Assembly: GCF_914271545.1 (NCBI RefSeq)
Contig: NZ_CAJZAH010000001.1
Location: 1,054,001-1,118,000, forward strand
Source: Cupriavidus respiraculi
GTDB lineage: Bacteria > Pseudomonadota > Gammaproteobacteria > Burkholderiales > Burkholderiaceae
Reading direction: 5' to 3'
DNA length: 64,000 nucleotides
Shown: positions 1 to 64,000 of the stretch, in pieces
Position numbering within the stretch: the stretch's first letter is position 1
How the letters are laid out: each line of letters opens with the position of its first letter
Position numbers and translations under genes: made by a program
The notes under the pieces: generated by a model
The model's input: only the letters and a program-made list of their open reading frames with translations
Database searches by the model: none
What the model was told of the DNA's origin: nothing

Positions 1-211
1 TCCGTGGCATACGGCCGGAAAACGCACTGATGCTCGCCAGGCAACGGCGTTCCCGGTTCACTTTTATCACATCAATTAATTTGAATAAGTAATCCGACAA
101 ACGCGCTGCATCCGCCTCTTTCCCTGCCCTATAGTTCAGTCATCGGCGCGACACACAGCAAGCGACGAACCGACGAATAACTTCAACAACTTAGCGATAG
201 AGAGAGAAATC

Positions 212-820
212 ATGACCAACAGCGCCCTCACCAAGTTCCTGCCCGCCCTGACCCTTGCCCTGCTCGCCGCCGGCGGCGTGCAGGCAGCGCCCACCAGCGG
301 CTCGGCAGATTCCTACGGCTATCAGTTCCGCAGCGCCCCCGGCCCCGTGCGCGACGTCTATACCGACGGCGCCCGCATCGGCAATGTGGATGTGTTCACC
401 GAAGGCGCCCGTACGGTGGCCAGCCTCCGCGACGCCTTCACGGACGGCGCCCGCAGCCGCGATGCCTTCACCGACGGCGCCCGCAGCGGGGACGTCGATG
501 TGTTCACCGAAGGCGCGCGCATCGTCGCCGGCCTGGACCGCACCGGCGTGTCGTCGGTCCCGGGCCGCACCCGCGACGCCTACACGGATGGCGCGCGTGG
601 CCGCGATGCCTTCACCGACGGTGCCCGCAGCGGCGATGTCGATGTCTTCACCGAGGGCGCGCGCATCGTCGCCGGCCTGGACCGCACCGGCGTGTCCTCC
701 GCCCCGGGCCGCACCCGCGACGTCTACACGGATGGCGCGCGTGGCCGCAACGCCTACACCGATGGCGCCCGCAGCGGGGACGTCGATGTGTTCACGGAAG
801 GCGCGCGCGTGACGGTGTAA
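212..820 (+). CDS. Exported TDGAR-repeat protein, function unknown
   Basis: I do not recognise a described function. The 202-residue product begins with a typical Sec signal peptide (hydrophobic core about residues 8-24, likely cleavage after VQA). The mature part is almost entirely copies of an eight-residue motif, [DN]-[AV]-[YF]-T-[DE]-G-A-R. I count eleven, in two flavours: DxYTDGAR/DxFTDGAR and DVFTEGAR. Two 48-residue units, each containing a GLDRTGVSS linker, are nearly identical apart from a V/A change and a few D/N and F/Y swaps. There are no cysteines in the mature part and no recognisable domain, so this is probably a periplasmic or secreted low-complexity protein. The ATG follows an AGAGAG stretch. 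The 211 bases before it hold no gene that I can see. It stands alone, upstream of a signalling block on the same strand. Confidence 0.8.
   Translation: MTNSALTKFLPALTLALLAAGGVQAAPTSGSADSYGYQFRSAPGPVRDVYTDGARIGNVDVFTEGARTVASLRDAFTDGARSRDAFTDGARSGDVDVFTEGARIVAGLDRTGVSSVPGRTRDAYTDGARGRDAFTDGARSGDVDVFTEGARIVAGLDRTGVSSAPGRTRDVYTDGARGRNAYTDGARSGDVDVFTEGARVTV
494..817 (+). repeat. 144-bp tandem repeat inside the TDGAR gene
   Basis: The DNA repeats with a 144-base period: the GTCGATGTxTTCACC segment recurs at 494, 638 and 782. There are two full units and a final partial one. The period is a multiple of three, so the reading frame is kept, and copy number could vary by slippage without frameshift. 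A shorter related unit begins near 386. Confidence 0.85.
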
Positions 821-843
821 GTCCATCGGACTCCGCACGGCCC

Positions 844-874
844 GGCCCCCTAATACCTTGGTAGTAAGGGGGCC
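844..874. promoter_or_regulatory. Inverted repeat upstream of the FixJ-type gene
   Basis: GGCCCCCT (844-851) pairs with AGGGGGCC (867-874), and between them lies TACC-TT-GGTA (854-863). There is no T-run, so a terminator for the repeat-protein gene is less likely than a binding site. The inner TACC/GGTA dyad resembles sites of NarL/FixJ-type regulators in general form. Binding is an inference. Confidence 0.4.
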
Positions 875-980
875 GACGCGCCCCCCGGATAGTGCAAGAA
901 TGCGCCCGCGAAGGCTTCGCGCCCTCGCGGCCAACGGCCGGCGTCCAGCCGCCGTGGCGAACCCTGGCAAGGAGCGCATC

Positions 981-1667
981 TTGAACACTTCCGCCCGTCC
1001 CGCCCCGGACCCCGCCTCGAGCCCCATCGTCTATGTAGTGGATGACGACCCCGCGATGACCACCGCCCTGTGCGGACTGCTGCGGTCCGTGGACATCGGC
1101 GCCGAGCCCTTCCACACCTCGCAGGACTTCCTGGCCTACCCCCGCCCCGACGCGCCGAGCTGCCTGGTGCTGGACGTGCGGCTGCGCGGCGGAAGCGGGC
1201 TGGCCTTGCAGGACCAGCTCAACGCGATGCACGATCCGCTCCCCGTCGTCTTTATCACCGGCCATGGCGATATCCCCATGACGGTGCGCGTGATGAAGGC
1301 CGGCGCCGTGGACTTCCTGACCAAACCCTTCACCGATCACGATTTTCTCGATGCGGTCGGCGCATCGCTGGAGCGCGATCGCGAACGCCGCGCGCAGCGG
1401 CGGTCGGCGGACGACCTCGCCGCCCGCTATCTCGCGCTGAGCGCCCGCGAGCGCGAAGTCATGCAGCATGCGGCCTCGGGGCTGATGAACAAGCAGATCG
1501 CCGACAGGCTCGGCATCAGCGAGGTCACGGTCAAGATCCATCGCGGCAATGCCATGCGCAAGATGCAGGCACGCACCTTCGCCGACCTGGTGATCATGGC
1601 GCACGAGGTGGCCGGCACGGTGCCCCCGCAGCCGCAACCGACGGGCGATGAGCGGCGAGCCGCGTGA
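981..1667 (+). CDS. FixJ-type two-component response regulator
   Basis: This is a 228-residue regulator with an N-terminal receiver domain (VDDDP acidic pocket, phosphoacceptor Asp in LVLDVRLRG near residue 65, FITGHGDIPMTV and the FLTKPF lysine). It ends in a LuxR-type helix-turn-helix (LSAREREVMQHAASG...NKQIADRLGISEVTVKIHR) near residues 155-225. I chose the TTG at 981 because AAGGAG lies six bases before it. An upstream ATG at 858 would add 41 arginine-rich residues with no domain and no good ribosome-binding site. The 3' end overlaps the following histidine kinase gene by 20 bases, so the two are almost certainly co-transcribed partners. The signal and target genes are not known from the sequence. 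Confidence 0.85.
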   Translation: MNTSARPAPDPASSPIVYVVDDDPAMTTALCGLLRSVDIGAEPFHTSQDFLAYPRPDAPSCLVLDVRLRGGSGLALQDQLNAMHDPLPVVFITGHGDIPMTVRVMKAGAVDFLTKPFTDHDFLDAVGASLERDRERRAQRRSADDLAARYLALSAREREVMQHAASGLMNKQIADRLGISEVTVKIHRGNAMRKMQARTFADLVIMAHEVAGTVPPQPQPTGDERRAA

Positions 1668-3174
1668 CGGGCGCGGCGGGCACGGCGGCATGCCGGCCAT
1701 GATGCCGCCGCCATGGGCCTGGCAGTTCAGCGCCGCCGCCGGCACGGCGGCGGCCATCTTCTACGTGGACACGCGACCGGGCATCGACTACGCCATCGCC
1801 GTGCTGTACGTGGTGGTCGTCATGCTGGTGCAGCCGCTGCTGCATGCGCGCGGCATCCTGCATGTGGCGCTGCTCTGCATGGCGTTGACGGTGCTGGCCC
1901 TGCCCGTCTCGGCGCGCGGCGAACCCCACGCCAACTCGATCGCGCGCTGTACCGTGAGCCTGGCCGCCATCGCCATTGCCGGTCTGCTGGCTTACCGCAA
2001 CCGCATGGCATTCGACCGCATTCGCGGCCAGGAGGCCGAACTGCGTCGCGTGGCGGCACTGCTCGCGGGCTCGCAGGCGCTCAGCGCAACCGGCAGCATC
2101 GGCCTGGACCCCGGCCGGCACAGCGTGGTTTGGTCGGAACAGGCCGCCCGCATCTTCGGGATCGACTTCGCGCAGCAACCCACCATCGAAGCGCTGTTCG
2201 AGCGGGTGCACCCCGACGACCACGCCGCCGTCCACGCCGAACTGGAAAAAGCACGGCGCGGCGCGGCTCGCCTCGAGATGGAGCACCGTATCGTCACGCC
2301 GGACGGGCAGACCCGCTTCGTGCGCTACGTCGCGCATCGCGTCGATGCCAGCGGCGACGCCCCGGAATACCTCGGCGCGCTGATCGACGAAACGGCAACG
2401 CGGCAGCAGAACGATGCGCTGCATGCGCTGCAGAACAAGCTCGCCCATGTGGCACGCGTGACCACGCTCGGGGAAATGGCGGCTTCGCTGGCGCACGAGC
2501 TGCGCCAGCCCCTGGCCGCCATCACGCTCGACGCAGCCACCGCCGCACGCTGGCTGGGGCGCGCGCCGCCCAACGTGCAGGAGGCCGTGGCGGCGCTCAC
2601 GCGCGTCGGCGCGGAGGCGCAGCGCGCGGACCAGGTGATCCGCGGACTGCGGGCGATGGTGGAGCCCAATGGCCAGAGCGGAACGCGGTTCTCGCTGGCG
2701 GAGGCCACCAGGGAAATCCTGCCGCTGCTGCGGTGCGAACAGGAACGCAGCGGCGCGCGCATCGAACTGGCCATGCCATCGTCGCTGCCCGAGGTACTGG
2801 GCGATCGTGTGCAGATCCAGCAGGTGCTGATGAACCTGGCGCTCAACGGCCTGCAAGCCATCGCCCCGGGCGGCAACGGTAACGCCGCCGCGGCCAGCGT
2901 GGTCAGGATCTCCGCGGAAGAGGCGGTGGACGGCCGGATCGTCGTCGGCGTGGCCGACAACGGGGCGGGCATCGCACCGGAATGGCAGGCGCGGATCTTC
3001 GAGCCGTTCGTCAGCGACAAGTGCAACGGCATGGGAATGGGCCTGTCGATCTCGCGCTCGATCGTCGAGCGCCATGGCGGCTTGCTGATGGTCTCGTCGG
3101 CGCCGGGAAGAACGGAGTTTTCGTTCACCCTGGCCACCGCCGGCGGCCCGGCGGCGACGCGACTTCAGGCGTGA
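1648..3174 (+). CDS. Membrane PAS-domain sensor histidine kinase
   Basis: This 508-residue kinase should phosphorylate the FixJ-type regulator encoded just upstream (20-base overlap). Residues about 25-115 contain several hydrophobic segments (probably three or four membrane helices). A PAS/PAC region follows at about 145-255 (VWSEQAARIFGI, VHPDDHAAV, EMEHRIVTPDG). The dimerisation box SLAHELRQPLAAI carries the phospho-His near residue 281. The ATPase part has the N-box NLALNGLQAI, the G1 box VADNGAGIAP and the G2 box GMGMGLSISRSIVERHGG. The HELRQPL type of H-box is common in kinases of the FixL/DctB-like HK4 group. The stop codon overlaps the end of the opposite-strand regulator gene by ten bases. 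Confidence 0.88.
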   Translation: MSGEPRDGRGGHGGMPAMMPPPWAWQFSAAAGTAAAIFYVDTRPGIDYAIAVLYVVVVMLVQPLLHARGILHVALLCMALTVLALPVSARGEPHANSIARCTVSLAAIAIAGLLAYRNRMAFDRIRGQEAELRRVAALLAGSQALSATGSIGLDPGRHSVVWSEQAARIFGIDFAQQPTIEALFERVHPDDHAAVHAELEKARRGAARLEMEHRIVTPDGQTRFVRYVAHRVDASGDAPEYLGALIDETATRQQNDALHALQNKLAHVARVTTLGEMAASLAHELRQPLAAITLDAATAARWLGRAPPNVQEAVAALTRVGAEAQRADQVIRGLRAMVEPNGQSGTRFSLAEATREILPLLRCEQERSGARIELAMPSSLPEVLGDRVQIQQVLMNLALNGLQAIAPGGNGNAAAASVVRISAEEAVDGRIVVGVADNGAGIAPEWQARIFEPFVSDKCNGMGMGLSISRSIVERHGGLLMVSSAPGRTEFSFTLATAGGPAATRLQA

Positions 3175-3884
3175 GGATCGGGATGGCGAGCCGCCGGCGC
3201 GGGCGGATCGGTTGCGCGTGCCCCGGCTTCGGCCGGCACGAGCAGCCCGAGGGCCTGCGCCAGCAGTACCAGATCGGCAAAGGTGCGCGCCTGCATCTTG
3301 CGCATGACCTGTCCGCGATGGATCTTGACGGTGGCCTCGCTGAGCCCCACGGTGCCGGCAATCTGCTTGTTCAGCAAGCCCGAGGCGGCCAGCGTCATTA
3401 CCTGCCGCTCGCGCGGCGACATTGCCTCGAAGCGCGCGCGCAGCGCCAGCGCCTGTTGCGCCTGCGCCCGGCGCTCGCGCTCCCGTGCCAGCGCGGCGAA
3501 CACGGCATCGAGCAGTTCGCTTTCGCGAAATGGCTTGGCGATGAAATCGATTGCGCCGGCCTTCATGGCGGTGGCGGTCATCCGCACATCGGCATGGCCG
3601 GAGATGAAAACGATGGAGAATGGCTGCTCGGACTGGGGCAGGCGAGCCTGGAGATCGAGGCCGCTGGCGCCGCGCAGGCGGACATCCAGCACCAGGCACG
3701 TCGGCGCGTCGACCCGGGCGGCGGCCAACATTTCCTCGGCGGAGGCGAAGGCGCGCGCGGCCAGGCCGACGGAGCGCAGCAGGCTGACGAGCGCGTCGCG
3801 CACGGCGGCGTCGTCGTCCACCACGAGCACCATCCCATCCTGCGTGGCCTCGCCACCTTGCGAACTTGCTGAGATGCTGGTCAA
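3165..3884 (-). CDS. Second FixJ-type response regulator, divergent from a lone receiver gene
   Basis: The product (239 residues from a TTG at 3884) has a receiver domain (VVDDDAAVRDAL, CLVLDVRLRG, FISGHADVRMT, IAKPF). It ends in a LuxR-type helix-turn-helix (MSPRERQVMTLAASG, NKQIAGTVGLSEATVKIHR). It resembles the regulator encoded at 981-1667 along its whole length, suggesting duplication. The start is uncertain: the TTG has no clear ribosome-binding site. An in-frame ATG at 3833, preceded by AGGATGGG, would place VLVVDDD right at the N-terminus, as is usual in the family. The gene converges on the PAS histidine kinase and lies divergent from the receiver-only gene, so it may answer to the same kinases. 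Confidence 0.83.
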   Translation of the reverse strand: MTSISASSQGGEATQDGMVLVVDDDAAVRDALVSLLRSVGLAARAFASAEEMLAAARVDAPTCLVLDVRLRGASGLDLQARLPQSEQPFSIVFISGHADVRMTATAMKAGAIDFIAKPFRESELLDAVFAALARERERRAQAQQALALRARFEAMSPRERQVMTLAASGLLNKQIAGTVGLSEATVKIHRGQVMRKMQARTFADLVLLAQALGLLVPAEAGARATDPPAPAARHPDPHA

Positions 3885-4022
3885 GAGAGAATCCGAAGGC
3901 CCAAATGCGTTTCACCGGCCGTCCGCCCCTGGCGGCGGACGACGCGCCGAATATAGCAGACCACATTGCGCATGCGTGCGGCATGACGGCGACGCAACGG
4001 CCGGCCCGGCGGTTTCCCCGCC

Positions 4023-4035
4023 AATACCACAGTAT
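4023..4035. promoter_or_regulatory. AATACCnnnGTA element in the divergent regulator spacer
   Basis: AATACCACAGTAT lies between the two divergently transcribed regulator genes. It resembles AATACCTTGGTAG at 852-864, upstream of the first FixJ-type gene. A shared binding site is possible, but with only two copies it could be chance. Confidence 0.3.
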
Positions 4036-4127
4036 GATTCCGCCCTTGCCCCCGTGCGGTTATTCTTGCCGTCAAGCGATGCGGGCCCAGCCGGCTCCGG
4101 TCATCGCTACCACCACCAGGAACGCTT

Positions 4128-4502
4128 GTGAACGCCGCTCCAGTCATTGCGGTCGTCGACGACGATGCTTCGGTCCGCCAGGCGCTGGGCAGTCTGCTGC
4201 GCTCCCTCGACATGCACGTGGCCCTGTACGAAAGCGGCTCGCAGGTGCTGAGCGCCGTCGATACGCAGGCCATGTCCTGCGTCGTGACGGATATCCAGAT
4301 GCCCGGGATGAACGGGCTGTCCCTGTGTGCCGCGCTGCGCGAACGCGGCCTGCGCATGCCCGTCATCTTCATGACGGCCTTTCCCGAGGAGCGCTACCGC
4401 CAGCAGGCGGCGGACCTTGGGGCCTTCTGCTTCCTGAGCAAGCCGTTCGTGGAAGCCGACATCATCCGCTGCATCGAGGCGGCGCTGGAACCGGAGGCAT
4501 AG
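4128..4502 (+). CDS. Single-domain response regulator (receiver only)
   Basis: This 124-residue protein consists of a receiver domain alone: VVDDDASVRQAL acidic pocket, VVTDIQMPGMNG with the phosphoacceptor Asp near residue 53, FMTAFPE with the switch Thr, and FLSKPF with the conserved Lys. There is no output domain, so it probably acts as a phosphate shuttle or by protein contact. I took the GTG at 4128, which follows CCAGGAA at a suitable distance. It lies 51 bases upstream of the giant kinase/histidine kinase gene on the same strand, making that protein the most likely phosphodonor. This pairing is inferred from position. Confidence 0.85.
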   Translation: MNAAPVIAVVDDDASVRQALGSLLRSLDMHVALYESGSQVLSAVDTQAMSCVVTDIQMPGMNGLSLCAALRERGLRMPVIFMTAFPEERYRQQAADLGAFCFLSKPFVEADIIRCIEAALEPEA

Positions 4503-4553
4503 TCCCGCCCGTGCGGCACACCGCTACACTGCTGCCTGTCCATCCCCCAGGCA

Positions 4554-7500
4554 ATGCGCATCATGGCAACCTCGAGCCGTAGTCCAACCGTATCCGAGCC
4601 GCCGTTCGACGAGGCATGGCTGGCCCGGTGCGCGCATGTCCTGCTTTGCAGCGAGGACGGCATCGCCGCCCATCGACTCGAAGACCCGGCCACCGGCAAG
4701 CGCTGGCGCACGCTCAGCGCGCCGTGGGAACCGGACGCCGGATGCCGCCGGCTCGAGCATGAAATGCGCCTCGCCCCGTTGCTCGATGCCGCCTGGGCCG
4801 TGGTGGCGCTCGCCGCCATCCGCGCCTCCGACCGCCTGTTCCTGGTCTTCGGGCACGAGGAGGCGCCCACGCTGGCGCAGGCCCTCACGGCCGAGCCTCC
4901 GTCCGTTGGCGCCTTCTTCGATTTGGCGATCGGCGCTGCACGCGCCGTTGCGGCGGCCCACGCGCAAGGGGTGGTCCACAACGATATCCGGCCGGCCAAT
5001 CTGCTGGTCGACGCCTCCTTCCACGTGCGGCTGAAGGGCTTCGGCCATGCCAGCGCCGCGGGCAGGCCGCAACCCGCATACCCTCCGCGCGATTTCGCCA
5101 TGCCTTATATGGCGCCCGAAGTCGTACGGCAGAATCCTGCCGCCGCCACGGTGCACAGCGATCTCTACGCGCTCGGCGTCACGCTGTACCAGGCGCTGAC
5201 CGGCACCCTGCCCCTGCGCGCGGACTCGGCCGCCGGATGGCGGCATGCCCATGTCGCCGTGGAGCCGGTGCCCCCGTCCGCGCGCCGGCCGGATGTGCCC
5301 GAGATGCTGAGCCAGCTCGTGCTCAAGCTGCTGGCCAAGGATCCCGGCGGCCGATATGGAAGTGCGGCCGCCTTGCTCGCCGACCTGCTGCGCAGCCGCG
5401 CGCAGTGGCAGGCCGAGGGACGCATCGCCCCGTTCGCACTCGGCGTGGCAGGATCCCTGCCGGCGCTGGCGTTGTCCGGCCGCCTGTTCGGCAGGGCGGC
5501 CGAAATGGAACAAATGGACGAAGCGCTGACGAACGTGGCACGCAGCGGCAAGCCCGGAATCGTGCTGCTGGGCGGCGCCGCGGGCGCGGGCAAGTCGTCG
5601 CTGGCGGACCACCTGTGCCGCCTCGCCGCCAGCCGGGGCGCGCGTTTTGCCGTGGGCAAGAGCGATCAGTTGCAGCGCGACATCCCGTACGCGCCGTTGG
5701 CCCGGGCGCTGCGCGCCCTGACCATGGCGGCGCTGGGCGAGGATGGCGACTCGCTGGCGCGTGTGCGGGAGCGCCTGCTGCGCGGGCTCGAGGGCCAGGG
5801 CCGCGCCATCGCCGAGATCGTGCCGGAGATCGAGCACGTGATCGGGGCGACCCCCCCGTTGAGCAGCGTGCCGGCGCAGCAGGCGCGCACGCGCGTTCAC
5901 AGTGCGATCCTGCATGCGTGCGCGGCGTTCGCCGAGCGCGGCCGTCCACTGGTGCTGTTTCTCGATGACCTCCAGTGGGCCGACGAATCCACGATGTCGC
6001 TGCTCGAGGCGTTCGCCGTGCGGCCGCCGGAAAACGTGCTGCTGACGTTGGCCTACCGCGATCACGACCGGGTGTTCACGCAGTCGATCGGCTGGCTGCG
6101 CCACGCGGACCGTGCTGGCGCCCTGCGCCTGACCCGCATCGCCGCCGGCCCCCTGCCCCCCGAGGACCTTGCGCAATGGGTTGGCACGGCGCTGGGCGCC
6201 GGCACCGGGCAGATCGATGGGCTGGTACGCGTGCTGCACGAGAAGACCGCGGGCAACCCGTTTTTCGCCCACCAGCTGCTGCGCACGCTGGTGGACGACG
6301 GCGCGCTGCGCTACGACGGCGAACAGGGACGGTGGCTGTGGAACGAGGCCGATCTCGCCCGGCGGCAGTACTCCGACAATGTGGTCGACCTGATGCTGTG
6401 GCGCCTGGAGCGCCTGCCGGCCGCCGGCCGCGACATGCTCCGGCATCTCGCCTGCATCGGCCTGCGCTGCGACGACGTCCTGCTGGCTCGCGTCGCCGGC
6501 ACGACCGAGGAGCGGGTCAGGGAGCAGCTGGAGCCTTGCGTGGAAGCCGGGCTGCTCGCGCGCGAGTCCGCGGGCTATGCCTTCGCCCACGACCGCGTGC
6601 TCGAAGCCGCCTACGCCCTGACCGCGGCCGGGGACAGGCCCAGCGCCCACGCGCGTATCGCCAATCTGATGATCGCCTCCTGGCGCGACGACCTGGCCGA
6701 CCATGCCTTCGAGATCGCGAACCAGATCGAGCGCGCCGCGCGGCATGAACTGTCCGTGCAGGAGCGCGTGGCATTCGTCCGCGCCCTGACCATGGCGGGG
6801 CGGCGCGCGCGGAACGCCGCCGCACTCGCGCAGGCGACCAGCTATGTCGCGGCCGCCGCCGAGCTGATGGACGCGTCATGGTGGTCGTCGCATTACGCGC
6901 TTGCCTACGATGCGAGCCTGTTGCGCTGCGAATGCCTGCTGGCCCAGGCCGATCTGGCCGGCGCGGCGCGGGAGATCGACGCCCTGCTCACCCGCCGGAT
7001 GCCGGCGCTGGACCACGCGGCCGTGTACCGGCTCAAGGCGACCCTGCGCACGCTGCACTCGGACTACGAAGGCGCCATCGAGGCCGCCCAGACCGGCCTG
7101 GCGCTGCTGGACGTGCCGCTGCGGCGCGCGCCATCGCCGGCGCAAATGCGCGAGGCCCGCGATGCCGTCACGCGCGCATTGGACGGCCGGCCCATCGCGG
7201 CATTCGGGCAGCTGCCGGCAACGGCGGACCGTCGCATCGAAACCGCGATGGGTCTGCTTTCCACGCTGATCTCCTCCGTATTCGTCAAGGACGGCATCAG
7301 CTTCCTCCATCTGGCCAAGATGGTGGAACTGAGCCTGCGGCACGGTTGCACGCCGGAATCCGCCTATGGGCTGTCGTGGTATGGCGTGTACCTGGCGGCG
7401 CTGTATGGCGAGTACGAGGAAGGGCTGGACTGTGGCCTGGCGGCGCTGGCGCTGATCGACCGCCACGGCTACGAAGCGCAGCGCATCGCCACGCTGGTGG

Positions 7501-9785
7501 CGCTGGACCAGGTCAGCCCGTGGACGCGGCCGCTGCCCTATGCGTTGGCGCATGCCCAGCAGGCGGTGGCGCGCGGGATGGCTTCCGGCGACCTCGGCAT
7601 GGCGAGCTACGCCAGCAACCACATCGTCTCGGACCTGCTCGTGATGGGCGAGCAGCTCAGGCTGGTGGAAGACGAAATCGCGCGCGGGCTCGCGCTGATG
7701 CGCGTGATCCGGTACGAGGATATCCATCTGATCCTCGATGCCCAGCACCGTCTGGTGCGACACCTGCGCCATGGGAGCCCCATCGCGCCGGCGGGCGACG
7801 CGAACGGTACCGCGCGTCCCGATGCGGCCGAGGGCGCCCGGCGCAGCAATTCGGAGCCCACCCGCTTCTGGATCTGGCTCTACGACGGCATGACCGCCGT
7901 CTTCCTCAATGACCCGGAACGCGCCGTCGCGAGCCTGGAGCGCGCCGCCGATCTGATGTGGGCCGCCATCTCGCACATCAACACCGCGGATTGCCGCCTC
8001 TATCTGGCCCTGGCCACGGCGCACTCGCCGCGCGCGGCGGGACAGAACCGGGAAGCGATCGACGCGCTGGTCTCCCATCGCGACCGCTTCGCGCACTGGG
8101 CCACCCTGAACGGCTTCACCTTCCAGAGCAAGCTGCTGCTGATCGACGCCGAGATCGCACGCCTGCGCGGCGACCCGCTGCAGGCGCTGCGGGACTACGA
8201 AGCGTCGGCGAACGCGGCCGGGGTCGCGGGCTTCGTCCACGAGCAGGCGCTGGCGCACGAGTACGCTGGCCAGTTGTGCCTGGCCAGCGGCCTGCAGACG
8301 GCGGCGCGCGAGCACCTGCGCCACGCGCGCGCGTGCTACCGCCGCTGGGGCGCCGACTACAAGGCGGCGCTGTTCGATGCCGAGCACCCGTTCCTGGCCG
8401 ACCACCGCGCGCGGGAGGCGGCCGTGATCGTGCCCGGCGCGGGGCAGGCCGCGCTCGACTGGGAAACCGGCGTGAAGGCCGCCCAGGCGCTGACCCAGGA
8501 AGTCGTGCTGGAGCGGCTGATCGAAACGTTGATGACGAACATGGTCGTCCATGCCGGGGCGCAGTACGGCGTGCTGGCGATGATGCGCGCCGGCGCGCCG
8601 GTCATCGAGGCGTGCGCGCGCGTCGAGGGCGGCAAGGTGGCGGTGACGCTGGGCCCGACGGCGGCCACGGCGGACGCGATTCCCTCGGCGGTCCTGAACA
8701 GCGTGCTGCGGACCAAGGAGCGCCTCGTGCTCGACGATGCCATGGTGGACGCGCCGTCGCTGCATGCCAGCGGCGCACTGGGACGACCCCTGCGTTCCGT
8801 GTTGTGCCAGCCGCTGATCCGAGGCGGGACGCTGATCGGCGTGTTCTATCTCGAGAACAACCTGGCGCCGGGCGTGTTCGATGCCACACGTACCACGGTG
8901 TTGCAGGTGCTCGCACCGCAGGCCGCGATTTCGCTGGAGACGGCGCGGCTCTACGCGCAGCTGATCGACGAGAACAATCGCCGCGCCGAGGCCGAAGCCG
9001 GACTGCGCAGCGCCCGCTCGGAGCTGGTGCGCAGCTCACACCTGACCGTCATGGGCGGACTGGCCGCCTCGATCGCGCACGAGATCAACCAGCCGCTGAC
9101 GGCCATCGTCACATCGGTCGACGCCAGCCTGCGCTGGCTGAACCGGCCCGCGCCCGACGTCGCCGAAGCGATGGCCGGCCTCACGCATATCCGTGAGAAC
9201 GGACTGCGCGCCGCCGATATCGTCCGGGCGCTGCGCGCGCTGGCCAAGCAAGCGCCGGCCGTGCTGGCGCCGCTGGTCGTCGACGATGTCGTGCGCGACG
9301 TGCTCGCGCTCACGCGCATCGACATCGACGCGCGGCAGGTGCGGCTGCGCACCCAGCTCGATGCCCGCGCCGCCACGGTCGAGGCCGACCGCGTGCAGCT
9401 GCAGCAGGTGGTGCTGAACCTGGTCACCAACGCGCTCGACGCCATGGCCTCGGTGCCGGAAAGTTCGCGGGAGCTGCTGGTGACCTCCGTGGTGGAGCAC
9501 GATCACGTCGTCGTTCGCGTGCACGACCAGGGGACCGGCATCGATCCAGACACGCTGGCTCATATCTTCGACCCCTTCTTCACCACCAAGGCAGAAGGCA
9601 TGGGCATGGGCCTGGCCATCTGCCGCTCCATCATGGAAGCGCATGGCGGCACGCTCGATGCGCGGACGCGCCCCGGCGGCGGCAGCGTGTTCGTGTTCCG
9701 GTTGCGCGTGCGGCAACCGGAACGCCGCTCCGCCAAGCCGGAGGAGAGCGGTCGCCACGGCCCGGAATCCGGCGCAGACACTTAA
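4554..9785 (+). CDS. Giant protein kinase-like / ATPase / GAF / histidine kinase sensor
   Basis: The 1743-residue protein has four blocks. Residues about 20-280 form a Ser/Thr-kinase-like fold with HNDIRPANLL (catalytic loop near 140) and YMAPE (near 185). The DFG aspartate is replaced: the motif reads LKGFGHA near 158-164, and I cannot find a clear VAIK lysine, so this part is probably a pseudokinase. Residues 320-560 hold an AAA/STAND-type ATPase (Walker A GAAGAGKSS near 341-349, Walker B VLFLDDLQWADE near 467-478). A long helical region, presumably TPR-like, spans 650-1300. A GAF domain lies at about 1315-1470. The C-terminus is a histidine kinase (SIAHEINQPLTAI near 1505, NLVTNALDAM, GMGMGLAICRSIMEAHGG). 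The architecture matches the known trifunctional Ser/Thr kinase-ATPase-histidine kinase family. An alternative ATG at 4563 would shorten it by three residues. Confidence 0.87.
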   Translation: MRIMATSSRSPTVSEPPFDEAWLARCAHVLLCSEDGIAAHRLEDPATGKRWRTLSAPWEPDAGCRRLEHEMRLAPLLDAAWAVVALAAIRASDRLFLVFGHEEAPTLAQALTAEPPSVGAFFDLAIGAARAVAAAHAQGVVHNDIRPANLLVDASFHVRLKGFGHASAAGRPQPAYPPRDFAMPYMAPEVVRQNPAAATVHSDLYALGVTLYQALTGTLPLRADSAAGWRHAHVAVEPVPPSARRPDVPEMLSQLVLKLLAKDPGGRYGSAAALLADLLRSRAQWQAEGRIAPFALGVAGSLPALALSGRLFGRAAEMEQMDEALTNVARSGKPGIVLLGGAAGAGKSSLADHLCRLAASRGARFAVGKSDQLQRDIPYAPLARALRALTMAALGEDGDSLARVRERLLRGLEGQGRAIAEIVPEIEHVIGATPPLSSVPAQQARTRVHSAILHACAAFAERGRPLVLFLDDLQWADESTMSLLEAFAVRPPENVLLTLAYRDHDRVFTQSIGWLRHADRAGALRLTRIAAGPLPPEDLAQWVGTALGAGTGQIDGLVRVLHEKTAGNPFFAHQLLRTLVDDGALRYDGEQGRWLWNEADLARRQYSDNVVDLMLWRLERLPAAGRDMLRHLACIGLRCDDVLLARVAGTTEERVREQLEPCVEAGLLARESAGYAFAHDRVLEAAYALTAAGDRPSAHARIANLMIASWRDDLADHAFEIANQIERAARHELSVQERVAFVRALTMAGRRARNAAALAQATSYVAAAAELMDASWWSSHYALAYDASLLRCECLLAQADLAGAAREIDALLTRRMPALDHAAVYRLKATLRTLHSDYEGAIEAAQTGLALLDVPLRRAPSPAQMREARDAVTRALDGRPIAAFGQLPATADRRIETAMGLLSTLISSVFVKDGISFLHLAKMVELSLRHGCTPESAYGLSWYGVYLAALYGEYEEGLDCGLAALALIDRHGYEAQRIATLVALDQVSPWTRPLPYALAHAQQAVARGMASGDLGMASYASNHIVSDLLVMGEQLRLVEDEIARGLALMRVIRYEDIHLILDAQHRLVRHLRHGSPIAPAGDANGTARPDAAEGARRSNSEPTRFWIWLYDGMTAVFLNDPERAVASLERAADLMWAAISHINTADCRLYLALATAHSPRAAGQNREAIDALVSHRDRFAHWATLNGFTFQSKLLLIDAEIARLRGDPLQALRDYEASANAAGVAGFVHEQALAHEYAGQLCLASGLQTAAREHLRHARACYRRWGADYKAALFDAEHPFLADHRAREAAVIVPGAGQAALDWETGVKAAQALTQEVVLERLIETLMTNMVVHAGAQYGVLAMMRAGAPVIEACARVEGGKVAVTLGPTAATADAIPSAVLNSVLRTKERLVLDDAMVDAPSLHASGALGRPLRSVLCQPLIRGGTLIGVFYLENNLAPGVFDATRTTVLQVLAPQAAISLETARLYAQLIDENNRRAEAEAGLRSARSELVRSSHLTVMGGLAASIAHEINQPLTAIVTSVDASLRWLNRPAPDVAEAMAGLTHIRENGLRAADIVRALRALAKQAPAVLAPLVVDDVVRDVLALTRIDIDARQVRLRTQLDARAATVEADRVQLQQVVLNLVTNALDAMASVPESSRELLVTSVVEHDHVVVRVHDQGTGIDPDTLAHIFDPFFTTKAEGMGMGLAICRSIMEAHGGTLDARTRPGGGSVFVFRLRVRQPERRSAKPEESGRHGPESGADT

Positions 9786-9923
9786 TCAAAATATTTGCAC
9801 AATACTGTCAGGACTTGTTCGCATAGCGTGCACATTTCGTCCGTATAGTTCACCCCAACGCAGCGAAACAAACCAACCGCGACGTTGCAATAAATTCACC
9901 GAACTAACCTAAAGGAAGAAATC

Positions 9924-10613
9924 ATGTCGAACGCCAAGCTGGAAGTCCTGACCCCGCAAAACAGCCAACTGATCATCATCGACCACCAGCCGCAGATGGC
10001 CTTCGGCGTGCAGTCGATGGACCGCCAGACCATGAAGAACAACGTGGTCGGCCTGGCCAAGGCGGCCAAGATCTTCGATATCCCCACCACCATCACCACC
10101 GTCGAATCGGACTCGTTCTCGGGCTACACCTACCCCGAACTGCTGGACGTGTTCCCCGGCAAGCAGACGCTGGAGCGCACCTCGATGAACTCGTGGGACG
10201 ACCAGAAGGTGCGCGACGCGCTCAAGGCCAACGGCCGCAAGAAGGTGGTCGTCGCCGGCCTGTGGACCGAAGTCTGCAATACGACGTTCGCGCTGTGCGC
10301 CATGCTCGAGGGCGACTATGAAATCTACATGGTGGCCGACGCCTCGGGCGGCACCACCAAGGAAGCGCACGACTACGCCATGCAGCGCATGGTGCAGGCC
10401 GGCGTGGTACCGGTGACCTGGCAGCAGGTGCTGCTCGAATGGCAGCGCGACTGGGCCCGCCGCGATTCGTATGACGCGGTGATGAAGCTGGTCAAGGAGC
10501 ACTCCGGCGCCTACGGCATGGGCGTGGACTACGCCTACACGATGGTGCACAAGGCCGAGCAGCGCACCGCCACCCCGCACGAGTCGATCGCCCCGGTCGC
10601 CGCCTCGGTCTGA
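9924..10613 (+). CDS. Isochorismatase-family cysteine hydrolase (YcaC-like)
   Basis: This 229-residue alpha/beta hydrolase belongs to the isochorismatase-like cysteine hydrolase superfamily. The catalytic Asp is in LIIIDHQPQM, a lysine lies in NGRKKVVVAG, and the nucleophile Cys is in GLWTEVCNTTFAL near residue 118. The pattern and length fit the YcaC subgroup better than nicotinamidases or true isochorismatases, but the substrate cannot be read from the sequence. The ATG follows AAAGGAAG at good spacing. The 138 bases before it are notably AT-richer than their surroundings and probably carry the promoter. It is a single gene, followed by a strong hairpin. Confidence 0.85.
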   Translation: MSNAKLEVLTPQNSQLIIIDHQPQMAFGVQSMDRQTMKNNVVGLAKAAKIFDIPTTITTVESDSFSGYTYPELLDVFPGKQTLERTSMNSWDDQKVRDALKANGRKKVVVAGLWTEVCNTTFALCAMLEGDYEIYMVADASGGTTKEAHDYAMQRMVQAGVVPVTWQQVLLEWQRDWARRDSYDAVMKLVKEHSGAYGMGVDYAYTMVHKAEQRTATPHESIAPVAASV

Positions 10614-10632
10614 CACGGCGCGATGGTGTGCA

Positions 10633-10656
10633 CCCTCTCCCGCCAGCGGGAGAGGG
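10633..10656. repeat. Perfect hairpin element, CCCTCTCCCG stem
   Basis: CCCTCTCCCG (10633-10642), loop CCAG, CGGGAGAGGG (10647-10656): a 10-bp perfect stem 19 bases after the hydrolase stop codon. No T-run follows. A shorter relative with loop CAAG occurs at 25189-25206, again just after a gene. This suggests a dispersed intergenic inverted-repeat family that may also act as a transcript end or stabiliser. Confidence 0.6.
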
Positions 10657-10824
10657 CTGGAGGTGAAGGGGACTGCCCGCAATGCCGGCACGCGCCGGAT
10701 CACCGCGATCCGTGGCCCCTCCTCGTTGCCCCGAGCCGACGCGAATACCGCGCAATCCCTCGATCCCAAAGCCGCCACTGTCAAACAAGCTAGTATTGGC
10801 CGGATCCGCGTTCAGTGATTCGGT

Positions 10825-11724
10825 ATGAAATTCAAGGAAATCTATGCCTTTCGCGCCGTGATGCGCACCGGCTCGATGACGGCGGCCGCCAACGAGCTGT
10901 ACACCTCGCAACCCAACGTCAGCCGGCTGATCGCGCAACTGGAAGCGTCCACCGGACTGACGCTCTTTACCCGCAGCGCCGGACGGCTCGCGCCGACGGA
11001 GGAAGGCCTGGCCTTCCTGCGCGAGGTGGACCGCACCTTCGTCGGCCTCGAGGCCCTGAAGGACGCGGCGCGCAACATCCGCCAGTTCGGCGCCGGCCGG
11101 CTGCGCATCGCCACCGTGCCGTCGCTGGCGATGACCGTGCTGCCGCTGGCGCTGCAACGCTTTCATGCCGACCATCCCGACGTCTACGTGGCCATGGAAA
11201 CGGGCAGCACGCAACTGGTGGCCGACCGCGTCGGCAGCCGCTACTGCGACCTCGGGCTGGTGTCCTACCTGCCGCCGGCCGCTGTCACCGAGGCGCATCC
11301 GGTCGCCGAGCTCGAGGGCTGTTGCGTGCTGCCGCCCGGCCACCGCCTGGCCGAGCGCGACTTCATCACGCCGGCGGACCTCGCCGGCGAATCGTTTATC
11401 TCGATGGCCCATGGCGACGGCCTGCGCGCCGCCGTCGATGCCGCCTTTGCCGCCGACGACCGCAGGGTGATGCATTTCGAGACGCCGTACGGCGCCACGA
11501 TCTGCAACATGGTCGGACTCGGGCTGGGCGTGGGCATCGTCAACCCGCTGGTGGCGCGCATGTACCGGCACACCAATATCGTGGTGCGCCGCTTCGAGCC
11601 GAGCGTGCCGTTCGTCAGCTATCTGCTGCTCGCGCGCAACCGGCCAGCCAATCTGCTGGTTGACCGCTTCATCGCGCGCCTGCGCGAAGCCATCGCCGCC
11701 GAGACGGAAAGCCTGTCCGCGTAG
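10825..11724 (+). CDS. LysR-type regulator, NocR/OccR-like
   Basis: This 299-residue LysR regulator has an N-terminal winged helix (FRAVMRTGSMTAAANELYTSQPNVSRLIAQLE, residues about 9-42) and a substrate-binding domain. The ISMAHGDG and TPYGATICNMVG segments are typical of the opine regulators NocR/OccR as I remember them. It lies 198 bases upstream, on the same strand, of a three-subunit oxidase resembling opine and amine oxidases, which supports a role as its activator or repressor. A closely similar paralogue lies at 34610-35485. The ATG has only a weak ribosome-binding site. Confidence 0.82.
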   Translation: MKFKEIYAFRAVMRTGSMTAAANELYTSQPNVSRLIAQLEASTGLTLFTRSAGRLAPTEEGLAFLREVDRTFVGLEALKDAARNIRQFGAGRLRIATVPSLAMTVLPLALQRFHADHPDVYVAMETGSTQLVADRVGSRYCDLGLVSYLPPAAVTEAHPVAELEGCCVLPPGHRLAERDFITPADLAGESFISMAHGDGLRAAVDAAFAADDRRVMHFETPYGATICNMVGLGLGVGIVNPLVARMYRHTNIVVRRFEPSVPFVSYLLLARNRPANLLVDRFIARLREAIAAETESLSA

Positions 11725-11922
11725 CACCCCATCAGTTTTTCGTATGGGCGCCTGACAGACTCGTATTTGCGTCGACGAGACACCCTCCGCATACTCGCCT
11801 GAAACCGCGACACCGGTGCCGAAGCCGCTTTCGGCCCGCGTTGCCACCGATTTCCCGCGAGTCCCCACATGATCTCTGACAGGGCCCAAGGTCCGCTTCC
11901 GCTGCGCTGGAGGAAGTCCTGA

Positions 11923-13068
11923 ATGGGCAATTCCTCCACCACCTCTTCGCTTCCGGTCTTCGATGTCGCCGTCGTCGGCGGAGGCCTGGTTGGCTCGGCC
12001 GTGGCCTACGGCCTGCGCGGCCAGGTCGGTTCGGTCGCCGTGCTCGACGAGGGCGATGTCGCCCTGCGCGCTTCGCGCGGCAATTTCGGCCTGGTCTGGC
12101 TGCAAAGCAAGGGCTTCGGCATGGGTGCCTATAGCCGCTGGACGCTCGGCTCGGTGCGGCTGTGGCCAAGGCTCGCCGCGCAGTTGCTCGCGGAGACCGG
12201 CGTCGACGTGGCGCTCGAGCAGAAAGGCGGCCTCACGCCGCTGATGGGCGACTACGAGATCGAGGCCCGGCTGGCCTGGGTCAACAAGCTGATGTCGCAG
12301 CCGGGCGTCGAGCCCTACGAATGGAAGCTGCTGGACCATCATCAGGCGGCATCGCTGGTGCCGGGGCTGGGCCCCGACGTGACCGGCGCCATCTGGACGC
12401 CGCACGACGGCATCGTCAACCCCCTCAAGCTGCTGCGCGCCTTCCATATCTCGTTCGGCCAGAGCGGCGTGCGCTATCTCCCGCACCACGGCGTGACCGC
12501 GATCGCTCGGTTGCCGGGCGGCGACTTCGCGATGGAAACGCCCAACGGCAGCGTGCGCGCCCGCAAGATCGTGCTCGCCGCTGGCCTGCGCAACGGCGAA
12601 CTGGGCCGCATGGTGGGCACCCATCTGCCGATGGCGCCGCAGCGCGGCCAGATCCTGGTGCTCGAGCGCACGCGCCGGCTGCTGGATACCCCCATGGTGA
12701 CGCTGCGCCAGAACGACGAAGGCAGCTGGCTGGTCGGCGACTCCCAGGAAGACGCGGGTTACGCCGACCACGTGACGACGCTGCCGGTGCTGGCCACACT
12801 GGCCGACCGCGCGGTGCGCACGCTGCCGGCGCTGCGCGAAGTGCGCGCCGTGCGGGCGTGGTCGGCGCTGCGCGTGCGGGCCCAGGACGGCTTTCCCGTC
12901 TACGAGCAATCGGCCAGCCATCCCGGGGCCTTCCTCGTGACGTGCCACAGCGGTGTGACGCTGGCCGCCACCCATGCCATGACCCTGGCCCCCATGATCG
13001 CCGCCGGTGCGTTGACACCGGAGCTGGACACCTTTTCGACCCGGAGATTCCATGTTCAGACGACTTGA
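11923..13068 (+). CDS. FAD-dependent oxidase, DadA-like subunit of a heterotrimeric amine/opine oxidase
   Basis: This 381-residue flavoprotein of the DAO/DadA family has the dinucleotide-binding motif VAVVGGGLVGSAVAYGL near residues 14-30 and a C-terminal FAD-contact segment CHSGVTLAATHAM. Its start follows GGAGGAAG. It overlaps the small ferredoxin-like gene by 17 bases, which in turn overlaps the larger flavoprotein gene by four. This beta-gamma-alpha layout is that of opine oxidases (OoxB/OoxA), HcnABC and D-hydroxyproline dehydrogenase. This subunit should carry out the oxidative cleavage of the C-N bond at the membrane or in the cytoplasm, passing electrons to the partner subunits. The substrate is unknown; the NocR-like regulator hints at an opine or a secondary amino acid. 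Confidence 0.82.
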   Translation: MGNSSTTSSLPVFDVAVVGGGLVGSAVAYGLRGQVGSVAVLDEGDVALRASRGNFGLVWLQSKGFGMGAYSRWTLGSVRLWPRLAAQLLAETGVDVALEQKGGLTPLMGDYEIEARLAWVNKLMSQPGVEPYEWKLLDHHQAASLVPGLGPDVTGAIWTPHDGIVNPLKLLRAFHISFGQSGVRYLPHHGVTAIARLPGGDFAMETPNGSVRARKIVLAAGLRNGELGRMVGTHLPMAPQRGQILVLERTRRLLDTPMVTLRQNDEGSWLVGDSQEDAGYADHVTTLPVLATLADRAVRTLPALREVRAVRAWSALRVRAQDGFPVYEQSASHPGAFLVTCHSGVTLAATHAMTLAPMIAAGALTPELDTFSTRRFHVQTT

Positions 13069-13360
13069 CGCACCCGTCGTGCAAGCCGCCCGCCGTACGG
13101 TTCGCGTGACCGTGGACGGCGTCGCGCTGGACTGCCGCGAGGGCGACAGCGTGGCCGCCGCGCTGTTCGCCGCGGGCGTGCAGGCTTGCCGCGACACCGC
13201 CGTCTCCGGCGCGGCGCGCGGCCCCTTCTGCATGATGGGCGTCTGCTACGACTGCCTGGTCAGCATCGATGGCCGCCCCAACCAGCAGGCCTGCATGACC
13301 CCGGTCCGCGACGGCATGACCGTCCTGCGCCAGCTGGGCGCGCGCGAGGTGGCGGCATGA
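13052..13360 (+). CDS. Small 2Fe-2S ferredoxin-like oxidase subunit
   Basis: This 102-residue protein of the Fer2_4 type has cysteines in ACRDTAVSGAARGPFCMMG, then VCYDCLV and QACMTPV, the usual ligand set for a [2Fe-2S] cluster in HcnA/OoxA N-terminal-like subunits. It is translationally coupled on both sides (17-base overlap upstream, ATGA overlap downstream). Its role would be electron transfer between the two flavoprotein subunits. The ATG is preceded by CGGAGA. Confidence 0.85.
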   Translation: MFRRLDAPVVQAARRTVRVTVDGVALDCREGDSVAAALFAAGVQACRDTAVSGAARGPFCMMGVCYDCLVSIDGRPNQQACMTPVRDGMTVLRQLGAREVAA

Positions 13361-14847
13361 ACGCAAGAGACTCCCTTTTCCCCGAGATTCCGGCCTACGA
13401 CCTGCTCGTGGTCGGCGCCGGCCCGGCCGGCCTGGCCGCCGCCACGCGCGCCGCGGGCCTGGGCCTGTCGACCGCGCTGATCGACGAGCAACCCGCACCG
13501 GGCGGCCAGATCTACCGCGCGGTGTCCACCACGCCGGTGCAGGACCGGGACATCCTGGGCGCGGACTACTGGCATGGCCTGGAGCTGCTGGAACCGTTCG
13601 CGCGCAGCGGCGCGCGTTACCTCGCTTCGTCGACCGTCTGGTCCATCAACCGGATGGAGCCGCGGGCCGAGGGCGAGCCGTCCGGCTTCGAAGTCGCCTA
13701 TTCCGTCAACGACGCGGGCGCGCAGCCGCAGGCGAGCCTGCTGCATTGCCGCCACATCGTCCTGGCCACCGGCGCGCAGGAGCGGCCCTTCCCCATTCCC
13801 GGCTGGACCTTGCCGGGGGTGATCACGGCCGGGGCGGGGCAGATCCTGCTCAAGACCTCGGGCGTGGTGCCGGAAGGCCGCACCGTGCTGGCCGGCGGCG
13901 GGCCGCTTCTGTACCTGCTGGCCTACCAGTACCTGAATGCCGGCGTGAAGATCGAGGCCATCCTGGAAACCACGGCCGGCAGCCAGTGGCTGCAGGCGCT
14001 GCCGCACGCCTGGAACTTCCTGCGTTCGCCTTACCTGGGCAAGGGCCTGACGCTGATGCGCGCGGTGCGCAAGGCGGTGCCCATCGTCAGCGGCGTGACC
14101 GCGCTGGAAGCCGTGGGCGGCGCGAGCGGCCAGCTTGCCGAAGTGCGCTATACCGCCGCGGGCCAACCACGCTCCATGGCCGTCGACCAGCTGCTGCTGC
14201 ACCAGGGCGTGGTGCCCAACACCAACCTGTCCCGGGCCGTCGGCGCCGAGCATGCCTGGAGCGAGCGGCAGGACTGCTGGGAGCCGGTGGTCGATGCCTG
14301 GGGGCAGAGTTCCGTGCCGCAACTGAGCATCGCCGGCGACGGCGCCGGCATCGCGGGCGCCGTCGCGGCCGAACACCGTGGCCGCATCGCCGCCGTGCAG
14401 GTGGCCGCCGCGCTGGGCCGCATCGATGCGGCCACGCGCGACCGCGAGGCCGCGCCGCATCGCTCGGCACTGAATCGCGCCACGCGCGGCCGGGAATTTC
14501 TCGAAGTGCTGTACCGCCCCGCGCAGCAGTTTCGGCGGCCGGTGGGCGACACCATCGTGTGCCGCTGCGAGGAAGCCACTGCCGAGCAGGTGCGACAGGC
14601 GGCCCGCATGGGTTGCCAGGGCCCCAACCAGATGAAGGCGTTCCTGCGCTGCGGCATGGGCCCCTGCCAGGGCCGCTTCTGCGGCTTGACCGTGACCGAG
14701 CTGATCGCCGACGAGCAGCAGCGCCATCCGCGCGACGTCGGCTACTACCGGCTGCGCTTTCCGACCAAGCCGGTCACGCTGGGAGAAATCGCCTCGTTGC
14801 CGCAGACCCAGGCATCGCGCGAGGCCGTCGTGCGGTTCAAGAAGTAA
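13357..14847 (+). CDS. NAD(P)/FAD-dependent oxidase subunit with BFD-like Fe-S region
   Basis: This 496-residue pyridine-nucleotide-disulfide-type flavoprotein has a first Rossmann motif VVGAGPAGLAAATRA near residues 14-28 and a second nucleotide-binding region around VLAGGGPLLYLLAYQYL. The C-terminal cysteine-rich segment TIVCRCEEAT...FLRCGMGPCQGRFCG is the BFD-like [2Fe-2S] module of HcnB/OoxA alpha subunits. I start it at the ATG that overlaps the previous stop (ATGA), not at an upstream in-frame ATG lying inside the ferredoxin gene. With the two preceding genes it forms a complete heterotrimeric oxidase operon. A Bug-type binding protein follows 245 bases later and may capture the substrate. 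Confidence 0.86.
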   Translation: MNARDSLFPEIPAYDLLVVGAGPAGLAAATRAAGLGLSTALIDEQPAPGGQIYRAVSTTPVQDRDILGADYWHGLELLEPFARSGARYLASSTVWSINRMEPRAEGEPSGFEVAYSVNDAGAQPQASLLHCRHIVLATGAQERPFPIPGWTLPGVITAGAGQILLKTSGVVPEGRTVLAGGGPLLYLLAYQYLNAGVKIEAILETTAGSQWLQALPHAWNFLRSPYLGKGLTLMRAVRKAVPIVSGVTALEAVGGASGQLAEVRYTAAGQPRSMAVDQLLLHQGVVPNTNLSRAVGAEHAWSERQDCWEPVVDAWGQSSVPQLSIAGDGAGIAGAVAAEHRGRIAAVQVAAALGRIDAATRDREAAPHRSALNRATRGREFLEVLYRPAQQFRRPVGDTIVCRCEEATAEQVRQAARMGCQGPNQMKAFLRCGMGPCQGRFCGLTVTELIADEQQRHPRDVGYYRLRFPTKPVTLGEIASLPQTQASREAVVRFKK

Positions 14848-15092
14848 AGGTGCAACGGCCGGCCATGCGTGCATGCACGCGAGCCGGGTCGGCCGGGGCA
14901 CAGGCAGTATCGCGTCGCAGAACGCGTCGCCGGGCCGCCATGCGGGCCGGCGCAGAGCAACAACAAGGCGAGCACCGCGAGGTGACGAGCGACGGGGCGC
15001 ATGCCGCTCCGGCGGCGGCATCCGAGGGCTCCCGACGATCCAGTGCAGCAGCGACATCCTGAGAGGATTTCCCCATTCCACGAGGACCAACC

Positions 15093-16067
15093 ATGGCTTT
15101 TTTCAAGATCGTTCCCGCTGTCGTGCTGGCGCTGGCTGCCACGCAAACCACGCAGGCCATCGCCCAGGACTTGCCGCCGGGCCCCATCCGCATGCTCGTC
15201 GGCTTTGCCCCGGGCGGGGGCAACGACGTCATTGCGCGCGTCGTCGCCACGCAGTTCCAGCTCAACACCAAGGAAACCATGGTGGTGGAGAACCGGCCGG
15301 GCGGCGGCAGCACGCTGGCCACCGCGGAAATGGCGCGCGCCACGCCGAACGGCTCGGTGCTGCTGCTCGGCTCGGTGGGCGGGCAGGCTATCGCCCCGTC
15401 GGTCTACAGCAAGCTGCCCTACGATCCCGTCAAGGGCGTGCAGCCCGTCTCCCTGGTGGCCAAGTCCGCCAACGCGCTGGTCGTGAACAACGCGCTGCCG
15501 GTGAAGAACGTGCAGGAGCTGCTCGCCTATGCCAAGAGCCGTCCGGGCGAACTGAATGTGGCATCGCCGGGCAACGGCACGATCTCGCACCTGTCGGCCG
15601 AGCTGTTCAAGAGCATGGCCGGCGTGGCCATCACCCACATCCCGTATCGCGGCGATGCGCCGGCCATGCAGGACGTGATGGCCGGCCAGGCACAGCTGAC
15701 GTTCGCCAGCCTGCCCTCGGCCAAGGCCGGCGCCGATTCCGGCAAGGTCCGCATCATCGCGGTGACCAGCGCCAAGCGCGTGGAGACCATGCCGGACGTG
15801 CCGACCATCGCCGAGTCCGGCGTGCCGGGCTACGAGGTGGTGTCCTGGTACGGCGTCTTCACCACCGGCGGCACGCCCATGCCCACGGTCAAGCGGCTCG
15901 CACAGGAAATCGCCGCCGTGGTGGCGCAGCCTGCGGTGCGCAATTCCATCAGCAAGCAAGGCATGGAGCCGAGCGCGCTCGGACCGGTGGAGTTTGCGCA
16001 GCTGGTGAACCGCGATGCGCAGAAGTGGGACAAGGTGGTGAAGAGCGTGGGCATCAAGCTGGACTGA
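15093..16067 (+). CDS. Bug-type periplasmic solute-binding protein (TctC family)
   Basis: This 324-residue protein has a Sec signal peptide (core about residues 5-22, cleavage near AIAQ) and the TctC/Bug fold signatures: IRMLVGFAPGGGNDVIARVVA, VVENRPGGGSTLA, HIPYRGDAPAMQDVMAGQ and MPDVPTIAESGVPGYE. These proteins bind carboxylates or amino-acid derivatives in the periplasm. No TctA/TctB membrane genes lie in this window, so it is an orphan receptor or uses a remote transporter. It follows the oxidase operon on the same strand, after a spacer containing the 14-base palindrome GCGTGCATGCACGC (14867-14880). GAGGA precedes the ATG, and a strong terminator closes the unit. Confidence 0.88.
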   Translation: MAFFKIVPAVVLALAATQTTQAIAQDLPPGPIRMLVGFAPGGGNDVIARVVATQFQLNTKETMVVENRPGGGSTLATAEMARATPNGSVLLLGSVGGQAIAPSVYSKLPYDPVKGVQPVSLVAKSANALVVNNALPVKNVQELLAYAKSRPGELNVASPGNGTISHLSAELFKSMAGVAITHIPYRGDAPAMQDVMAGQAQLTFASLPSAKAGADSGKVRIIAVTSAKRVETMPDVPTIAESGVPGYEVVSWYGVFTTGGTPMPTVKRLAQEIAAVVAQPAVRNSISKQGMEPSALGPVEFAQLVNRDAQKWDKVVKSVGIKLD

Positions 16068-16090
16068 TTCCCTCACATTCGTAGTCCTGG

Positions 16091-16123
16091 GCTCGGGCAT
16101 CGCAGGATGGCCCGGGCTTTTTT
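16091..16123 (+). terminator. Rho-independent terminator after the Bug gene
   Basis: GCTCGGGC (16091-16098) pairs with GCCCGGGC (16110-16117), with one G-T pair, across an 11-base loop. Six T residues follow. It ends the plus-strand oxidase/Bug unit just before the convergent cytochrome oxidase operon. Confidence 0.85.
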
Positions 16124-16167
16124 GTCTAGAGCCGGCGGACCACGCGTTCACGGCCCACGCCCGCGCC

Positions 16168-16779
16168 TCAGATCGTCGGCTCCCCGGTCCCCACGCCGAG
16201 CTGTCTTCCCAGCGCGACCAGCCACAGCACCAGTCCGCCGATGGCCAGCACGCCCAGCGCCTGTCCCGCACTGGCCTGCTGGTTGGTCAGGTAGACGCTG
16301 CACAGCTGCTGCGGCGCGGACTGATAGAGCATGCCAGCGAACAGCGTCATGGCCACCCAGTTGATCGCAAAGAACGCCTGGACCACCATGCCGGCGCCCG
16401 GCCACGACAGGCCGGCGGCTAGACCCGCCAGCACCACGCTCGCCACCTTCGCGATGCCGACGGCCGGCTGCAATACCGCCATGTCCAGCGCCACCGGCAG
16501 CATCCAGTAGCTGGCGACCACGGTCGCGAAGGCCAGACCCGTCAGGCCCCGGGCATTCCAGCGCGCGCGCGCCGCGCGGCCGTAGCGTCCAACCCAGCGC
16601 GAGATCCACAGTCCCACCAGACACAGCAGCGGCAGTTCGAGCGCCATATGGCGGGCCATCGACGCTTCCAGCCACGGCGCCGCCAGTCCGAGTACCGCGA
16701 GCGCCGCGCCGGGCAGCCAGGGGCCGACGGCGGGCCGGTCATGCCAGCGCACCGGCGCGGGAAAGCTAATGGCGCGCAT
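16168..16779 (-). CDS. Multi-pass membrane protein of the oxidase operon, function unknown
   Basis: This 203-residue protein has about six hydrophobic segments (roughly residues 20-38, 45-62, 78-98, 106-126, 130-150 and 172-192). It is the last gene of the cytochrome oxidase operon and overlaps the SCO-type gene by 14 bases, so translation is coupled. The segment MARHMALELPLLCLVGLW faintly recalls CtaG-type copper-delivery proteins. The protein is shorter than that family, so I do not assign it. A role in oxidase assembly or copper supply is inferred only from position. Confidence 0.7.
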   Translation of the reverse strand: MRAISFPAPVRWHDRPAVGPWLPGAALAVLGLAAPWLEASMARHMALELPLLCLVGLWISRWVGRYGRAARARWNARGLTGLAFATVVASYWMLPVALDMAVLQPAVGIAKVASVVLAGLAAGLSWPGAGMVVQAFFAINWVAMTLFAGMLYQSAPQQLCSVYLTNQQASAGQALGVLAIGGLVLWLVALGRQLGVGTGEPTI

Positions 16780-17413
16780 GGACCATGTCGGCCAGCACCA
16801 CGTCGGGCCGGTCGATGTCGTAGGCGCGCGCCAGCCGTCCGTGCGCGTCGATCAGGAAATAGGCCGCGTTGTGGGAATAGTCGCCGAGGCCATCGGGCAG
16901 CACCACGACGCCGAAGGCATCGAGCAGCGCCGGCAGGTCTTCGTCCCGGCTGACCGTGGCAAGACGCCAGAGCGCGGGATCGGCGCCATTCTTGCGGCCG
17001 TAGGCGCGCAGCACGTCGGCGGTATCGCGCCAGGGATCGAAGCTGATCGACAGCAGCCGGTAGTCGCCCGCGAGTCCGCGCCGCACGAGCTCGGCCTGCA
17101 AGTAGGCCTGCCCCGATGCGCTGCTGCGGCACACCGTGACGCAATGCGTGTACAGCAGCGTCACCACCGTCTTTCTGCCGTCGCCCGCGGCGGCCAGCGG
17201 CATGCGGGCGCCGTGCGCATCGGTCAGCTCGATCGCAGGCAGCGTGGCGGGAGAACGCGCGAGGTCGACCTGCCGGGCGCCGTCCGACGTCACGACGCGA
17301 AAGCCGCGCGTGGAGACGCCGAACAGCAGCGCGGCCAGCGCGGCGAGCAGCGCGATCGCGCAGCCGGTCCGCAGCCAGCCCTGTCGCCCCCGCGGCTCGC
17401 CCGGCGCGTTCAT
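16766..17413 (-). CDS. SCO1/SenC-type copper chaperone for cytochrome oxidase
   Basis: The 215-residue protein has one N-terminal membrane anchor (about residues 16-33) and a thioredoxin-like periplasmic domain. The copper ligands are present: C91 and C95 in YTHCVTVCRSS (CxxxC), and the distal His in GDYSHNAAYFLID. SCO proteins deliver copper to the oxidase or keep its cysteines reduced. An in-frame GTG farther upstream would add 38 arginine-rich residues overlapping the cytochrome c gene; the ATG at 17413 overlaps that gene by only four bases and gives a normal anchor. It is the fourth gene of the oxidase operon. Confidence 0.85.
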   Translation of the reverse strand: MNAPGEPRGRQGWLRTGCAIALLAALAALLFGVSTRGFRVVTSDGARQVDLARSPATLPAIELTDAHGARMPLAAAGDGRKTVVTLLYTHCVTVCRSSASGQAYLQAELVRRGLAGDYRLLSISFDPWRDTADVLRAYGRKNGADPALWRLATVSRDEDLPALLDAFGVVVLPDGLGDYSHNAAYFLIDAHGRLARAYDIDRPDVVLADMVHARH

Positions 17414-18012
17414 GTCCTGGCCGGCTTGGGCAGCTCTTCCACGCGCCACGGCGTCTTGCGCGACTCGGCTTCCTTGCGCGCGGCCGCGACGGTGGCGGCG
17501 TCCACCGCCGGCGCGCCATTGCCCCACTCCGCGCGGATATGCGTGAGCAGCGCGGCGATCTCCGCGTCGCCCAGCTGTTCGCCGAAGGCCGGCATGGCAC
17601 CGTTGTAGGTGGCCCCCAGCACCTCCACCGGACCGGTGAGTCCGTGCAGCAGGATCTGCGCGGGAATCTGCGCGTCGCCAGTGACGAACGGCGAACCGGC
17701 CAGCGGCGGGAAGACACCCGGCAAGCCCTGGCCCGTGGCCTGGTGGCAGGCCTGGCAGTTGGCGGCATAGAGCTGCTTGCCGTCCGCCACGCGGCCGCCT
17801 CCGCCTGCGGCCTGCGCCAGCGTGGCGGGGTCGCGGCGATCGCCCAGTTCCGCCAGGCCGTCCGCGCGCTGCGTCCAGATATAGCCGATGGCCCAGATCA
17901 CCATGCCGGCCACCACGCCCAGCACCAGGCGCGGCACGGGATTGTGCTTCTCGTAGGGATCGGCGTTCTCGCGGCCGCGGATGTCGCGGCCGATGTCGGG
18001 GTCCGTGTTCAT
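17410..18012 (-). CDS. Membrane-anchored monohaem cytochrome c
   Basis: This 200-residue protein has one membrane segment (about residues 27-46) followed by a class I cytochrome c domain. It has the haem site CQACH near residue 87 and a methionine ligand probably in NGAMPAFGEQL. It starts one base after the stop of the FixO-like gene. In a standard cbb3 oxidase a dihaem CcoP would stand here. Having only one haem site, this protein may take that place as electron-entry subunit or donor. That role is inferred from gene order. Confidence 0.85.
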   Translation of the reverse strand: MNTDPDIGRDIRGRENADPYEKHNPVPRLVLGVVAGMVIWAIGYIWTQRADGLAELGDRRDPATLAQAAGGGGRVADGKQLYAANCQACHQATGQGLPGVFPPLAGSPFVTGDAQIPAQILLHGLTGPVEVLGATYNGAMPAFGEQLGDAEIAALLTHIRAEWGNGAPAVDAATVAAARKEAESRKTPWRVEELPKPART

Positions 18013-18013
18013 G

Positions 18014-18691
18014 TCATTTCCCCGCGGCGGAGATGGTGGAATCGGCCTCGCCGGGCTTGCCCGGCTGGCCGGCGAGGTCCAGGGCCGCGGCGACGCTGGC
18101 CTCCGTCGGCGTCAGCACCGGATAGGTGTGCTTCAGGCCGGTCAGGTATGCGACCAGATCGACAGCCTGCGGCGTGGCCACGATGACTTTGCCGACCGGC
18201 GCGACACCCGGTGGCAGCGACACCACGCGATCCTCCTTGCCGACCCGTTCCTCGGGCTTGGCCTCGAACAGAAAGCGGTACGAGGGCATGATGCTGTCCG
18301 GCACATAAGCGCGTGGCTGGTACAGATGCCCCAGATGCCAGTCCGCGCTCGGCTGGCGCACGCCGATATTGAACAGGTCCGGCCCGGTGCGCATGGTGCC
18401 GAGCAGCGGCGGCGAGTCGTAGTGGTAATCCGCCGCCACGGACGGGCGGCCCCATCCGCGCTGCGCATCCGCGATGCCCGCCCCGGTGGAGCTGGGCTGC
18501 TGCGTATGGCAGGCGATACAGCCGTTCGCGATATACACCTCGCGGCCGCGCAGCTGCGCGCTGCTGTAGGGTGCGAGTTCCTCGGGAGCCGGCACGTCCT
18601 TCAGTTGCAGGAACGGCACGACGATCATCGCGCAGGTGGCGAGGGACAGCGTCACCATCGCCCCGCCCACCAACTTCAGTTCATTTTCCAT
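18014..18691 (-). CDS. ccoO: Monohaem cytochrome c subunit, CcoO/FixO-like
   Basis: This 225-residue subunit has an N-terminal membrane anchor (about residues 8-28). The c-type haem site is GCIACHTQQ near 57-63, and the later segment GPDLFNIGVRQPSADWHLGH is typical of CcoO. A methionine ligand is likely in SIMPSYRFL. It overlaps the catalytic subunit gene by 11 bases. Together with that gene it forms the core of a cbb3-like terminal oxidase in the cytoplasmic membrane. The subunit carries electrons from the periplasmic side to the haem-copper centre. Confidence 0.86.
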   Translation of the reverse strand: MENELKLVGGAMVTLSLATCAMIVVPFLQLKDVPAPEELAPYSSAQLRGREVYIANGCIACHTQQPSSTGAGIADAQRGWGRPSVAADYHYDSPPLLGTMRTGPDLFNIGVRQPSADWHLGHLYQPRAYVPDSIMPSYRFLFEAKPEERVGKEDRVVSLPPGVAPVGKVIVATPQAVDLVAYLTGLKHTYPVLTPTEASVAAALDLAGQPGKPGEADSTISAAGK

Positions 18692-20309
18692 CGTTCAAGG
18701 CCAGCGAAAGGGATGCGAGGCGGTCCTGCTGCCGGGCCTCGGCAGGGCGCAGCGCCATCAGTGCGAAGTGAAAGGCGAAGACCAGGTGGCCCAGGGTCAT
18801 GATCGCGCCGCCGACCGAGCGTCCCTGCAGCCACGGCAGCGTGACTGCCACCGATTCCATGAACGGCCGGGCGGGGTCGAGCAGCGCGAGCCCCTGCAGC
18901 ACGCCGCCAATGCTCAGCGCGATCAGGTACACCGCAAAGCCGAGCACGACCAGCCAGAAGTGGGCCGCGATCAGCGCCGGCTTGGGCCACGGTGCGTCCA
19001 CGATGCGCGGCATGGCGAAGTAGATGCCGCCGAAGATCACCATCGTGACGAAGCCGTACATGCCCAGATGGGCGTGCGCCACGGTGAAGTGCGTGAAGTG
19101 CGTGATGGCGTTGAGCGAGCGCAGCGCCTCGAACGAGCCCTGCACGGAGGCCAGCGTGTACATGATCGCGCCCAGCACGATGAAGCGCAGCGTCGGCGAC
19201 TGGCGCAGCACCCTGAAATGCCCCTTCAGCGTCAGATGCTGGTTCACCGAGAACGCCACCACGGGGATGATCATCATCACGCTCTGCACGATCGACAGCG
19301 TGATGAGCCAGCCGGGCACCGGCCCGCCGATCAGGTGATGGGCGCCGACCTGGCCGTAGAAGAACGCCAGCGTCCAGAAGCCTAGCAGCGACAGGTTGTA
19401 CGACTGCACCGGCCGGCCGATGATCTTGGGCAGGAAGTAGTACACCGACGCGAGCGACAGCGGCGTGTAGAACAGGCCCAGCACGTTGTGGCCGAACCAC
19501 CAGTTCATCGTCGCCTGCTCCACGCCGAAATGGACGTTCGGCACCTTGGCGACGATGTAGAGCACCGGAAACCAGAACAGCGCCGCGCCCATGTACCAGA
19601 CGGAGACGTACAGGTGATGCACGCGGCGGCGCTGCAGCATCAGCACCAGCGGCACGCCGATCAGCATGCCGCCCAGCGCGAACAGCACGCCGATCTGCCA
19701 GGGAATCTCCAGCCATTCCATGCCGGCGTTGATGCCGGTGGCGATGGCGCCCAGGCCCGCGACGAGGCCGGCGTTCCACAGCAGCGTGCCCGCCAGCGTG
19801 AAGCGTCCCCCGGTGAGCGGCGTGCGCAGCAGGCGCGGCATCATCCAGATGGCCAGCCCCAGCAGCCCCATCGGCGCCCAGCCGTAGGCCACCGCGTTCA
19901 GATGCAGCGTACGCATGCGCCCGAAGGTCTGCCACGCCTCGTCGGCCAGCAGTTCGGGCATATGCAGCTTCAGCGAACTGACCAGACCGGCGACCGACGC
20001 CACCACCAGCCACACCACGGCGCAGCTCATCATCACCAGCGAAGGCAGCGCGGTGGAGCGGTCGGCGTCGCGCCGGGACGAGAGCTCCGCGTCCAGGTCG
20101 GCCTGCTCGGCCTCGCTGCGGCCGGAGGCCGCCACGGCCACCGGCTGGCGCGCCGGGTCCTCGGGCGTGCCCACCTCGCCGGTGGCGAAAATCGTTCTCG
20201 CGCCGCTCGACTCCAGGTCGAACAGTCCCTTTCTGAGGGACCAGATAAACGCGAACAGGCCCGCTATCGAGAGCAGGAAGGTAATCAGCAACAGACTGGT
20301 GGGATCCAT
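18681..20309 (-). CDS. ccoN: cbb3-like oxidase catalytic subunit with fused CcoS-like N-terminus
   Basis: The 542-residue haem-copper oxidase subunit I has about twelve membrane segments. Metal-site motifs are kept: RTLHLNAVAYGW (haem ligand), WWFGHNVLGLFY, the SYNLSLLGFW tyrosine region, GQVGAHHLIGGP (CuB histidines) and HFTVAHAHLGMYGF. The first 45 residues are unusual. The stretch LFAFIWSLRKGLFD is that of CcoS, normally a separate small copper-assembly protein; a charged linker (about 45-90) then joins it to the CcoN part. I use the ATG at 20309 (AGGACA before it). An upstream GTG would add 15 unsupported residues. Reaction: reduction of O2 to water. No ccoP, ccoQ, ccoG or ccoI lies nearby. 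Confidence 0.86.
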   Translation of the reverse strand: MDPTSLLLITFLLSIAGLFAFIWSLRKGLFDLESSGARTIFATGEVGTPEDPARQPVAVAASGRSEAEQADLDAELSSRRDADRSTALPSLVMMSCAVVWLVVASVAGLVSSLKLHMPELLADEAWQTFGRMRTLHLNAVAYGWAPMGLLGLAIWMMPRLLRTPLTGGRFTLAGTLLWNAGLVAGLGAIATGINAGMEWLEIPWQIGVLFALGGMLIGVPLVLMLQRRRVHHLYVSVWYMGAALFWFPVLYIVAKVPNVHFGVEQATMNWWFGHNVLGLFYTPLSLASVYYFLPKIIGRPVQSYNLSLLGFWTLAFFYGQVGAHHLIGGPVPGWLITLSIVQSVMMIIPVVAFSVNQHLTLKGHFRVLRQSPTLRFIVLGAIMYTLASVQGSFEALRSLNAITHFTHFTVAHAHLGMYGFVTMVIFGGIYFAMPRIVDAPWPKPALIAAHFWLVVLGFAVYLIALSIGGVLQGLALLDPARPFMESVAVTLPWLQGRSVGGAIMTLGHLVFAFHFALMALRPAEARQQDRLASLSLALNDGK

Positions 20310-20799
20310 GATGTGTCCTGATACGGACGAAGGCGGCTGGGAGGTGGCTCCCACGGGTCGCGGGAGCTGTCAGGGCGAATGCTATGCGTCGGCCAGATCG
20401 ATAAACAGGAGCAGATGCGCTCCAAAAATGCGGATCAGGGGGCACAGGGGGCGGTGAATTGTCGCAGTGCGGCATATGTCACCGTGGACCGGACGGCTCC
20501 GGACCCGGGCGGCTAAAAATGCACATCGGACGAGTTAAAGTTACAAAAAAGATTAATTTGTTACATCGATCGGCGAAGGCATATGGAGCCGCAAACCCAT
20601 AGGAACTGCCCCGGTCCTTGCCACGCCGCCGCCCCGCAAACCACGCCGGGCAACGGTTTCGGCGTGTAGCTGCCCCCCTCGACACAGCAGCGCGCAGGCC
20701 GGCCGCCGGCCTGGCACATGGTTTGCGCTTCACTCCTCCGGCACCGCCACACCAACAAGCGGCGGGCACCTCGATAGAGTCTCTTTACGGGAAGGCATC
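20310..20799. other. 490-base divergent spacer with an AT-rich core
   Basis: This non-coding region lies between the oxidase operon and the lipoprotein gene. It contains an AT-rich block at about 20514-20570 unlike its surroundings. Within it, GTTACA occurs at 20540-20545 and again at 20560-20565, exactly 20 bases apart, with GTTAAA at 20534. This is probably promoter and regulator-binding DNA for the oxidase operon. I looked for a canonical FNR box (TTGAT-N4-ATCAA) and found none. Confidence 0.45.
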
Positions 20800-21099
20800 A
20801 TGTGGATCAGAACTCTGGCGCTCCCTGCGGCGGTGAGCGTGGCATGTGTGCTGGCGGGTTGCGCCGGCATGGGCGCGGACGACGGCGCCGAACTGGCGGA
20901 CGGCGGTTTCGGCGAGGACCCCTGGCGGCAGACCCGGGCGGCAACATCGTCGGTCGTGCTGCCGGTGACCCAGACGGGGGCCGGCATTGCGGTCATCCGG
21001 CAGGGCCTTGCACGCGCCAAGGCCAGCGAAGCCGGCGCGGCCGGCGGTAGCCACCGTTTGACCGAAGCTGCCGTCGACACGTATCCGGCCGGGGGCTAG
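20800..21099 (+). CDS. Small predicted lipoprotein, function unknown
   Basis: This 99-residue protein has a lipoprotein signal peptide: the hydrophobic core ends in the lipobox LAGC (Cys near residue 21), followed by AGMGADD. Asp after the Cys+1 position is not at +2, so outer-membrane sorting is likely. The mature 78 residues show no recognisable domain. GGGAAGG lies before the ATG. A 14-base palindrome GGTCCGGCCGGACC (21106-21119) follows the stop and might end the transcript. It is divergent from the oxidase operon, with no other clue to its role. Confidence 0.7.
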   Translation: MWIRTLALPAAVSVACVLAGCAGMGADDGAELADGGFGEDPWRQTRAATSSVVLPVTQTGAGIAVIRQGLARAKASEAGAAGGSHRLTEAAVDTYPAGG

Positions 21100-21289
21100 C
21101 GCCCAGGTCCGGCCGGACCGTTCCGGCTCCATGGGCATGGGGCCGGTTTCCACGACAGCGGCGCCGGTCTTCCCTCCTTTTTCGTTTATCTCTCCCTCTG
21201 CCTCGCGGCCATCTTGGGTGGGCGCTCGCTCGCGTTGACCCTCAATTGCCGATTTCCATTGACAGGCGGGATGCGCCGTCATACAAAGC

Positions 21290-21320
21290 CGTAAACAGAT
21301 TTACGCGTTTTTGTAGACAA
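21290..21320. promoter_or_regulatory. Candidate operators upstream of the racemase gene
   Basis: Two dyads lie about 80-110 bases before the racemase start. CGTAAA-CAGA-TTTACG (21290-21305) has 6-base perfect arms. TTGTAGACAA (21311-21320) has the TTGT-N2-ACAA shape common for FadR-subfamily GntR regulators. The GntR gene two positions downstream is the natural candidate binder. The rest of the 300-base spacer shows no gene. Confidence 0.45.
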
Positions 21321-21399
21321 TCCTGCGGACAATACGGCGGCTCGCGACCGGTCATCCGGCCCGCGAGCCCACCGATTGCCGGCGCATGCGCTCGGTCCC

Positions 21400-22140
21400 A
21401 TGAAGCTGAAGATCATCAATCCGAACACCACGCGGAGCATGACGGACAAGATCGGCGGGTGCGCGCGTGCGGTGGCCGCACCGGGCACCGAAATCGTGGC
21501 CGTCAGCCCCGGCATGGGACCGGCCTCGATCGAGAGCCACTACGACGAGGCACTGAGCGTGCCGGGGTTGCTCGAAGAAGTCATCAAAGGCGAGCGCGAA
21601 GGCGTGGATGCGTACGTGATCGCCTGCTTCGGCGACCCGGGCCTGTACGCGGCGCGAGAGGTGGCGCGCGGCCCCGTGATCGGCATCGCCGAGGCGGCCA
21701 TGCATATGGCCAGCCTGACCGGCACCGGCTTCAGCGTCGTCACCACGCTGGCGCGCACCTGCAATATCGCCTGGCATTTGGCCGAGCGCTATGGCCTCGC
21801 GCGGTTCTGCCGCAATGTCCGCGCCAGCGACCTGGCGGTGCTGGACCTGGAGCGGCCGGGCTCGGACGCGCGCCGCATCATTACCGAGGCATGCCGGCAG
21901 GCGCTTGCCGAGGACGGCAGCGACTGCATCGTGCTGGGCTGCGCGGGGATGACCGATCTGTGCGCGGAGATCGCCGACGCGATCGGCGCGCCGGTGATCG
22001 ACGGCGTCACCAGCGCGGTGAAGCTGGCCGAGGCGATGGCCGCGCTCGGCATCGCGACCAGCAAGCGCGGCGACTGGGCGCATCCACCGCCGAAGGCGTA
22101 TAGCGGCATGCTCGAGGGCTTTGGCATGGCGCGGCGATAG
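21400..22140 (+). CDS. Asp/Glu/hydantoin racemase family protein
   Basis: This 246-residue protein of the hydantoin racemase (HyuE-like) family begins with the characteristic MKLKIINPNTT. The two catalytic cysteines expected in this fold are visible in VIACFGDPGL (near residue 80) and IVLGCAGMTDL (near 183). The family interconverts D/L hydantoins or amino acids. No hydantoinase or carbamoylase is adjacent, so the substrate is open; allantoin-type racemases are an alternative. I use the ATG of MKLK rather than one eight codons upstream, because the family starts there. A GntR regulator gene follows 123 bases downstream on the same strand. Confidence 0.82.
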   Translation: MKLKIINPNTTRSMTDKIGGCARAVAAPGTEIVAVSPGMGPASIESHYDEALSVPGLLEEVIKGEREGVDAYVIACFGDPGLYAAREVARGPVIGIAEAAMHMASLTGTGFSVVTTLARTCNIAWHLAERYGLARFCRNVRASDLAVLDLERPGSDARRIITEACRQALAEDGSDCIVLGCAGMTDLCAEIADAIGAPVIDGVTSAVKLAEAMAALGIATSKRGDWAHPPPKAYSGMLEGFGMARR

Positions 22141-22202
22141 GCTTGTGCCGGGCAACTCCTGGGCAGCCCGACAAGCGGGTGCGCTCTGACCGGCCGCGCG
22201 CA

Positions 22203-22212
22203 TTGTGTACGA
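22203..22212. promoter_or_regulatory. Candidate GntR operator TTGTGTACGA
   Basis: TTGTGTACGA matches TTGT-N2-AC-N-A, the same pattern as TTGTAGACAA upstream of the racemase. It sits about 55 bases before the GntR start, suggesting autoregulation. Confidence 0.35.
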
Positions 22213-22263
22213 TACGCCCGACCATCGTCGTCGATCCTGGCGACGAGCCGACCGCTTTCCTCC

Positions 22264-23040
22264 ATGCCAACCACGCGCAACGCTTCGCCGAACATCCAGA
22301 CCGCATCCGCATCCCAACGCCGGACGGGCGGCTCGTCCGACAATTCGCGCGACAGCGGCGATGGCCCCGATGCCGCGAACAACGAGTCGATCTATCTCGG
22401 CCTGCTGACCGCGATCATGGAACACCGCCTGCTGGCGGGTACGAGACTGGTGGAGGAGCGCCTGTGCGAAGTCACGGGCGCGAGCCGGGCGCGCATCCGC
22501 CAGGTCTTCGCCCGGCTCGCCCATGAGAAGCTGATCACGCTGGTGCCCAACCGCGGCGCCTTCGTTTCCAGCCCCACGGTCGAGGAGGCGCGCCAGATCT
22601 TCCAGGCTCGCCGCTTCGTCGAACCGCAGGTGGCCGCCGTGCTGGCTCAGACGGCGACGCCCGCGCGCGTGCGCAGCCTGCGGCGTCATGCGCAGGAAGA
22701 GGACCGCGCGCGTGCCCGGGGCGACCGCGCCGCGATCATTCGCCTGTCAGGCGAATTCCATATCCTGCTCGCCGACATGGCCGGCAACCCCATCCTCGAA
22801 AAGCTGGTGCGGGAGATGGTGTCGCTGACCTGCCTCATCATCACGCTGTACGACCGCCCGGGCGCGCCGGCATGTCCCGAACACGAGCACGCCGGCCTGA
22901 TCGATGCCATCGAACGCGGGGACGAGCGCGAAGCCAGCGCCCGCATGGCGGACCACCTGGCGCACATCGAGCAATCGCTAGACCTGTCGGTGCGCGACAG
23001 CGGCGCGCCCGACTTCCGCACCATCTTCGGCAAGCGCTGA
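22264..23040 (+). CDS. GntR-family regulator, FadR/FCD subgroup
   Basis: This 258-residue regulator has a disordered N-terminus of about 40 residues. A winged helix-turn-helix follows (LVEERLCEVTGASRARIRQVFARLAHEKLI, about 63-92), then an all-helical FCD ligand-binding domain (about 105-235). The FCD metal-binding histidines are plausible in GEFHILLADM and EHEHAGLIDAI. It probably controls the racemase gene upstream and itself. No other target is obvious. Confidence 0.85.
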   Translation: MPTTRNASPNIQTASASQRRTGGSSDNSRDSGDGPDAANNESIYLGLLTAIMEHRLLAGTRLVEERLCEVTGASRARIRQVFARLAHEKLITLVPNRGAFVSSPTVEEARQIFQARRFVEPQVAAVLAQTATPARVRSLRRHAQEEDRARARGDRAAIIRLSGEFHILLADMAGNPILEKLVREMVSLTCLIITLYDRPGAPACPEHEHAGLIDAIERGDEREASARMADHLAHIEQSLDLSVRDSGAPDFRTIFGKR

Positions 23041-23068
23041 GCGTTCCCGCCCGGCCTGGCGGCGCGAA

Positions 23069-23968
23069 TCAGCGTGCGGCCTGCGCCAGCATGCTGTCGA
23101 TCTTGCGGTCCTTCTGTTCCCAGATGTCGCCCAGCCAGCGATGAAATTCCGCGCGGAACGCGGGGTCGGTGTCGTAGTCGCCGCGGCTCAGCTCGGGCGG
23201 GATGGGCAGCTCGCGCACATCGACCATCACCCGGCCGCATTGGCCGCAGGCCAGTTGCCAGAAGCTCGGCGTGCCGTCCGGATAGGCGATGGTGACGTCT
23301 AGCAGCGACTGGAACCGCTCGCCCATGGTGTTGATCGCCAGCGCCATGGCGCCCGCGCGGGGCTTGAGCAGGTGGCGGTAAGGCGAGGACTGGGCGCGAT
23401 GCTTGGCGTCGGTAAAGCGTGTGCCTTCGGCGAAGTTCATCACGCTGGTCGGCACCAGCGCGAACTTGGCGCAGGCGCGGCGGGTCGTTTCGCGGTCCTG
23501 CTTGCGCAGCTCCGGCCGCTTGCGCAGCGCCGCGCGCGAATGCCGGCGCATGAACGGAAAATCGAGCGCCCACCAGGCCAGCCCGATCACCGGCACATAG
23601 ATCAGTTCCTGTTTCAGGAAGAACTTCAGCATCGGGATGCGGCGGTTCAGCACGCGCTGCAGCACCAGGATATCGACCCAGGAGCGGTGATTGCAGTTCA
23701 CCAGGTACCAGCCCGCATAGCGCAGGTTCTCGACGCCGGTCACCTCCCAGGGTTCGCGCTGCAGCAGCCCGATCCAGGCGTTGTTGCAGCCGATCCAGCC
23801 CGCCGCGAGCTGGTTGAGCATGGCGTCGATATGCCGGCGCACGCCCGGCACGGGCAACAGCACCTTGAGAACGGACAGCGCGAACACCGGCACGCACCAG
23901 AAGATCGTATTCAGGGCCAGCAGCACGAAGCTCAGCACGCCCAGCGGGAAAGTCAGCAGCTTGCGCAT
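23069..23968 (-). CDS. LPLAT-family acyltransferase (PlsC/YihG-like)
   Basis: This 299-residue membrane acyltransferase has an N-terminal hydrophobic region (about residues 8-40). The catalytic NHRSWVD (HX4D) motif lies near residues 92-98 and the substrate-binding motif is NFAEGTRFT near 176-184. The layout matches YihG-type acyltransferases acting on glycerophospholipids at the inner membrane. The ATG at 23968 is preceded by GGGAGGCAAGG. An upstream in-frame ATG would add 48 residues with no conserved content. The gene converges on the GntR regulator with only 28 bases between stops. Confidence 0.85.
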   Translation of the reverse strand: MRKLLTFPLGVLSFVLLALNTIFWCVPVFALSVLKVLLPVPGVRRHIDAMLNQLAAGWIGCNNAWIGLLQREPWEVTGVENLRYAGWYLVNCNHRSWVDILVLQRVLNRRIPMLKFFLKQELIYVPVIGLAWWALDFPFMRRHSRAALRKRPELRKQDRETTRRACAKFALVPTSVMNFAEGTRFTDAKHRAQSSPYRHLLKPRAGAMALAINTMGERFQSLLDVTIAYPDGTPSFWQLACGQCGRVMVDVRELPIPPELSRGDYDTDPAFRAEFHRWLGDIWEQKDRKIDSMLAQAAR

Positions 23969-24339
23969 TACCTTGCCTCCCAGGGAGCCGGACGGGAGGG
24001 AAAACACCGGCCGGCGGCCGGGCGTTCGCGAAGCGGGAGATGCGATAGCGATGTCATGGGTGGGGACCGAACGAGGAGGATTGCGGCAGCCCGGCGACAT
24101 CGATGCCGGCAAACCGCCGAAAAGCCGCGATTATAGCGGCGCGGCCATCGCACCGGCATGGGACGGACCCGCACGGCACTGCCTTTGCGCGGGGCACGGG
24201 CACTACCCCACCCGCGCGCGGCTGCACTAGACTGGGATTCGCAATGCCCGTCGCACTGGCCGTGGCAATCCCATCTCGAAAAGTACTTCGCCCGCCTGCT
24301 TCGTTCGACCCGCCCGTGCTTCATTTTGCAGGAGCCGCC

Positions 24340-25161
24340 ATGCCCGCCCCCAGATTCGATTCCCCGCACAGGCGCGAACTGCGCCCTGGCACGACGCAAG
24401 CTCTCGCTGACTCCGCGACACCGGCGCACTTGCCCGACGCGCAGCGCCGGTCGATTCTCGGCGCGGCATGCGCCCTGCTGCTGGGCCTGGCCGTGCTGCC
24501 CGGCACGCCGCGCGCGCAGCCGCCGCTCGCGGCGAAACCCATGCGCATCGGCGTCATCGGCGCCGGCCGCCTCGGCGGTGCCGTCGGTTCGCTGTGGGTA
24601 AAGGCCGGGCATGAGGTACGGTTCTCCTCGCGCCACCCCGACCAGCTGAAGCCGCTGGTCGACGGGCTGGGCGGTCGCGCGTCGGCCGGCACCGTGGCGG
24701 AAGCGATCGCCTTCGCCGACGTGCTGCTGCTGGCCGTGCCGTACCGCGCCGTGCCGGACGTCGGCAAGGAACATGCCGCGGCGCTGCGCAACAAGATCGT
24801 GCTGGACGCCACCAACGCATTTCGCGAACGCGACGGCGCGGTCGGCGAAGAGGCCATCGCCAACGGCATTGGCCTGACCACCGCGAAGTACCTGCCGGGC
24901 GCGCGCGTGGTCCGCGCGTTCAACTTCACGGGCGCGGCGGAATTCAGCCGCGACAGCAATCGCCCGCAGGGCCGCATCGCCGTGCCCATCGCAGGCGACG
25001 ATCGCGCGGCACTCGACATCGCCGCCCAACTGGTGCGCGATGCGGGCTTCGAACCGGTGGTAGTGGGCGGACTGGCGACCGCGAACCGGTTCGCACCGGG
25101 CGGCCCATTGTTCAGGCAGATGGAAAGCGCGGAGGAACTGCGCAAGCGGTTGGGGCAGTAG
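24340..25161 (+). CDS. NADPH-F420-reductase-like Rossmann protein with a Tat-like leader
   Basis: This 273-residue protein from the ATG after AGGAG has its catalytic part (from about residue 68) in the NADP-oxidoreductase coenzyme-F420-dependent family: GVIGAGRLGGAVGSLW nucleotide-binding loop, FADVLLLAVPYRAV and LDATNAF. The first 60 residues contain QRRSILGAACALLLGLAVL and end in an A-Q site, which looks like a twin-arginine signal peptide preceded by a long n-region. Export of a nucleotide-binding protein through Tat is plausible, since it folds with cofactor in the cytoplasm. Similar proteins are annotated as hypothetical oxidoreductases. The reaction and partner are unknown. Confidence 0.78.
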   Translation: MPAPRFDSPHRRELRPGTTQALADSATPAHLPDAQRRSILGAACALLLGLAVLPGTPRAQPPLAAKPMRIGVIGAGRLGGAVGSLWVKAGHEVRFSSRHPDQLKPLVDGLGGRASAGTVAEAIAFADVLLLAVPYRAVPDVGKEHAAALRNKIVLDATNAFRERDGAVGEEAIANGIGLTTAKYLPGARVVRAFNFTGAAEFSRDSNRPQGRIAVPIAGDDRAALDIAAQLVRDAGFEPVVVGGLATANRFAPGGPLFRQMESAEELRKRLGQ

Positions 25162-25188
25162 GTCGCCTGCGCCGTGGATTTTCTCCGC

Positions 25189-25206
25189 TCTCCCGCAAGC
25201 GGGAGA
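25189..25206. repeat. Second copy of the CTCTCCCG hairpin element
   Basis: TCTCCCG-CAAG-CGGGAGA forms a 7-bp stem 27 bases after the Rossmann-protein gene. It resembles the 10-bp hairpin at 10633-10656 in sequence and in position after a gene. Confidence 0.55.
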
Positions 25207-25243
25207 CGGCGCGAACCCGGGGCATTCGCGCGCTCCCCTACGC

Positions 25244-26545
25244 TTACTCCTCGCTGGTCCACTCCACGTGGACACCCAGGCTGCGCAGGTTTTCCACGAA
25301 ACGCGGATGCGCGCGGCGGATCGGCGTGGCGTTGCGGATCTCCGAGCGCCCTTCGACGCTGGCCGCCACCATGAACAGGGCGATCGCCACGCGGATGATG
25401 TAGGGGCTCTCGACCACAGCCGGCGTCAGCGGGTTGCCGCCGAACGTGATCAGCCGATGCGGATCGGACAGGAACACATGGGCACCAAACTTCGACAGCT
25501 CGCCGGTCCAGCCCAGCGCGCCGTCGTAGACCTTGTTCCAGAACATCGCATTGCCCTGCGCCCGCACGCCGAGCGCGATGAAGATCGGCAGCAGGTCCAC
25601 CGGAAAATACGGCCACGGCGCGGCCTCCACCTTGGTCAGCACGTTGCTGGTGAAGGGCGTCTGGACTTTGAGCGGGCCGCTGCGCGTGGCGCGCGACCAG
25701 CCGTCCTCGTGCGTGATCTGCACGCCGAACTTGGCGAAGGTGCGGTCGATGAGCGGGAAGTTGGCAGGCACGCTGTTGCGCACGACCACATCGCCGCCGG
25801 TAATCGCGCCCAGCGCCAGGAACGTGGTGATCTCGTGGAAGTCCTCCTCGAAGCGGAACTCGCCGCCGCGCAGCGGATGGCCGCCATGCACGGTCAGCCG
25901 CGACGTCCCGATGCCCTCGATGCGCGCGCCCATCATCGTCATGAAGCGGCAGAACTCCTGCACGTGCGGCTCCGACGCGGCGTTGGTCAGCGTCGATACG
26001 CCCGCTGCGGCCGCCGCGCAGAGCACGAAGTTCTCCGTGGTGGTCACCGATGCATAGTCCAGCCAGTGGTCCGTGGGCGCCAGCACGCCGCTCGCGCGCA
26101 CCAGCAGCGAGCCTTCGGCCCGCTCGACCACGCCGCCGAACGAGCGGAAGATGTCCACGTGCGGATCGATCTCGCGCACGCCAAGCGTGCAGCCCTTCAC
26201 GTTGTCCTCCAGCCGCGCCACCCCGAAGCGCGCCAGCAGCGGCGGCACCAGCATGATCGACGAACGCATTTCCTCGGGCAGCCGATGGTTGGCCGCGTCG
26301 AACGCCGTGTCGCGGTGATGCAGATCCAGCGTGCCGGAAACGTAGTCCATCCGCACCTCGCTGCCGAGCGTGCGGAAGATGTCGAGAATCTTGCGCACGT
26401 CGGTGATATCCGGCACGCCATGCAGGCGCAACGGCTGGTCGGTCAGCAGGGTGGCGCAAAGCACCGGCAGCACGGCGTTCTTGTTGGCCGAGGGAACGAT
26501 GCGGCCGCGCAGAGGCGTGCCGCCGTGGACGATGAGATTGGACAT
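25244..26545 (-). CDS. murA: UDP-N-acetylglucosamine 1-carboxyvinyltransferase (MurA), probably a paralogue
   Basis: This 433-residue enolpyruvyl transferase should move enolpyruvate from PEP to UDP-GlcNAc, the first committed step of peptidoglycan synthesis. The N-terminal lysine-asparagine pair is in PSANKNAVLP. The catalytic cysteine is kept in KGCTLGVREIDPH, the segment equivalent to the fosfomycin-target loop, so intrinsic resistance by Cys loss is not suggested. Sequence details differ from the usual SGAKNAALP and PGGCTIG, and there are no cell-wall or his genes nearby. It is therefore more likely a second, divergent copy than the housekeeping gene. The ATG at 26545 gives the family-typical MSNLIVHGGTPL start. 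Confidence 0.82.
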   Translation of the reverse strand: MSNLIVHGGTPLRGRIVPSANKNAVLPVLCATLLTDQPLRLHGVPDITDVRKILDIFRTLGSEVRMDYVSGTLDLHHRDTAFDAANHRLPEEMRSSIMLVPPLLARFGVARLEDNVKGCTLGVREIDPHVDIFRSFGGVVERAEGSLLVRASGVLAPTDHWLDYASVTTTENFVLCAAAAAGVSTLTNAASEPHVQEFCRFMTMMGARIEGIGTSRLTVHGGHPLRGGEFRFEEDFHEITTFLALGAITGGDVVVRNSVPANFPLIDRTFAKFGVQITHEDGWSRATRSGPLKVQTPFTSNVLTKVEAAPWPYFPVDLLPIFIALGVRAQGNAMFWNKVYDGALGWTGELSKFGAHVFLSDPHRLITFGGNPLTPAVVESPYIIRVAIALFMVAASVEGRSEIRNATPIRRAHPRFVENLRSLGVHVEWTSEE

Positions 26546-26728
26546 GGAGCCGGGTCGGGTATTCGGGGAAGCGGGAAAGGCGCAGGAGCGCGCACAACGG
26601 CGGTAAACGAAGCGGCGTGCAAATCGCACGCCGCAGAATTGACCGCAATTGTACTTGGCTTGGGCCCTCACCGTCGTCCGGCGGGGACGGCACTGCCCCC
26701 GGGCGCGGGCAGTATGTCCGTAGTGGCT

Positions 26729-28228
26729 TCAGCTTCCCCGGCCTTCGCCGAACACCGGGCCCAGGGGCCGCAGCCGTATTCCACGCGCCAGCCGGCTCCA
26801 GGGCAGGTCCGCGGGATCGGCCAGCATCGGACCGGGCGCCTTGGCCACCAGCACCGCCTCGGCGATGGGCTGGAAGTCGGCGCGGAAATGCACCGAACTT
26901 TTGTTGACCAGTATCCGCATGCGCTCCGGCTCGATGCCGACCGCACGATACAGGTTGCGATCCAGCATCTGTACCTTGGCCGAGCTGACGGCGATCTGCA
27001 CGCCGTGCAGCGAGAGCCGGGCCGAGGGACCAAGATCGGCCTGCATGCCGGTCATCATCGGGCCATCGAAGCGGCAGCGCCCGTCCGACAGTTGCTCGAC
27101 CCGGTAGGTGGCGTGCAGCGGCGCGTCGCCCTCGACGCCGGAATGGCCGCCCAGCCCGATGGTGATCTCGCGGCCCACGCCCGCCGCATGCGCGGCGCGC
27201 GCGGCCTCCGGGTCGAACATCAATCCGAGCGCCGCGCCTTCGGCGCCGCACCGGATCAGCGCCCGCAGCATGCCGGTGGTATCGGAATTGCCACCGGCGC
27301 CGGGATTGTCCTGCGTGTCGGCGATGACCACGGGGCGCGCGGCATCGCCGGCAATACGTTGGGCCTCGCGCACTGCGTCGTCGGGCGACAGGAAGGGCAC
27401 GGCCCATTCGGACTCGCGGCCCGCCACGTCGGCGTACAGGCGGTCCACGGTCTCGCGCGCGGCCTCGGCGGTGGTGCCGTAGGCCCACACGACGCCGCCG
27501 CATTCCTCGAAGTCGGCCGCAGGGAAGCCGGGCGTGAACGATACCGATGCGACCGGCCCCGTCTCCAGGGCTGCCAGGCTCGCATAGATGCCCCGCGCCG
27601 GTTCGAGGAACGTGCATTGCCCGTTGATGGGAATCAGGAACGGCAGCCGGCGGCTGGACTTCGCCAGCCTGCCGTGCTGCATCAACCTGCGCAGCAAGGC
27701 CGCGGCGCGCTCGCCGGTCTCCGCCATATCGACATGCGGGTAGGTGCGATATGCCACCAGGCCGTCGGCCGCATCGAGCATGCGCTGCGTGACGTTCGCA
27801 TGCAGATCGAGGCTGGCGACGATGGGCACACGCGAGCCGACCGCCGCGCGCAGGCGCGCCAGCAATTCTCCCTCTCCATCGTCATGGCTGACGGTGACCA
27901 TCGCACCATGCAGGTCCAGGTAAATGGCATCCACCGTCTGCGCGCGCGCCGCGGCCTCGATCTCGCCGGCGATCCGCTCGAAGGCGTCGTCGTCGACGTG
28001 CGCCGACGGCGTCGCGCCCGCCCAGATCACCGGAAGCAGCGTGGCTCCCTGCCCTTCCATGGCTCGCACGAAGCCGCCGATGGCGATATTGACGTCCCGC
28101 AGAGCGAGCACATCGGCGCCCCGCGCCATGGCCGGGAACATCTCCCCGCGGACGAAGTGGTCATAGGTGGCCCGCGAAGGTGCAAAGGTATTGGTTTCGT
28201 GCTGGAAACCGGCGATCAGGATACGCAT
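26729..28228 (-). CDS. M81-family metallopeptidase (MlrC-like)
   Basis: This 499-residue protein resembles MlrC/microcystinase C, a family with an N-terminal DUF1485-type and a C-terminal MlrC domain. The start MRILIAGFQHETNTF is diagnostic. Likely metal ligands lie in YLDLHGAMV, SLDLHANVT and ADTQDNPGAGGNSDTT. MlrC cleaves linearised microcystin products, but most family members have unknown amide substrates. It lies 60 bases downstream of an ACS-type permease gene on the same strand, suggesting the permease imports its substrate. The divergent LysR gene probably controls both. Confidence 0.85.
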   Translation of the reverse strand: MRILIAGFQHETNTFAPSRATYDHFVRGEMFPAMARGADVLALRDVNIAIGGFVRAMEGQGATLLPVIWAGATPSAHVDDDAFERIAGEIEAAARAQTVDAIYLDLHGAMVTVSHDDGEGELLARLRAAVGSRVPIVASLDLHANVTQRMLDAADGLVAYRTYPHVDMAETGERAAALLRRLMQHGRLAKSSRRLPFLIPINGQCTFLEPARGIYASLAALETGPVASVSFTPGFPAADFEECGGVVWAYGTTAEAARETVDRLYADVAGRESEWAVPFLSPDDAVREAQRIAGDAARPVVIADTQDNPGAGGNSDTTGMLRALIRCGAEGAALGLMFDPEAARAAHAAGVGREITIGLGGHSGVEGDAPLHATYRVEQLSDGRCRFDGPMMTGMQADLGPSARLSLHGVQIAVSSAKVQMLDRNLYRAVGIEPERMRILVNKSSVHFRADFQPIAEAVLVAKAPGPMLADPADLPWSRLARGIRLRPLGPVFGEGRGS

Positions 28229-28288
28229 GGGACGGTGGCAGCTGAGGGGCGCGGCGGACGTGCCGCGCCGAAGTGGGGAAGAAGTGCG

Positions 28289-29620
28289 TCAGGCACGCGG
28301 CAGCCGGTTCAGCACGATGGCCAGACCGCCCACGACCAGCAGCGCCACCATTGCATAGAGGCCGCCGTTCAGCGAGCCGGTCAGGCCCTTGACCGCACCG
28401 ATCAGGGTGGGGCTCAGGAAGCCGCCCAGCAGCCCGATGCTGTTGATGAGCGCAATGCCGCCCGCGGCTGCGGGGCCGCGCAGATAGCTCGAAGGAATCG
28501 CCCAGAACACCGTGTACGAGGCCCACATGCAGGCCGTCGCAATCGTGATGCTCGTCAGCGCGAGCGCGAGGTGGGACGCGGTCATCGTCGCCACCGCCAG
28601 CGCGGCCGCGCCGGCGAAGGCGAGCAGCGCGCAATGCCAACGGCGCTCCTGCCAGCGGTCGGAACTGCGCGCGAACACCACCATGAACATGGCCGCGGCG
28701 ACATAGGGCAAGGCGGAATACAGGCCGATCTCCATCGTGTCGGCCACGCCGGCCGCCTTCAGTATCGTCGGCAGCCAGAAGCTGACCGCGTAGATGCCGC
28801 TGATCAGGCAAAAGTAGCCCAGCGCCAGCAGGTACACCCGCACGTCGCGCAGGACCATGCGGAAGTCGTGATGGCCCCCGGCCTGATGCTGGCCGATATC
28901 GGCGGCCAGCAGCGCCCGCTCGCGGTCGTCCAGCCACTTCGCGTCCTGGGGCCGGTCGTCGAGATAGCGGAAAGCAACGATGCCGATCAGCACGCATGGC
29001 AGCCCTTCGATCAGGAACATCCATTGCCAGCCTGCGAGGCCGTGGGCCCCGGCGAACGCCGTCATGATCCAGGTCGACACCGGCCCGCCGAGCATGCCGC
29101 CGATGGGCCCGGCGAGCATCACCACCGCCATCACGCGGGCCATGCGCGCGCCGGAGTACCAGTACGTCAGATAGAAAATCATGCCCGGTGCAAAGCCCGC
29201 CTCGAATACGCCGAGCAGGAAGCGCAGCACGTAGAAGCTGGTGGCATCGGTCACGAACAGCATGCACGCCGAGGTCGCGCCCCACAGCACCATGATGCGG
29301 CTGATGGTCTTGCGCGCGCCGATGCGGGCCAGCAGCAGATTGCTGGGCACCTCGAACATGACGTAGCCCAGGAAAAAGATGCCGGCGCCCAGACCGTAGA
29401 CGGCGTCGCTGATGCCGATGTCCTGCTGCATCTGCAGCTTGGCAAAGCCGATGTTGACCCGGTCCAGATAGGCGAAGACGTAGCACAGCAGCAGGAAGGG
29501 AAGCAGGCGCAGGCTGACCTTGCGATAGGTCGCTGCCAGGTCGGCCTGCGTGGCGGCGGGAATATCGGCCAGGCGGTCGGCCGGGGGCGCGGCTTCGGTC
29601 CACGAAGAAGTCTGGGTCAT
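28289..29620 (-). CDS. MFS transporter, anion:cation symporter (phthalate-permease-like)
   Basis: This 443-residue permease has about twelve membrane helices. The ACS-family signature YLDRVNIGFAK lies in the first helix and GARKTISRIMVLWG in the loop after helix 2. Members import organic anions such as phthalate, tartrate or hexuronates by proton symport. The ATG at 29620 has GGAGAC before it; a GTG seven codons upstream is less likely. It forms a probable operon with the MlrC-like peptidase and is divergent from a LysR gene 244 bases away. Confidence 0.86.
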   Translation of the reverse strand: MTQTSSWTEAAPPADRLADIPAATQADLAATYRKVSLRLLPFLLLCYVFAYLDRVNIGFAKLQMQQDIGISDAVYGLGAGIFFLGYVMFEVPSNLLLARIGARKTISRIMVLWGATSACMLFVTDATSFYVLRFLLGVFEAGFAPGMIFYLTYWYSGARMARVMAVVMLAGPIGGMLGGPVSTWIMTAFAGAHGLAGWQWMFLIEGLPCVLIGIVAFRYLDDRPQDAKWLDDRERALLAADIGQHQAGGHHDFRMVLRDVRVYLLALGYFCLISGIYAVSFWLPTILKAAGVADTMEIGLYSALPYVAAAMFMVVFARSSDRWQERRWHCALLAFAGAAALAVATMTASHLALALTSITIATACMWASYTVFWAIPSSYLRGPAAAGGIALINSIGLLGGFLSPTLIGAVKGLTGSLNGGLYAMVALLVVGGLAIVLNRLPRA

Positions 29621-29864
29621 CGTTGTCTCCACGCTTGACACGAGCAGGTTGGGGAACGCGGGGTGGCGCGAGGCGATCGCAGACGATGGCAGTCGCCTGC
29701 GATGCGGCGCCAGTCAGCCGCACCGGCACCGCGGTCGATTCTGCGGGTGCACGGCATTGCGGAACAAGAGCCATGGCAGTACGATTCCGTTGCCTTTTGG
29801 TCAACGCTGTCGCGCGGCCCCCTCTCCTTTGCCCACCACCTCGCCCGATTCCCGACGCCCCCCA

Positions 29865-30833
29865 ATGCCAGTCGATCCGCACCGCACACCCGCCTTTCCC
29901 TCAGGTCTGAGCGAGCGGCGGCTCCAGTATTTCGTCGCGGCCGTCAACGCCGGCTCCATCCGCGCGGCGGCGGACCGGCTCGACGTCGAACCGTCCGTGA
30001 TCAGCCGCCAGATTCGCCAGTTCGAACTCGAATTGGGCATCACCTTGCTGGAGCGGCGCGGCCGCGGCGTGACGGCCACGGAGGGCGCGCATCTGGTGCT
30101 GGACTATTACAGGGAACGGCTGGCGGGCGAAGAGACGCTCCTCGCCAGGCTGGAGGAACTGAACGGCCTTCAGCGCGGGCAGATACGCATGGTCGCGGGG
30201 GAAGGATTCATCGACGAGCTGATCAACGCCGTGCTGCACGAGTTCGGCCAGAACCATCCTGGCATCGAGGTGACGCTGGAGCTGATGAACGTTAACGAAG
30301 TCGTGCGCCACGTCGCCGAAGACCACGCCCATGTCGGGTTGGCCTACGCACCGCCCACGCACCCGGCCATCCGCGTGCTCGCCAGCCGCTCGCAGCCCGT
30401 CTGCGTCATCGTGCGCCCCGACCATCCGCTGACGCGGCGCCGAGGCGCACTGAACGTGCGCGATATCCTCGCGCATCGCGTCGGGCTGATGACGCCCGGG
30501 CACGGACTGCGGCACCTTATCCAGATGGTCGAATTCGCCGAACGCGTCCGCTTCGCGCCGGGCCTGACCACCAATTCCATCGCCGCGCTGAAGCACTATG
30601 CAGCCGCCGGCCTGGGCCTGACCTTCATGCCGGCACTCGCCGTCTCCCGCGAGATCGCCGCCGGCCAGCTGGTCGCGCTTCAAACAGACAACACCATCCT
30701 GCAAGGCGCCGACGCGCAACTGATCGTGCGGTCGAACCGCCCCCATTCGGCCGCTGTCAGCCGCCTGCTCGACCATCTGCGGGCGATGAGCGTGTTGAGT
30801 GGGGATGGCGCACGCAGAACGCGGCGCAAGTAG
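29865..30833 (+). CDS. LysR-type regulator divergent from the MFS/MlrC operon
   Basis: This 322-residue LysR protein has its DNA-binding region in LQYFVAAVNAGSIRAAADRLDVEPSVISRQI, about residues 18-50. The ligand-binding domain begins near residue 105 (GQIRMVAGEGF). The frame is open for another 105 codons upstream, but that part is proline- and arginine-rich with no domain. I therefore start at the ATG of MPVDPHRTP. As in most LysR systems, the likely targets are the divergent MFS and MlrC genes, with the inducer related to their substrate. Confidence 0.82.
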   Translation: MPVDPHRTPAFPSGLSERRLQYFVAAVNAGSIRAAADRLDVEPSVISRQIRQFELELGITLLERRGRGVTATEGAHLVLDYYRERLAGEETLLARLEELNGLQRGQIRMVAGEGFIDELINAVLHEFGQNHPGIEVTLELMNVNEVVRHVAEDHAHVGLAYAPPTHPAIRVLASRSQPVCVIVRPDHPLTRRRGALNVRDILAHRVGLMTPGHGLRHLIQMVEFAERVRFAPGLTTNSIAALKHYAAAGLGLTFMPALAVSREIAAGQLVALQTDNTILQGADAQLIVRSNRPHSAAVSRLLDHLRAMSVLSGDGARRTRRK

Positions 30834-30846
30834 CAAGGCGTGCCCG

Positions 30847-31809
30847 CTACGCGTGGATTCGGGCGGGGCTCTGCATAGGTCCCGCCTGGAGCCGCAAGGC
30901 ATCGACGAACGCATGCAGCACTTCGTCGTCGCCCCCCTTGCGCCAAACCGCCCCCACCGGCCCGAACGATTCCTTCTCGGCCACTGGCACCACATGCAGC
31001 AGGCCGAGCGACTGCATGTGCAGCGCCATGGCCTCGGAGCACACGCCAACGTAGTCGGTGTCCCGGAGCACCGCCTCCAGCGTCACCACCGAGCCTGTCT
31101 CCACCCGCGGCCGCAGTCCCGCGCCACCGTGTTCCAGCAGCACCGTATCGAGCCGCGTGCGCATCAGGGTCTCGCGCTGCGGCATCACCCAGGGGAACGG
31201 GAACAGTTCGGCCCATTGCACAGAGCGCGCATGGGCCAGTGCGTGATGCGTGCCGACCACCACCGCCATTCCGTCCTCGAACAGGACCTCGTGCGCCAGG
31301 TGCGCCCCGAACGCGCGGGTGTCGATGGAGCCCACGATCAGGTCGAACTCGCGTTTCTCCAGCCGGTCCAGCAGGGTGTTGAACGCGCCCTCGGTCACCT
31401 GGATCGACACGTTGGCGTTCGCCGCCTGAAAGGCCACGATGGCGCGCGGAATCAGATGGGCAACGCCCGCGACCACGCTGCCGACATGCAGGCGCGCCAC
31501 CGCGCCGCGCGCGATGGAGCCCAGTTCGTCGTGCGCCCGCGAGATCTCGCCGAGCACGCGTACCGCCAGCCGCCGGACCGCCTCGCCGGCGGGCGTCAGC
31601 TGCACGCGCCGCCCGCGCACGGCAAGCCTTACGCCCGCCAGTTCTTCCATCTCGCTGAGCCAGTGCGACACGGCGGACTGCGTCATGTGCAGCCGCTTGG
31701 CGGCGGCCGAGAGCGTGCCGGCATCGATGAGGATCAGAAAGGACTCGAGGTGGCGCACGCGCAGCCGCCGCGCCCACGCAATGCTGTCGAAGGATGGTTC
31801 CATGAGCAA
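30847..31809 (-). CDS. LysR-type regulator divergent from the Bug/GGT operon
   Basis: This 320-residue LysR regulator has its helix-turn-helix in LESFLILIDAGTLSAAAKRLHMTQSAVSHWL, about residues 21-50. An ATG two codons into the frame (31803) is an equally good start. It is transcribed away from the Bug-type binding protein gene. The 115-base spacer begins with ATGC-TAATACAT-GCAT (31810-31825), an interrupted dyad directly before the start codon that fits an autoregulatory LysR site. It converges on the neighbouring LysR gene with 13 bases between stops. Confidence 0.84.
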   Translation of the reverse strand: MLMEPSFDSIAWARRLRVRHLESFLILIDAGTLSAAAKRLHMTQSAVSHWLSEMEELAGVRLAVRGRRVQLTPAGEAVRRLAVRVLGEISRAHDELGSIARGAVARLHVGSVVAGVAHLIPRAIVAFQAANANVSIQVTEGAFNTLLDRLEKREFDLIVGSIDTRAFGAHLAHEVLFEDGMAVVVGTHHALAHARSVQWAELFPFPWVMPQRETLMRTRLDTVLLEHGGAGLRPRVETGSVVTLEAVLRDTDYVGVCSEAMALHMQSLGLLHVVPVAEKESFGPVGAVWRKGGDDEVLHAFVDALRLQAGPMQSPARIHA

Positions 31810-31924
31810 ATGCTAATACATGCATCGGAACAATTCACTAGGTGGACGGGGCAGGCAGTGCCAATAATGCCGGGCGGCAACGCAATACGCTGTGTTTCGA
31901 CGGACATACTGACTGCCATCAACT

Positions 31925-32905
31925 ATGAGAAAACCTGCCAACCACAAGATCGCCGTTTCCCTCGCCATTGCGTTCGGCGTAGCCGCACCGAGCTGGGCCT
32001 GCGAGCCGGGCTCGGGCCGTCCGATCCGCCTCGTCGTGTCCCAGCAGGCGGGCGGCAGCACCGACACGCTGGCCCGCATGTGGGCGGAGCGCGTCGCCAG
32101 GGAAATCGGCACCACCGTGCTGGTGGAGAACCGCGCCGGCGCCGGCGGCATCATCGCCGCCAAGTACGTGCTGAGCCAGCCTGCCGATGGCTGCACGCTG
32201 TTCCTGGCGGGCGTCTCGCAGATGGTGCTCAACAAATTCACCTACAAGCCGCTGCCGTACAAGCCGGAGAGCGACTTCGTGCCGGTCTCGATGCTCGCCA
32301 CCGTGCCTTTCGTGCTGGTCGCCAATCCCCAGACCGGCTTCCGCACGCTGAAGGAGCTGACGGAGGCCGCCAAGGCCAAGCCCGACACGATCAACTACTC
32401 GTCGTCGGGTAACGGCAATTCCACGCATCTCGTGGTCGAGCTGCTGCAGAAGCAGCTGGGCATCCGCCTGGCGCACGTGCCCTACCGGGGCGAGCCCGAC
32501 GGGCTGGTGTCCACGGTGTCCGGCGACACGCAGGTCATGGCCCCGGTGCTCAGCACCGCGCTGCCGCAGATCAAGGCGAGGAAGGTCGTGCCGCTGGTGC
32601 TCTTCGCCTCCAGCCGCGCGCCCGAAATGCCCGACGTGCCGACGGCCGCGGAAGCGGGCCTGAAGGGATTCGAGGACATCGGCTGGAGCGGCATCGCGGC
32701 CAGGGCCGGCACCCCGCCCGCCGCCATCAAGACGCTGCATGCCGCCAGCCAGAAATTTCTCGCCGACGAGGCGGTCGTCGCCAAGCTCAAGGCGATGCAG
32801 GTCATGCCGATGCCGGGCCCGTCCGGCAAGCTGATGGAGCTGACCGTGCGCGATACCGCGAAATGGCAGAGCGCGGTCGGCGACCTGGACCTGAGCGCGA
32901 AGTAA
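31925..32905 (+). CDS. Bug-type periplasmic solute-binding protein
   Basis: This 326-residue TctC-family receptor has a signal peptide (about residues 8-25, cleavage near SWA-C). The family motifs are IRLVVSQQAGGSTDTLARM, LVENRAGAGGIIAAKYV, HVPYRGEPDGLVSTVSG and MPDVPTAAEAGLKGFE. It has cysteines at the mature N-terminus (ACEPG) and in ADGCTL that could form a disulfide. It is followed after 60 bases by the gamma-glutamyltransferase gene and is divergent from a LysR gene, so it probably captures the compound that this operon uses. No membrane transporter genes accompany it. Confidence 0.87.
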   Translation: MRKPANHKIAVSLAIAFGVAAPSWACEPGSGRPIRLVVSQQAGGSTDTLARMWAERVAREIGTTVLVENRAGAGGIIAAKYVLSQPADGCTLFLAGVSQMVLNKFTYKPLPYKPESDFVPVSMLATVPFVLVANPQTGFRTLKELTEAAKAKPDTINYSSSGNGNSTHLVVELLQKQLGIRLAHVPYRGEPDGLVSTVSGDTQVMAPVLSTALPQIKARKVVPLVLFASSRAPEMPDVPTAAEAGLKGFEDIGWSGIAARAGTPPAAIKTLHAASQKFLADEAVVAKLKAMQVMPMPGPSGKLMELTVRDTAKWQSAVGDLDLSAK

Positions 32906-32965
32906 GTCGGCGTTGGGCCGCGCCGCATCGCAGGCGACACGGCATCGCAATCCCAGAGGAATGTC

Positions 32966-34591
32966 ATGAATCGTAGTGGAATGGTCTCGTGCCCCCAGCC
33001 GGAGGCGGCGGAATCGGGTATCGAAGTGCTGCGCGCCGGCGGCAATGCCGCGGACGCGGCCGTGGCGTGCGCGCTGGCGCAGACGGTGGTCGATCCGCTG
33101 ATGTGCGGCATCGCCGGGTTCGGCACGGCGGCGGTCTACATGCCGGGCACCGGCACCCACGAGTACATCGATTTCCACGCCACCGCGCCGGCGCGGTGCA
33201 AACCCGATATGTGGGAACACCTGCTGGAAGGCGAGGCGCGCGACGGCTTCGGCTTCTTCATCAAGGACCGGCTCAACGATATCGGCTACCAGTCGATCGC
33301 CACACCGGGCACGCTGCGCGGCTTGGAGGCGCTGCACCGGGCCCACGGCCGGCTGCCGTGGAGCGAGGTGGTGCAGCCCGCGATCCAGTGGGCGCGCGAC
33401 GGCTTCTTCGTGCGTCCCGGCATGTATGCGTTCTGGATCGACGAAGCAACCCTCGGCCGCGCGAGCAACCGCGAGCGGCTGGCCTACAGCGAATGCGGCC
33501 GGCGGCTGTATTGCCGGCCCGACGGCTCGCCGCTGCCGGTGGGCGCGCCTCTGCGCAATACCGACTACGCGGACACGCTGGCGGTCATCGCGCGCGATGG
33601 TGCCGATGCCTTCTACACCGGCGAGATCGCCGAACGCATCATCGCCGACATGGAGGCCCACGGCGCCCTGCTCGCCCGCGACGACCTGGCCGCCTACCGG
33701 GTGAAGACGACCGCCCCGCTGTTCGGCACCTATCGCGACCGCCGCATCTCGTCGAACCAGCCGCCCGGCGGTGGCGCGATGCTGATCGAGATGCTCAATA
33801 TCCTCGAGGACTTCGACCTGCGGGCGTTGGGCCACAACACGCCGGAGTACATCCGCATCGTCTGCGAGGCGATGAAGCAGGCCACGCTGGACAAGGACCG
33901 CCATATCGGCGACCCGGCGTTCGTCGACGTGCCGCTGGAGCGCCTGCTGTCCAAGGCGCACGCGCTCGACGCCGCGCGACGCATCCGGGCGGGCGAGCGG
34001 ATCGAGATCCCCCGGGTCAATCCGGGCTATGCGGTGCCCAGGGACACCACGCACCTGTCCGTGGTCGACGGCGACGGCAACTGCGTTGCGCTGACCCACT
34101 CGCTCGCCATGCCTTCCGGCGTCATCACGCCTGGCCTGGGCTTCCTGTACAACGGCTGCATGGGCGTCTTCGATCCGCGCCCCGGCCGCGCCGGCAGCAT
34201 CGCGCCCGGCAAGAGCCGTTTCACGTCCTCCTGCCCCAGCATCGTGTTCAAGGAGGACAAACCCGAGATCGTGACCGGCGCGCCGGGCGGCACGCAGATC
34301 GCCATGGGCGTGCTGCAGAGCATTCTCAATGTGGTGGACTTCGACATGCCGATGCAGCCTGCCGTGTCGGCGCCGCGCTTCTCGTCCACCAGCAACGCCA
34401 TCGACGTGTGCAACCGGATTCCGCGCTATGTCACGCGGGAGCTGGAGCAAGCGGGCTACCAGGTCATCCGCAACCCCTACAACTACACCATCGGCTGGGT
34501 GCATGCGGTGCGGATGGTCGACGGGCGGCTCGAAGGCGGCGCGGACCCGGGGCGCGACGGCGTCGCGCTGGAAGTCGCGCTGCCGGGCTGA
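32966..34591 (+). CDS. Gamma-glutamyltransferase family Ntn-hydrolase, cytoplasmic
   Basis: This 541-residue protein of the GGT family is normally cut autocatalytically into two subunits. The nucleophile Thr that becomes the new N-terminus is the first Thr of DTTHLSVVDGDGN, residue 361. The oxyanion/substrate segment is GAPGGTQIAMGVLQSILNV, followed by the AVSAPRF motif. Unlike the periplasmic Ggt of E. coli it has no signal peptide, and the N-terminus (SGMVSCPQPEAAESGIEVLRAGGNAADAAVA) starts right at the family core. The substrate may be a gamma-glutamyl amide or a cephalosporin-like or other N-acyl compound. It is the second gene of the LysR-controlled Bug operon. Confidence 0.84.
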   Translation: MNRSGMVSCPQPEAAESGIEVLRAGGNAADAAVACALAQTVVDPLMCGIAGFGTAAVYMPGTGTHEYIDFHATAPARCKPDMWEHLLEGEARDGFGFFIKDRLNDIGYQSIATPGTLRGLEALHRAHGRLPWSEVVQPAIQWARDGFFVRPGMYAFWIDEATLGRASNRERLAYSECGRRLYCRPDGSPLPVGAPLRNTDYADTLAVIARDGADAFYTGEIAERIIADMEAHGALLARDDLAAYRVKTTAPLFGTYRDRRISSNQPPGGGAMLIEMLNILEDFDLRALGHNTPEYIRIVCEAMKQATLDKDRHIGDPAFVDVPLERLLSKAHALDAARRIRAGERIEIPRVNPGYAVPRDTTHLSVVDGDGNCVALTHSLAMPSGVITPGLGFLYNGCMGVFDPRPGRAGSIAPGKSRFTSSCPSIVFKEDKPEIVTGAPGGTQIAMGVLQSILNVVDFDMPMQPAVSAPRFSSTSNAIDVCNRIPRYVTRELEQAGYQVIRNPYNYTIGWVHAVRMVDGRLEGGADPGRDGVALEVALPG

Positions 34592-34609
34592 CGCGCGCAG
34601 CGCCGGGCG

Positions 34610-35485
34610 TCAGCGCCCGGCGACGCGTTGCAGGCAGTCGAGAAATGCGGCGGCCATCGCCGGCGCCGCATGCTGCTGCGCGCGCAGCACGTAGCTCTGG
34701 AAGGGAATGGCCGGCTCGAAGGGAATGGCCTTGACGCCGGCCAGCCGCAGGCTGCGGCTCACCATCGGGTTGACCACGCTTACCCCCAGCCCCATGCCGA
34801 CCATCGTGCAGATGGTGGCCGCGTAGGGCGTCTCCAGCGTCAGCCTGCGGCCATCCGGCACGAACGCGGCATCGATCAGCGCGCGCGTGCCGTCGCCGTG
34901 CGTCAGCGAGATGAACGCCTCGCCATCCAGGTCCCGCGCCACGATGCGGCGCTTCTTCGCCAGCCGGTGCTGCGCCGGTACGATGCATACGCCGTTCTCG
35001 TTGCGCAGCAGGCCCGCGCTCACTCCCGGCGTGTCGGCCACGTAGGACACCAGCCCGATATCGCAGAAACGCGTGGCGGTCCATTTCGCCACGGTCGGGG
35101 AATCGCTGGTATGAACGGCGATGGGCACGTCCGGATAGCGCTTGCGGAACTCCAGGATCGCGGGCGACATCACGCTCATCGCAATCGCGGGCACCGCGCC
35201 CACGCGCAGCGTGCCAGCGCCGAACTGGCGGATGGCCCGCGCCGAATCCCGCACGCTGTCGAGGCCGACGAAAGCCCGCTCCACGTCCCGGAACAGCACC
35301 TCCGCCTCGGCGGTGGGCATCAGCCTGCCGGCCATGCGTTCGAACAGGCGAAAGCCGCTCTCCCTTTCCAGTTGCGCGATCACCCGGCTGATGTTGGGTT
35401 GCGAGGTGTGCAGCTGCGTTGCCGCCGCGGTCATCGAGCGCGTGAGCATCACGGCGCGGAAGGTCTCGATCTGCTTGAAGTTCAT
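34610..35485 (-). CDS. LysR-type regulator, NocR/OccR-like paralogue
   Basis: This 291-residue LysR regulator is closely related to the one at 10825-11724. Shared stretches include SMTAAA, TSQPN-SR-IAQLE, FVGL, IRQFGAG, ISLTHGDG/ISMAHGDG and TPYAATICTMVGMGLGV. The ATG at 35485 has GCGGAGC before it; a longer frame upstream has no conserved content. It is divergent from the lyase gene, its likely target, and converges on the GGT gene with 18 bases between stops. By analogy with NocR/OccR it may sense an opine or amino-acid conjugate. Confidence 0.84.
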   Translation of the reverse strand: MNFKQIETFRAVMLTRSMTAAATQLHTSQPNISRVIAQLERESGFRLFERMAGRLMPTAEAEVLFRDVERAFVGLDSVRDSARAIRQFGAGTLRVGAVPAIAMSVMSPAILEFRKRYPDVPIAVHTSDSPTVAKWTATRFCDIGLVSYVADTPGVSAGLLRNENGVCIVPAQHRLAKKRRIVARDLDGEAFISLTHGDGTRALIDAAFVPDGRRLTLETPYAATICTMVGMGLGVSVVNPMVSRSLRLAGVKAIPFEPAIPFQSYVLRAQQHAAPAMAAAFLDCLQRVAGR

Positions 35486-35553
35486 TGGGTGCTCCGCTTC
35501 GACATGCCGCCGATGGTATATCAGAAGCGTATGGGAACATGGAAACTGCTGAT

Positions 35554-35582
35554 TTGACGATATGACAGGCGATTTCCATACT
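35554..35582 (+). promoter_or_regulatory. Putative sigma-70 promoter of the lyase gene
   Basis: TTGACG, a 17-base spacer and CATACT (35577-35582) lie in the LysR/lyase divergent spacer, about 47 bases before the lyase ATG. GTATGG (35529-35534) and CCATAC (35576-35581) form a widely spaced dyad across it that could contact the LysR protein. Confidence 0.4.
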
Positions 35583-35628
35583 GGCGCCACGACTCACGCG
35601 AATTTCGCAAGCCAAGGTGGAGCCCAAT

Positions 35629-37149
35629 ATGGAATCGAAGGTCAGCCGTCGCCTGAAGCAAACCACCGCGCCGGAGGTCTGCGAGCACATCTACCTGCCG
35701 CGCCTGCAGCGCGAGTTCGGCAGCGGTTTCCGCTATCTCACAGACATCAACCAGGCGCATCTGCTGATGCTGCACGGCGCCGGGCTGATTCCCCGGCCCA
35801 TCGCCGCACGGATCGCGCGGGCGCTGTGCGAGATCGAGGCGCAGGGCCCCGAGGCCGTGCCGCTGGACCCTGCGCGCGAGGATGCCTACTTCAACTACGA
35901 GGCGCGGCTGATGGAGGTGGCGGGGCCTGACGCGGGCGGACGCCTGCACGTGGCGCGCAGCCGCAACGATATCCTCGCCACGCACGACCGCCTGCGGGCC
36001 CGCGACGCGGGGCTCGCGCTGCTCGATGCGCTGTCCGCCGTGCGCAGCGTCGCGCTCGAGCGCGCCGCGCAGCATGCGGATGCGGTCATGCCCGGCTACA
36101 CGCACCTGCAGGCCGCGCAGCCGATCACCTACGGCTATTACCTCGCGGGCGTGGCGGACGCGGTGGGCCGCGATATCGGCCGGCTGCGGCACGCGCTGGC
36201 CGGCCTGGACGCCTGCCCGCTCGGCGCCGGCGCGCTCGCCGGCACGGCATTCCCGATCGACCGCGAGGCCACGGCACGGTGGCTGGGCTTCGAGGCCAGC
36301 GTGCCGAACTCGCTGGATGCCGTCGCGTCCCGCGATTTCGCCTGGGAGATGCTGTCGGTGCTCGCGATCGCGGCCGTGACCTGGAGCCGCGTCGCGCAGG
36401 ACCTGTTCGTGTGGGCGACGCCGGAGTTCGGCCTGATCGACTTCCCGGACAGCGTGGCCGGGACTTCGAGCATCATGCCGCAGAAAAAGAACCCGGTCGT
36501 GCTCGAATACCTGAAAGGAAAGGGCGCGCATCTGATCGGCCTGCTGACCGCGGCGCTTGCCACCGTCAAGACTTCGCACTTCACGCACACCGGCGACGGC
36601 AACCGCGAGAGCATGCGCGGCTTCTGGGAAGCCACCGACGAATGCCTGCGCTGCGCGCGCCTGCTGCGGCTGGTGATCGAGTCAGCCACGCCGCAGCGCG
36701 ACAACATGCTGCGGCGCGCGCGGCGCGATTTCTCCGCGGCCACCGATCTCGCCGATGCGCTCGTGCGCGAGGCCGATGTATCGTTCCGCGAGGCGCATCA
36801 CATCGTCGGCGCAGTGGTACGGCAGGCGCTGGACGCGAGCCTGCCCGCCGACGAGATCACCAGCGCGATGCTCGACGCCGCCGCGCTGGAGCAGGTCGGG
36901 CGGCCGATGGGGCTGAGCGAGGAAGCGGTACGCCGTTGCCTCGATCCGCGCGCAGGCGTCGCCGCCCGCATGGCCGCGGGCGGTCCCGCTCCGGTGCTCG
37001 TGCTGGAAAGCGTGGCCAGGCAGCAGGCCGCGTGGCGCGCCGACGGCGAGGCCACCGCCATGCTCCGCCGGCGCGTGGAGCTGGCGCGCGAGGGGCTCAA
37101 GCGCGATATCGCGACCCTGGCGGGCAATGGCGATGGAGGTCGCGGCTGA
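35629..37149 (+). CDS. Argininosuccinate lyase-like C-N lyase
   Basis: This 506-residue protein belongs to the fumarase/aspartase/ArgH superfamily. The signature GTSSIMPQKKNP lies near residues 278-289. The region 1 motif is HVARSRNDILATHDRL, and GYTHLQAAQPITYGYY holds the general histidine. These enzymes release fumarate from N-substituted aspartates. It is longer than typical ArgH (about 460) and stands under its own divergent LysR regulator with no arg genes, so I think it is a catabolic paralogue (EDDS-lyase-like or another N-succinyl-amine lyase). The ATG at 35629 follows AGGTGGAG at six bases and is preferred to the GTG four codons upstream. Confidence 0.84.
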   Translation: MESKVSRRLKQTTAPEVCEHIYLPRLQREFGSGFRYLTDINQAHLLMLHGAGLIPRPIAARIARALCEIEAQGPEAVPLDPAREDAYFNYEARLMEVAGPDAGGRLHVARSRNDILATHDRLRARDAGLALLDALSAVRSVALERAAQHADAVMPGYTHLQAAQPITYGYYLAGVADAVGRDIGRLRHALAGLDACPLGAGALAGTAFPIDREATARWLGFEASVPNSLDAVASRDFAWEMLSVLAIAAVTWSRVAQDLFVWATPEFGLIDFPDSVAGTSSIMPQKKNPVVLEYLKGKGAHLIGLLTAALATVKTSHFTHTGDGNRESMRGFWEATDECLRCARLLRLVIESATPQRDNMLRRARRDFSAATDLADALVREADVSFREAHHIVGAVVRQALDASLPADEITSAMLDAAALEQVGRPMGLSEEAVRRCLDPRAGVAARMAAGGPAPVLVLESVARQQAAWRADGEATAMLRRRVELAREGLKRDIATLAGNGDGGRG

Positions 37150-37185
37150 GGCGCCCGCCCGGTCAACGTTGACCGCGGTGGCGCC
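37150..37185. repeat. Nested palindrome between convergent genes
   Basis: A perfect 16-base palindrome CGGTCAACGTTGACCG (37160-37175) is flanked by GGCGCC on both sides (37150-37155 and 37180-37185). It sits between the convergent lyase and RcnB-like genes. With no T-run it is not a classical terminator, though it could form a strong hairpin on either strand or bind a dimeric protein. Confidence 0.55.
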
Positions 37186-37199
37186 ACGGCAGCGGCTTC

Positions 37200-37565
37200 T
37201 CAGCGGCCGCTGCCCACCTGCACCACCACCCCGGTCGGGGTAGCCACCAGATAGTATTCGCCGCCGATGCCGACCCAGTGATGGCCGCGGCGCGGTGGCG
37301 GCAGGCCGTAGCTGCGCCAGTCGTCGATCACGTACTCGCGATCGCGGTAGTCGCCCTGCACGCGGTCGCCCTTGCGCAGTTGCCCGGGGGGGCCATAGCC
37401 GCCGGGGCCGCGGCCCTGCGCCTTGCCCTGGGCACCGGCGTGGTCGGCATGTCCCGGCGGGCCGCCCTTGCCGGGCTGGCCCAGCGCTGCCGGCGCGTGC
37501 AGCGCGAGGGGTGCGACCAGCGCCGATGCGGCGATCAGCGTCTTCACCATCTTGTTGCCATGCAT
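37200..37565 (-). CDS. RcnB-family periplasmic protein
   Basis: This 121-residue exported protein has a signal peptide (hydrophobic core about residues 10-28) and a Gly/Pro/His-rich linker. The RcnB-type C-terminal domain is GDRVQGDYRDREYVIDDW followed by HHWVGIGGEYYLV and PTGVVVQV. RcnB of E. coli adjusts Ni/Co efflux, but most of the family has unknown roles. The ATG at 37565 follows GGAGG at eight bases; in-frame ATGs lie five codons on either side. It is divergent from the DUF1272 gene. Confidence 0.8.
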   Translation of the reverse strand: MHGNKMVKTLIAASALVAPLALHAPAALGQPGKGGPPGHADHAGAQGKAQGRGPGGYGPPGQLRKGDRVQGDYRDREYVIDDWRSYGLPPPRRGHHWVGIGGEYYLVATPTGVVVQVGSGR

Positions 37566-37735
37566 CGCATTTGCCTCCATGGGTCTGGCAGACGTGCCGA
37601 CCTTAGCATGGCCCCGCCCCCGCCACCCGGCGACATGCGCGGCACCGTGCGGCGCGAGGGCTTTGCCGGTCCTTCCGTGCGCCGTAATATGGCGGCCCAC
37701 GCACCGCGAACGACAGCCATCCAAGGAGAATGACA

Positions 37736-38044
37736 ATGCTGGAACTCAGGCCGAGCTGCGAGCACTGCAACAGGGCGCTGCCGCCCGCGTCCACCGACGC
37801 GCGGATCTGCAGCTACGAATGCACCTTCTGCGCGCGCTGCGTGGACGAGGTGCTGGGCAACGTGTGCCCCAACTGCGGAGGCGGCTTCGCGCCCCGCCCG
37901 GTGCGGCCGGCCAGGGACTGGAAGGGAGGCAACAGCCTGGCCCGGCATCCGGCCAGCACGGTCGCCAAGTACCGGCCGGTGGACCCGGACGCGCACGCGG
38001 CGCTGGTGGCCCGGCTGGCTGGCATCCCGCCGGAACAGCGGTAG
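37736..38044 (+). CDS. DUF1272 zinc-ribbon-like protein
   Basis: This 102-residue protein starts with the DUF1272 pattern: LELRPSCEHCNRALP, ICSYECTFCARCVDEVL, VCPNCGGGF. Four CxxC-type pairs suggest one or two structural zinc sites. The C-terminal 45 residues are less conserved. Function is unknown. I prefer the ATG at 37736, seven bases after AAGGAG, over the ATG at 37730, which lies only one base after that site. It stands between the divergent RcnB-like gene and the LysR gene of the tcu unit. Confidence 0.82.
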   Translation: MLELRPSCEHCNRALPPASTDARICSYECTFCARCVDEVLGNVCPNCGGGFAPRPVRPARDWKGGNSLARHPASTVAKYRPVDPDAHAALVARLAGIPPEQR

Positions 38045-38205
38045 CAACAGGCCGCGGCGCTCGCGCATGGAGGGCGCTCTGTATCCGAAATGGCCGGAAA
38101 TCGGTAAGCCGGCGCATTTTGGCTACCATGCTGCCTTTGAACGCACGGGCGGCCCCGCAAAGGGCCCGCAGTGCGTCAGGGGTAAACCCGGGGGGAAGCG
38201 AACAG

Positions 38206-39153
38206 ATGGAACTGCGGCAATTGCGGTATTTCGTCGCCGTGGTGCAACACGGCAGCATGGGCAAGGCGGCACTGGAACTGGGTCTGGTCACGTCGGCGCT
38301 CAGTCAGCAGATCAGCCGGCTCGAGAGCGAACTGTCGACCCGCTTGTTGCAGCGGACCTCCAGCGGCGTGGTGCCCACCGATGCTGGCCTCGCCTTCTGG
38401 CGCCAGGCCCAGCTCGCGCTGCGCCATATCGACAATGCGGCCGAGGCGGCCCGCCATGCCAGGCTGTCCGGGCACGTGAGCGTGGGCCTGCCGCCCAGCA
38501 CCGCGAGCGTGCTGGGCCTGCCCTTCATGCAGGCCATGCGCGAGCGCTATCCGGACGTGCGGCTGCGCATGGTCGAAAGCCTCTCCGGCTACCTGGCCTC
38601 AATGCTGAGCGGACGCGAGATCGACCTGGCCATCCTCTTCAATAACGAGCCCGCGCAGCGCTGGAGCGTGCTGCCCCTGCTGCAGGAGCGGCTGTTCGTG
38701 ATCGGCGCGCGCGGCATGGCGGGCATGCCGCGCGGCGAGAGCACCAGCCTCGCGGCCCTGGCCGCGCTGCCGCTGGTGATGCCCAGCGGCGGCCACGGCC
38801 TGCGCGCGCTGCTCGCGACGTGCTTCCAGAACGAGGGCACGCAGCCGCGCATCGTGGCCGAGGTCGACGGCCTGGCCATCCTGATGGATGCGGTGCAGGG
38901 CGGGCTCGGCGCCACCATCCAGCCCGGCGCCGCGCTCGCGCGCACGGACGCGGCGCACTTCGAGAGCGTGGCGGTGGCCGACCCGCGCGCCGTGCGCCCG
39001 AACCTGCTGGTCAGCCTGTCCGACGACGAGCTGTCCCCCGCCGCCCTTGCCGCCCGCGTGGTACTGACCGACGTCGCCCGCACGCTGGTCAGCCAGGGGC
39101 GCTGGCCGGGCGCGACCCTGCACCAGCCGCCTGCCCCTGTTCACGAAACCTGA
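38206..39153 (+). CDS. LysR-type regulator of the tcu genes
   Basis: This 315-residue LysR protein has its DNA-binding domain in LRYFVAVVQHGSMGKAALELGLVTSALSQQISRLE, about residues 5-39, and a substrate-binding domain with GLPPSTASVLGLPF. It lies 75 bases upstream of tcuA on the same strand. In Salmonella a LysR regulator (TcuR) controls tcuABC, so this is a probable functional counterpart. Sequence features of the first helix (LRYFVAVV...GS) are also found in Nac/Cbl-like regulators, so I leave the symbol blank. GGGGGAAG precedes the ATG. Confidence 0.82.
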   Translation: MELRQLRYFVAVVQHGSMGKAALELGLVTSALSQQISRLESELSTRLLQRTSSGVVPTDAGLAFWRQAQLALRHIDNAAEAARHARLSGHVSVGLPPSTASVLGLPFMQAMRERYPDVRLRMVESLSGYLASMLSGREIDLAILFNNEPAQRWSVLPLLQERLFVIGARGMAGMPRGESTSLAALAALPLVMPSGGHGLRALLATCFQNEGTQPRIVAEVDGLAILMDAVQGGLGATIQPGAALARTDAAHFESVAVADPRAVRPNLLVSLSDDELSPAALAARVVLTDVARTLVSQGRWPGATLHQPPAPVHET

Positions 39154-39228
39154 ACCCCCCTCCTCTGTCCGGCGATGGCGCGCCGCACCGGCTCGCGCCT
39201 ATAGTGGCGCCCGGCAAGGAGGATTCGG

Positions 39229-40647
39229 ATGGTCGACGTACTGGTAATTGGCGGGGGCAATGCGGCCCTGTGCGCCGCGCTGATGGCGCGCGAGGCGGGC
39301 GCTTCGGTGCTGGTTCTCGAATCGGCCCCGCGCGAATGGCGCGGCGGCAATTCGCAGCACACGCGCAACCTGCGCTGCATGCACGACGCCCCGCAGGATG
39401 TGCTGGTCGACGCCTATCCCGAAGAGGAATACTGGCAGGACCTGCTCAAGGTGACCGGCGGCCTCACCAACGAGGCACTCGCGCGCCTGGTGATCCGCGC
39501 CTCGTCGACTTGCCGTCCGTGGATGCGCAAGCACGGCGTGCGCTTCCAGCCGCCGCTGTCCGGCGCGCTGCACGTGGCCCGCACCAACGCCTTTTTCATG
39601 GGCGGCGGCAAGGCACTGGTCAACGCGTACTACCGCAGCGCGGAAGCGATGGGCGTGCAGGTGCGCTACGACACCCCGGTGGATGCGATCGAACTGGACG
39701 GCGATCGCTTCGTCGCCGCGCGCAGCGGCGAGCAGCGCTTCGAGGCGAAAGCCTGCGTGCTGGCCGCCGGCGGCTTCGAATCGAATCTCGAATGGCTGCG
39801 CGAGGCCTGGGGCCAGAACGAGCGCGGCGAATGGCCGGCGGACAATTTCCTGATCCGCGGCACGCGCTTCAATCGCGGCGTGCTGCTCAAGTACATGATC
39901 GAGGCCGGTGCCGATGCCATCGGCGACCCGTCGCAATCGCACTGCGTCGCCATCGACGCGCGCGCGCCGCTGTACGACGGCGGCATTTGCACCCGTATCG
40001 ACTGCGTATCGCTGGGCGTGGTGCTGAACAGCGACGCCGAACGCTTCTACGACGAGGGCGAGGACTTCTGGCCCAAGCGCTACGCGATCTGGGGCCGGCT
40101 GGTGGCCCAGCAACGCGGCCAGATCGGCTATTCCATCATCGATGCCAAGGCCATCGGCCGCTTCATGCCACCGGTGTTCCCCGGCGAGAAGGCCGACACG
40201 CTCGACGAATTGGCGCGCAAGCTCGGCCTGCCGGAAGACAAGTTCGTGCGGACCATCGAGGACTACAACCGCGCCTGCCGCGTCGGCACCTTCGACCATA
40301 CGGCGCTGGACGATTGCCATACCGAGGGCCTGACGCCGGCCAAGACGCACTGGGCGCGGCCCATCGATACGGCGCCGTTCTATGGCTACGCGCTGCGGCC
40401 CGGCATCACCTTCACTTACCTGGGGCTCAAGGTCAACGACAAGGCCCAGGTGCATTTTGGCGGCAAGCCAAGCAGGAACCTGTTCGTGGCGGGAGAAATG
40501 ATGGCTGGCAACGTGCTCGGCAAGGGATACACAGCCGGGGTCGGCATGTCGATCGGCACCGCCTTCGGGCGTATCGCCGGCACAGAGGCGGCGCGGGCGG
40601 CGACCGCCGAGCGCGCCGGTGCAGCAAGGGAGGCGGTCCATGCATAA
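39229..40647 (+). CDS. tcuA: FAD-dependent tricarballylate dehydrogenase TcuA
   Basis: This 472-residue flavoprotein of the fumarate reductase/succinate dehydrogenase type has [19 protein letters not shown] at residues 4-22. The mobile-domain region [16 protein letters not shown] follows, and [20 protein letters not shown] is the FAD-binding C-terminus. TcuA oxidises tricarballylate to cis-aconitate, which enters the TCA cycle. Electrons pass to TcuB, encoded immediately downstream with an eight-base overlap. An AAGGAGG lies before the ATG. There is no TcuC permease in the window. Confidence 0.88.
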
Positions 40648-41839
40648 GCTCGAAGCCCTGACCCGCGAGGCGCGCGACCTTGCCGCCACGCCGGACGCCG
40701 CGCCCTCGGGCCGGTCCGCCACCATCCGCGTGCTGCCGCTGACGGCCAACGAAAGCGAAGTTGCGCGGCAAATGCAGATCTGCAATGCCTGCCGCTATTG
40801 CGAAGGCTTCTGCGCGGTCTTCCCCGCCATGACGCGCCGGCTGGAATTCGGCAAGGCCGACGTCAACTACCTGGCGAACCTGTGCCACAACTGCGGCGCC
40901 TGCTATCACGCGTGCCAGTACGCGCCGCCGCACGAATTCGCGGTCAATGTGCCGAAGGCCATGGCCAAGGTCCGCATGGAGACCTATACCGAATATGCAT
41001 GGCCGAGCGGCTTCGGCCGGCTCTATCGCAACAACGGGCTGACCGTCGCCGTGGCGCTGGCCATCGGCCTCGCGCTGTTCCTGCTGCTCGCCGTGGCGAT
41101 GAACGGTTCGCTGCTGCGCAGCGGCCTTGCCGGCAACTTCTACGCGATCTTCCCGCACAACCTGCTGGCCGGCGTGTTTGGCGCGGTATTCGGCTTCGCC
41201 GTGCTCTCGCTCGGCGTCGGCGTGCGCCGCTTCTGGAAGGCGGTGGCCGCGGGCACGGCCAGCGTGCCGGCGGTGGCGGAAGCGACGAAGAACGTGCTGG
41301 CGCTGACCTATCTCGACGGCGGCCATGGCGACGGCTGCAACGAGGCGGACGACAAATTCACCCTGGCGCGCCGCCGCTTCCACCACTTCACGTTCTACGG
41401 CTTCATGCTGTGCTTCGCCTCCACCGTGGTGGCCACCGGCTATCACTATCTGCTGGGATGGCAGGCGCCTTATCCGCTGACGAGCCTGCCCGTGCTGCTG
41501 GGCACGGCGGGCGGCATCGGGCTGTTGATCGGGCCGGCGGGACTGCTGTGGCTGAACCTGCGCCGCGATCCGGCCCACGGCGACGTCGCCCAGCGGCCGA
41601 TGGACCGCGGCTTCATCGCGCTGCTGCTGCTGACCAGCGCCACCGGCCTCGTGCTGCTCGCCTGGCGCGATGCGGCGGTCATGCCGGCGCTGCTGGCCAT
41701 CCATCTGGGCGTGGTGATGGCGCTGTTCGCCACGCTGCCCTATGGCAAGTTCGCGCACGGCATCTACCGCTCGGCGGCGCTGCTGAAGTCGGCGATCGAG
41801 AAGCGGCAGGCCAACAACCTCAAGCTCGGTTCGGACTGA
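40640..41839 (+). CDS. tcuB: Membrane Fe-S electron-transfer protein TcuB
   Basis: This 399-residue protein has two 4Fe-4S cysteine clusters in the N-terminal part: [11 protein letters not shown] and [13 protein letters not shown] membrane part with about six helices (from residue 130 on) and histidines suited to b-type haem follow. In the Salmonella system TcuB reoxidises the FADH2 of TcuA and passes electrons to quinone. The ATG at 40640 has AGGGAGG before it and lies inside the end of tcuA, giving translational coupling. A strong terminator ends the unit. Confidence 0.88.
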
Positions 41840-41887
41840 GACCGGCGCCACACGCGGCGCACGCGGTGCACGCGGGGAAAGCCCGCA

Positions 41888-41921
41888 CGGCCGGCGCTGT
41901 ACAATGCGCTGGCCGTTTTTT
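41888..41921 (+). terminator. Rho-independent terminator after tcuB
   Basis: CGGCCGGCGC (41888-41897) pairs with GCGCTGGCCG (41906-41915), with a single G-T pair, over loop TGTACAAT. Six T residues follow. It ends the tcu unit 17 bases before the next ATG, so the DadA-like gene must have a promoter very close to or inside this element, or depend on read-through. Confidence 0.88.
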
Positions 41922-41938
41922 CTTCTCCCCTCCCCCTC

Positions 41939-43252
41939 ATGACGCTCCCCGCCACGCCTTCCACCACTGCGCCGGTCACCGTGATCGGCGGCGGCATCGT
42001 CGGCCTGTCCTGCGCGCTGCAATTGCAGCGCGACGGCCATCGGGTCACGGTGATGGAGCGCGCGGGGCCCGGCGAGGGCTGCTCGTTCGGCAATGCCGGC
42101 TGCATCAGCACCGCGTCGGTCGTGCCGATGGCAATGCCGGGGATGCTAGGCAAGGTGCCGTCCTGGCTCGTCGATCCGATGGGGCCGCTGACCGTGCGAT
42201 GGTCCTACCTGCCGCGTGCTCTGCCCTGGCTCGTGCGCTGGATCCGCGCGGGCACGCGCGAGCAGGCCCGCACGACATCGCACGCACTGCATGCCTTGCA
42301 CTCCGGCACCTATCCGGGCTATCGCTCGATGCTCGATGCGGACCAGTACGACGATCTGATCCGCACCCCCGGCCATCTGTACGTGTGGCGCAGCGCCGCG
42401 CTCGGCGACGGCGACCTGCTGGCGCAGTCGATGCGCGATGCGCTCGGCATCGAATCGCAGTGGCTCGGCGCGGGCGAAATCCAGGACCTGGAGCCCTCGC
42501 TGACCAAGGACGTTCGCACCGGCCTGCTGCTGCCCGAGAACGGCTTCACCTGCAATCCCGAACGCCTCGCCAAGACGCTGGCGGCCAACTTCGTCGCTGC
42601 CGGCGGCACCCTGCTGCGCCGCACGGTGCTGGGCTTCGAGATGGGCGAACACGGTCCGCGCACCGTCTATACCGATTGCGGCTCGTATCCGGTGGCGACG
42701 CTGGTGATCTGCGCGGGCGCGTTTTCCACGCGGCTCGCCGGATCGCTTACCGATGTGCGGATTCCGCTGGAGACCGAGCGCGGCTATCACGCCATGCTGA
42801 CCCGGCCGACCGTGGCGCCGGGCCGGCCCATCATGGACTGCGAGAACAAGTTCATCGCCACGCCGATGGAGCACGGCCTGCGCATTGCGGGGACCGTGGA
42901 GATCGGCGGACTCGATGCGGCGCCCGACTTCCGGCGTGCCGCGGTGCTGGCCGAGCATGGCCGGCGACTGTTCCCCGGGCTATCGTACGAGAGCGACAGC
43001 AGCTGGATGGGGCATCGGCCCTCCACGCCCGACGGGCTACCGGTCATCGACCGCTCCGACCGCCATCGCAATGTCTATCTCGCCTTCGGTCACGGGCATC
43101 TGGGCATTACCGAGGCGCCCGGCACGGGGCGCCTGATCGCCGATCTGGTGCGCGGCCGTCAACCCTTTATCGACCCGGCGCCCTTTGGCCTGCGGCGCTT
43201 CGGCGCTGTTGCCGGACACGCCGCCACGGCCGGCGACGTCACCGCGGTCTGA
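41939..43252 (+). CDS. DadA-like FAD-dependent amino-acid dehydrogenase
   Basis: This 437-residue flavoprotein of the DAO/DadA family has VTVIGGGIVGLSCALQL at about residues 13-29, then CSFGNAGCIS, the region after the nucleotide fold typical of D-amino-acid dehydrogenase small subunits. Near the C-terminus, SWMGHRPSTPDGLPVI and FGHGHLGITEAPGTGRL match the FAD-binding end. It should oxidise a D-amino acid or a related secondary amine, passing electrons to the respiratory chain. It follows the tcu terminator closely and converges with a LysR gene (four bases between stops). Confidence 0.85.
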   Translation: MTLPATPSTTAPVTVIGGGIVGLSCALQLQRDGHRVTVMERAGPGEGCSFGNAGCISTASVVPMAMPGMLGKVPSWLVDPMGPLTVRWSYLPRALPWLVRWIRAGTREQARTTSHALHALHSGTYPGYRSMLDADQYDDLIRTPGHLYVWRSAALGDGDLLAQSMRDALGIESQWLGAGEIQDLEPSLTKDVRTGLLLPENGFTCNPERLAKTLAANFVAAGGTLLRRTVLGFEMGEHGPRTVYTDCGSYPVATLVICAGAFSTRLAGSLTDVRIPLETERGYHAMLTRPTVAPGRPIMDCENKFIATPMEHGLRIAGTVEIGGLDAAPDFRRAAVLAEHGRRLFPGLSYESDSSWMGHRPSTPDGLPVIDRSDRHRNVYLAFGHGHLGITEAPGTGRLIADLVRGRQPFIDPAPFGLRRFGAVAGHAATAGDVTAV

Positions 43253-43256
43253 GTCG

Positions 43257-44159
43257 TCAGCCTGCGACCGGCTGGCCCAGCGCCTCGGCCTTGACCCAGG
43301 AGACGAAGGCCTGTTGCTCCGTCGACAAGGGCGCAGTGGCGTCGTTGCAGATGAAATACCCGCGGCCCGTGGACACCGGCAGGTCGAAGGGCATGACGAG
43401 TTCGGCGTCCTGCAACTCGCGCTCGACCAGGCAGGGCTGCACGATAGCGACGCCCATTCCCGCCTTGGCCGCGACGATGAGGTTGATGCTCAGATCGAAG
43501 CCCGGACCGAGCCGCGGCACGCCGCCGATACCGGCCGCATTGAACCAGCGTGCCCAGTTCTCCGGAAAGTTCGTATGGTGCAGCAGCACGGCGCGCGGCA
43601 TATCGGCCGGCGTCCGCAGCCGCGGCAGCAGCGCGGGCGCGCATACCGGCACGACATCGCGTCCCAGCAGATATTCCGCATTGAGCCGGCTCGGCCAGCG
43701 GCGCCGCGGCCGTTTGACGTCGATCCACACATCCACGTCGGTTCGTGTGAAATCCTCGTCGTGACGAAACTGGCGCAGCTCGATGTCGATGCCGGGGTGG
43801 ATGGCATGAAAGCGTGGCAGCCGCGGCATGAGCCATTGCGTGCCGAGCGTCGGAATCACGCTGAGCCGCAGGCGCGGGGAGGCGGCCGGACGAGCAAAGG
43901 CGGTCGCCGCGGCTTCGAGCGCCATCACGTGCCGCTCGGTCAGACCATATAGCTGCTGTCCCTGCGCGGTCGGGGTAACGCCGAAAGGCGAGCGGTCGAA
44001 CAGGCGGCAATCGCCCAGATGCTGCTCCAGCCGTTGTACCGCACGGCTCACCGCGGCTTGCGTCACACATAACACTTCCGCAGCCTGGCGGAAGCTGCCC
44101 AGCCGGTAGACCGCGAGGAAGGCGTGCAATTCCACCAGGGAGGGCGAGCGCAGTTTCAT
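43257..44159 (-). CDS. LysR-type regulator, GcvA-like, divergent from Bug/M20 operon
   Basis: This 300-residue LysR protein has the GcvA-like N-terminus SLVELHAFLAVYRLGSFRQAAEVLCVTQAAVSRAVQRLE and a substrate-binding domain with DVDVWIDVKRP, as in GcvA/TrpI-type regulators. It lies 104 bases from the divergent Bug gene and probably controls the Bug-M20 pair. The inducer could be the N-acyl amino acid that the amidohydrolase cleaves. Confidence 0.84.
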   Translation of the reverse strand: MKLRSPSLVELHAFLAVYRLGSFRQAAEVLCVTQAAVSRAVQRLEQHLGDCRLFDRSPFGVTPTAQGQQLYGLTERHVMALEAAATAFARPAASPRLRLSVIPTLGTQWLMPRLPRFHAIHPGIDIELRQFRHDEDFTRTDVDVWIDVKRPRRRWPSRLNAEYLLGRDVVPVCAPALLPRLRTPADMPRAVLLHHTNFPENWARWFNAAGIGGVPRLGPGFDLSINLIVAAKAGMGVAIVQPCLVERELQDAELVMPFDLPVSTGRGYFICNDATAPLSTEQQAFVSWVKAEALGQPVAG

Positions 44160-44263
44160 GGGGGGCGATTATATCAAGTCATCACCCCTGACGATTTTGT
44201 CGCTTGCCGGGTGCGCGGGGCTCGCAGAGACTTGGTCCCAAGCCAACTCTGCTGCCTCCAAAG

Positions 44264-45250
44264 ATGACCCACGATCGCCGCAAATTCCTCCGCACCGCCG
44301 CCGCAGGCGGACTGGGCATGCTCGCCTTCCCCGCCATCGGGCAGTCGAAGTACCCCGCCAAGCCGATCACACTGGTGGTGCCCTTCTCCCCTGGTGGCTC
44401 GGTCGACAATTCCGGCCGGCTGATCGCGGATCGCCTGAGCCGGTTGCTCGGCCAGCCCGTGGTGGTGGAAAACCGCGGCGGCGCCGGCGGCGCCATCGGG
44501 TCGAGCTTCGTCGCCAAGGCCGCGCCGGATGGCTACACGCTGATCGTCACCTCGCAAAGCACGCATGTGGTCAACCCCGCGGTCAACCCGAAGCTGCCGT
44601 ACGACGCGATCAAGGACTTCGCGCCGATCACGCTGATCGACCGGCTCGCCAACGTGCTGCTGGTCAGCGCCAATCTGCCGATCCAGACCTTCGACGATCT
44701 TGTCAAATACGCACGCGCCAATCCCGGCAAGCTGAACTACGCCAGCGCGGGCACGGGATCGGTATCGCACCTGAGCATGGAGCTGCTGAAGAACCAGGCC
44801 AATATTCCGATGGTCCACGTGCCCTACCGCGGCGCGGGCGTGGCACTGACCGACCTGATTGCCGGCAACGTGCAACTGGCCTGGAACAACCTGTCCTCCA
44901 ACCTCGCCAATATCCGCAACGGCAAGCTGCGCGCGCTGGCGGTGGCCTCCCCCTCGCACGTGCCCCAACTGCCGGGCGTGCCCACCTTCGCCGAACTGAA
45001 GCTGCCCGACCTGAACCTGACGTCCTGGACCGGACTTGCCGCGCCGGCGAACACGCCGGCGCCGATCATCCAGCAACTCTATGTCGCCACGCGCCAGATC
45101 CTGGACGACCCTGCGACCCGCGCCGCCTGGGTCGAACGCGGCATGATGGTGCCGGAAAACGTCACGCCGGCCGCCTACCGTGCCGAGATCGCCGAGCGCA
45201 TCCGCTTTTACCAGCGCGTCGCCAAGGCGAACAACATCACGGTCGAGTAA
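44264..45250 (+). CDS. Bug-type solute-binding protein with a Tat-type signal
   Basis: This 328-residue TctC-family receptor begins MTHDRRKFLRTAAAGGLGM, a twin-arginine motif (RR at residues 5-6 followed by K-F-L) with a short hydrophobic core. It should therefore be exported folded, unlike the two Sec-type Bug proteins in this window. The family motifs are present: ITLVVPFSPGGSVDNSGRL, VVENRGGAGGAIGSSFVA, HVPYRGAGVALTDLIAG and LPGVPTFAELKLPD. An in-frame ATG 20 codons upstream would bury the Tat motif, so I start here. Three bases separate it from the M20 hydrolase gene. Confidence 0.86.
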   Translation: MTHDRRKFLRTAAAGGLGMLAFPAIGQSKYPAKPITLVVPFSPGGSVDNSGRLIADRLSRLLGQPVVVENRGGAGGAIGSSFVAKAAPDGYTLIVTSQSTHVVNPAVNPKLPYDAIKDFAPITLIDRLANVLLVSANLPIQTFDDLVKYARANPGKLNYASAGTGSVSHLSMELLKNQANIPMVHVPYRGAGVALTDLIAGNVQLAWNNLSSNLANIRNGKLRALAVASPSHVPQLPGVPTFAELKLPDLNLTSWTGLAAPANTPAPIIQQLYVATRQILDDPATRAAWVERGMMVPENVTPAAYRAEIAERIRFYQRVAKANNITVE

Positions 45251-45253
45251 GGC

Positions 45254-46453
45254 ATGACGGCTTCCGAGGCATCTTCCCAGTCCTATACCGAAGTGGCCGA
45301 CCTGCTGCCGCTGCAGGCCGAACTGGCCGCCATCCGCCATCATCTGCACCAGCACCCGGAACTCGCGTTCAAGGAGCACGGCACCGCTGGGTATATCGCC
45401 GGCAAGCTGCGCGAGTGGGGCTATGCAGTGACCACCGGCATCGCCGGGACCGGGCTGGTGGCGACGCTGCAGGCCGGCTCCGGGCCCCGGCGCCTGGGCC
45501 TGCGAGCCGACATGGACGCGCTGCCGATCCAGGAGGCGACCGGCCTGGCCTATGCCAGCGCCAATGCCGGCGTGATGCATGCCTGCGGACACGACGGCCA
45601 CTCCGCCATGCTCCTGGGCGCGGCGCTCTGGCTGGCGCGCACGCGCCGGTTCTCCGGCACCTTGCACCTGATCTTCCAGCCGGCCGAAGAGCGCGGCTTC
45701 GACAGCGGCGGCAAGGCGATGGTGGACGCGGGTCTGTTCGACCGCTTCCCGTGCGACATGGTCTTCGCCATGCACAATCACCCGGGCGAGCCGCAGGGCC
45801 ATTTCATGGTGCGCTCCGGACCCTTCATGGCCGCGGGCGACCGCGTGTTCGTCAAGATCAAAGGCGTGGGCGGTCACGCCGCGCGGCCGCACCAGACTGT
45901 CGATCCGCTGGTTGCGGCGTCCGCCGTGGTGATGGCGTTGCAGACCATCGTCTCGCGCAACGTCGATCCCAATGACCCGGCCGTGGTGACGGTGGGCCGC
46001 CTGCGTGCCGGCGACGCGCTGAACGTGATTCCCGCCGAGGCCGAGATCGGCATCAGCGTCCGCTCCTTCAGTCCCGCGGTGCGTGCCCTGCTGAAGGAGC
46101 GCATCTGCACCGTCATCGATGCCACCGCCAAGGCGTACGGCGCCACCGCCCAGATCGACTATGTGGAGGGATATCCGACCGTGGTCAACGAGCCGGAAGC
46201 CACCGCGTTCGCGGCGCAGGTTGCCGCCGAACTGGTCGGCGAAGAGCGCGTGGCGCGCGACTATCCGCAGCTCATGGGCAGCGAGGACTTCGCTTACATG
46301 CTGCAGGTCTGCTCCGGGGCGCTGATCCGCATTGGCAATGGCCCGGCCAGCAACGGCCGCGGCTTGCACAATCCTGGCTACGACTTCCACGACGGCAATC
46401 TGGCCATTGGGGCTGCGCTCTGGTGCCGGCTGGCTGAACGGTTTCTGCGGTAA
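45254..46453 (+). CDS. M20D-family amidohydrolase (hippurate/N-acyl amino acid hydrolase-like)
   Basis: This 399-residue metalloenzyme has the M20 pattern: IRHHLHQHPELAFKEHGTA, GLRADMDALPIQE, HACGHDGHSAMLLGAA (metal Cys/His), FQPAEERGFDSGGKAMV (Glu ligands) and GSEDFAYML (C-terminal metal region). Such enzymes hydrolyse N-acyl amino acids such as hippurate, or indole-acetyl amino acids, to acid plus amino acid in the cytoplasm. With the Bug protein upstream and the divergent LysR it forms an uptake-and-cleavage module. Confidence 0.87.
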   Translation: MTASEASSQSYTEVADLLPLQAELAAIRHHLHQHPELAFKEHGTAGYIAGKLREWGYAVTTGIAGTGLVATLQAGSGPRRLGLRADMDALPIQEATGLAYASANAGVMHACGHDGHSAMLLGAALWLARTRRFSGTLHLIFQPAEERGFDSGGKAMVDAGLFDRFPCDMVFAMHNHPGEPQGHFMVRSGPFMAAGDRVFVKIKGVGGHAARPHQTVDPLVAASAVVMALQTIVSRNVDPNDPAVVTVGRLRAGDALNVIPAEAEIGISVRSFSPAVRALLKERICTVIDATAKAYGATAQIDYVEGYPTVVNEPEATAFAAQVAAELVGEERVARDYPQLMGSEDFAYMLQVCSGALIRIGNGPASNGRGLHNPGYDFHDGNLAIGAALWCRLAERFLR

Positions 46454-46587
46454 GCCGCTCGCGCCGATAGTGTGGGCGCCACGGGTGCCGGACGGCACGT
46501 GCGTCCCGGCGCAGCACGGACACCTCCACCGCCTGAGCGGAGTCGCCCATCCGATACACGCGTTGCGAGGACGGACATCCCGCTGAT

Positions 46588-46610
46588 AAGATGCATTACT
46601 AACGCATCTT
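46588..46610. promoter_or_regulatory. NsrR-like operator upstream of nnrS
   Basis: The 23 bases starting AAGATGCATTA and ending TAACGCATCTT form a dyad with 10 of 11 matching positions per arm around a central C. This fits the published NsrR consensus of AAGATGCAT arms. It overlaps a possible extended -10 (TGATAAGAT, 46584-46592) with TTGCGA (46563-46568) upstream. NsrR bound here would block nnrS until nitric oxide damages its Fe-S cluster. The nsrR gene itself is 8 kb downstream. Confidence 0.75.
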
Positions 46611-46655
46611 TGAGGCCGGACCGATTCCATGACAGGCGGCCCGGCGAACGGAGCC

Positions 46656-47840
46656 ATGATGTCCGAGCGCAGCCACCTTGCCACTTCCCTTGCCGACTGG
46701 CCACCGCTACGCCTCGGCTTCCGGCCCTTCTACCTGCTCGCCGCGGCTTGCGCCGTCGCGCTGATGCCCCTGTGGCTGCTCGTCTTCACCGGCAGGACGC
46801 AGCCTGCCTCTGCACTGCCGCCGGTGCTGTGGCATGGCCACGAGATGCTGTTCGGCATGTTCGCCGCGGTGATCGTGGGCTTCCTGTTCACCGCGGGCAA
46901 GACATGGACCGGGCTGCAGACGCCGCGCGGGCTGCCGCTGGCGATGTTGGCTGCGCTGTGGCTGGCCGCGCGCGTCGCCGCGGTGACCGGCCCTTATCCA
47001 CTGTTCGCGCTGCTGGACCTCGCGTTCCTGCCAATCGCATCGGTGACGTTCGCCCGGCTGCTGATCCGCTCGCGCAATTACCGCAACCTGGGCGTCGCCG
47101 CCATCCTGGGGCTGCTGGCGCTTGCCAACCTCTGTTTCCATCTTGGACTCGGCGCGGTGCCGGCCCTGTCGCCACGCGGCGCGCTGCACGCCGGGCTGGC
47201 GCTGCTCGTGCTGCTCGAAACCGTGATTGCCGGCCGCGTCATTCCGCTCTTCACCCGCAATGCCGTGCCCGGCCTGGACACCGCGGTGCCGCCATGGCGC
47301 GAGCGGCTGGTCATGGCAGCAACCGCGATGGGTCTGACGCTGTGGCTCGCCGGTGCGCCGCCGCTGTTCGCCACGCCGGTACTCGCTGCCGCCGCCGTGC
47401 TGCATGCATGGCGGCTGGCAAGCTGGCGGCCCTGGGCCACGCGGGGACGACCCATCCTGTGGATCCTGCACCTGGCCTACGCATGGTTACCCGTCGGCCT
47501 GGGCTTGCTGGCCATCGCGCTGGGGCGCGGACAATCCGACTCGCCCCCGCTGCACGCACTCGCCGTTGGCGCCAGCGCCGGCCTGATGCTGGCAATGATG
47601 ACGCGCAGCGCGCGCGGCCACACGGGCCGCACGCTGCAGGCTTCGCGCGTGGACGCCTGGTCCTATCGCCTGATCCTTCTGGCGGCGGCGTTGCGAGTCG
47701 TGGTGCCGATGCTTCCCGCGGCATGGTTTCTGCCGGGCATGGCGATGGCCGCGCTGGCCTTCGCCGCGGCCTTCCTGCTGTTCGCCTTGTCGTATGGGCC
47801 CTGGCTGCTGACGCCGCGGCTGGACGGGCGCGACGGCTGA
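46656..47840 (+). CDS. nnrS: NnrS-family haem/copper membrane protein
   Basis: This 394-residue integral membrane protein has about twelve hydrophobic segments. The NnrS signature appears at the N-terminus (LRLGFRPFYLLAAACA), followed by LWHGHEMLFGMFAAVIVGFLFTA with candidate metal-binding histidines. NnrS relieves nitrosative stress and is often under NO-responsive regulators. I chose the ATG at 46656 because GGAG precedes it; an ATG nine codons upstream is possible. An NsrR-like box lies 46 bases before the start. Confidence 0.87.
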   Translation: MMSERSHLATSLADWPPLRLGFRPFYLLAAACAVALMPLWLLVFTGRTQPASALPPVLWHGHEMLFGMFAAVIVGFLFTAGKTWTGLQTPRGLPLAMLAALWLAARVAAVTGPYPLFALLDLAFLPIASVTFARLLIRSRNYRNLGVAAILGLLALANLCFHLGLGAVPALSPRGALHAGLALLVLLETVIAGRVIPLFTRNAVPGLDTAVPPWRERLVMAATAMGLTLWLAGAPPLFATPVLAAAAVLHAWRLASWRPWATRGRPILWILHLAYAWLPVGLGLLAIALGRGQSDSPPLHALAVGASAGLMLAMMTRSARGHTGRTLQASRVDAWSYRLILLAAALRVVVPMLPAAWFLPGMAMAALAFAAAFLLFALSYGPWLLTPRLDGRDG

Positions 47841-47898
47841 CATAGCGCCGACGGCCCGGCGGTCGGGCCCGTGCCGCCGGCAATGACCGCACCGCCGT

Positions 47899-48699
47899 TC
47901 AGCCGCGCGCCGCGCGGGCCGTGCGCACTGCCTCCAGGATGACCTTGGCCACGTCCTCCGGGCGGGATTGCTGGGGCACATGGCTCGTCGGCAGGCTGGT
48001 GATCCGCGCCTTGATGCGGGTTGCCATCGCGCGCTGCAGTTCGGGCTGGATCATGCGGTCCTTCTCGCTCACGATGTACCAAGAAGGCCGTCCTTTCCAC
48101 GCTGCGCCGGTGGTCGTCTCGCCGAAGGCCTTGGCCTGGATCGGCCCTTGGGTGGCCGCCATCACGCGCGTGCGTGCCGGCGGCAGATCCTGCGCGAAAT
48201 CGGAGGCGATGGCCGCGGCCGGCAGCGACAAATACCCTTCCGCGTCGGCCACCAGCTTGGCGATGCCCGGCGGGGTGGGATACCCCTTGCCCAGTTCCTC
48301 GGTGGACTGCCCCGCATCCGGCGCGAACGCCGCCACATACACCAGTGCCGATACCTTGTCGCTCTGGCCCGCCTCGGTAATCACCGTGCCGCCCCACGAA
48401 TGGCCCACCAGCACCACGTTGCCCGGCTGGTTGTCGATGGCGCGGCGCGTGGTCGCGACATCGTCGCGCAGCGAGGTCAGGCTGTTCTGCACGGCCTGCA
48501 CCTTGATGCCCTTGGCCTGCAGCAGCGGAATGACCCTGGCCCAGTCCGAGCCGTCGGCAAAGGCGCCGTGAACGATGACGACGGATGGATCGCCGCCCGA
48601 TCTGGCGGCCGCGATGGCCGGTCCGGCGGCTGCGGCGAGCCCGCTGGTCGACAGCGCCGCGATGGCGGATGCGAGGATAATGGCGTTCCGATTCAACAT
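47899..48699 (-). CDS. Exported alpha/beta hydrolase
   Basis: This 266-residue protein has a Sec signal peptide (core about residues 6-24) and an alpha/beta hydrolase fold. The oxyanion segment is VVIVHGAFADGS, the nucleophile elbow is VGHSWGGTV, and the C-terminal His is in LPTSHVPQQSRPE. It resembles secreted or periplasmic esterase/lactonase-like proteins annotated as alpha/beta hydrolases. The substrate is unknown. AGGAG lies seven bases before the ATG at 48699. It converges on nnrS and is divergent from the HD/LuxR regulator gene, 111 bases away. Confidence 0.84.
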   Translation of the reverse strand: MLNRNAIILASAIAALSTSGLAAAAGPAIAAARSGGDPSVVIVHGAFADGSDWARVIPLLQAKGIKVQAVQNSLTSLRDDVATTRRAIDNQPGNVVLVGHSWGGTVITEAGQSDKVSALVYVAAFAPDAGQSTEELGKGYPTPPGIAKLVADAEGYLSLPAAAIASDFAQDLPPARTRVMAATQGPIQAKAFGETTTGAAWKGRPSWYIVSEKDRMIQPELQRAMATRIKARITSLPTSHVPQQSRPEDVAKVILEAVRTARAARG

Positions 48700-48810
48700 G
48701 GTGGTGCTCCTGTCAATGACACGGCCTTTCCGTGACTGGAGCCAGTATCGGGATTCGACTCGCCTGCTTGCATCGGACATTTATCCGACCCGCCCATCGA
48801 CAGTCCGCCC

Positions 48811-50289
48811 ATGACCCTTCCCGCGCCCGATTCCGGCTTCATCCAGGCCCGCGACGCCATGCTGGCGCTCGCTTTCATCGGCGATCTCAGCATGGGCCGT
48901 CCGACGGACCACTCGCCGCGCACCGCGCGGCTGGCGGCGTGGCTCGCCCTGGCGTCGGGCGGTTCCGGGGCAGACTGCGACGCCGCGCGCTGCGTGGCCT
49001 TGCTGCGATGGTCTGGCTGCACCGCCAACGCGGCGGGATTCGAATCGCTGCTGGGCGACGACGTGGCGGGCCGCGATGCGCTGCTGACACTGACGCTGCC
49101 GCCGCTCGCGCCGCGGGAACAGCAGCGCATGCTCCCGCTGGCGGAAATCCATTGCGAGGTCTCCGGAGAAATCGGCGTCATGCTCGGCATGGGGCCACAG
49201 GTGGTCGCCGGCCTGCGCCATATCTTCGAGCGTTACGATGGGGAAGGCATGCCGGGGGAACTGGATGGCGCCGACGTGCCGGAGGTCGTGTATCGCGTCA
49301 ACCTGGCCAGCGACCTGGAGATCCTGTCACGCGCCCACGGCGTCGAACGCGCGCTCGCGCATGTCGAAGCCAATGCCGGCCAGCGCTATCCGCGCCGGCT
49401 GACGCAGACAGCGCTGCGCGAGGCGAAGCGCTGGCTGGCGGAACTGGACGGAATGGACGACGACCTGCGCGACGGCTTGCGCGACGATATTCGGTCGGGC
49501 GACGCCCCGACGGTGCCGCTGGCGCTCGTGGGCGACGTGATCGATCTCAAGCTGCCATGGATGGCGGGCTATTCGCGCCAGGCCGCGGAACTGGGGCTCG
49601 CCGCGTCACGCGCCATCGGGCTGAATGCGACCGCAGCGGCAGCCGTCCAGCGGGCCGCGCTGATCCATGGCATCGGACGAGCCGCCTTGCCCAACCGCCT
49701 GTGGAACACGCCCGGCAGACTCCATGCCGCCGACTGGGAGCGCGTGCGGCTGATGCCCTACTGGACCGACCGCGCCGCCCGCCGCCTGCGCGGCCTGGCG
49801 GGCGAGGCCCGGCTTGCATCCTGCGCCTATGAACGGTTGGACGGCAACGGCTATTTCCGCGGCCTGTCCGGCGACATGCTCGGCCAGGATGCGCGCGTGC
49901 TGGCGGTGGCGATTGCATGGACGGCGCTGCGCGCCAGGCGGCCCTGGAGGGAGGCGATGTCCGCGCGGGAGGCGGCCGCCGTGTTGCAAGGTGAAGCGGC
50001 GAAGGGCCGGCTCGACCCGGTAGCCGTCGATGCCACCATCGCTACGGCCTGCGGACGCAGCGCGCGTATCCCGGAGACGGTGTCGCGGGCCTCCGCGCTG
50101 CTCTCCGAACGGGAAACCGAAGTCTTGCGCCGCATCAGCCTGGGCGAGAGCAACAAGGAAGTCGCCCGCGTGCTGGCCATCAGCCCGAGCACAGTACGCA
50201 CGCACATGGAGAGCATCTTCCGCAAGCTGGAATGCACCACGCGCGCAGCGGCGACGCTGAAAGGCTTTACGCTCGGGCTGCTGCAGTAG
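48811..50289 (+). CDS. Degenerate HD-GYP-like protein fused to a LuxR-type DNA-binding domain
   Basis: The 492-residue protein has two HD-related halves and a C-terminal LuxR helix-turn-helix (LSERETEVLRRISLGESNKEVARVLAISPSTVRTHM, about residues 431-466). In the first half RYDGEGMPGEL (near 141) recalls the GYP loop. In the second, ALIHGIGRAALP (near 284) stands where HDIGK is expected, and RLDGNGYFRGL (near 344) where DGxGYPxGL is expected. The catalytic HD and GYP residues are thus altered (HG, GYF), so cyclic-di-GMP hydrolysis is unlikely and ligand sensing more likely. It is divergent from the exported hydrolase gene, a plausible target. Confidence 0.8.
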   Translation: MTLPAPDSGFIQARDAMLALAFIGDLSMGRPTDHSPRTARLAAWLALASGGSGADCDAARCVALLRWSGCTANAAGFESLLGDDVAGRDALLTLTLPPLAPREQQRMLPLAEIHCEVSGEIGVMLGMGPQVVAGLRHIFERYDGEGMPGELDGADVPEVVYRVNLASDLEILSRAHGVERALAHVEANAGQRYPRRLTQTALREAKRWLAELDGMDDDLRDGLRDDIRSGDAPTVPLALVGDVIDLKLPWMAGYSRQAAELGLAASRAIGLNATAAAAVQRAALIHGIGRAALPNRLWNTPGRLHAADWERVRLMPYWTDRAARRLRGLAGEARLASCAYERLDGNGYFRGLSGDMLGQDARVLAVAIAWTALRARRPWREAMSAREAAAVLQGEAAKGRLDPVAVDATIATACGRSARIPETVSRASALLSERETEVLRRISLGESNKEVARVLAISPSTVRTHMESIFRKLECTTRAAATLKGFTLGLLQ

Positions 50290-50295
50290 CGCCGC

Positions 50296-50943
50296 TCAGG
50301 CGGGCGCGAACGAAGGGACGAGTGCATCCAGGCTGCTTTGCAGCCATTTCCGCGCATCGGCCTCCACCACCGCCAGCGGTGCCTCCGAGAACGCCAGACC
50401 CGTCGATGCGGCGAAGCTCACGCTCTTCAGACCGATCACGCCCAGCGCGGCCCGCAGGTACGGCCGGAAGAAGTCCGGCTGCGTCGGCGGTTCGCGGAAC
50501 ATCCCGCCGCCGGCGGACACGGCCACCAGCGTGGGCCGGTCACGCAACAGGCCAACCTTGCCCTGCGGCGTGGTGTGGAAGGTCACGTCGCGGCGCACGA
50601 CATAGTCGATCCACGTCTTGAGGGCGGCCGGCACGGTGAAGTTGTGCACCGGCGTCGAGATCACCAGCAGGTCTGCACGATCCAGCTCCGCGATCAGCTC
50701 GTCCGAGACGGCCAGCGACGGGCCATAGCGGGCCCGCGCCTCGGCGATCGGCACCACCAGCGATTCGGCGTATTCGGCCGACAGCGGCGGCAGCGGCTCG
50801 ATGCCGATCCGGCGCTCGGTCAGCCGCACGGTCCTGCCGAGATGGGCCTCGATCGGTGCGATCAGTTCGCGTCCGAGGTGGCGGCTGGTGGAGCGCTCGC
50901 GGCGCGGGCTGCAGTCGATCAGCAGCAGTTCGAGAGGTTTCAT
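50296..50943 (-). CDS. azoR: FMN-dependent NADH-azoreductase-like flavodoxin-fold protein
   Basis: This 215-residue protein has the AzoR layout: LLIDCSPRRERSTSRHLG phosphate-binding loop at the N-terminus, LVISTPVHNFTVPAALKTWIDYVVR for the FMN ring, and AVSAGGGMF. It would reduce azo dyes or quinones using NADH. The ATG overlaps the stop codon of the upstream GNAT gene by one base (TGATG), and AAGGA precedes it. The pair is divergent from a MocR-type regulator 98 bases away, which probably controls it. Confidence 0.84.
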   Translation of the reverse strand: MKPLELLLIDCSPRRERSTSRHLGRELIAPIEAHLGRTVRLTERRIGIEPLPPLSAEYAESLVVPIAEARARYGPSLAVSDELIAELDRADLLVISTPVHNFTVPAALKTWIDYVVRRDVTFHTTPQGKVGLLRDRPTLVAVSAGGGMFREPPTQPDFFRPYLRAALGVIGLKSVSFAASTGLAFSEAPLAVVEADARKWLQSSLDALVPSFAPA

Positions 50944-51377
50944 CACAGGTCCTTGCTGAAGTGCAGCCCCATCGCAAGCAGGCCCACACGAAAATAGAAG
51001 CGTTGCGCGAGGCTGTTGGACAGCGCGGTGTCCAGCACGAGGCGCCGGCACGATTGCGCGCGCCCCAGGTCGGACAGCGCGGCCAGCAGCCGTTCGCCGT
51101 GTCCTTGACCGCGCCGGTCGTCCGCGCTCACGAGGTCGTCGACGTACAGAAAGCGGCCGTGGATCAGATTTTCCAAGGGCCGGTAGCCGGCGAGCGCCAC
51201 GGGCCGGTCGCCGGCCCAGGCGGCGAGCACGCGATAGCCCTGCTCTCGCTGTCGGGTCACCGCCGCCAGCAAGGCGTCGGGGGTGCGCAGGTTGGGACGG
51301 AGCTGGCGCATGACATCGAAGCAGGCGATCAGTTCGGCTTCGCTGTCGGCGTGTCGGATCGTTGGCGTGTCTGTCAT
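50943..51377 (-). CDS. GNAT-family N-acetyltransferase
   Basis: This 144-residue acetyltransferase has the acetyl-CoA loop DDRRGQGHGERLLAAL (R/Q-x-x-G-x-G/A type) near residues 88-103. Beta strand 4 is VALAGYRPLENLIHGRFLYVDDLV, and the C-terminal strand SNSLAQRFYFRVGL is typical of the family. The substrate is unknown. No start has a strong ribosome-binding site. I use the ATG at 51377 (MTDTP); an ATG at 51410 would add 11 residues. It is coupled to azoR and divergent from the MocR regulator. Confidence 0.8.
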   Translation of the reverse strand: MTDTPTIRHADSEAELIACFDVMRQLRPNLRTPDALLAAVTRQREQGYRVLAAWAGDRPVALAGYRPLENLIHGRFLYVDDLVSADDRRGQGHGERLLAALSDLGRAQSCRRLVLDTALSNSLAQRFYFRVGLLAMGLHFSKDL

Positions 51378-51475
51378 GGCGGCTGGGGCGGCGGAGGTCG
51401 AAGGGATCATGGACCGCAGTATGGGTTTTCGATGGCACAATCAACAGGTCCACTTTTTGACGATTCGACTAGGCC

Positions 51476-52945
51476 ATGACCGCCAACCTGCTACGCCTGG
51501 AACCGCGCGCGCCGACCCCGTTGCACGAGCAGGTCTACCAGCGCTTCAAGGCGCTGATCGGCCAGGGCCGGCTCGCGCCGGGGCAGCGGGTGCCTTCCTT
51601 GCGCGTACTGGCGGGTGAACTGGGGGTAGCGCGCGGCACGGTCGAGGTCGGCTACGACCGGCTGATCGGCGAAGGATATCTGGTCGCGCGCGGTCCGGCG
51701 GGGACGTTCGTCGCGGACGGCGTGGCCGGCGCCGGCATGCGCCGCGCCAAGGCGCCCGCCGCCGACGCCCTGCCGGCTGTCGCGCCCGCGCTCGACAGCC
51801 TCGGCGAGTCGGACGACGGCGCCATCCGCCCGCTGCAACTGGGCGTGCCGGCCGTCGATGTGTTTCCGCGCAAGCTTTGGGCCCGGCTGGTGGCCCGGCA
51901 GGCGCGGCTGCCGGGATCGCTGGCCAAGCCGCCGTCCGCAGGCCATGCGGCGCTGCGCGAAGCGCTGTCGGCGTACCTGCACCGCTCGCGCGGCATCGAT
52001 GCGGCGCCCGCGCAGGTCTTCGTCGTGCCCGGCTACACCGCCGCGCTGGGGCTGGCGGCGGATGCCCTGCTGTCGCCGCGCGACCGCGCCTGGGTCGAGT
52101 GTCCCGGCTATCCACCCACCACGCAGGTGCTCTCGCGGCTGGGACATCGGGTGCGGCCCATCCCGGTCGACGAGGAAGGCATCGATGTGGCATGGGGACG
52201 CCGGCGCTTCGCCGACGCTCGCCTCGCCGTGGTGACGCCCTCCCACCAGAGCCCGACCGGCGTTTCGCTAACGCTGGCGCGGCGCGCGGCGCTGCTGGAC
52301 TGGGCGGGCGAACGCGGCGCGTGGATCTTAGAGGACGACTACGACGGCGAATACCGCTACCGCGGCCATCCGCTGCCCGCGCTCAAGAGCCTTGATCGCC
52401 TGGACCGCGTGATCTACGGCGGCACGTTGAGCAAGGTGCTGTATCCCGGCCTGCGCCTGTCCTACGTGGTCGTGCCGCAAAGCCAGGTAGGCGCATTCGA
52501 GGCCGCCAGCCGGCGCGCGCTGCATGGCGGATGCCCGGAACTGCTGCAGGCCGTGGCGGCGGAGTTTATCGAGCAGGGACACTTCGCCCGGCATATCAAG
52601 CGCATGCGCGCGTTGTACGCGAAGCGGCGAGCGCTGCTGGCGGCGGCGTTCGCGCCATATGCCCCCCTGGGCCTGACCGTGCAGTTGCGCGAAGGCGGCA
52701 TGCATCTGCTGGTGGCGCTGCGCGACGACATGGACGACGTGGCGCTGGTGCGCCGTGCGCGCGAAGCGGGCTTCGGGCTGCAGGCGCTGACCGACTGGCG
52801 CCAGGGCGCGGACGGACCGCGCGGACTGATGGTCGGCTTTACCAACGTGGCCACCGCGGGACAGGCGCAAGACGTGGTGCGGCGCCTGATGGCGGCGCTG
52901 GGCCTGCCCGCACCACGGTCCGGGCGCCGCGGGCCGGCGCCCTGA
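51476..52945 (+). CDS. MocR/PdxR-type regulator (GntR DNA-binding plus aminotransferase fold)
   Basis: This 489-residue protein has an N-terminal GntR winged helix (PLHEQVYQRFKALIGQGRLAPGQRVPSLRVLAGELGVARGTVEVGYDRL, about residues 15-63). A fold-type I aminotransferase domain follows. The PLP lysine is in YGGTLSKVLYPGLRL, near residue 320, and ILEDDYDGEYRY holds the PLP-ring aspartate. MocR proteins sense PLP or amino-acid adducts and usually control a divergent gene, here the GNAT/azoR pair. PdxR itself would be expected next to pdxST, which is absent. Confidence 0.86.
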   Translation: MTANLLRLEPRAPTPLHEQVYQRFKALIGQGRLAPGQRVPSLRVLAGELGVARGTVEVGYDRLIGEGYLVARGPAGTFVADGVAGAGMRRAKAPAADALPAVAPALDSLGESDDGAIRPLQLGVPAVDVFPRKLWARLVARQARLPGSLAKPPSAGHAALREALSAYLHRSRGIDAAPAQVFVVPGYTAALGLAADALLSPRDRAWVECPGYPPTTQVLSRLGHRVRPIPVDEEGIDVAWGRRRFADARLAVVTPSHQSPTGVSLTLARRAALLDWAGERGAWILEDDYDGEYRYRGHPLPALKSLDRLDRVIYGGTLSKVLYPGLRLSYVVVPQSQVGAFEAASRRALHGGCPELLQAVAAEFIEQGHFARHIKRMRALYAKRRALLAAAFAPYAPLGLTVQLREGGMHLLVALRDDMDDVALVRRAREAGFGLQALTDWRQGADGPRGLMVGFTNVATAGQAQDVVRRLMAALGLPAPRSGRRGPAP

Positions 52946-52954
52946 ACCCGCCCT

Positions 52955-53356
52955 TCAGGCGAGCGAGGGCTCGCAGTGCTGCCGATAGGCGGGATAAAGC
53001 CGGATCTCCTCGCGCGTCATGCGCTGACGCAGCTGCGAGATGGCGCGGCCGAAGGCGCGCGCCTGGTCCAGCGATCCGCCCGGCTGCCCGTGCCCGTCGA
53101 AGAAGCCCAGCAGTTCGGCAGAGATGCGCTCCATCTCCGAGGCGTACTCGGTCGCCAGCGCCGCGGTCGCGCCGGTCCGCCGCATGGCGGGATAGAGCTG
53201 ATGGTCTTCGTGGGCGAGATGGGCCACGACCAGCTGCCGCACGCGCGCCAGCGTGCGCCTGCCGGCTTCCGAACTCAGTCCCTCCGCGCGAAGCTGGTCC
53301 AGCAGCCCGTAGATCTGCCGGTGTTCGTCGAGCATGTTGTCGATCAGCGAGGTCAT
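52955..53356 (-). CDS. Hemerythrin-domain protein of the NO-response cluster
   Basis: This 133-residue protein is a four-helix hemerythrin HHE domain: MLDEHRQIYGLL (first His), VAHLAHEDHQLYPAM (HxxxEDH) and MTREEIRLYPAYRQH. The di-iron centre could bind O2 or NO or help repair Fe-S centres. The ATG at 53356 follows AAAGGAG at eight bases; upstream in-frame sequence overlaps hmp and lacks the domain. It lies 61 bases downstream of hmp on the same strand, so it is probably co-expressed under NsrR. Confidence 0.84.
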   Translation of the reverse strand: MTSLIDNMLDEHRQIYGLLDQLRAEGLSSEAGRRTLARVRQLVVAHLAHEDHQLYPAMRRTGATAALATEYASEMERISAELLGFFDGHGQPGGSLDQARAFGRAISQLRQRMTREEIRLYPAYRQHCEPSLA

Positions 53357-53417
53357 CCCTGGCGCTCCTTTGGTTGGCATGGAGAGCGGCGCGCCGCGGC
53401 GGCGGCGCCGCAGTGCT

Positions 53418-54623
53418 TTACAGCAGGTCGTCGAGCAGGTCGGGGCCGAACACCTCGCGATGGATGCGATGCGCGGCGACGCCGCGCGCCTGCAGCGTGG
53501 CGCGCTGGGCCTGCATGAACGGCAGCGGGCCGCACAGGTAGAAGTCGGCGTCCTTGCCGATATCGCGCAGCACGATGTCCGCATCCATGTAGCCCGGCAA
53601 CGCGTCGCGGCCCAGGATCGTGGCGGGCTCGGCCGACTCCAGGAAGTAGTACGTGCTCAGGTGGGCGAGCTTGCCGCCGGCCGTGACCACGTCGTCGACG
53701 TGCGCCAGATGGGAAGCCGCGCGGGCGGCGTGGCCGAAGACGATGCGGCGCTGCGGATTGCACTGCGCCAGCGTGTTGAGTGCCGAGATCATCGGCGTGA
53801 TGCCCACACCGGCGGAGAGCAGCGCGATGGGCGCATCGCTATCGACATCCGGGGCGAAGTCGCCGAACGGCTGGCTGACCATCAGCACGGTGCCTTCGCT
53901 GGCATTGTCGTGCAGCCAGTTCGACACCGCACCCTGGGGCCGCTCGACATCGCCCGGCTCGCGCTTGACCGAGATGCGCCACGTGCGACCGTTCGACACA
54001 TCGGACAGGCTGTACTGGCGCTGCTGGAACACACCGGGGGAGAGCTCCACCACCACCGACACATACTGTCCGGGCTGGAAATCCGCGAGCATGCCGTCGC
54101 CCACGGGCGCCAGCGTGAAGGAAACGATGTCGTGGCCCTGCTGGCGCCGCTCGACCACGCGCACGGGCTGGCGATGGTCGGGGCCGCTGTCGGTCTTCAC
54201 GTACAGCCGCGTCTCGGCGGCGATCAGCTCGCCCGCCAGCACCCAGTAGGCTTCGTCCCAAGCGGCCATCAGTTCCGGGGTGGCGGCCTCGCCGAGGACT
54301 TCGCGGATGCCGTTGAGCAGATGCTTCCCGACGATGGCGTAGTGGCTCGGCTTGATGCCGACGGCGGCATGCTTGTGGACGATGCGGTTGACCACCGGGC
54401 CCAGCGCGTCAGGGGTGCGGTGGTTGGCGGCATAGGCGAACACCGCCGCTGCAAGGGATTGCTGCTGGGAGCCGTTCGCCTGGTTGCCCATGTTGAACAG
54501 ATTGGTCAGCTCGGGACGATCCGCGAACATGTTGCGGTAGAAGGTCTGCGTGATGGCCAGACCATGCGCTCTGAGCACCGGCACGCTGGCATCGATCAGG
54601 GGTTTCGAGGCTTCCGACAGCAT
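53418..54623 (-). CDS. hmp: Flavohaemoglobin (nitric oxide dioxygenase)
   Basis: This 401-residue protein has an N-terminal globin domain (distal Tyr in ITQTFYRNMF, Gln in GSQQQSLA, proximal His in NRIVHKHAAVG) joined to a ferredoxin-NADP-reductase module. In that module RQYSLSD contacts FAD and SAGVGITPMIS binds NAD(P)H; the C-terminus is HREVFGPDLL. It converts NO and O2 to nitrate using NAD(P)H. The ATG at 54623 has GGAG seven bases upstream; a TTG four codons earlier is less likely. It is divergent from nsrR, with AAGATGCA half-sites in the spacer. Confidence 0.92.
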   Translation of the reverse strand: MLSEASKPLIDASVPVLRAHGLAITQTFYRNMFADRPELTNLFNMGNQANGSQQQSLAAAVFAYAANHRTPDALGPVVNRIVHKHAAVGIKPSHYAIVGKHLLNGIREVLGEAATPELMAAWDEAYWVLAGELIAAETRLYVKTDSGPDHRQPVRVVERRQQGHDIVSFTLAPVGDGMLADFQPGQYVSVVVELSPGVFQQRQYSLSDVSNGRTWRISVKREPGDVERPQGAVSNWLHDNASEGTVLMVSQPFGDFAPDVDSDAPIALLSAGVGITPMISALNTLAQCNPQRRIVFGHAARAASHLAHVDDVVTAGGKLAHLSTYYFLESAEPATILGRDALPGYMDADIVLRDIGKDADFYLCGPLPFMQAQRATLQARGVAAHRIHREVFGPDLLDDLL

Positions 54624-54634
54624 TGCATTCTCCA

Positions 54635-54801
54635 AAGATGCATTTTACGTACAACAAAAAGGGCGTAACGCGACCGGACTGGATTCCTTGCGGCAGGGCG
54701 CGCCCGGTGGTGCGTTGCAGCGATTCTAGTTAAAGATGCACTAGCAATGCAACAAAAACCACGAACCGTTTGTTGTTAAAGATGCATCGCCAGGCAATGT
54801 T
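54635..54801. promoter_or_regulatory. Three NsrR-like half-sites in the hmp-nsrR spacer
   Basis: AAGATGCATTTTACGTACAA (54635-54654), AAGATGCACTAGCAATGCAA (54733-54752) and AAGATGCATCG with a weak second arm (54779-54801) repeat the AAGATGCA core of the NsrR consensus on the plus strand. The second and third lie where they could control hmp and nsrR. The first overlaps the hmp leader next to its ribosome-binding site. All are less symmetric than the nnrS box. The spacer is AT-rich compared with its surroundings. Confidence 0.6.
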
Positions 54802-54833
54802 AATATGCCGGTCTCCCCGTCGTGCCCACCGCC

Positions 54834-55337
54834 ATGAAGCTCACCGACTACACCGACTACAGCCTGCGCGTGCTGCTCTATACAGCGGTGCATCCGGATA
54901 CGCTGGTCACGATCCAGCAGATCGCCGACACCTTCGGCATTCCGAAGAACCATCTGATCAAGATCGTGCAGCGCCTGGGACAGGAAGGCTTCCTGCATAC
55001 CGTGCGCGGACGCACGGGCGGCATCCGGCTGGGCATGCCCGCCCAGCGCATCGTCATCGGCGACGTGGTACGGGCCACGGAGCCCGACTTCAAGATGGTC
55101 CAGTGCTTCCGGGACCAGGATGGCGACCACGGGGGCTGCCCCATTCAGGGCATCTGCGCGCTGCAGGGCGTGCTGGGCGATGCGCTGCGGGCGTTCTTCG
55201 AGGTGCTCGACGGCGTGACGCTGGCCGACGTCATCGCGCAACCGGCGCTGGCCGTCGCGCTCGGCGGGACGGCCAGCGTGCCGCTGACGGGATTGCGCGC
55301 ATCCGCCGGAAAAACGAGGGCACGTGCGCGCGCCTGA
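54834..55337 (+). CDS. nsrR: Rrf2-family NO-sensing repressor NsrR
   Basis: This 167-residue regulator starts with the NsrR pattern MKLTDYTDYSLRVLLY, with the probable cluster ligand Asp8. A winged helix follows (IQQIADTFGIPKNHLIKIVQRL) and then a wing with GRTGGIRL. Three cysteines, C91, C102 and C108, suit a [4Fe-4S] cluster; the C91-C102 gap is wider than in E. coli NsrR as I recall it. NO damages the cluster and lifts repression of hmp, the hemerythrin gene and probably nnrS. A GTG four codons upstream is an alternative start. Confidence 0.87.
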   Translation: MKLTDYTDYSLRVLLYTAVHPDTLVTIQQIADTFGIPKNHLIKIVQRLGQEGFLHTVRGRTGGIRLGMPAQRIVIGDVVRATEPDFKMVQCFRDQDGDHGGCPIQGICALQGVLGDALRAFFEVLDGVTLADVIAQPALAVALGGTASVPLTGLRASAGKTRARARA

Positions 55338-55406
55338 GCGCGGGCGAACGGAAGCCGCAATGGCCGGACTGTCGTCCCCGCGACGGTCGTCCCTCGCGCG
55401 GAATCA

Positions 55407-56372
55407 TCAATACCAGATGCGCACCCCGGCAACGACGCGGGTCTCGCCCCGGCGATCGCCGGCCGCGCGCATCATGTCGGCCGTGTTGCCGAATGCCTGG
55501 TAGCGCTCTACCCCGATATACGGCGCGAACTGGCGGCTGATCTCGTAGCGCAGGCGCACGCCGGCCACGCCGTTGGACAAGCCGCTGCCGATGCCGACCT
55601 CCGGATCGCTCTTGCCGTACAGGTTCGCCTCGACGCGCGGCTGCAGAATCAGGCGCTGGGTCAGCAACAGGTCGTATTCGGCCGACAACCGCAGCGCGGT
55701 GCGCCCGCCGGTGCCGACATAGGCGGTGGCGTCCACCTCGAACCAGTACGGCGCCAGGCCCTGGATGCCGAACGCCAGCCAGTTGCGCGGCGGCCTACCA
55801 TGGCCCGCATCGTTGCGCACGCCCAGCTGGGTGTCCCAATAGGACGCCACCGCGTGGCTCCACAGCAGTTCGGTGCGCGCTTCGTGCACCCTGCCGCGCG
55901 CGACATCGCCCTCGGCCTTCACGACGAGCCGGTTGTAGGTGCCGCCCAGCCACGCCTGAGCCTCGTAGGCGAGCGCGTTGCCATCCGGGCCATGAACGCC
56001 TTCGAGCCGGTCGACGAGCAGGGACGAGAACACATGCTCGTCCGCCATCATCATGCCGTGCCCGTCGTGGCCGCGCTGGTAGCCGCCGGAATAGGCATGC
56101 GGGTCGCGGGCATCGGCGGGGGCGCGGCCGCCTTGCATCTTCATGTCGCCGTGGTCCATGGACGGCCGCGCGCCGGTGCCCTCGGTCGCCGCGGCCGCCG
56201 GCGCCGGCGCGGACCCGTGATGGCGATGGTCATGGTGGTCGGCGTGCTGTGCCCAGACCTCGCCGGCGCCGGCAACGGCCAGCACGGCCGCGGCGATGGC
56301 TTTCGCGGCGGTGCCGATGGCCGGCCTGCGGGTGTGCGGCTGCGCGCCGCGTGCGTTCGTGTGCGGATGCAT
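55407..56372 (-). CDS. copB: Outer-membrane copper resistance protein CopB
   Basis: This 321-residue protein has a signal peptide (core about residues 22-38, cleavage near VWAQ). A histidine- and methionine-rich stretch follows (HADHHDHRHHG, MDHGDMKMQGG, HDGHGMMM), then a CopB beta-barrel domain that starts near FSSLLVDRLEG and ends in the outer-membrane-type VRIWY. CopB sits in the outer membrane and helps sequester or expel copper. Its ATG overlaps the copA stop by one base (TGATG), so the two are translated together. Confidence 0.9.
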   Translation of the reverse strand: MHPHTNARGAQPHTRRPAIGTAAKAIAAAVLAVAGAGEVWAQHADHHDHRHHGSAPAPAAAATEGTGARPSMDHGDMKMQGGRAPADARDPHAYSGGYQRGHDGHGMMMADEHVFSSLLVDRLEGVHGPDGNALAYEAQAWLGGTYNRLVVKAEGDVARGRVHEARTELLWSHAVASYWDTQLGVRNDAGHGRPPRNWLAFGIQGLAPYWFEVDATAYVGTGGRTALRLSAEYDLLLTQRLILQPRVEANLYGKSDPEVGIGSGLSNGVAGVRLRYEISRQFAPYIGVERYQAFGNTADMMRAAGDRRGETRVVAGVRIWY

Positions 56373-58243
56373 CAGGCCACCACCACTTCGCGGAACATGC
56401 CCGCGTCCATATGCAGCATCAGGTGGCAGTGCCAGGCCCAGCGGCCCGGCGCGTCGGCGGTCACCAGAAAGGTGACGCGCTGGGCCGGCTGAACGCCGAA
56501 GGTATGCCGGCGCGCGAGAAATTCGCCGTCCGGCGTCTCCAGCTCGCTCCACATGCCGTGCAGGTGCATGGGGTGGGTCATCATCGTGTCGTTGTGCAGG
56601 ATCACCCGCAGGCGTTCGCCATGGCGGAAATGGACCGGCGTCGACTTGCCGAATTCCACGCCGTCCATCGACCAGGTGTAGCGTTCCATGTTGCCCGTAA
56701 GGTGAAGTTCGACTTCACGGCCCGGACCGCGCGGGTCCATGGGGCCGCCGATGGTGTGCATGTCGGCCAGCGTAAGGACGCGGCGGCCGTTGTCGCGCAG
56801 GCCGACACCGGGGTCGTCGAGATTGGTGCGGGCCATGTCCACGCGCATGTCGGTACTCGGTCCATATTCCGTGCGCGCATGGCGCGCGATCTTGCTGGGC
56901 ACCTTGAGCGGGCCGGGCGCCGCCATGCCATGGCCCGCGTGCTGGCCGTGGTCCATGCCGGCGTGCTGGGCGTGGTCCATGGCGGCGTGCTGGCTGTGGT
57001 CCATGCCGCCGTGACCGCCGTGGTCGCCGTGACCGCCGTGGTCGCCGTGAGCGCCATGGCCACCGTGCGTCCCCGCGCCCATCTCGCCCATCATGTCCGC
57101 CATCGACAGCCACTGCGGCTTGTCAAGCTCGGGCACCGCGGCCTGCAAGCCCGCGCGGGTCGCCAGCGTGCCGCGCGCATAGCCGCTGCGGTCCATCGCC
57201 TGCGAGAAGATGGTGTACGCCTCGTCCTGCGGCCGGACCAGGACATCGCAGGTTTCCCCGGGTCCGAAGCGGAATTCGTCCACCGTGACCGGCTCGATAT
57301 CCTGCCCGTCCACCTGCACGACCCTGAGCTTCAGGCCGGGAATGCGCACGTCGTAGAAGGTATTGCCGGCCCCGTTGATAAACCGCAGCCGCACCGTCTC
57401 GCCCCGGGCGAACAGGCCGGTCCAGTTGCCGGCCGGGGTCATGCCATTGGTGAGGTAGGTCAAGGTCACGCCCGACAGGTCTGCCAGATCGGTCGGACTC
57501 ATCCGCATCTGGTTCCACATCCTGCGTTTGTCCAGCGCCGACTTCAGCCCCTCCTGCGATATGTCGCGGAAGAAGTCGACCACCGTAGGCTGGTTGTAGT
57601 TGTAATAGTCGCTCTGTACCTTCAGCTTGGCCAGCACCCGCATCGGATCCTCGTCGGTCCAGTCCGACAGCAGCACCGTGTAGTCGCGGTCTGCGCGCAC
57701 GGGGTCCGCGCCGGCGGGATCGATGACGATGCCGCCGTAGACGCCGGTCATCTCCTGGAAGCCGGAATGCGAGTGGTACCAGTAGCTGCCGCTTTGCGCG
57801 ACCTTGAAGCGGTAGGTGAAGGTCTGCCCCGGCGCGATGCCAGGGAAGCTGATGCCCGGCACGCCGTCCATCTCGTACGGCAGGATGATGCCGTGCCAGT
57901 GGATCGAGGTCGGCTCGCGCAGACGGTTCGTCACCCGGATCGTGACCGTTTCACCCTCGCGCCAGCGCAGTGTCGGCCCCGGCAGCATGCCGTTGATGGT
58001 GGTGGCCATGGCGGGCCTGCCGGTGAAGTTGACCGGCGACTCGGCGATCACCAGGTCGAACTCCGTCCCGCGCAGCACCGGCGCCGTGCCGAAAGCGGTC
58101 TCGGGCGGCGCAGCGCCGGATTGCGACGCAGCACCGCCCGCCCAGCCCACGCCGGCCAGCACGCCGCCGGCGACCAGGCCCTGGACGAATCGCCGGCGTG
58201 GCAGGCTCGGCCATGACGGCCCGGACGGGAAATAGGATCGCAT
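56372..58243 (-). CDS. copA: Periplasmic multicopper oxidase CopA
   Basis: This 623-residue protein has a Tat signal (PRRRFVQGLVAGG). Three cupredoxin-type domains carry copper ligands in SIHWHGIILP, YWYHSHSGFQ, MMTHPMHLHGMW and WAWHCHLMLHMDAGM. It oxidises Cu(I) to Cu(II) in the periplasm. Before the last domain lies a His/Met-rich insert of about 48 residues (DNA about 56926-57069) with repeats HGGHG, HGDHGGHGD, MDHSQHAAMDHAQHAGMDH, probably a copper reservoir. It is first in the copAB operon and divergent from copRS, with a dyad in the spacer. Confidence 0.92.
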   Translation of the reverse strand: MRSYFPSGPSWPSLPRRRFVQGLVAGGVLAGVGWAGGAASQSGAAPPETAFGTAPVLRGTEFDLVIAESPVNFTGRPAMATTINGMLPGPTLRWREGETVTIRVTNRLREPTSIHWHGIILPYEMDGVPGISFPGIAPGQTFTYRFKVAQSGSYWYHSHSGFQEMTGVYGGIVIDPAGADPVRADRDYTVLLSDWTDEDPMRVLAKLKVQSDYYNYNQPTVVDFFRDISQEGLKSALDKRRMWNQMRMSPTDLADLSGVTLTYLTNGMTPAGNWTGLFARGETVRLRFINGAGNTFYDVRIPGLKLRVVQVDGQDIEPVTVDEFRFGPGETCDVLVRPQDEAYTIFSQAMDRSGYARGTLATRAGLQAAVPELDKPQWLSMADMMGEMGAGTHGGHGAHGDHGGHGDHGGHGGMDHSQHAAMDHAQHAGMDHGQHAGHGMAAPGPLKVPSKIARHARTEYGPSTDMRVDMARTNLDDPGVGLRDNGRRVLTLADMHTIGGPMDPRGPGREVELHLTGNMERYTWSMDGVEFGKSTPVHFRHGERLRVILHNDTMMTHPMHLHGMWSELETPDGEFLARRHTFGVQPAQRVTFLVTADAPGRWAWHCHLMLHMDAGMFREVVVA

Positions 58244-58333
58244 CGGGATATGTCCTCTGTTCTCGGGAAGTGCCGCGCACCGGCACGGCTTCGGCAGGGT
58301 AACGAGACCGAGGCTACGCTCGACTTACCCGAT

Positions 58334-58351
58334 CATTACATTCCGGTAATG
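58334..58351. promoter_or_regulatory. Cop-box-like dyad between copA and copR
   Basis: CATTAC-ATTCCG-GTAATG is a perfect dyad with 6-base arms. It is nested with ACATT-CCGGT-AATGT in the copA/copR divergent spacer. Its place and form fit the binding site of the CopR/CusR-type regulator encoded next to it, controlling both directions. Confidence 0.65.
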
Positions 58352-58434
58352 TTGGCGTCATCCGCGCGCGCCGCTCGTTACACTTGGCGGGCGCAGGACC
58401 CCTTGCTCTCTGCCGCTGACACGGAACGCTGAAC

Positions 58435-59121
58435 ATGAAACTGCTTGTCGTCGAGGACGAGGCCAAGACCGGCGAATACCTGCGCCAGGGCCTGACCGAA
58501 GCCGGCTTCGTCGTCGATCTGGCTCTCAACGGCCTGGACGGCGGCCATCTCGCGATGACGGAGCCCTATGACCTGCTGATCCTCGACGTGATGCTGCCCG
58601 ACGTCGATGGCTGGCGCATTCTCCAATCGCTGCGCGCGTCCCACAACGCCATGCCGGTGCTGTTCCTGACCGCGCGGGACAGCGTGGCCGACCGTGTCAA
58701 GGGCCTCGAACTCGGCGCGGACGACTACCTGGTCAAGCCCTTCGCCTTCTCCGAACTGCTTGCCAGGGTGCGCAGCCTGCTGCGGCGGGGCCATGCCCAG
58801 GTCGCTCTGGATCGGCTCGAGGTCGGCGACCTGGTGCTGGATCTCGCGCGCCGCCGTGCCACCCGCGCCGGGCGCCGCATCGCACTGACCGGCAAGGAGT
58901 TCTCGCTGCTCGAGCTGCTGGTGCGCCGCCGCGGGGAGGTACTGCCGCGCTCGCTGATCGCCTCGCAGGTGTGGGACATGAATTTCGACAGCGACACCAA
59001 CGTGATCGACGTTGCCATCCGCCGGCTGCGCGCCAAGATCGACGACGACTTCGACACCAAGCTGATCCAGACCGTGCGGGGCATGGGCTATGTCATCGAC
59101 GGTCCCGAGGACCCGGCCTGA
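58435..59121 (+). CDS. copR: Heavy-metal response regulator CopR/CusR
   Basis: This 228-residue OmpR/PhoB-type regulator has the receiver residues [25 protein letters not shown] (phosphoacceptor near residue 51), FLTARDS and DYLVKPF. A C-terminal winged helix follows ([35 protein letters not shown]). The N-terminus [15 protein letters not shown] is typical of CusR/CopR. It should activate copAB in response to periplasmic copper. The stop overlaps the kinase start by one base. Confidence 0.9.
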
Positions 59122-60518
59122 TGCCCCGCCTGTCGCTGACCACGCGCCTCACCGCTTTTTTTTCGCTGACGTCCGCGGCCGTGCTGTTGGGCCTGGGCAT
59201 CATGATCGCGTGGGCCATGGATGGCCATTTCGCACACCAGGACTACGCCGTGCTGGGCGAGAACATCGCGCTGATCCGCAAGATCGCGGCCGACACCCCG
59301 CCCGCCGCGATGCCGGCGAGGTTCAACGAGGCGCTGGAGCACCATCCGGGCTTCGTGGCACGCGTGCAGCATCCGGATGGCCGGCTGCTGTATGCCAGCG
59401 AGGGGTTCGACTTCGGCATCGCGACCGCGGCCGCCGCCGCGCTGCCGCCGGGGCGCGATACCTTTGACTGGCAGCAGGATGGCCGCGAGTATCGCGGCAT
59501 GCGGGGCACGGTGCCCGCGGCAAGCCAGCCGGCCGGCGTGCTGCACGTGCTCGTCGGCTCGGACACCGAGATCCATGCGCACTTCATGCGCGAGTTCCGC
59601 CGCTCGCTCGCGCTCTATATCGGCCTGGCCGCGCTGCTCAGCGGCGTGTTCGGATGGTGGGCCGCGCGGCGCGGCCTCGCGCCGCTGCACACCATGGCGG
59701 CGCGCGCGCGGGCGGTGACGGCGAACCGGCTCGACGAGCGCATGCCGGTGGAGGCCGTCCCCGTGGAGATGGCAGACCTCGCCTCGACGCTGAACGCGAT
59801 GCTGGCCCGGCTGCAGGACGATTTCCGCCGCCTGTCCGAGTTTTCGTCGGACCTCGCCCATGAACTGCGCACGCCCATCACCAACCTGATGACGCAGACC
59901 GACGTGGTGCTGTCCCAGCCGCGCGATGCCGGCAAATACCGCGACGTGCTCGCCTCCAACGCGGAGGAACTGCAGCGCCTGTCCCGCATGGTCTCGGACA
60001 TGCTTTATCTCGCGAAGATGGAGCACGGCATCACGCTGCCGAGCGCCGAGGACATCGAGCTGGCCGACGAGGTACGCGCGATCTTCGACTTCTACGATGC
60101 GCTGGCCGAGGACAAGGCGGTCCGCATGGCATTGCACGGAGGCGGCCGCATCGTGGGCGACCGCCTGATGCTGCGGCGCGCGCTGAGCAACCTGCTGTCC
60201 AACGCCCTGCGCCATACCCCGCCGGATGGCGCGATCGCGGTCGAGATCGCCGCGACGCCGGCGACGGTGTCCCTCGCGGTCGAGAACGAGGGGCAGGACA
60301 TTCGCCCCGACCTGCTGCCCTCGCTGTTCGACCGCTTCTTTCGCGGCGACAAGTCCCGCGCCCGCCCGGAGTCGGACAGCGTGGGCCTGGGCCTGTCGAT
60401 CACGCGCGCCATCGTGCAGGCCCACGGCGGCACCATCTCGGTCCAGTCGGCCCACGGCAGGACGCGCTTCACGCTGACCTTCCCCGTCCGGCACGGCCCG
60501 CCAGCGGCGCCGGGCTAG
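59121..60518 (+). CDS. copS: Heavy-metal sensor histidine kinase CopS/CusS
   Basis: This 465-residue kinase has two membrane helices (about residues 12-34 and 158-180) around a periplasmic sensor region. A HAMP segment (RRGLAPLHTMAARARAVT) follows. The H-box is SSDLAHELRTPITNLMTQTD (phospho-His near 250), and the ATPase part has NLLSNALRHTPP and SVGLGLSITRAIVQAHGG. These are features of the CusS/CopS/IrlB heavy-metal family. It is co-translated with copR (TGATG). The metal sensed is probably copper, judging by the copAB operon opposite. Confidence 0.9.
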   Translation: MPRLSLTTRLTAFFSLTSAAVLLGLGIMIAWAMDGHFAHQDYAVLGENIALIRKIAADTPPAAMPARFNEALEHHPGFVARVQHPDGRLLYASEGFDFGIATAAAAALPPGRDTFDWQQDGREYRGMRGTVPAASQPAGVLHVLVGSDTEIHAHFMREFRRSLALYIGLAALLSGVFGWWAARRGLAPLHTMAARARAVTANRLDERMPVEAVPVEMADLASTLNAMLARLQDDFRRLSEFSSDLAHELRTPITNLMTQTDVVLSQPRDAGKYRDVLASNAEELQRLSRMVSDMLYLAKMEHGITLPSAEDIELADEVRAIFDFYDALAEDKAVRMALHGGGRIVGDRLMLRRALSNLLSNALRHTPPDGAIAVEIAATPATVSLAVENEGQDIRPDLLPSLFDRFFRGDKSRARPESDSVGLGLSITRAIVQAHGGTISVQSAHGRTRFTLTFPVRHGPPAAPG

Positions 60519-60567
60519 CCGGACGGTCGCACGGCGCCATCCGGGACCCAGGGACCACCAGGGACCA

Positions 60568-61764
60568 CTACCCCGCGCAATACCGGCTGTGGCGATTGCC
60601 ACGGCGGCCGTCGCGCCAGTAGTCGTTGCGGTAGTCGAAGGTCATCAGGCCCGGGCGCACATAGTCGTAGGGATCGTGCAGGCCCCGAATCTCGGGACGG
60701 TCAGCCGCCGGGATGGCGAAGATGTCGAACTGGCGCTGGATCGCCTGCACGTAGAACATCGACGCACCGATATTGAAGTTGTCGGTATGGGTCATGAAGA
60801 ACACCTTGGGCTGCAGCGCGTTGATGTACATCGTGATGTCGCGCACGCCGTTGTTGGCCTCGCCGATGCTGACGCCGGCTCCCAGTTGCACGTCCGTCTT
60901 GGGCAGCGTGGTGAAGAACTGCAGCAGCGCGGGCGCCTGCTCCTTCAGCGGGCCGGCGGTGTCGTGCCAGGTGAAGGTGAAATCCGATCCGCCCACAGTG
61001 AACTGGTACATGATGGAGACCGCGCCGCCCGCACCGGCCATCGTGCGCGTGTCGCGCGAAGGCGGCGGGTTCGGCGGGAACAGCGTATCGACGCGCGGGT
61101 CGCGCACCGCGTTGATGGGATTGCGCGGCAGGGTCGGATCGACGGGCACCAGCGCCGAATGGACATGCTTCCACGCCGTGATGCACAGGTCCGGCGCCAG
61201 CGCGCGCAGCGTGCGCACCTCGGCGCCGGGCGCCGAGCCGGGCGTCGTGATGGGCTGGCATCGCACCATGGTGCCGGCGCCGAAGATCCGGGACGCGTCG
61301 CCCTGCATCGCGGTGCAATGTTCCGCCGCGCCGTAGATGGTGGCACCGGTGAGCCCCGCGATATAGGCCGCGTTGTCCGCGTGGTCGCCATGTCCGTGGC
61401 CGATGAAGATCGCCTCGGGCCGCAGGTCGACCAGGTCCTGCACGGTGGCGGGCACATAGGCGCGCCGGTCGGCGAGGCGATAGATATACGAGTCCAGGAA
61501 GAACACCCTGCCTTTGGCCGCGACCGCGAACGAGGCCACGCCGAACCACGAGAAGATGACCTTGTCCTCGCGGATACGGCCGGTCCTCTCGTCCACGTTC
61601 TCCGGGCCGAAGAAGTGCTGGCGCGCCTTTACCATCGCAGCGACCGCGGCCGGGTCGTCGCGCCGCGCCGCGGCGTCGTCCCCTCCGGACTGGGCGGACG
61701 CCAGCGACGGCGTGCCTGCCAGGGCGAGGGCCGAGGCCAGTAACGCAAGACGGGATGCAATCAT
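60568..61764 (-). CDS. Exported metallo-beta-lactamase-fold hydrolase
   Basis: This 398-residue protein has a Sec signal peptide (about residues 5-25, cleavage near ASAQ) and an MBL fold. The motif is IGHGHGDHADNAAY (H123, H125, D127, H128). Further possible metal ligands lie in GAAEHCTAM, FTWHDTAGP and MTHTDNFNIG. The family includes lactonases, phosphodiesterases and many unassigned periplasmic enzymes; a classical beta-lactamase is unlikely from this layout. AGGAGA precedes the ATG at 61764. It is divergent from the ECF41 sigma gene, separated by a 291-base spacer with no other gene. Confidence 0.83.
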   Translation of the reverse strand: MIASRLALLASALALAGTPSLASAQSGGDDAAARRDDPAAVAAMVKARQHFFGPENVDERTGRIREDKVIFSWFGVASFAVAAKGRVFFLDSYIYRLADRRAYVPATVQDLVDLRPEAIFIGHGHGDHADNAAYIAGLTGATIYGAAEHCTAMQGDASRIFGAGTMVRCQPITTPGSAPGAEVRTLRALAPDLCITAWKHVHSALVPVDPTLPRNPINAVRDPRVDTLFPPNPPPSRDTRTMAGAGGAVSIMYQFTVGGSDFTFTWHDTAGPLKEQAPALLQFFTTLPKTDVQLGAGVSIGEANNGVRDITMYINALQPKVFFMTHTDNFNIGASMFYVQAIQRQFDIFAIPAADRPEIRGLHDPYDYVRPGLMTFDYRNDYWRDGRRGNRHSRYCAG

Positions 61765-62055
61765 CGCGTGTCTCCTACATTGCACCGACAAGACCCCACG
61801 CCTGGCGGTTGTTCGCCACCGCCTCGATCCACCCGCACGCCCATCCACGTGCCGGCGCATCCAGCATAGGAACCGGCGCGGCGAAAGCAAACGTAGAGAC
61901 ATTGCCTGACCGGCAACGCAGGGGAATGCACCACGCCGCGGCGGCAATGCGGCCTGCCCGGATGTTGCGGCGGCCCGTCATCCGGTTACCCTATCGGTCG
62001 CACGGCATGCGTGCCCGAAACGGATAGCCCCGCGGCACACCAAAGACGCCCGCCC

Positions 62056-62973
62056 ATGGAAAACGCGCAAGACCACCACGACCCGACCCTGATGTTCGAA
62101 CGGCTGCGGCCCCGGCTGCAGGCCATCGCCTACCGCATGCTGGGCTCTGCCGCCGAGGCCGAGGAAATCGTCCAGGACGCGTGGCTGCGCTGGCACGAGG
62201 CCGATCGCACCGCCATCTGCAACGCCGAGGCATGGCTGGTTGCCGTGGCCACCCGGCTGTCGATCGACCGCCTGCGCGCGGCGAAGGTGCAGCGCGAGCA
62301 CTACGAGGGGATCTGGCTGCCGGAGCCGCTGCTGTGCGAGTCGCCGCCCACGCCGGAGGACGTGGTGGAGCATGTCGACAACATCTCGGTGGCCTTCCTG
62401 CTGGTGCTGGAGCGGCTGGCGCCCGAGGCCCGCGCGGCCTTCCTGCTGCGCGAGGTCTTCGATGCCGACTACGGCGAGATCGCGGCAACGCTTGGCAAGT
62501 CGGAGGCGGCCTGCCGCCAGCTGGTGCACCGCGCCAAGGCGCAGGTGCGCAGCGGCGGGGCGCGGTATGCCATTTCGGCGGACACCCACCGGCGGCTGCT
62601 GACGCGCTTCGCACAGGCGCTGTCGGCGGGGGATTTCTCCTCCATCAACGCCATGCTGGCCGAGGATGCGGTGCTGCTGGGCGACGGCGGCGGCAAGGTG
62701 CCGAGCTTCCCCCAGCCGCTGCTCGGCGGGCGGCGCATCGCGCAGCTGTTCTTCGCCACCCGGCTGCGCTTCGGTGCCGCCGTGCGCGTCGAACTGGCCG
62801 CGCTCAACGGTCGGCTCGGCGTGCTGCGCTTCATCGATGGGCAACTGGAGTCGGCGCAGTCGTTCGAGACGGACGGCGAGCGCATCCTGCGCATCCAGGT
62901 GCAGCGCAATCCCGACAAGCTGGCCCGCATCGCCGCGGCTCGGTTGGACGGCCCGCCGATCTCGCCCCACTGA
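62056..62973 (+). CDS. ECF41-type RNA polymerase sigma factor
   Basis: The 305-residue protein has sigma region 2 (RLQAIAYRMLGSAAEAEEIVQDAWLRW, about residues 20-46) and region 4 (LVLERLAPEARAAFLLREVFDADYGEIAATLGKSEAACRQLVHRAK). A C-terminal SnoaL-like extension follows. The linker motif WLPEPL (87-92) and the C-terminal NPDKL (285-289) mark the ECF41 group, whose extension acts as a built-in regulator in place of an anti-sigma factor. These genes usually sit beside an oxidoreductase, epimerase or carboxymuconolactone decarboxylase gene, and none is adjacent here. The ATG at 62056 is preferred to a GTG 15 codons earlier. Confidence 0.88.
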   Translation: MENAQDHHDPTLMFERLRPRLQAIAYRMLGSAAEAEEIVQDAWLRWHEADRTAICNAEAWLVAVATRLSIDRLRAAKVQREHYEGIWLPEPLLCESPPTPEDVVEHVDNISVAFLLVLERLAPEARAAFLLREVFDADYGEIAATLGKSEAACRQLVHRAKAQVRSGGARYAISADTHRRLLTRFAQALSAGDFSSINAMLAEDAVLLGDGGGKVPSFPQPLLGGRRIAQLFFATRLRFGAAVRVELAALNGRLGVLRFIDGQLESAQSFETDGERILRIQVQRNPDKLARIAAARLDGPPISPH

Positions 62974-63126
62974 GACGCGCGGCGGTCGGCATCGGCCTGT
63001 CTCCGCCAGGTTGCCGTGTCATCGCGCTGTCATTTGCGCCTCGCACAATCCGCTTCGTTCGTTCCGCCGCAACGGCGCCGCGCTCATCGCCGGCGCCGTT
63101 ACGGCGCACCGCACCACGGGCCGTCC

Positions 63127-63154
63127 TTGACACCCGTTTTTTTGCGGCTTGAAT
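63127..63154 (+). promoter_or_regulatory. Putative sigma-70 promoter of the LacI-type gene
   Basis: TTGACA (63127-63132), a 16-base spacer and TTGAAT (63149-63154) lie about 33 bases before the start codon. The predicted transcription start falls within the operator palindrome. Confidence 0.55.
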
Positions 63155-63168
63155 GAAAACGTTTTCAT
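63153..63168. promoter_or_regulatory. LacI-family operator palindrome
   Basis: ATGAAAACGTTTTCAT is a perfect 16-base palindrome with the central CG typical of LacI/GalR-family operators. It overlaps the end of the putative -10 element and lies 19 bases before the ATG, which strongly suggests autorepression. Confidence 0.8.
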
Positions 63169-63187
63169 CCGAGGACAGCCCGATCCC

Positions 63188-64000
63188 ATGACACGCAAAG
63201 CCGTCTCCCCTGCCGTCCCGCCCGCGCCCGCCAATAGCGCGACGCTGGTGAACGTGGCCGCGGCGGCAAGCGTGTCGCTGGCGACCGCCTCGCGCGTGTT
63301 CAGCAATCCGGAGCTGGTCCGCCAGGACACGGCCGAGCGCGTGCTGCGGGCGGCCGGCGAACTGGGCTTTCGGCCCAACCTGCTGGGCGCCAAGCTGCGG
63401 GCCCAGCGCACCCGGATCATCGGGGTCATGCTGCCGACGCTGGAGAACGCGGTGTTCGCGGAATGCTGGCGCGGCATCGAGGAGGCCGCGCTGGCCCAGG
63501 GCTATTCGCTGATGCTGGTCACGAGCCGCTACGACCCGGACCGGGAGCGCGAGCGCATCGAGTACCTGCTGCGGCACCGCGTCGACGGCATGGTGCTGAC
63601 GGTGGCCGATGCGGCGCGCAGCGCGGTGCTGGACCAGCTCGACGCCGAGGGCGTGCCCTACGTGCTGGCCTACAACCAGGCCGCCAGCCGCGGCAAGCGC
63701 TATTCGGTGTCGGTGGACAACCGCCTGAGCGCGCGCGCCGGCGTGCAGACGCTGATCGCGGCCGGCCACCGCCGCATCGCCGTGGTGTCGGGCGCGTTCG
63801 TCGCGTCCGACCGGGCCCGCCAGCGCCACGCCGGCTATCAGGACGCGATGCGCGCCCACGGCCTGCAGCCCATGCCGCCGCTGTCGATGCCCGCGCATAC
63901 GCCCACCCATACCCCCGCGGAAATCGAGCGCATCCGGCTCTTCGTCACCGCGCCGCGGGCGCCCACGGCGCTGTTCTGCACCAACGACATGCTGGCGATC
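63188..64000 (+). CDS. LacI-family transcriptional regulator, 3' end beyond the window
   Basis: The frame is open from the ATG to the edge of the window (271 codons so far, no stop). After a proline/alanine-rich leader, the LacI helix-turn-helix spans about residues 19-45 (TLVNVAAAASVSLATASRVFSN), and the hinge helix region is RPNLLGAKLRAQRT. A periplasmic-binding-protein-like ligand domain follows (IIGVMLPTLENAVFAE, DGMVLTVADAARS, GHRRIAVVSGAF, ALFCTNDMLAI). About 70 residues are probably missing. The sugar or other ligand is unknown; target genes may follow beyond the edge. Confidence 0.88.
   Translation, partial: MTRKAVSPAVPPAPANSATLVNVAAAASVSLATASRVFSNPELVRQDTAERVLRAAGELGFRPNLLGAKLRAQRTRIIGVMLPTLENAVFAECWRGIEEAALAQGYSLMLVTSRYDPDRERERIEYLLRHRVDGMVLTVADAARSAVLDQLDAEGVPYVLAYNQAASRGKRYSVSVDNRLSARAGVQTLIAAGHRRIAVVSGAFVASDRARQRHAGYQDAMRAHGLQPMPPLSMPAHTPTHTPAEIERIRLFVTAPRAPTALFCTNDMLAI

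Follow-up and report, generated by a model that had tools for sequence, protein, structure and literature searches.

Small stress-responsive proteins carrying the signature 'RDXXTDG', among them CzcJ, MmrQ and CopQ, have been described from Cupriavidus and Ralstonia, and MmsQ was reported to be metal-induced (PMC2864759; here and below, statements on published work refer to the parts of the papers available to us). C. metallidurans CH34 is credited with 19 such genes, whose products span 69-165 aa; ten of the 19 are metal-induced and three others are induced by hydrogen peroxide, the latter given there as a personal communication (PMC3384475). Elsewhere 21 copQ homologues are counted and described as still poorly characterised (PMC7563307). 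Two CopQ-like proteins, PrsQ1 and PrsQ2, are predicted to be small and periplasmic, and prsQ1 and prsQ2 deletion derivatives of NA4S lose enhanced silver resistance; RNA-seq of NA4S showed PrsQ2 to be strongly up-regulated and PrsQ1 not (PMC7380067). Since PrsQ1 is needed for silver resistance yet is not up-regulated, induction is no rule of the family. CopQ and CzcJ went undetected in a CH34 proteome, as did a number of further cop proteins (PMC11647595), although copQ and czcJ transcripts rise (PMC11647585, PMC11647595); tryptic peptides of octamer repeats would be very short, which bears on this absence. In the available portions of the literature searched, no fold, ligand or partner of the CopQ/CzcJ family is named.

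Here we compare with these proteins the product of a gene (the window gene, encoding the window protein) at the start of a 64,000-nucleotide stretch of Cupriavidus respiraculi DNA, referred to as the window (contig NZ_CAJZAH010000001.1). Other family loci that were fetched are designated by L numbers.

Relationship to the CopQ/CzcJ family

The first-pass annotation of the window gene recognized no described domain in its product. This can no longer be maintained, because the published CopQ/CzcJ family (PMC2864759, in the parts available) aligns with the window protein: in single comparisons, BLASTP gave an E value of 3e-10 against CopQ and of 2e-15 against a CzcJ orthologue, the latter with a profile probability of 99.3%. 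By sequence comparison, the window gene is thus a new, unusually long member of a described family rather than the carrier of a new domain. Pfam returned no family for the window protein at E values up to 1, NCBIfam none above cut-off (the best score was 13.1 bits where 150 is required), and a literature search for a TDGAR repeat no relevant paper by title. The one hit among solved structures, an antibody light chain (E 0.05), was taken as chance.

Like the window protein, CopQ (WP_008652083.1, L145:4359-4595, on pMOL30 of C. metallidurans CH34; identified by motif and place) has regularly spaced RDxxTDG-type octamers after a signal peptide. It differs in having 78 aa and four octamers against 202 aa and eleven, in its location in a copper cluster (its gene adjoins a CzcE-family gene within the cop cluster of pMOL30), and in residue content: His follows the octamer GG or GA, a place that Arg takes in the window protein, and two of its spacers contain Met. 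Beyond the signal peptide, the window protein has neither His nor Met. CzcJ (L059:3506-3784, C. metallidurans BS1; named by gene order, between a porin and a CzcE-family gene) shares the signal peptide and octamers but has 92 aa, lies beside a czc cluster and lacks both the YGYxFR start and the GLDRTGVS spacer of the window protein. Octamers, GLDRTGVS spacers and a YGYxFR-like start are found in a 165-aa member on the CH34 chromid (L058:4908-5405; 46% identity over 82% of the query), which, unlike the window gene, adjoins an AcuR-like TetR gene and has an operator pair. This member is probably MmsQ or MmsQ1, to judge by its approximate place on the map and by the presence of two near-identical matches within a single genome. 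PrsQ1 and PrsQ2 of C. metallidurans NA4, compared by their published description in the parts available, are CopQ-like as is the window protein; PrsQ2 is under AgrR in NA4, and no AgrR consensus box was seen by eye in the window promoter. At 202 aa the window protein falls outside the 69-165 aa range, as do two paralogues of 223 aa in L062, a range that describes the CH34 members and does not define homology.

Repeat architecture and coding capacity

Translation from the ATG bears out the earlier description of an exported protein with eleven octamers (Table 1). The signal peptide, judged by eye, is of the Sec type, with a Lys-containing n-region, a hydrophobic core and a VQA/AP cleavage site, and is followed by a YGYQFR stretch ahead of the octamers. 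Exactly eleven octamers match [DN].[YF]T[DE]GAR, starting at residues 48, 60, 74, 84, 96, 122, 132, 144, 170, 180 and 192, and when the mature sequence from residue 27 onward was shuffled 10,000 times, no shuffle gave even a single match. Because the octamers account for 88 of 177 mature residues, or half, the first-pass statement that the protein is nearly all octamer was too strong, and the regular alternation of TDGAR and TEGAR types reported there gives way to a different order, D-E-D-D-E-D-D-E-D-D-E. The D-D-E triplet sits in a 48-residue module with spacings of 10, 12 and 26 (all spacings, in order: 12, 14, 10, 12, 26, 10, 12, 26, 10, 12), which comprises three octamers and the spacer IVAGLDRTGVSSxPGRT. 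This spacer is present twice, with one difference between the copies, and a GLDxx[GN]VS spacer was found in 20 of 66 family proteins. Exact RDxxTDG, a motif expected at least 3 times in a member of the family, occurs in six of the eleven octamers, and seven come directly after an Arg.

Table 1. Features of the window gene and its upstream region, in window positions
Feature	Position	Strand	Basis
CopQ/CzcJ-family repeat protein, 202 aa (stop included in coordinates)	212..820	+	translation, octamer pattern, BLASTP
Sec signal peptide, residues 1-25	212..286	+	VQA/AP site by eye
Tandem module 144 bp (48 codons), 2.7 copies	427..808	+	Tandem Repeats Finder
Octamer 1 DVYTDGAR	353..376	+	pattern match
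Octamer 2 DVFTEGAR	389..412	+	pattern match
Octamer 3 DAFTDGAR	431..454	+	pattern match
Octamer 4 DAFTDGAR	461..484	+	pattern match
Octamer 5 DVFTEGAR	497..520	+	pattern match
Spacer IVAGLDRTGVSSVPGRT	521..571	+	translation
Octamer 6 DAYTDGAR	575..598	+	pattern match
Octamer 7 DAFTDGAR	605..628	+	pattern match
Octamer 8 DVFTEGAR	641..664	+	pattern match
Spacer IVAGLDRTGVSSAPGRT	665..715	+	translation
Octamer 9 DVYTDGAR	719..742	+	pattern match
Octamer 10 NAYTDGAR	749..772	+	pattern match
Octamer 11 DVFTEGAR	785..808	+	pattern match
Upstream element ATCAATTAATTTGAA (TCAA-N5-TTGA), candidate activator site	71..85	+	conserved in 3 sequences; function inferred
CCCTATAGTTCAGTC, candidate -10 region, no good -35	127..141	+	conserved with L011, L012

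Variation among the eleven units in the T[DE]GAR codons is confined to the third position (summed minor fractions of 0.0, 0.0 and 1.82 at positions 1, 2 and 3), indicating that the amino-acid sequence of the 212-820 frame is what is kept. The repeat is protein-coding and the octamer is kept at the protein level, in agreement with the original interpretation. Two other ORFs over the repeat, of 278 aa on the minus strand and 185 aa on the plus strand, were rejected on the same grounds, since the varying positions are first codon positions in the former and second codon positions in the latter.

Distribution, orthologues and paralogues

A contig scan of bacterial and archaeal genomes yielded 49 loci among 126 pattern-matching stretches, all titled Cupriavidus or Ralstonia save one, 'Burkholderiaceae bacterium 16'. 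A plasmid search matched nine records, Cupriavidus each time; pMOL30, which carries copQ, was missing from these matches, indicating that short members were missed by this search. Within the genus, 60 of 60 genomes matched, with 6 to 37 matched stretches each (stretches rather than gene counts). The family sample gave matches in 75 of 398 genomes and 2 of 25 genera (Cupriavidus and one other), and the order sample in 3 of 399 genomes and 1 of 158 genera (Cupriavidus; the second genus of the family sample was not part of the order sample); both samples are even draws from larger groups, and very distant relatives could escape a search profile based on Cupriavidus members. Within the samples searched, the family is restricted to Cupriavidus and Ralstonia, with many paralogues per genome, so that the relatives found do lie in Burkholderiales, a point raised in the first-pass annotation, in two genera.

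The closest orthologues of the window gene are in L011 (C. gilardii J11; 124 aa, 6 octamer cores) and L012 (Cupriavidus sp. AU9028; 138 aa, 7 octamer cores). Both are intact, and the frame-shifted or poorly conserved homologues that the first-pass annotation had considered as a counter-indication were not encountered. In 13 fetched regions of the genome that contains the window, 13 family genes have at least two octamer cores; by this two-motif rule the L070 region had none, and three weaker places (C1:190 kb, C4:88 kb and C4:405 kb) are left out of the count. Two of the 13, at L062:5363-6034 and 7937-8608, are almost identical 223-aa genes that each have 13 octamer cores and are separated by about 1.9 kb; just one has a TetR gene directly downstream, and the pair represents a recent duplicate.

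Promoter region and genomic setting

The regions upstream of the window gene and of its orthologues in L011 and L012 keep two elements, ATCAAnnAAnTTGAA and CCCTATAGTT[CG]AGTC, at a fixed distance. The exact pattern of the second element was found in 3 of 60 genus genomes, once in each and always upstream of the window gene or its orthologue, and the combined two-element pattern has a single occurrence in the genome of the window. The first element (TCAA-N5-TTGA) lies some 65 bases ahead of the presumed start and resembles an activator site, a reading suggested by the presence of a TATAGT-like -10 with no good -35 and by a simple sigma-70 scan of the window promoter that returned no site.

None of the neighbours of the window gene recurs in the other fetched family loci, according to neighbour lists that rest on a crude gene finder, and the shared neighbours that the first-pass annotation had proposed to look for were thus not found. 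Downstream, at 981-9785, is a run of regulators that includes two FixJ-like response regulators, a PAS histidine kinase, a receiver-only protein and a 1743-aa ORF resembling, by eye, a protein-kinase/ATPase/histidine-kinase fusion. An operon of the window gene with the FixJ-like response regulator and kinase at 981-3174 is not supported, since the flanks are not common to the L011 and L012 loci while the promoter elements are; the sole DNA match outside the gene, between window 9386-9665 and L012:191-471 (69%), falls within the large kinase ORF. Between the window gene and the response regulator gene, a hairpin at about 843-875 has no T-run and is equalled or surpassed in folding by 12 of 200 shuffles, and we therefore claim no terminator there. 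Just upstream, L061:9381-10030 (ending at window position 30) contains a small two-gene unit that by eye resembles a VapBC-type toxin-antitoxin pair. Overlapping tandem repeats of 24, 18, 27 and 9 bases lie at window 56928-57067.

As markers of heavy-metal clusters we used TIGR01387 response regulators, TIGR01525 P-type ATPases and TIGR00914 RND pumps scoring above cut-offs, 18 in all. The nearest lies 57.6 kb from the window gene, at the far end of the window, where a response regulator above the TIGR01387 (heavy-metal) cut-off is encoded at 58441-59097. Genome-wide, 3 of the 13 family genes lie within 10 kb of a marker (5.1% of the genome; binomial P 0.026) and 2 of the 13 within 5 kb (P 0.061); because the markers were picked after some neighbours had been seen, this linkage to metal clusters is weak.

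A TetR-operator circuit on relatives of the window gene

A TetR-type gene is present in 19 of 69 loci (L009-L077, neighbour clustering). It is AcuR-like, the copy in L058 scoring 50 bits against a cut-off of 247. Two copies of the operator palindrome TATCTA-NN-AGTAGATA were found no more than 300 bases upstream of all 17 family genes followed by a same-strand TetR gene, and of only 1 of the 49 without one, the exception being the tandem duplicate in L062 (scan of 66 family genes with up to 2 mismatches; L074, L075 and L078-L106 lie outside this set). In the 29 genus loci L078-L106, a stricter operator pattern precedes 16 of 33 family ORFs. The genome of the window has five places that match the palindrome with up to one mismatch, each upstream of a family gene; these belong to three genes, of which L062 contains two and L063 one (TetR-operator loci L062:4522-6046 and 7937-8620, L063:5025-6439), all of the YGYxFR type. 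For the window gene, neither an adjacent TetR gene nor a TATCTA-NN-AGTAGATA site was found. Among the titles listed by a literature search, none links TetR to the family. Since MmsQ is reported to be metal-induced and the L058 member, probably MmsQ or MmsQ1, belongs to the TetR branch, a metal could conceivably be the signal for the TetR-linked branch.

Composition of the octamer and predicted structure

The pattern used to count octamers fixes positions 1, 4, 5, 6 and 7, so that the free observations are position 3, aromatic in 98% of 292 units from 66 proteins, and the final residue, which is R or K in 88% of them (R 78%, K 10%). Position 8 is Arg in all eleven octamers of the window protein and His in all nine counted octamers of CopQ, L071 and L072. 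Taken over five copper-locus members, His occupies this position in 9 of 14 octamers, against 7 of 321 elsewhere. The three His-bearing members are closely related, and L045 and L060, also copper-locus members, have no His at position 8; we therefore treat the pattern as a lead and attach no statistic to it. In L071:4984-5220, L072:4916-5152 and L145:4359-4595, where His replaces Arg, Met is found in some spacers. L071 and L072, from the genome of the window, lie near copper-type genes (P-type ATPase and CzcE-like clusters), and the product of L060:3701-4168, a gene that adjoins cueR and an RND efflux cluster, has ahead of its octamers an N-terminal stretch rich in Met and containing His and Cys.

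The mature window protein, counted from residue 23 or 27, contains no His, Cys, Met, Trp or Lys, and thus none of the three residues (His, Met, Cys) that would mark a soft-metal-binding protein; Cys, His, Met and Trp are all absent beyond residue 25 in 25 of 66 family proteins. SilE-type silver-binding proteins are likewise small periplasmic metal-stress proteins that are flexible without metal. SilE binds silver through His and Met, however, both of which are missing from the mature window protein. The window protein should therefore not itself chelate Cu, Ag or Hg, and such chelation should fit the His-bearing CopQ branch better.

AlphaFold2 gave no confident fold either for the window protein aligned with 23 relatives (mean pLDDT 50.9, pTM 0.15) or for the short paralogue L066 aligned with 21 (pLDDT 50.9, pTM 0.14), both below useful confidence. 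Such values can reflect a flexible chain or shallow alignments (24 and 22 sequences).

Possible functions of the window protein

We propose, with moderate confidence, that the window gene is a long CopQ/CzcJ-family member encoding a stress-induced, flexible, multivalent periplasmic chain that raises tolerance. An activator binding near -65 would turn the gene on when the cell meets metal or envelope stress, and the exported product would remain a flexible chain in the periplasm, where its eleven Asp/aromatic/Asp(Glu)/Arg units could act as many weak, identical sites. By holding envelope polyanions, a partner protein or hard divalent ions, these sites would increase tolerance. Given the lack of soft-metal ligands, copper or silver is less likely to be what the protein binds than envelope polymers, a partner protein or hard ions, and the octamers may have a partner-protein or envelope role; which partner is bound is a guess. 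The link to metal stress made in the first-pass annotation is upheld for relatives, which are so reported in print (PMC3384475, PMC7380067, in the parts available), and its suggestion of a metal site is weakened for the window member. Against the proposal stand the distance to the nearest heavy-metal marker together with the lack of a recurring neighbour gene, the non-detection of CopQ and CzcJ in a CH34 proteome (PMC11647595) and the failure of PrsQ1 to be up-regulated in NA4S (PMC7380067), the last two as given in the parts of those papers available.

It is also possible, although we put it forward only tentatively, that the family as a whole is an exported, largely unfolded scaffold with a tunable octamer end. 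His at this end would make the CopQ-type members of copper clusters metal-binding, and Arg or Lys would characterize a large unlinked branch, including the window gene, that binds no metals and instead coats or cross-links envelope polyanions or occupies a partner under stress. Part of the Arg branch would be repressed by its own AcuR-like TetR protein through the paired TATCTA-NN-AGTAGATA sites, and a repressor of this type would suggest that the signal is a small molecule (electrophile-like) and not a metal.

Alternatively, the window protein could be a direct periplasmic metal sponge, in which the acidic pair of each octamer, together with Tyr and backbone groups, binds metal and the number of repeats sets capacity. 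Metal induction of relatives (PMC3384475, PMC2864759, in the parts available), the position-8 His of CopQ, L071 and L072 and its enrichment over the five copper-locus members would agree with such a role, as would the two carboxylates present in ten of the eleven window octamers (octamer 10 starts with Asn). We nevertheless consider it unlikely, because the mature window protein has none of the residues His, Cys, Met, Trp and Lys and its 23 Arg nearly balance 27 Asp plus Glu, and because the octamers of the mutually close His-bearing members are not independent and L045 and L060 do without this His.

The retention of Arg or Lys at the octamer end in most units, the Arg directly before seven of the window octamers and the lack of a predicted fold could instead describe a precursor or sacrificial chain, cut in the periplasm by a protease at the terminal Arg, with the resulting octapeptide-like pieces serving as signals or keeping envelope proteases occupied. 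This is improbable, since spacer lengths vary, CopQ has His where the Arg would be cut, and no processing protease, transporter or receptor stood out in the neighbour lists. Finally, a fast-duplicating passenger kept by copy-number turnover, with no function of its own, would account for the different octamer numbers of orthologues (11, 6 and 7 in the window gene, L011 and L012) and paralogues and for the recent L062 pair, but is very improbable in light of an octamer core that varies at third codon positions alone, promoter elements conserved among three species-level genomes and a family kept in 60 of 60 genus genomes.

Implications

The window gene belongs to a lineage-specific family, present in every one of the 60 genus genomes, with 13 genes here and 19 to 21 in CH34 (PMC3384475, PMC7563307), two members of which are needed for evolved silver resistance (PMC7380067; all three papers in the parts available). 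Its relatives under the TetR-operator circuit give a route to an inducing signal. The window member separates the octamer from metal ligands. With eleven octamers and no soft-metal ligands, it should allow one to tell cleanly whether metal or another ligand is what the octamer binds.
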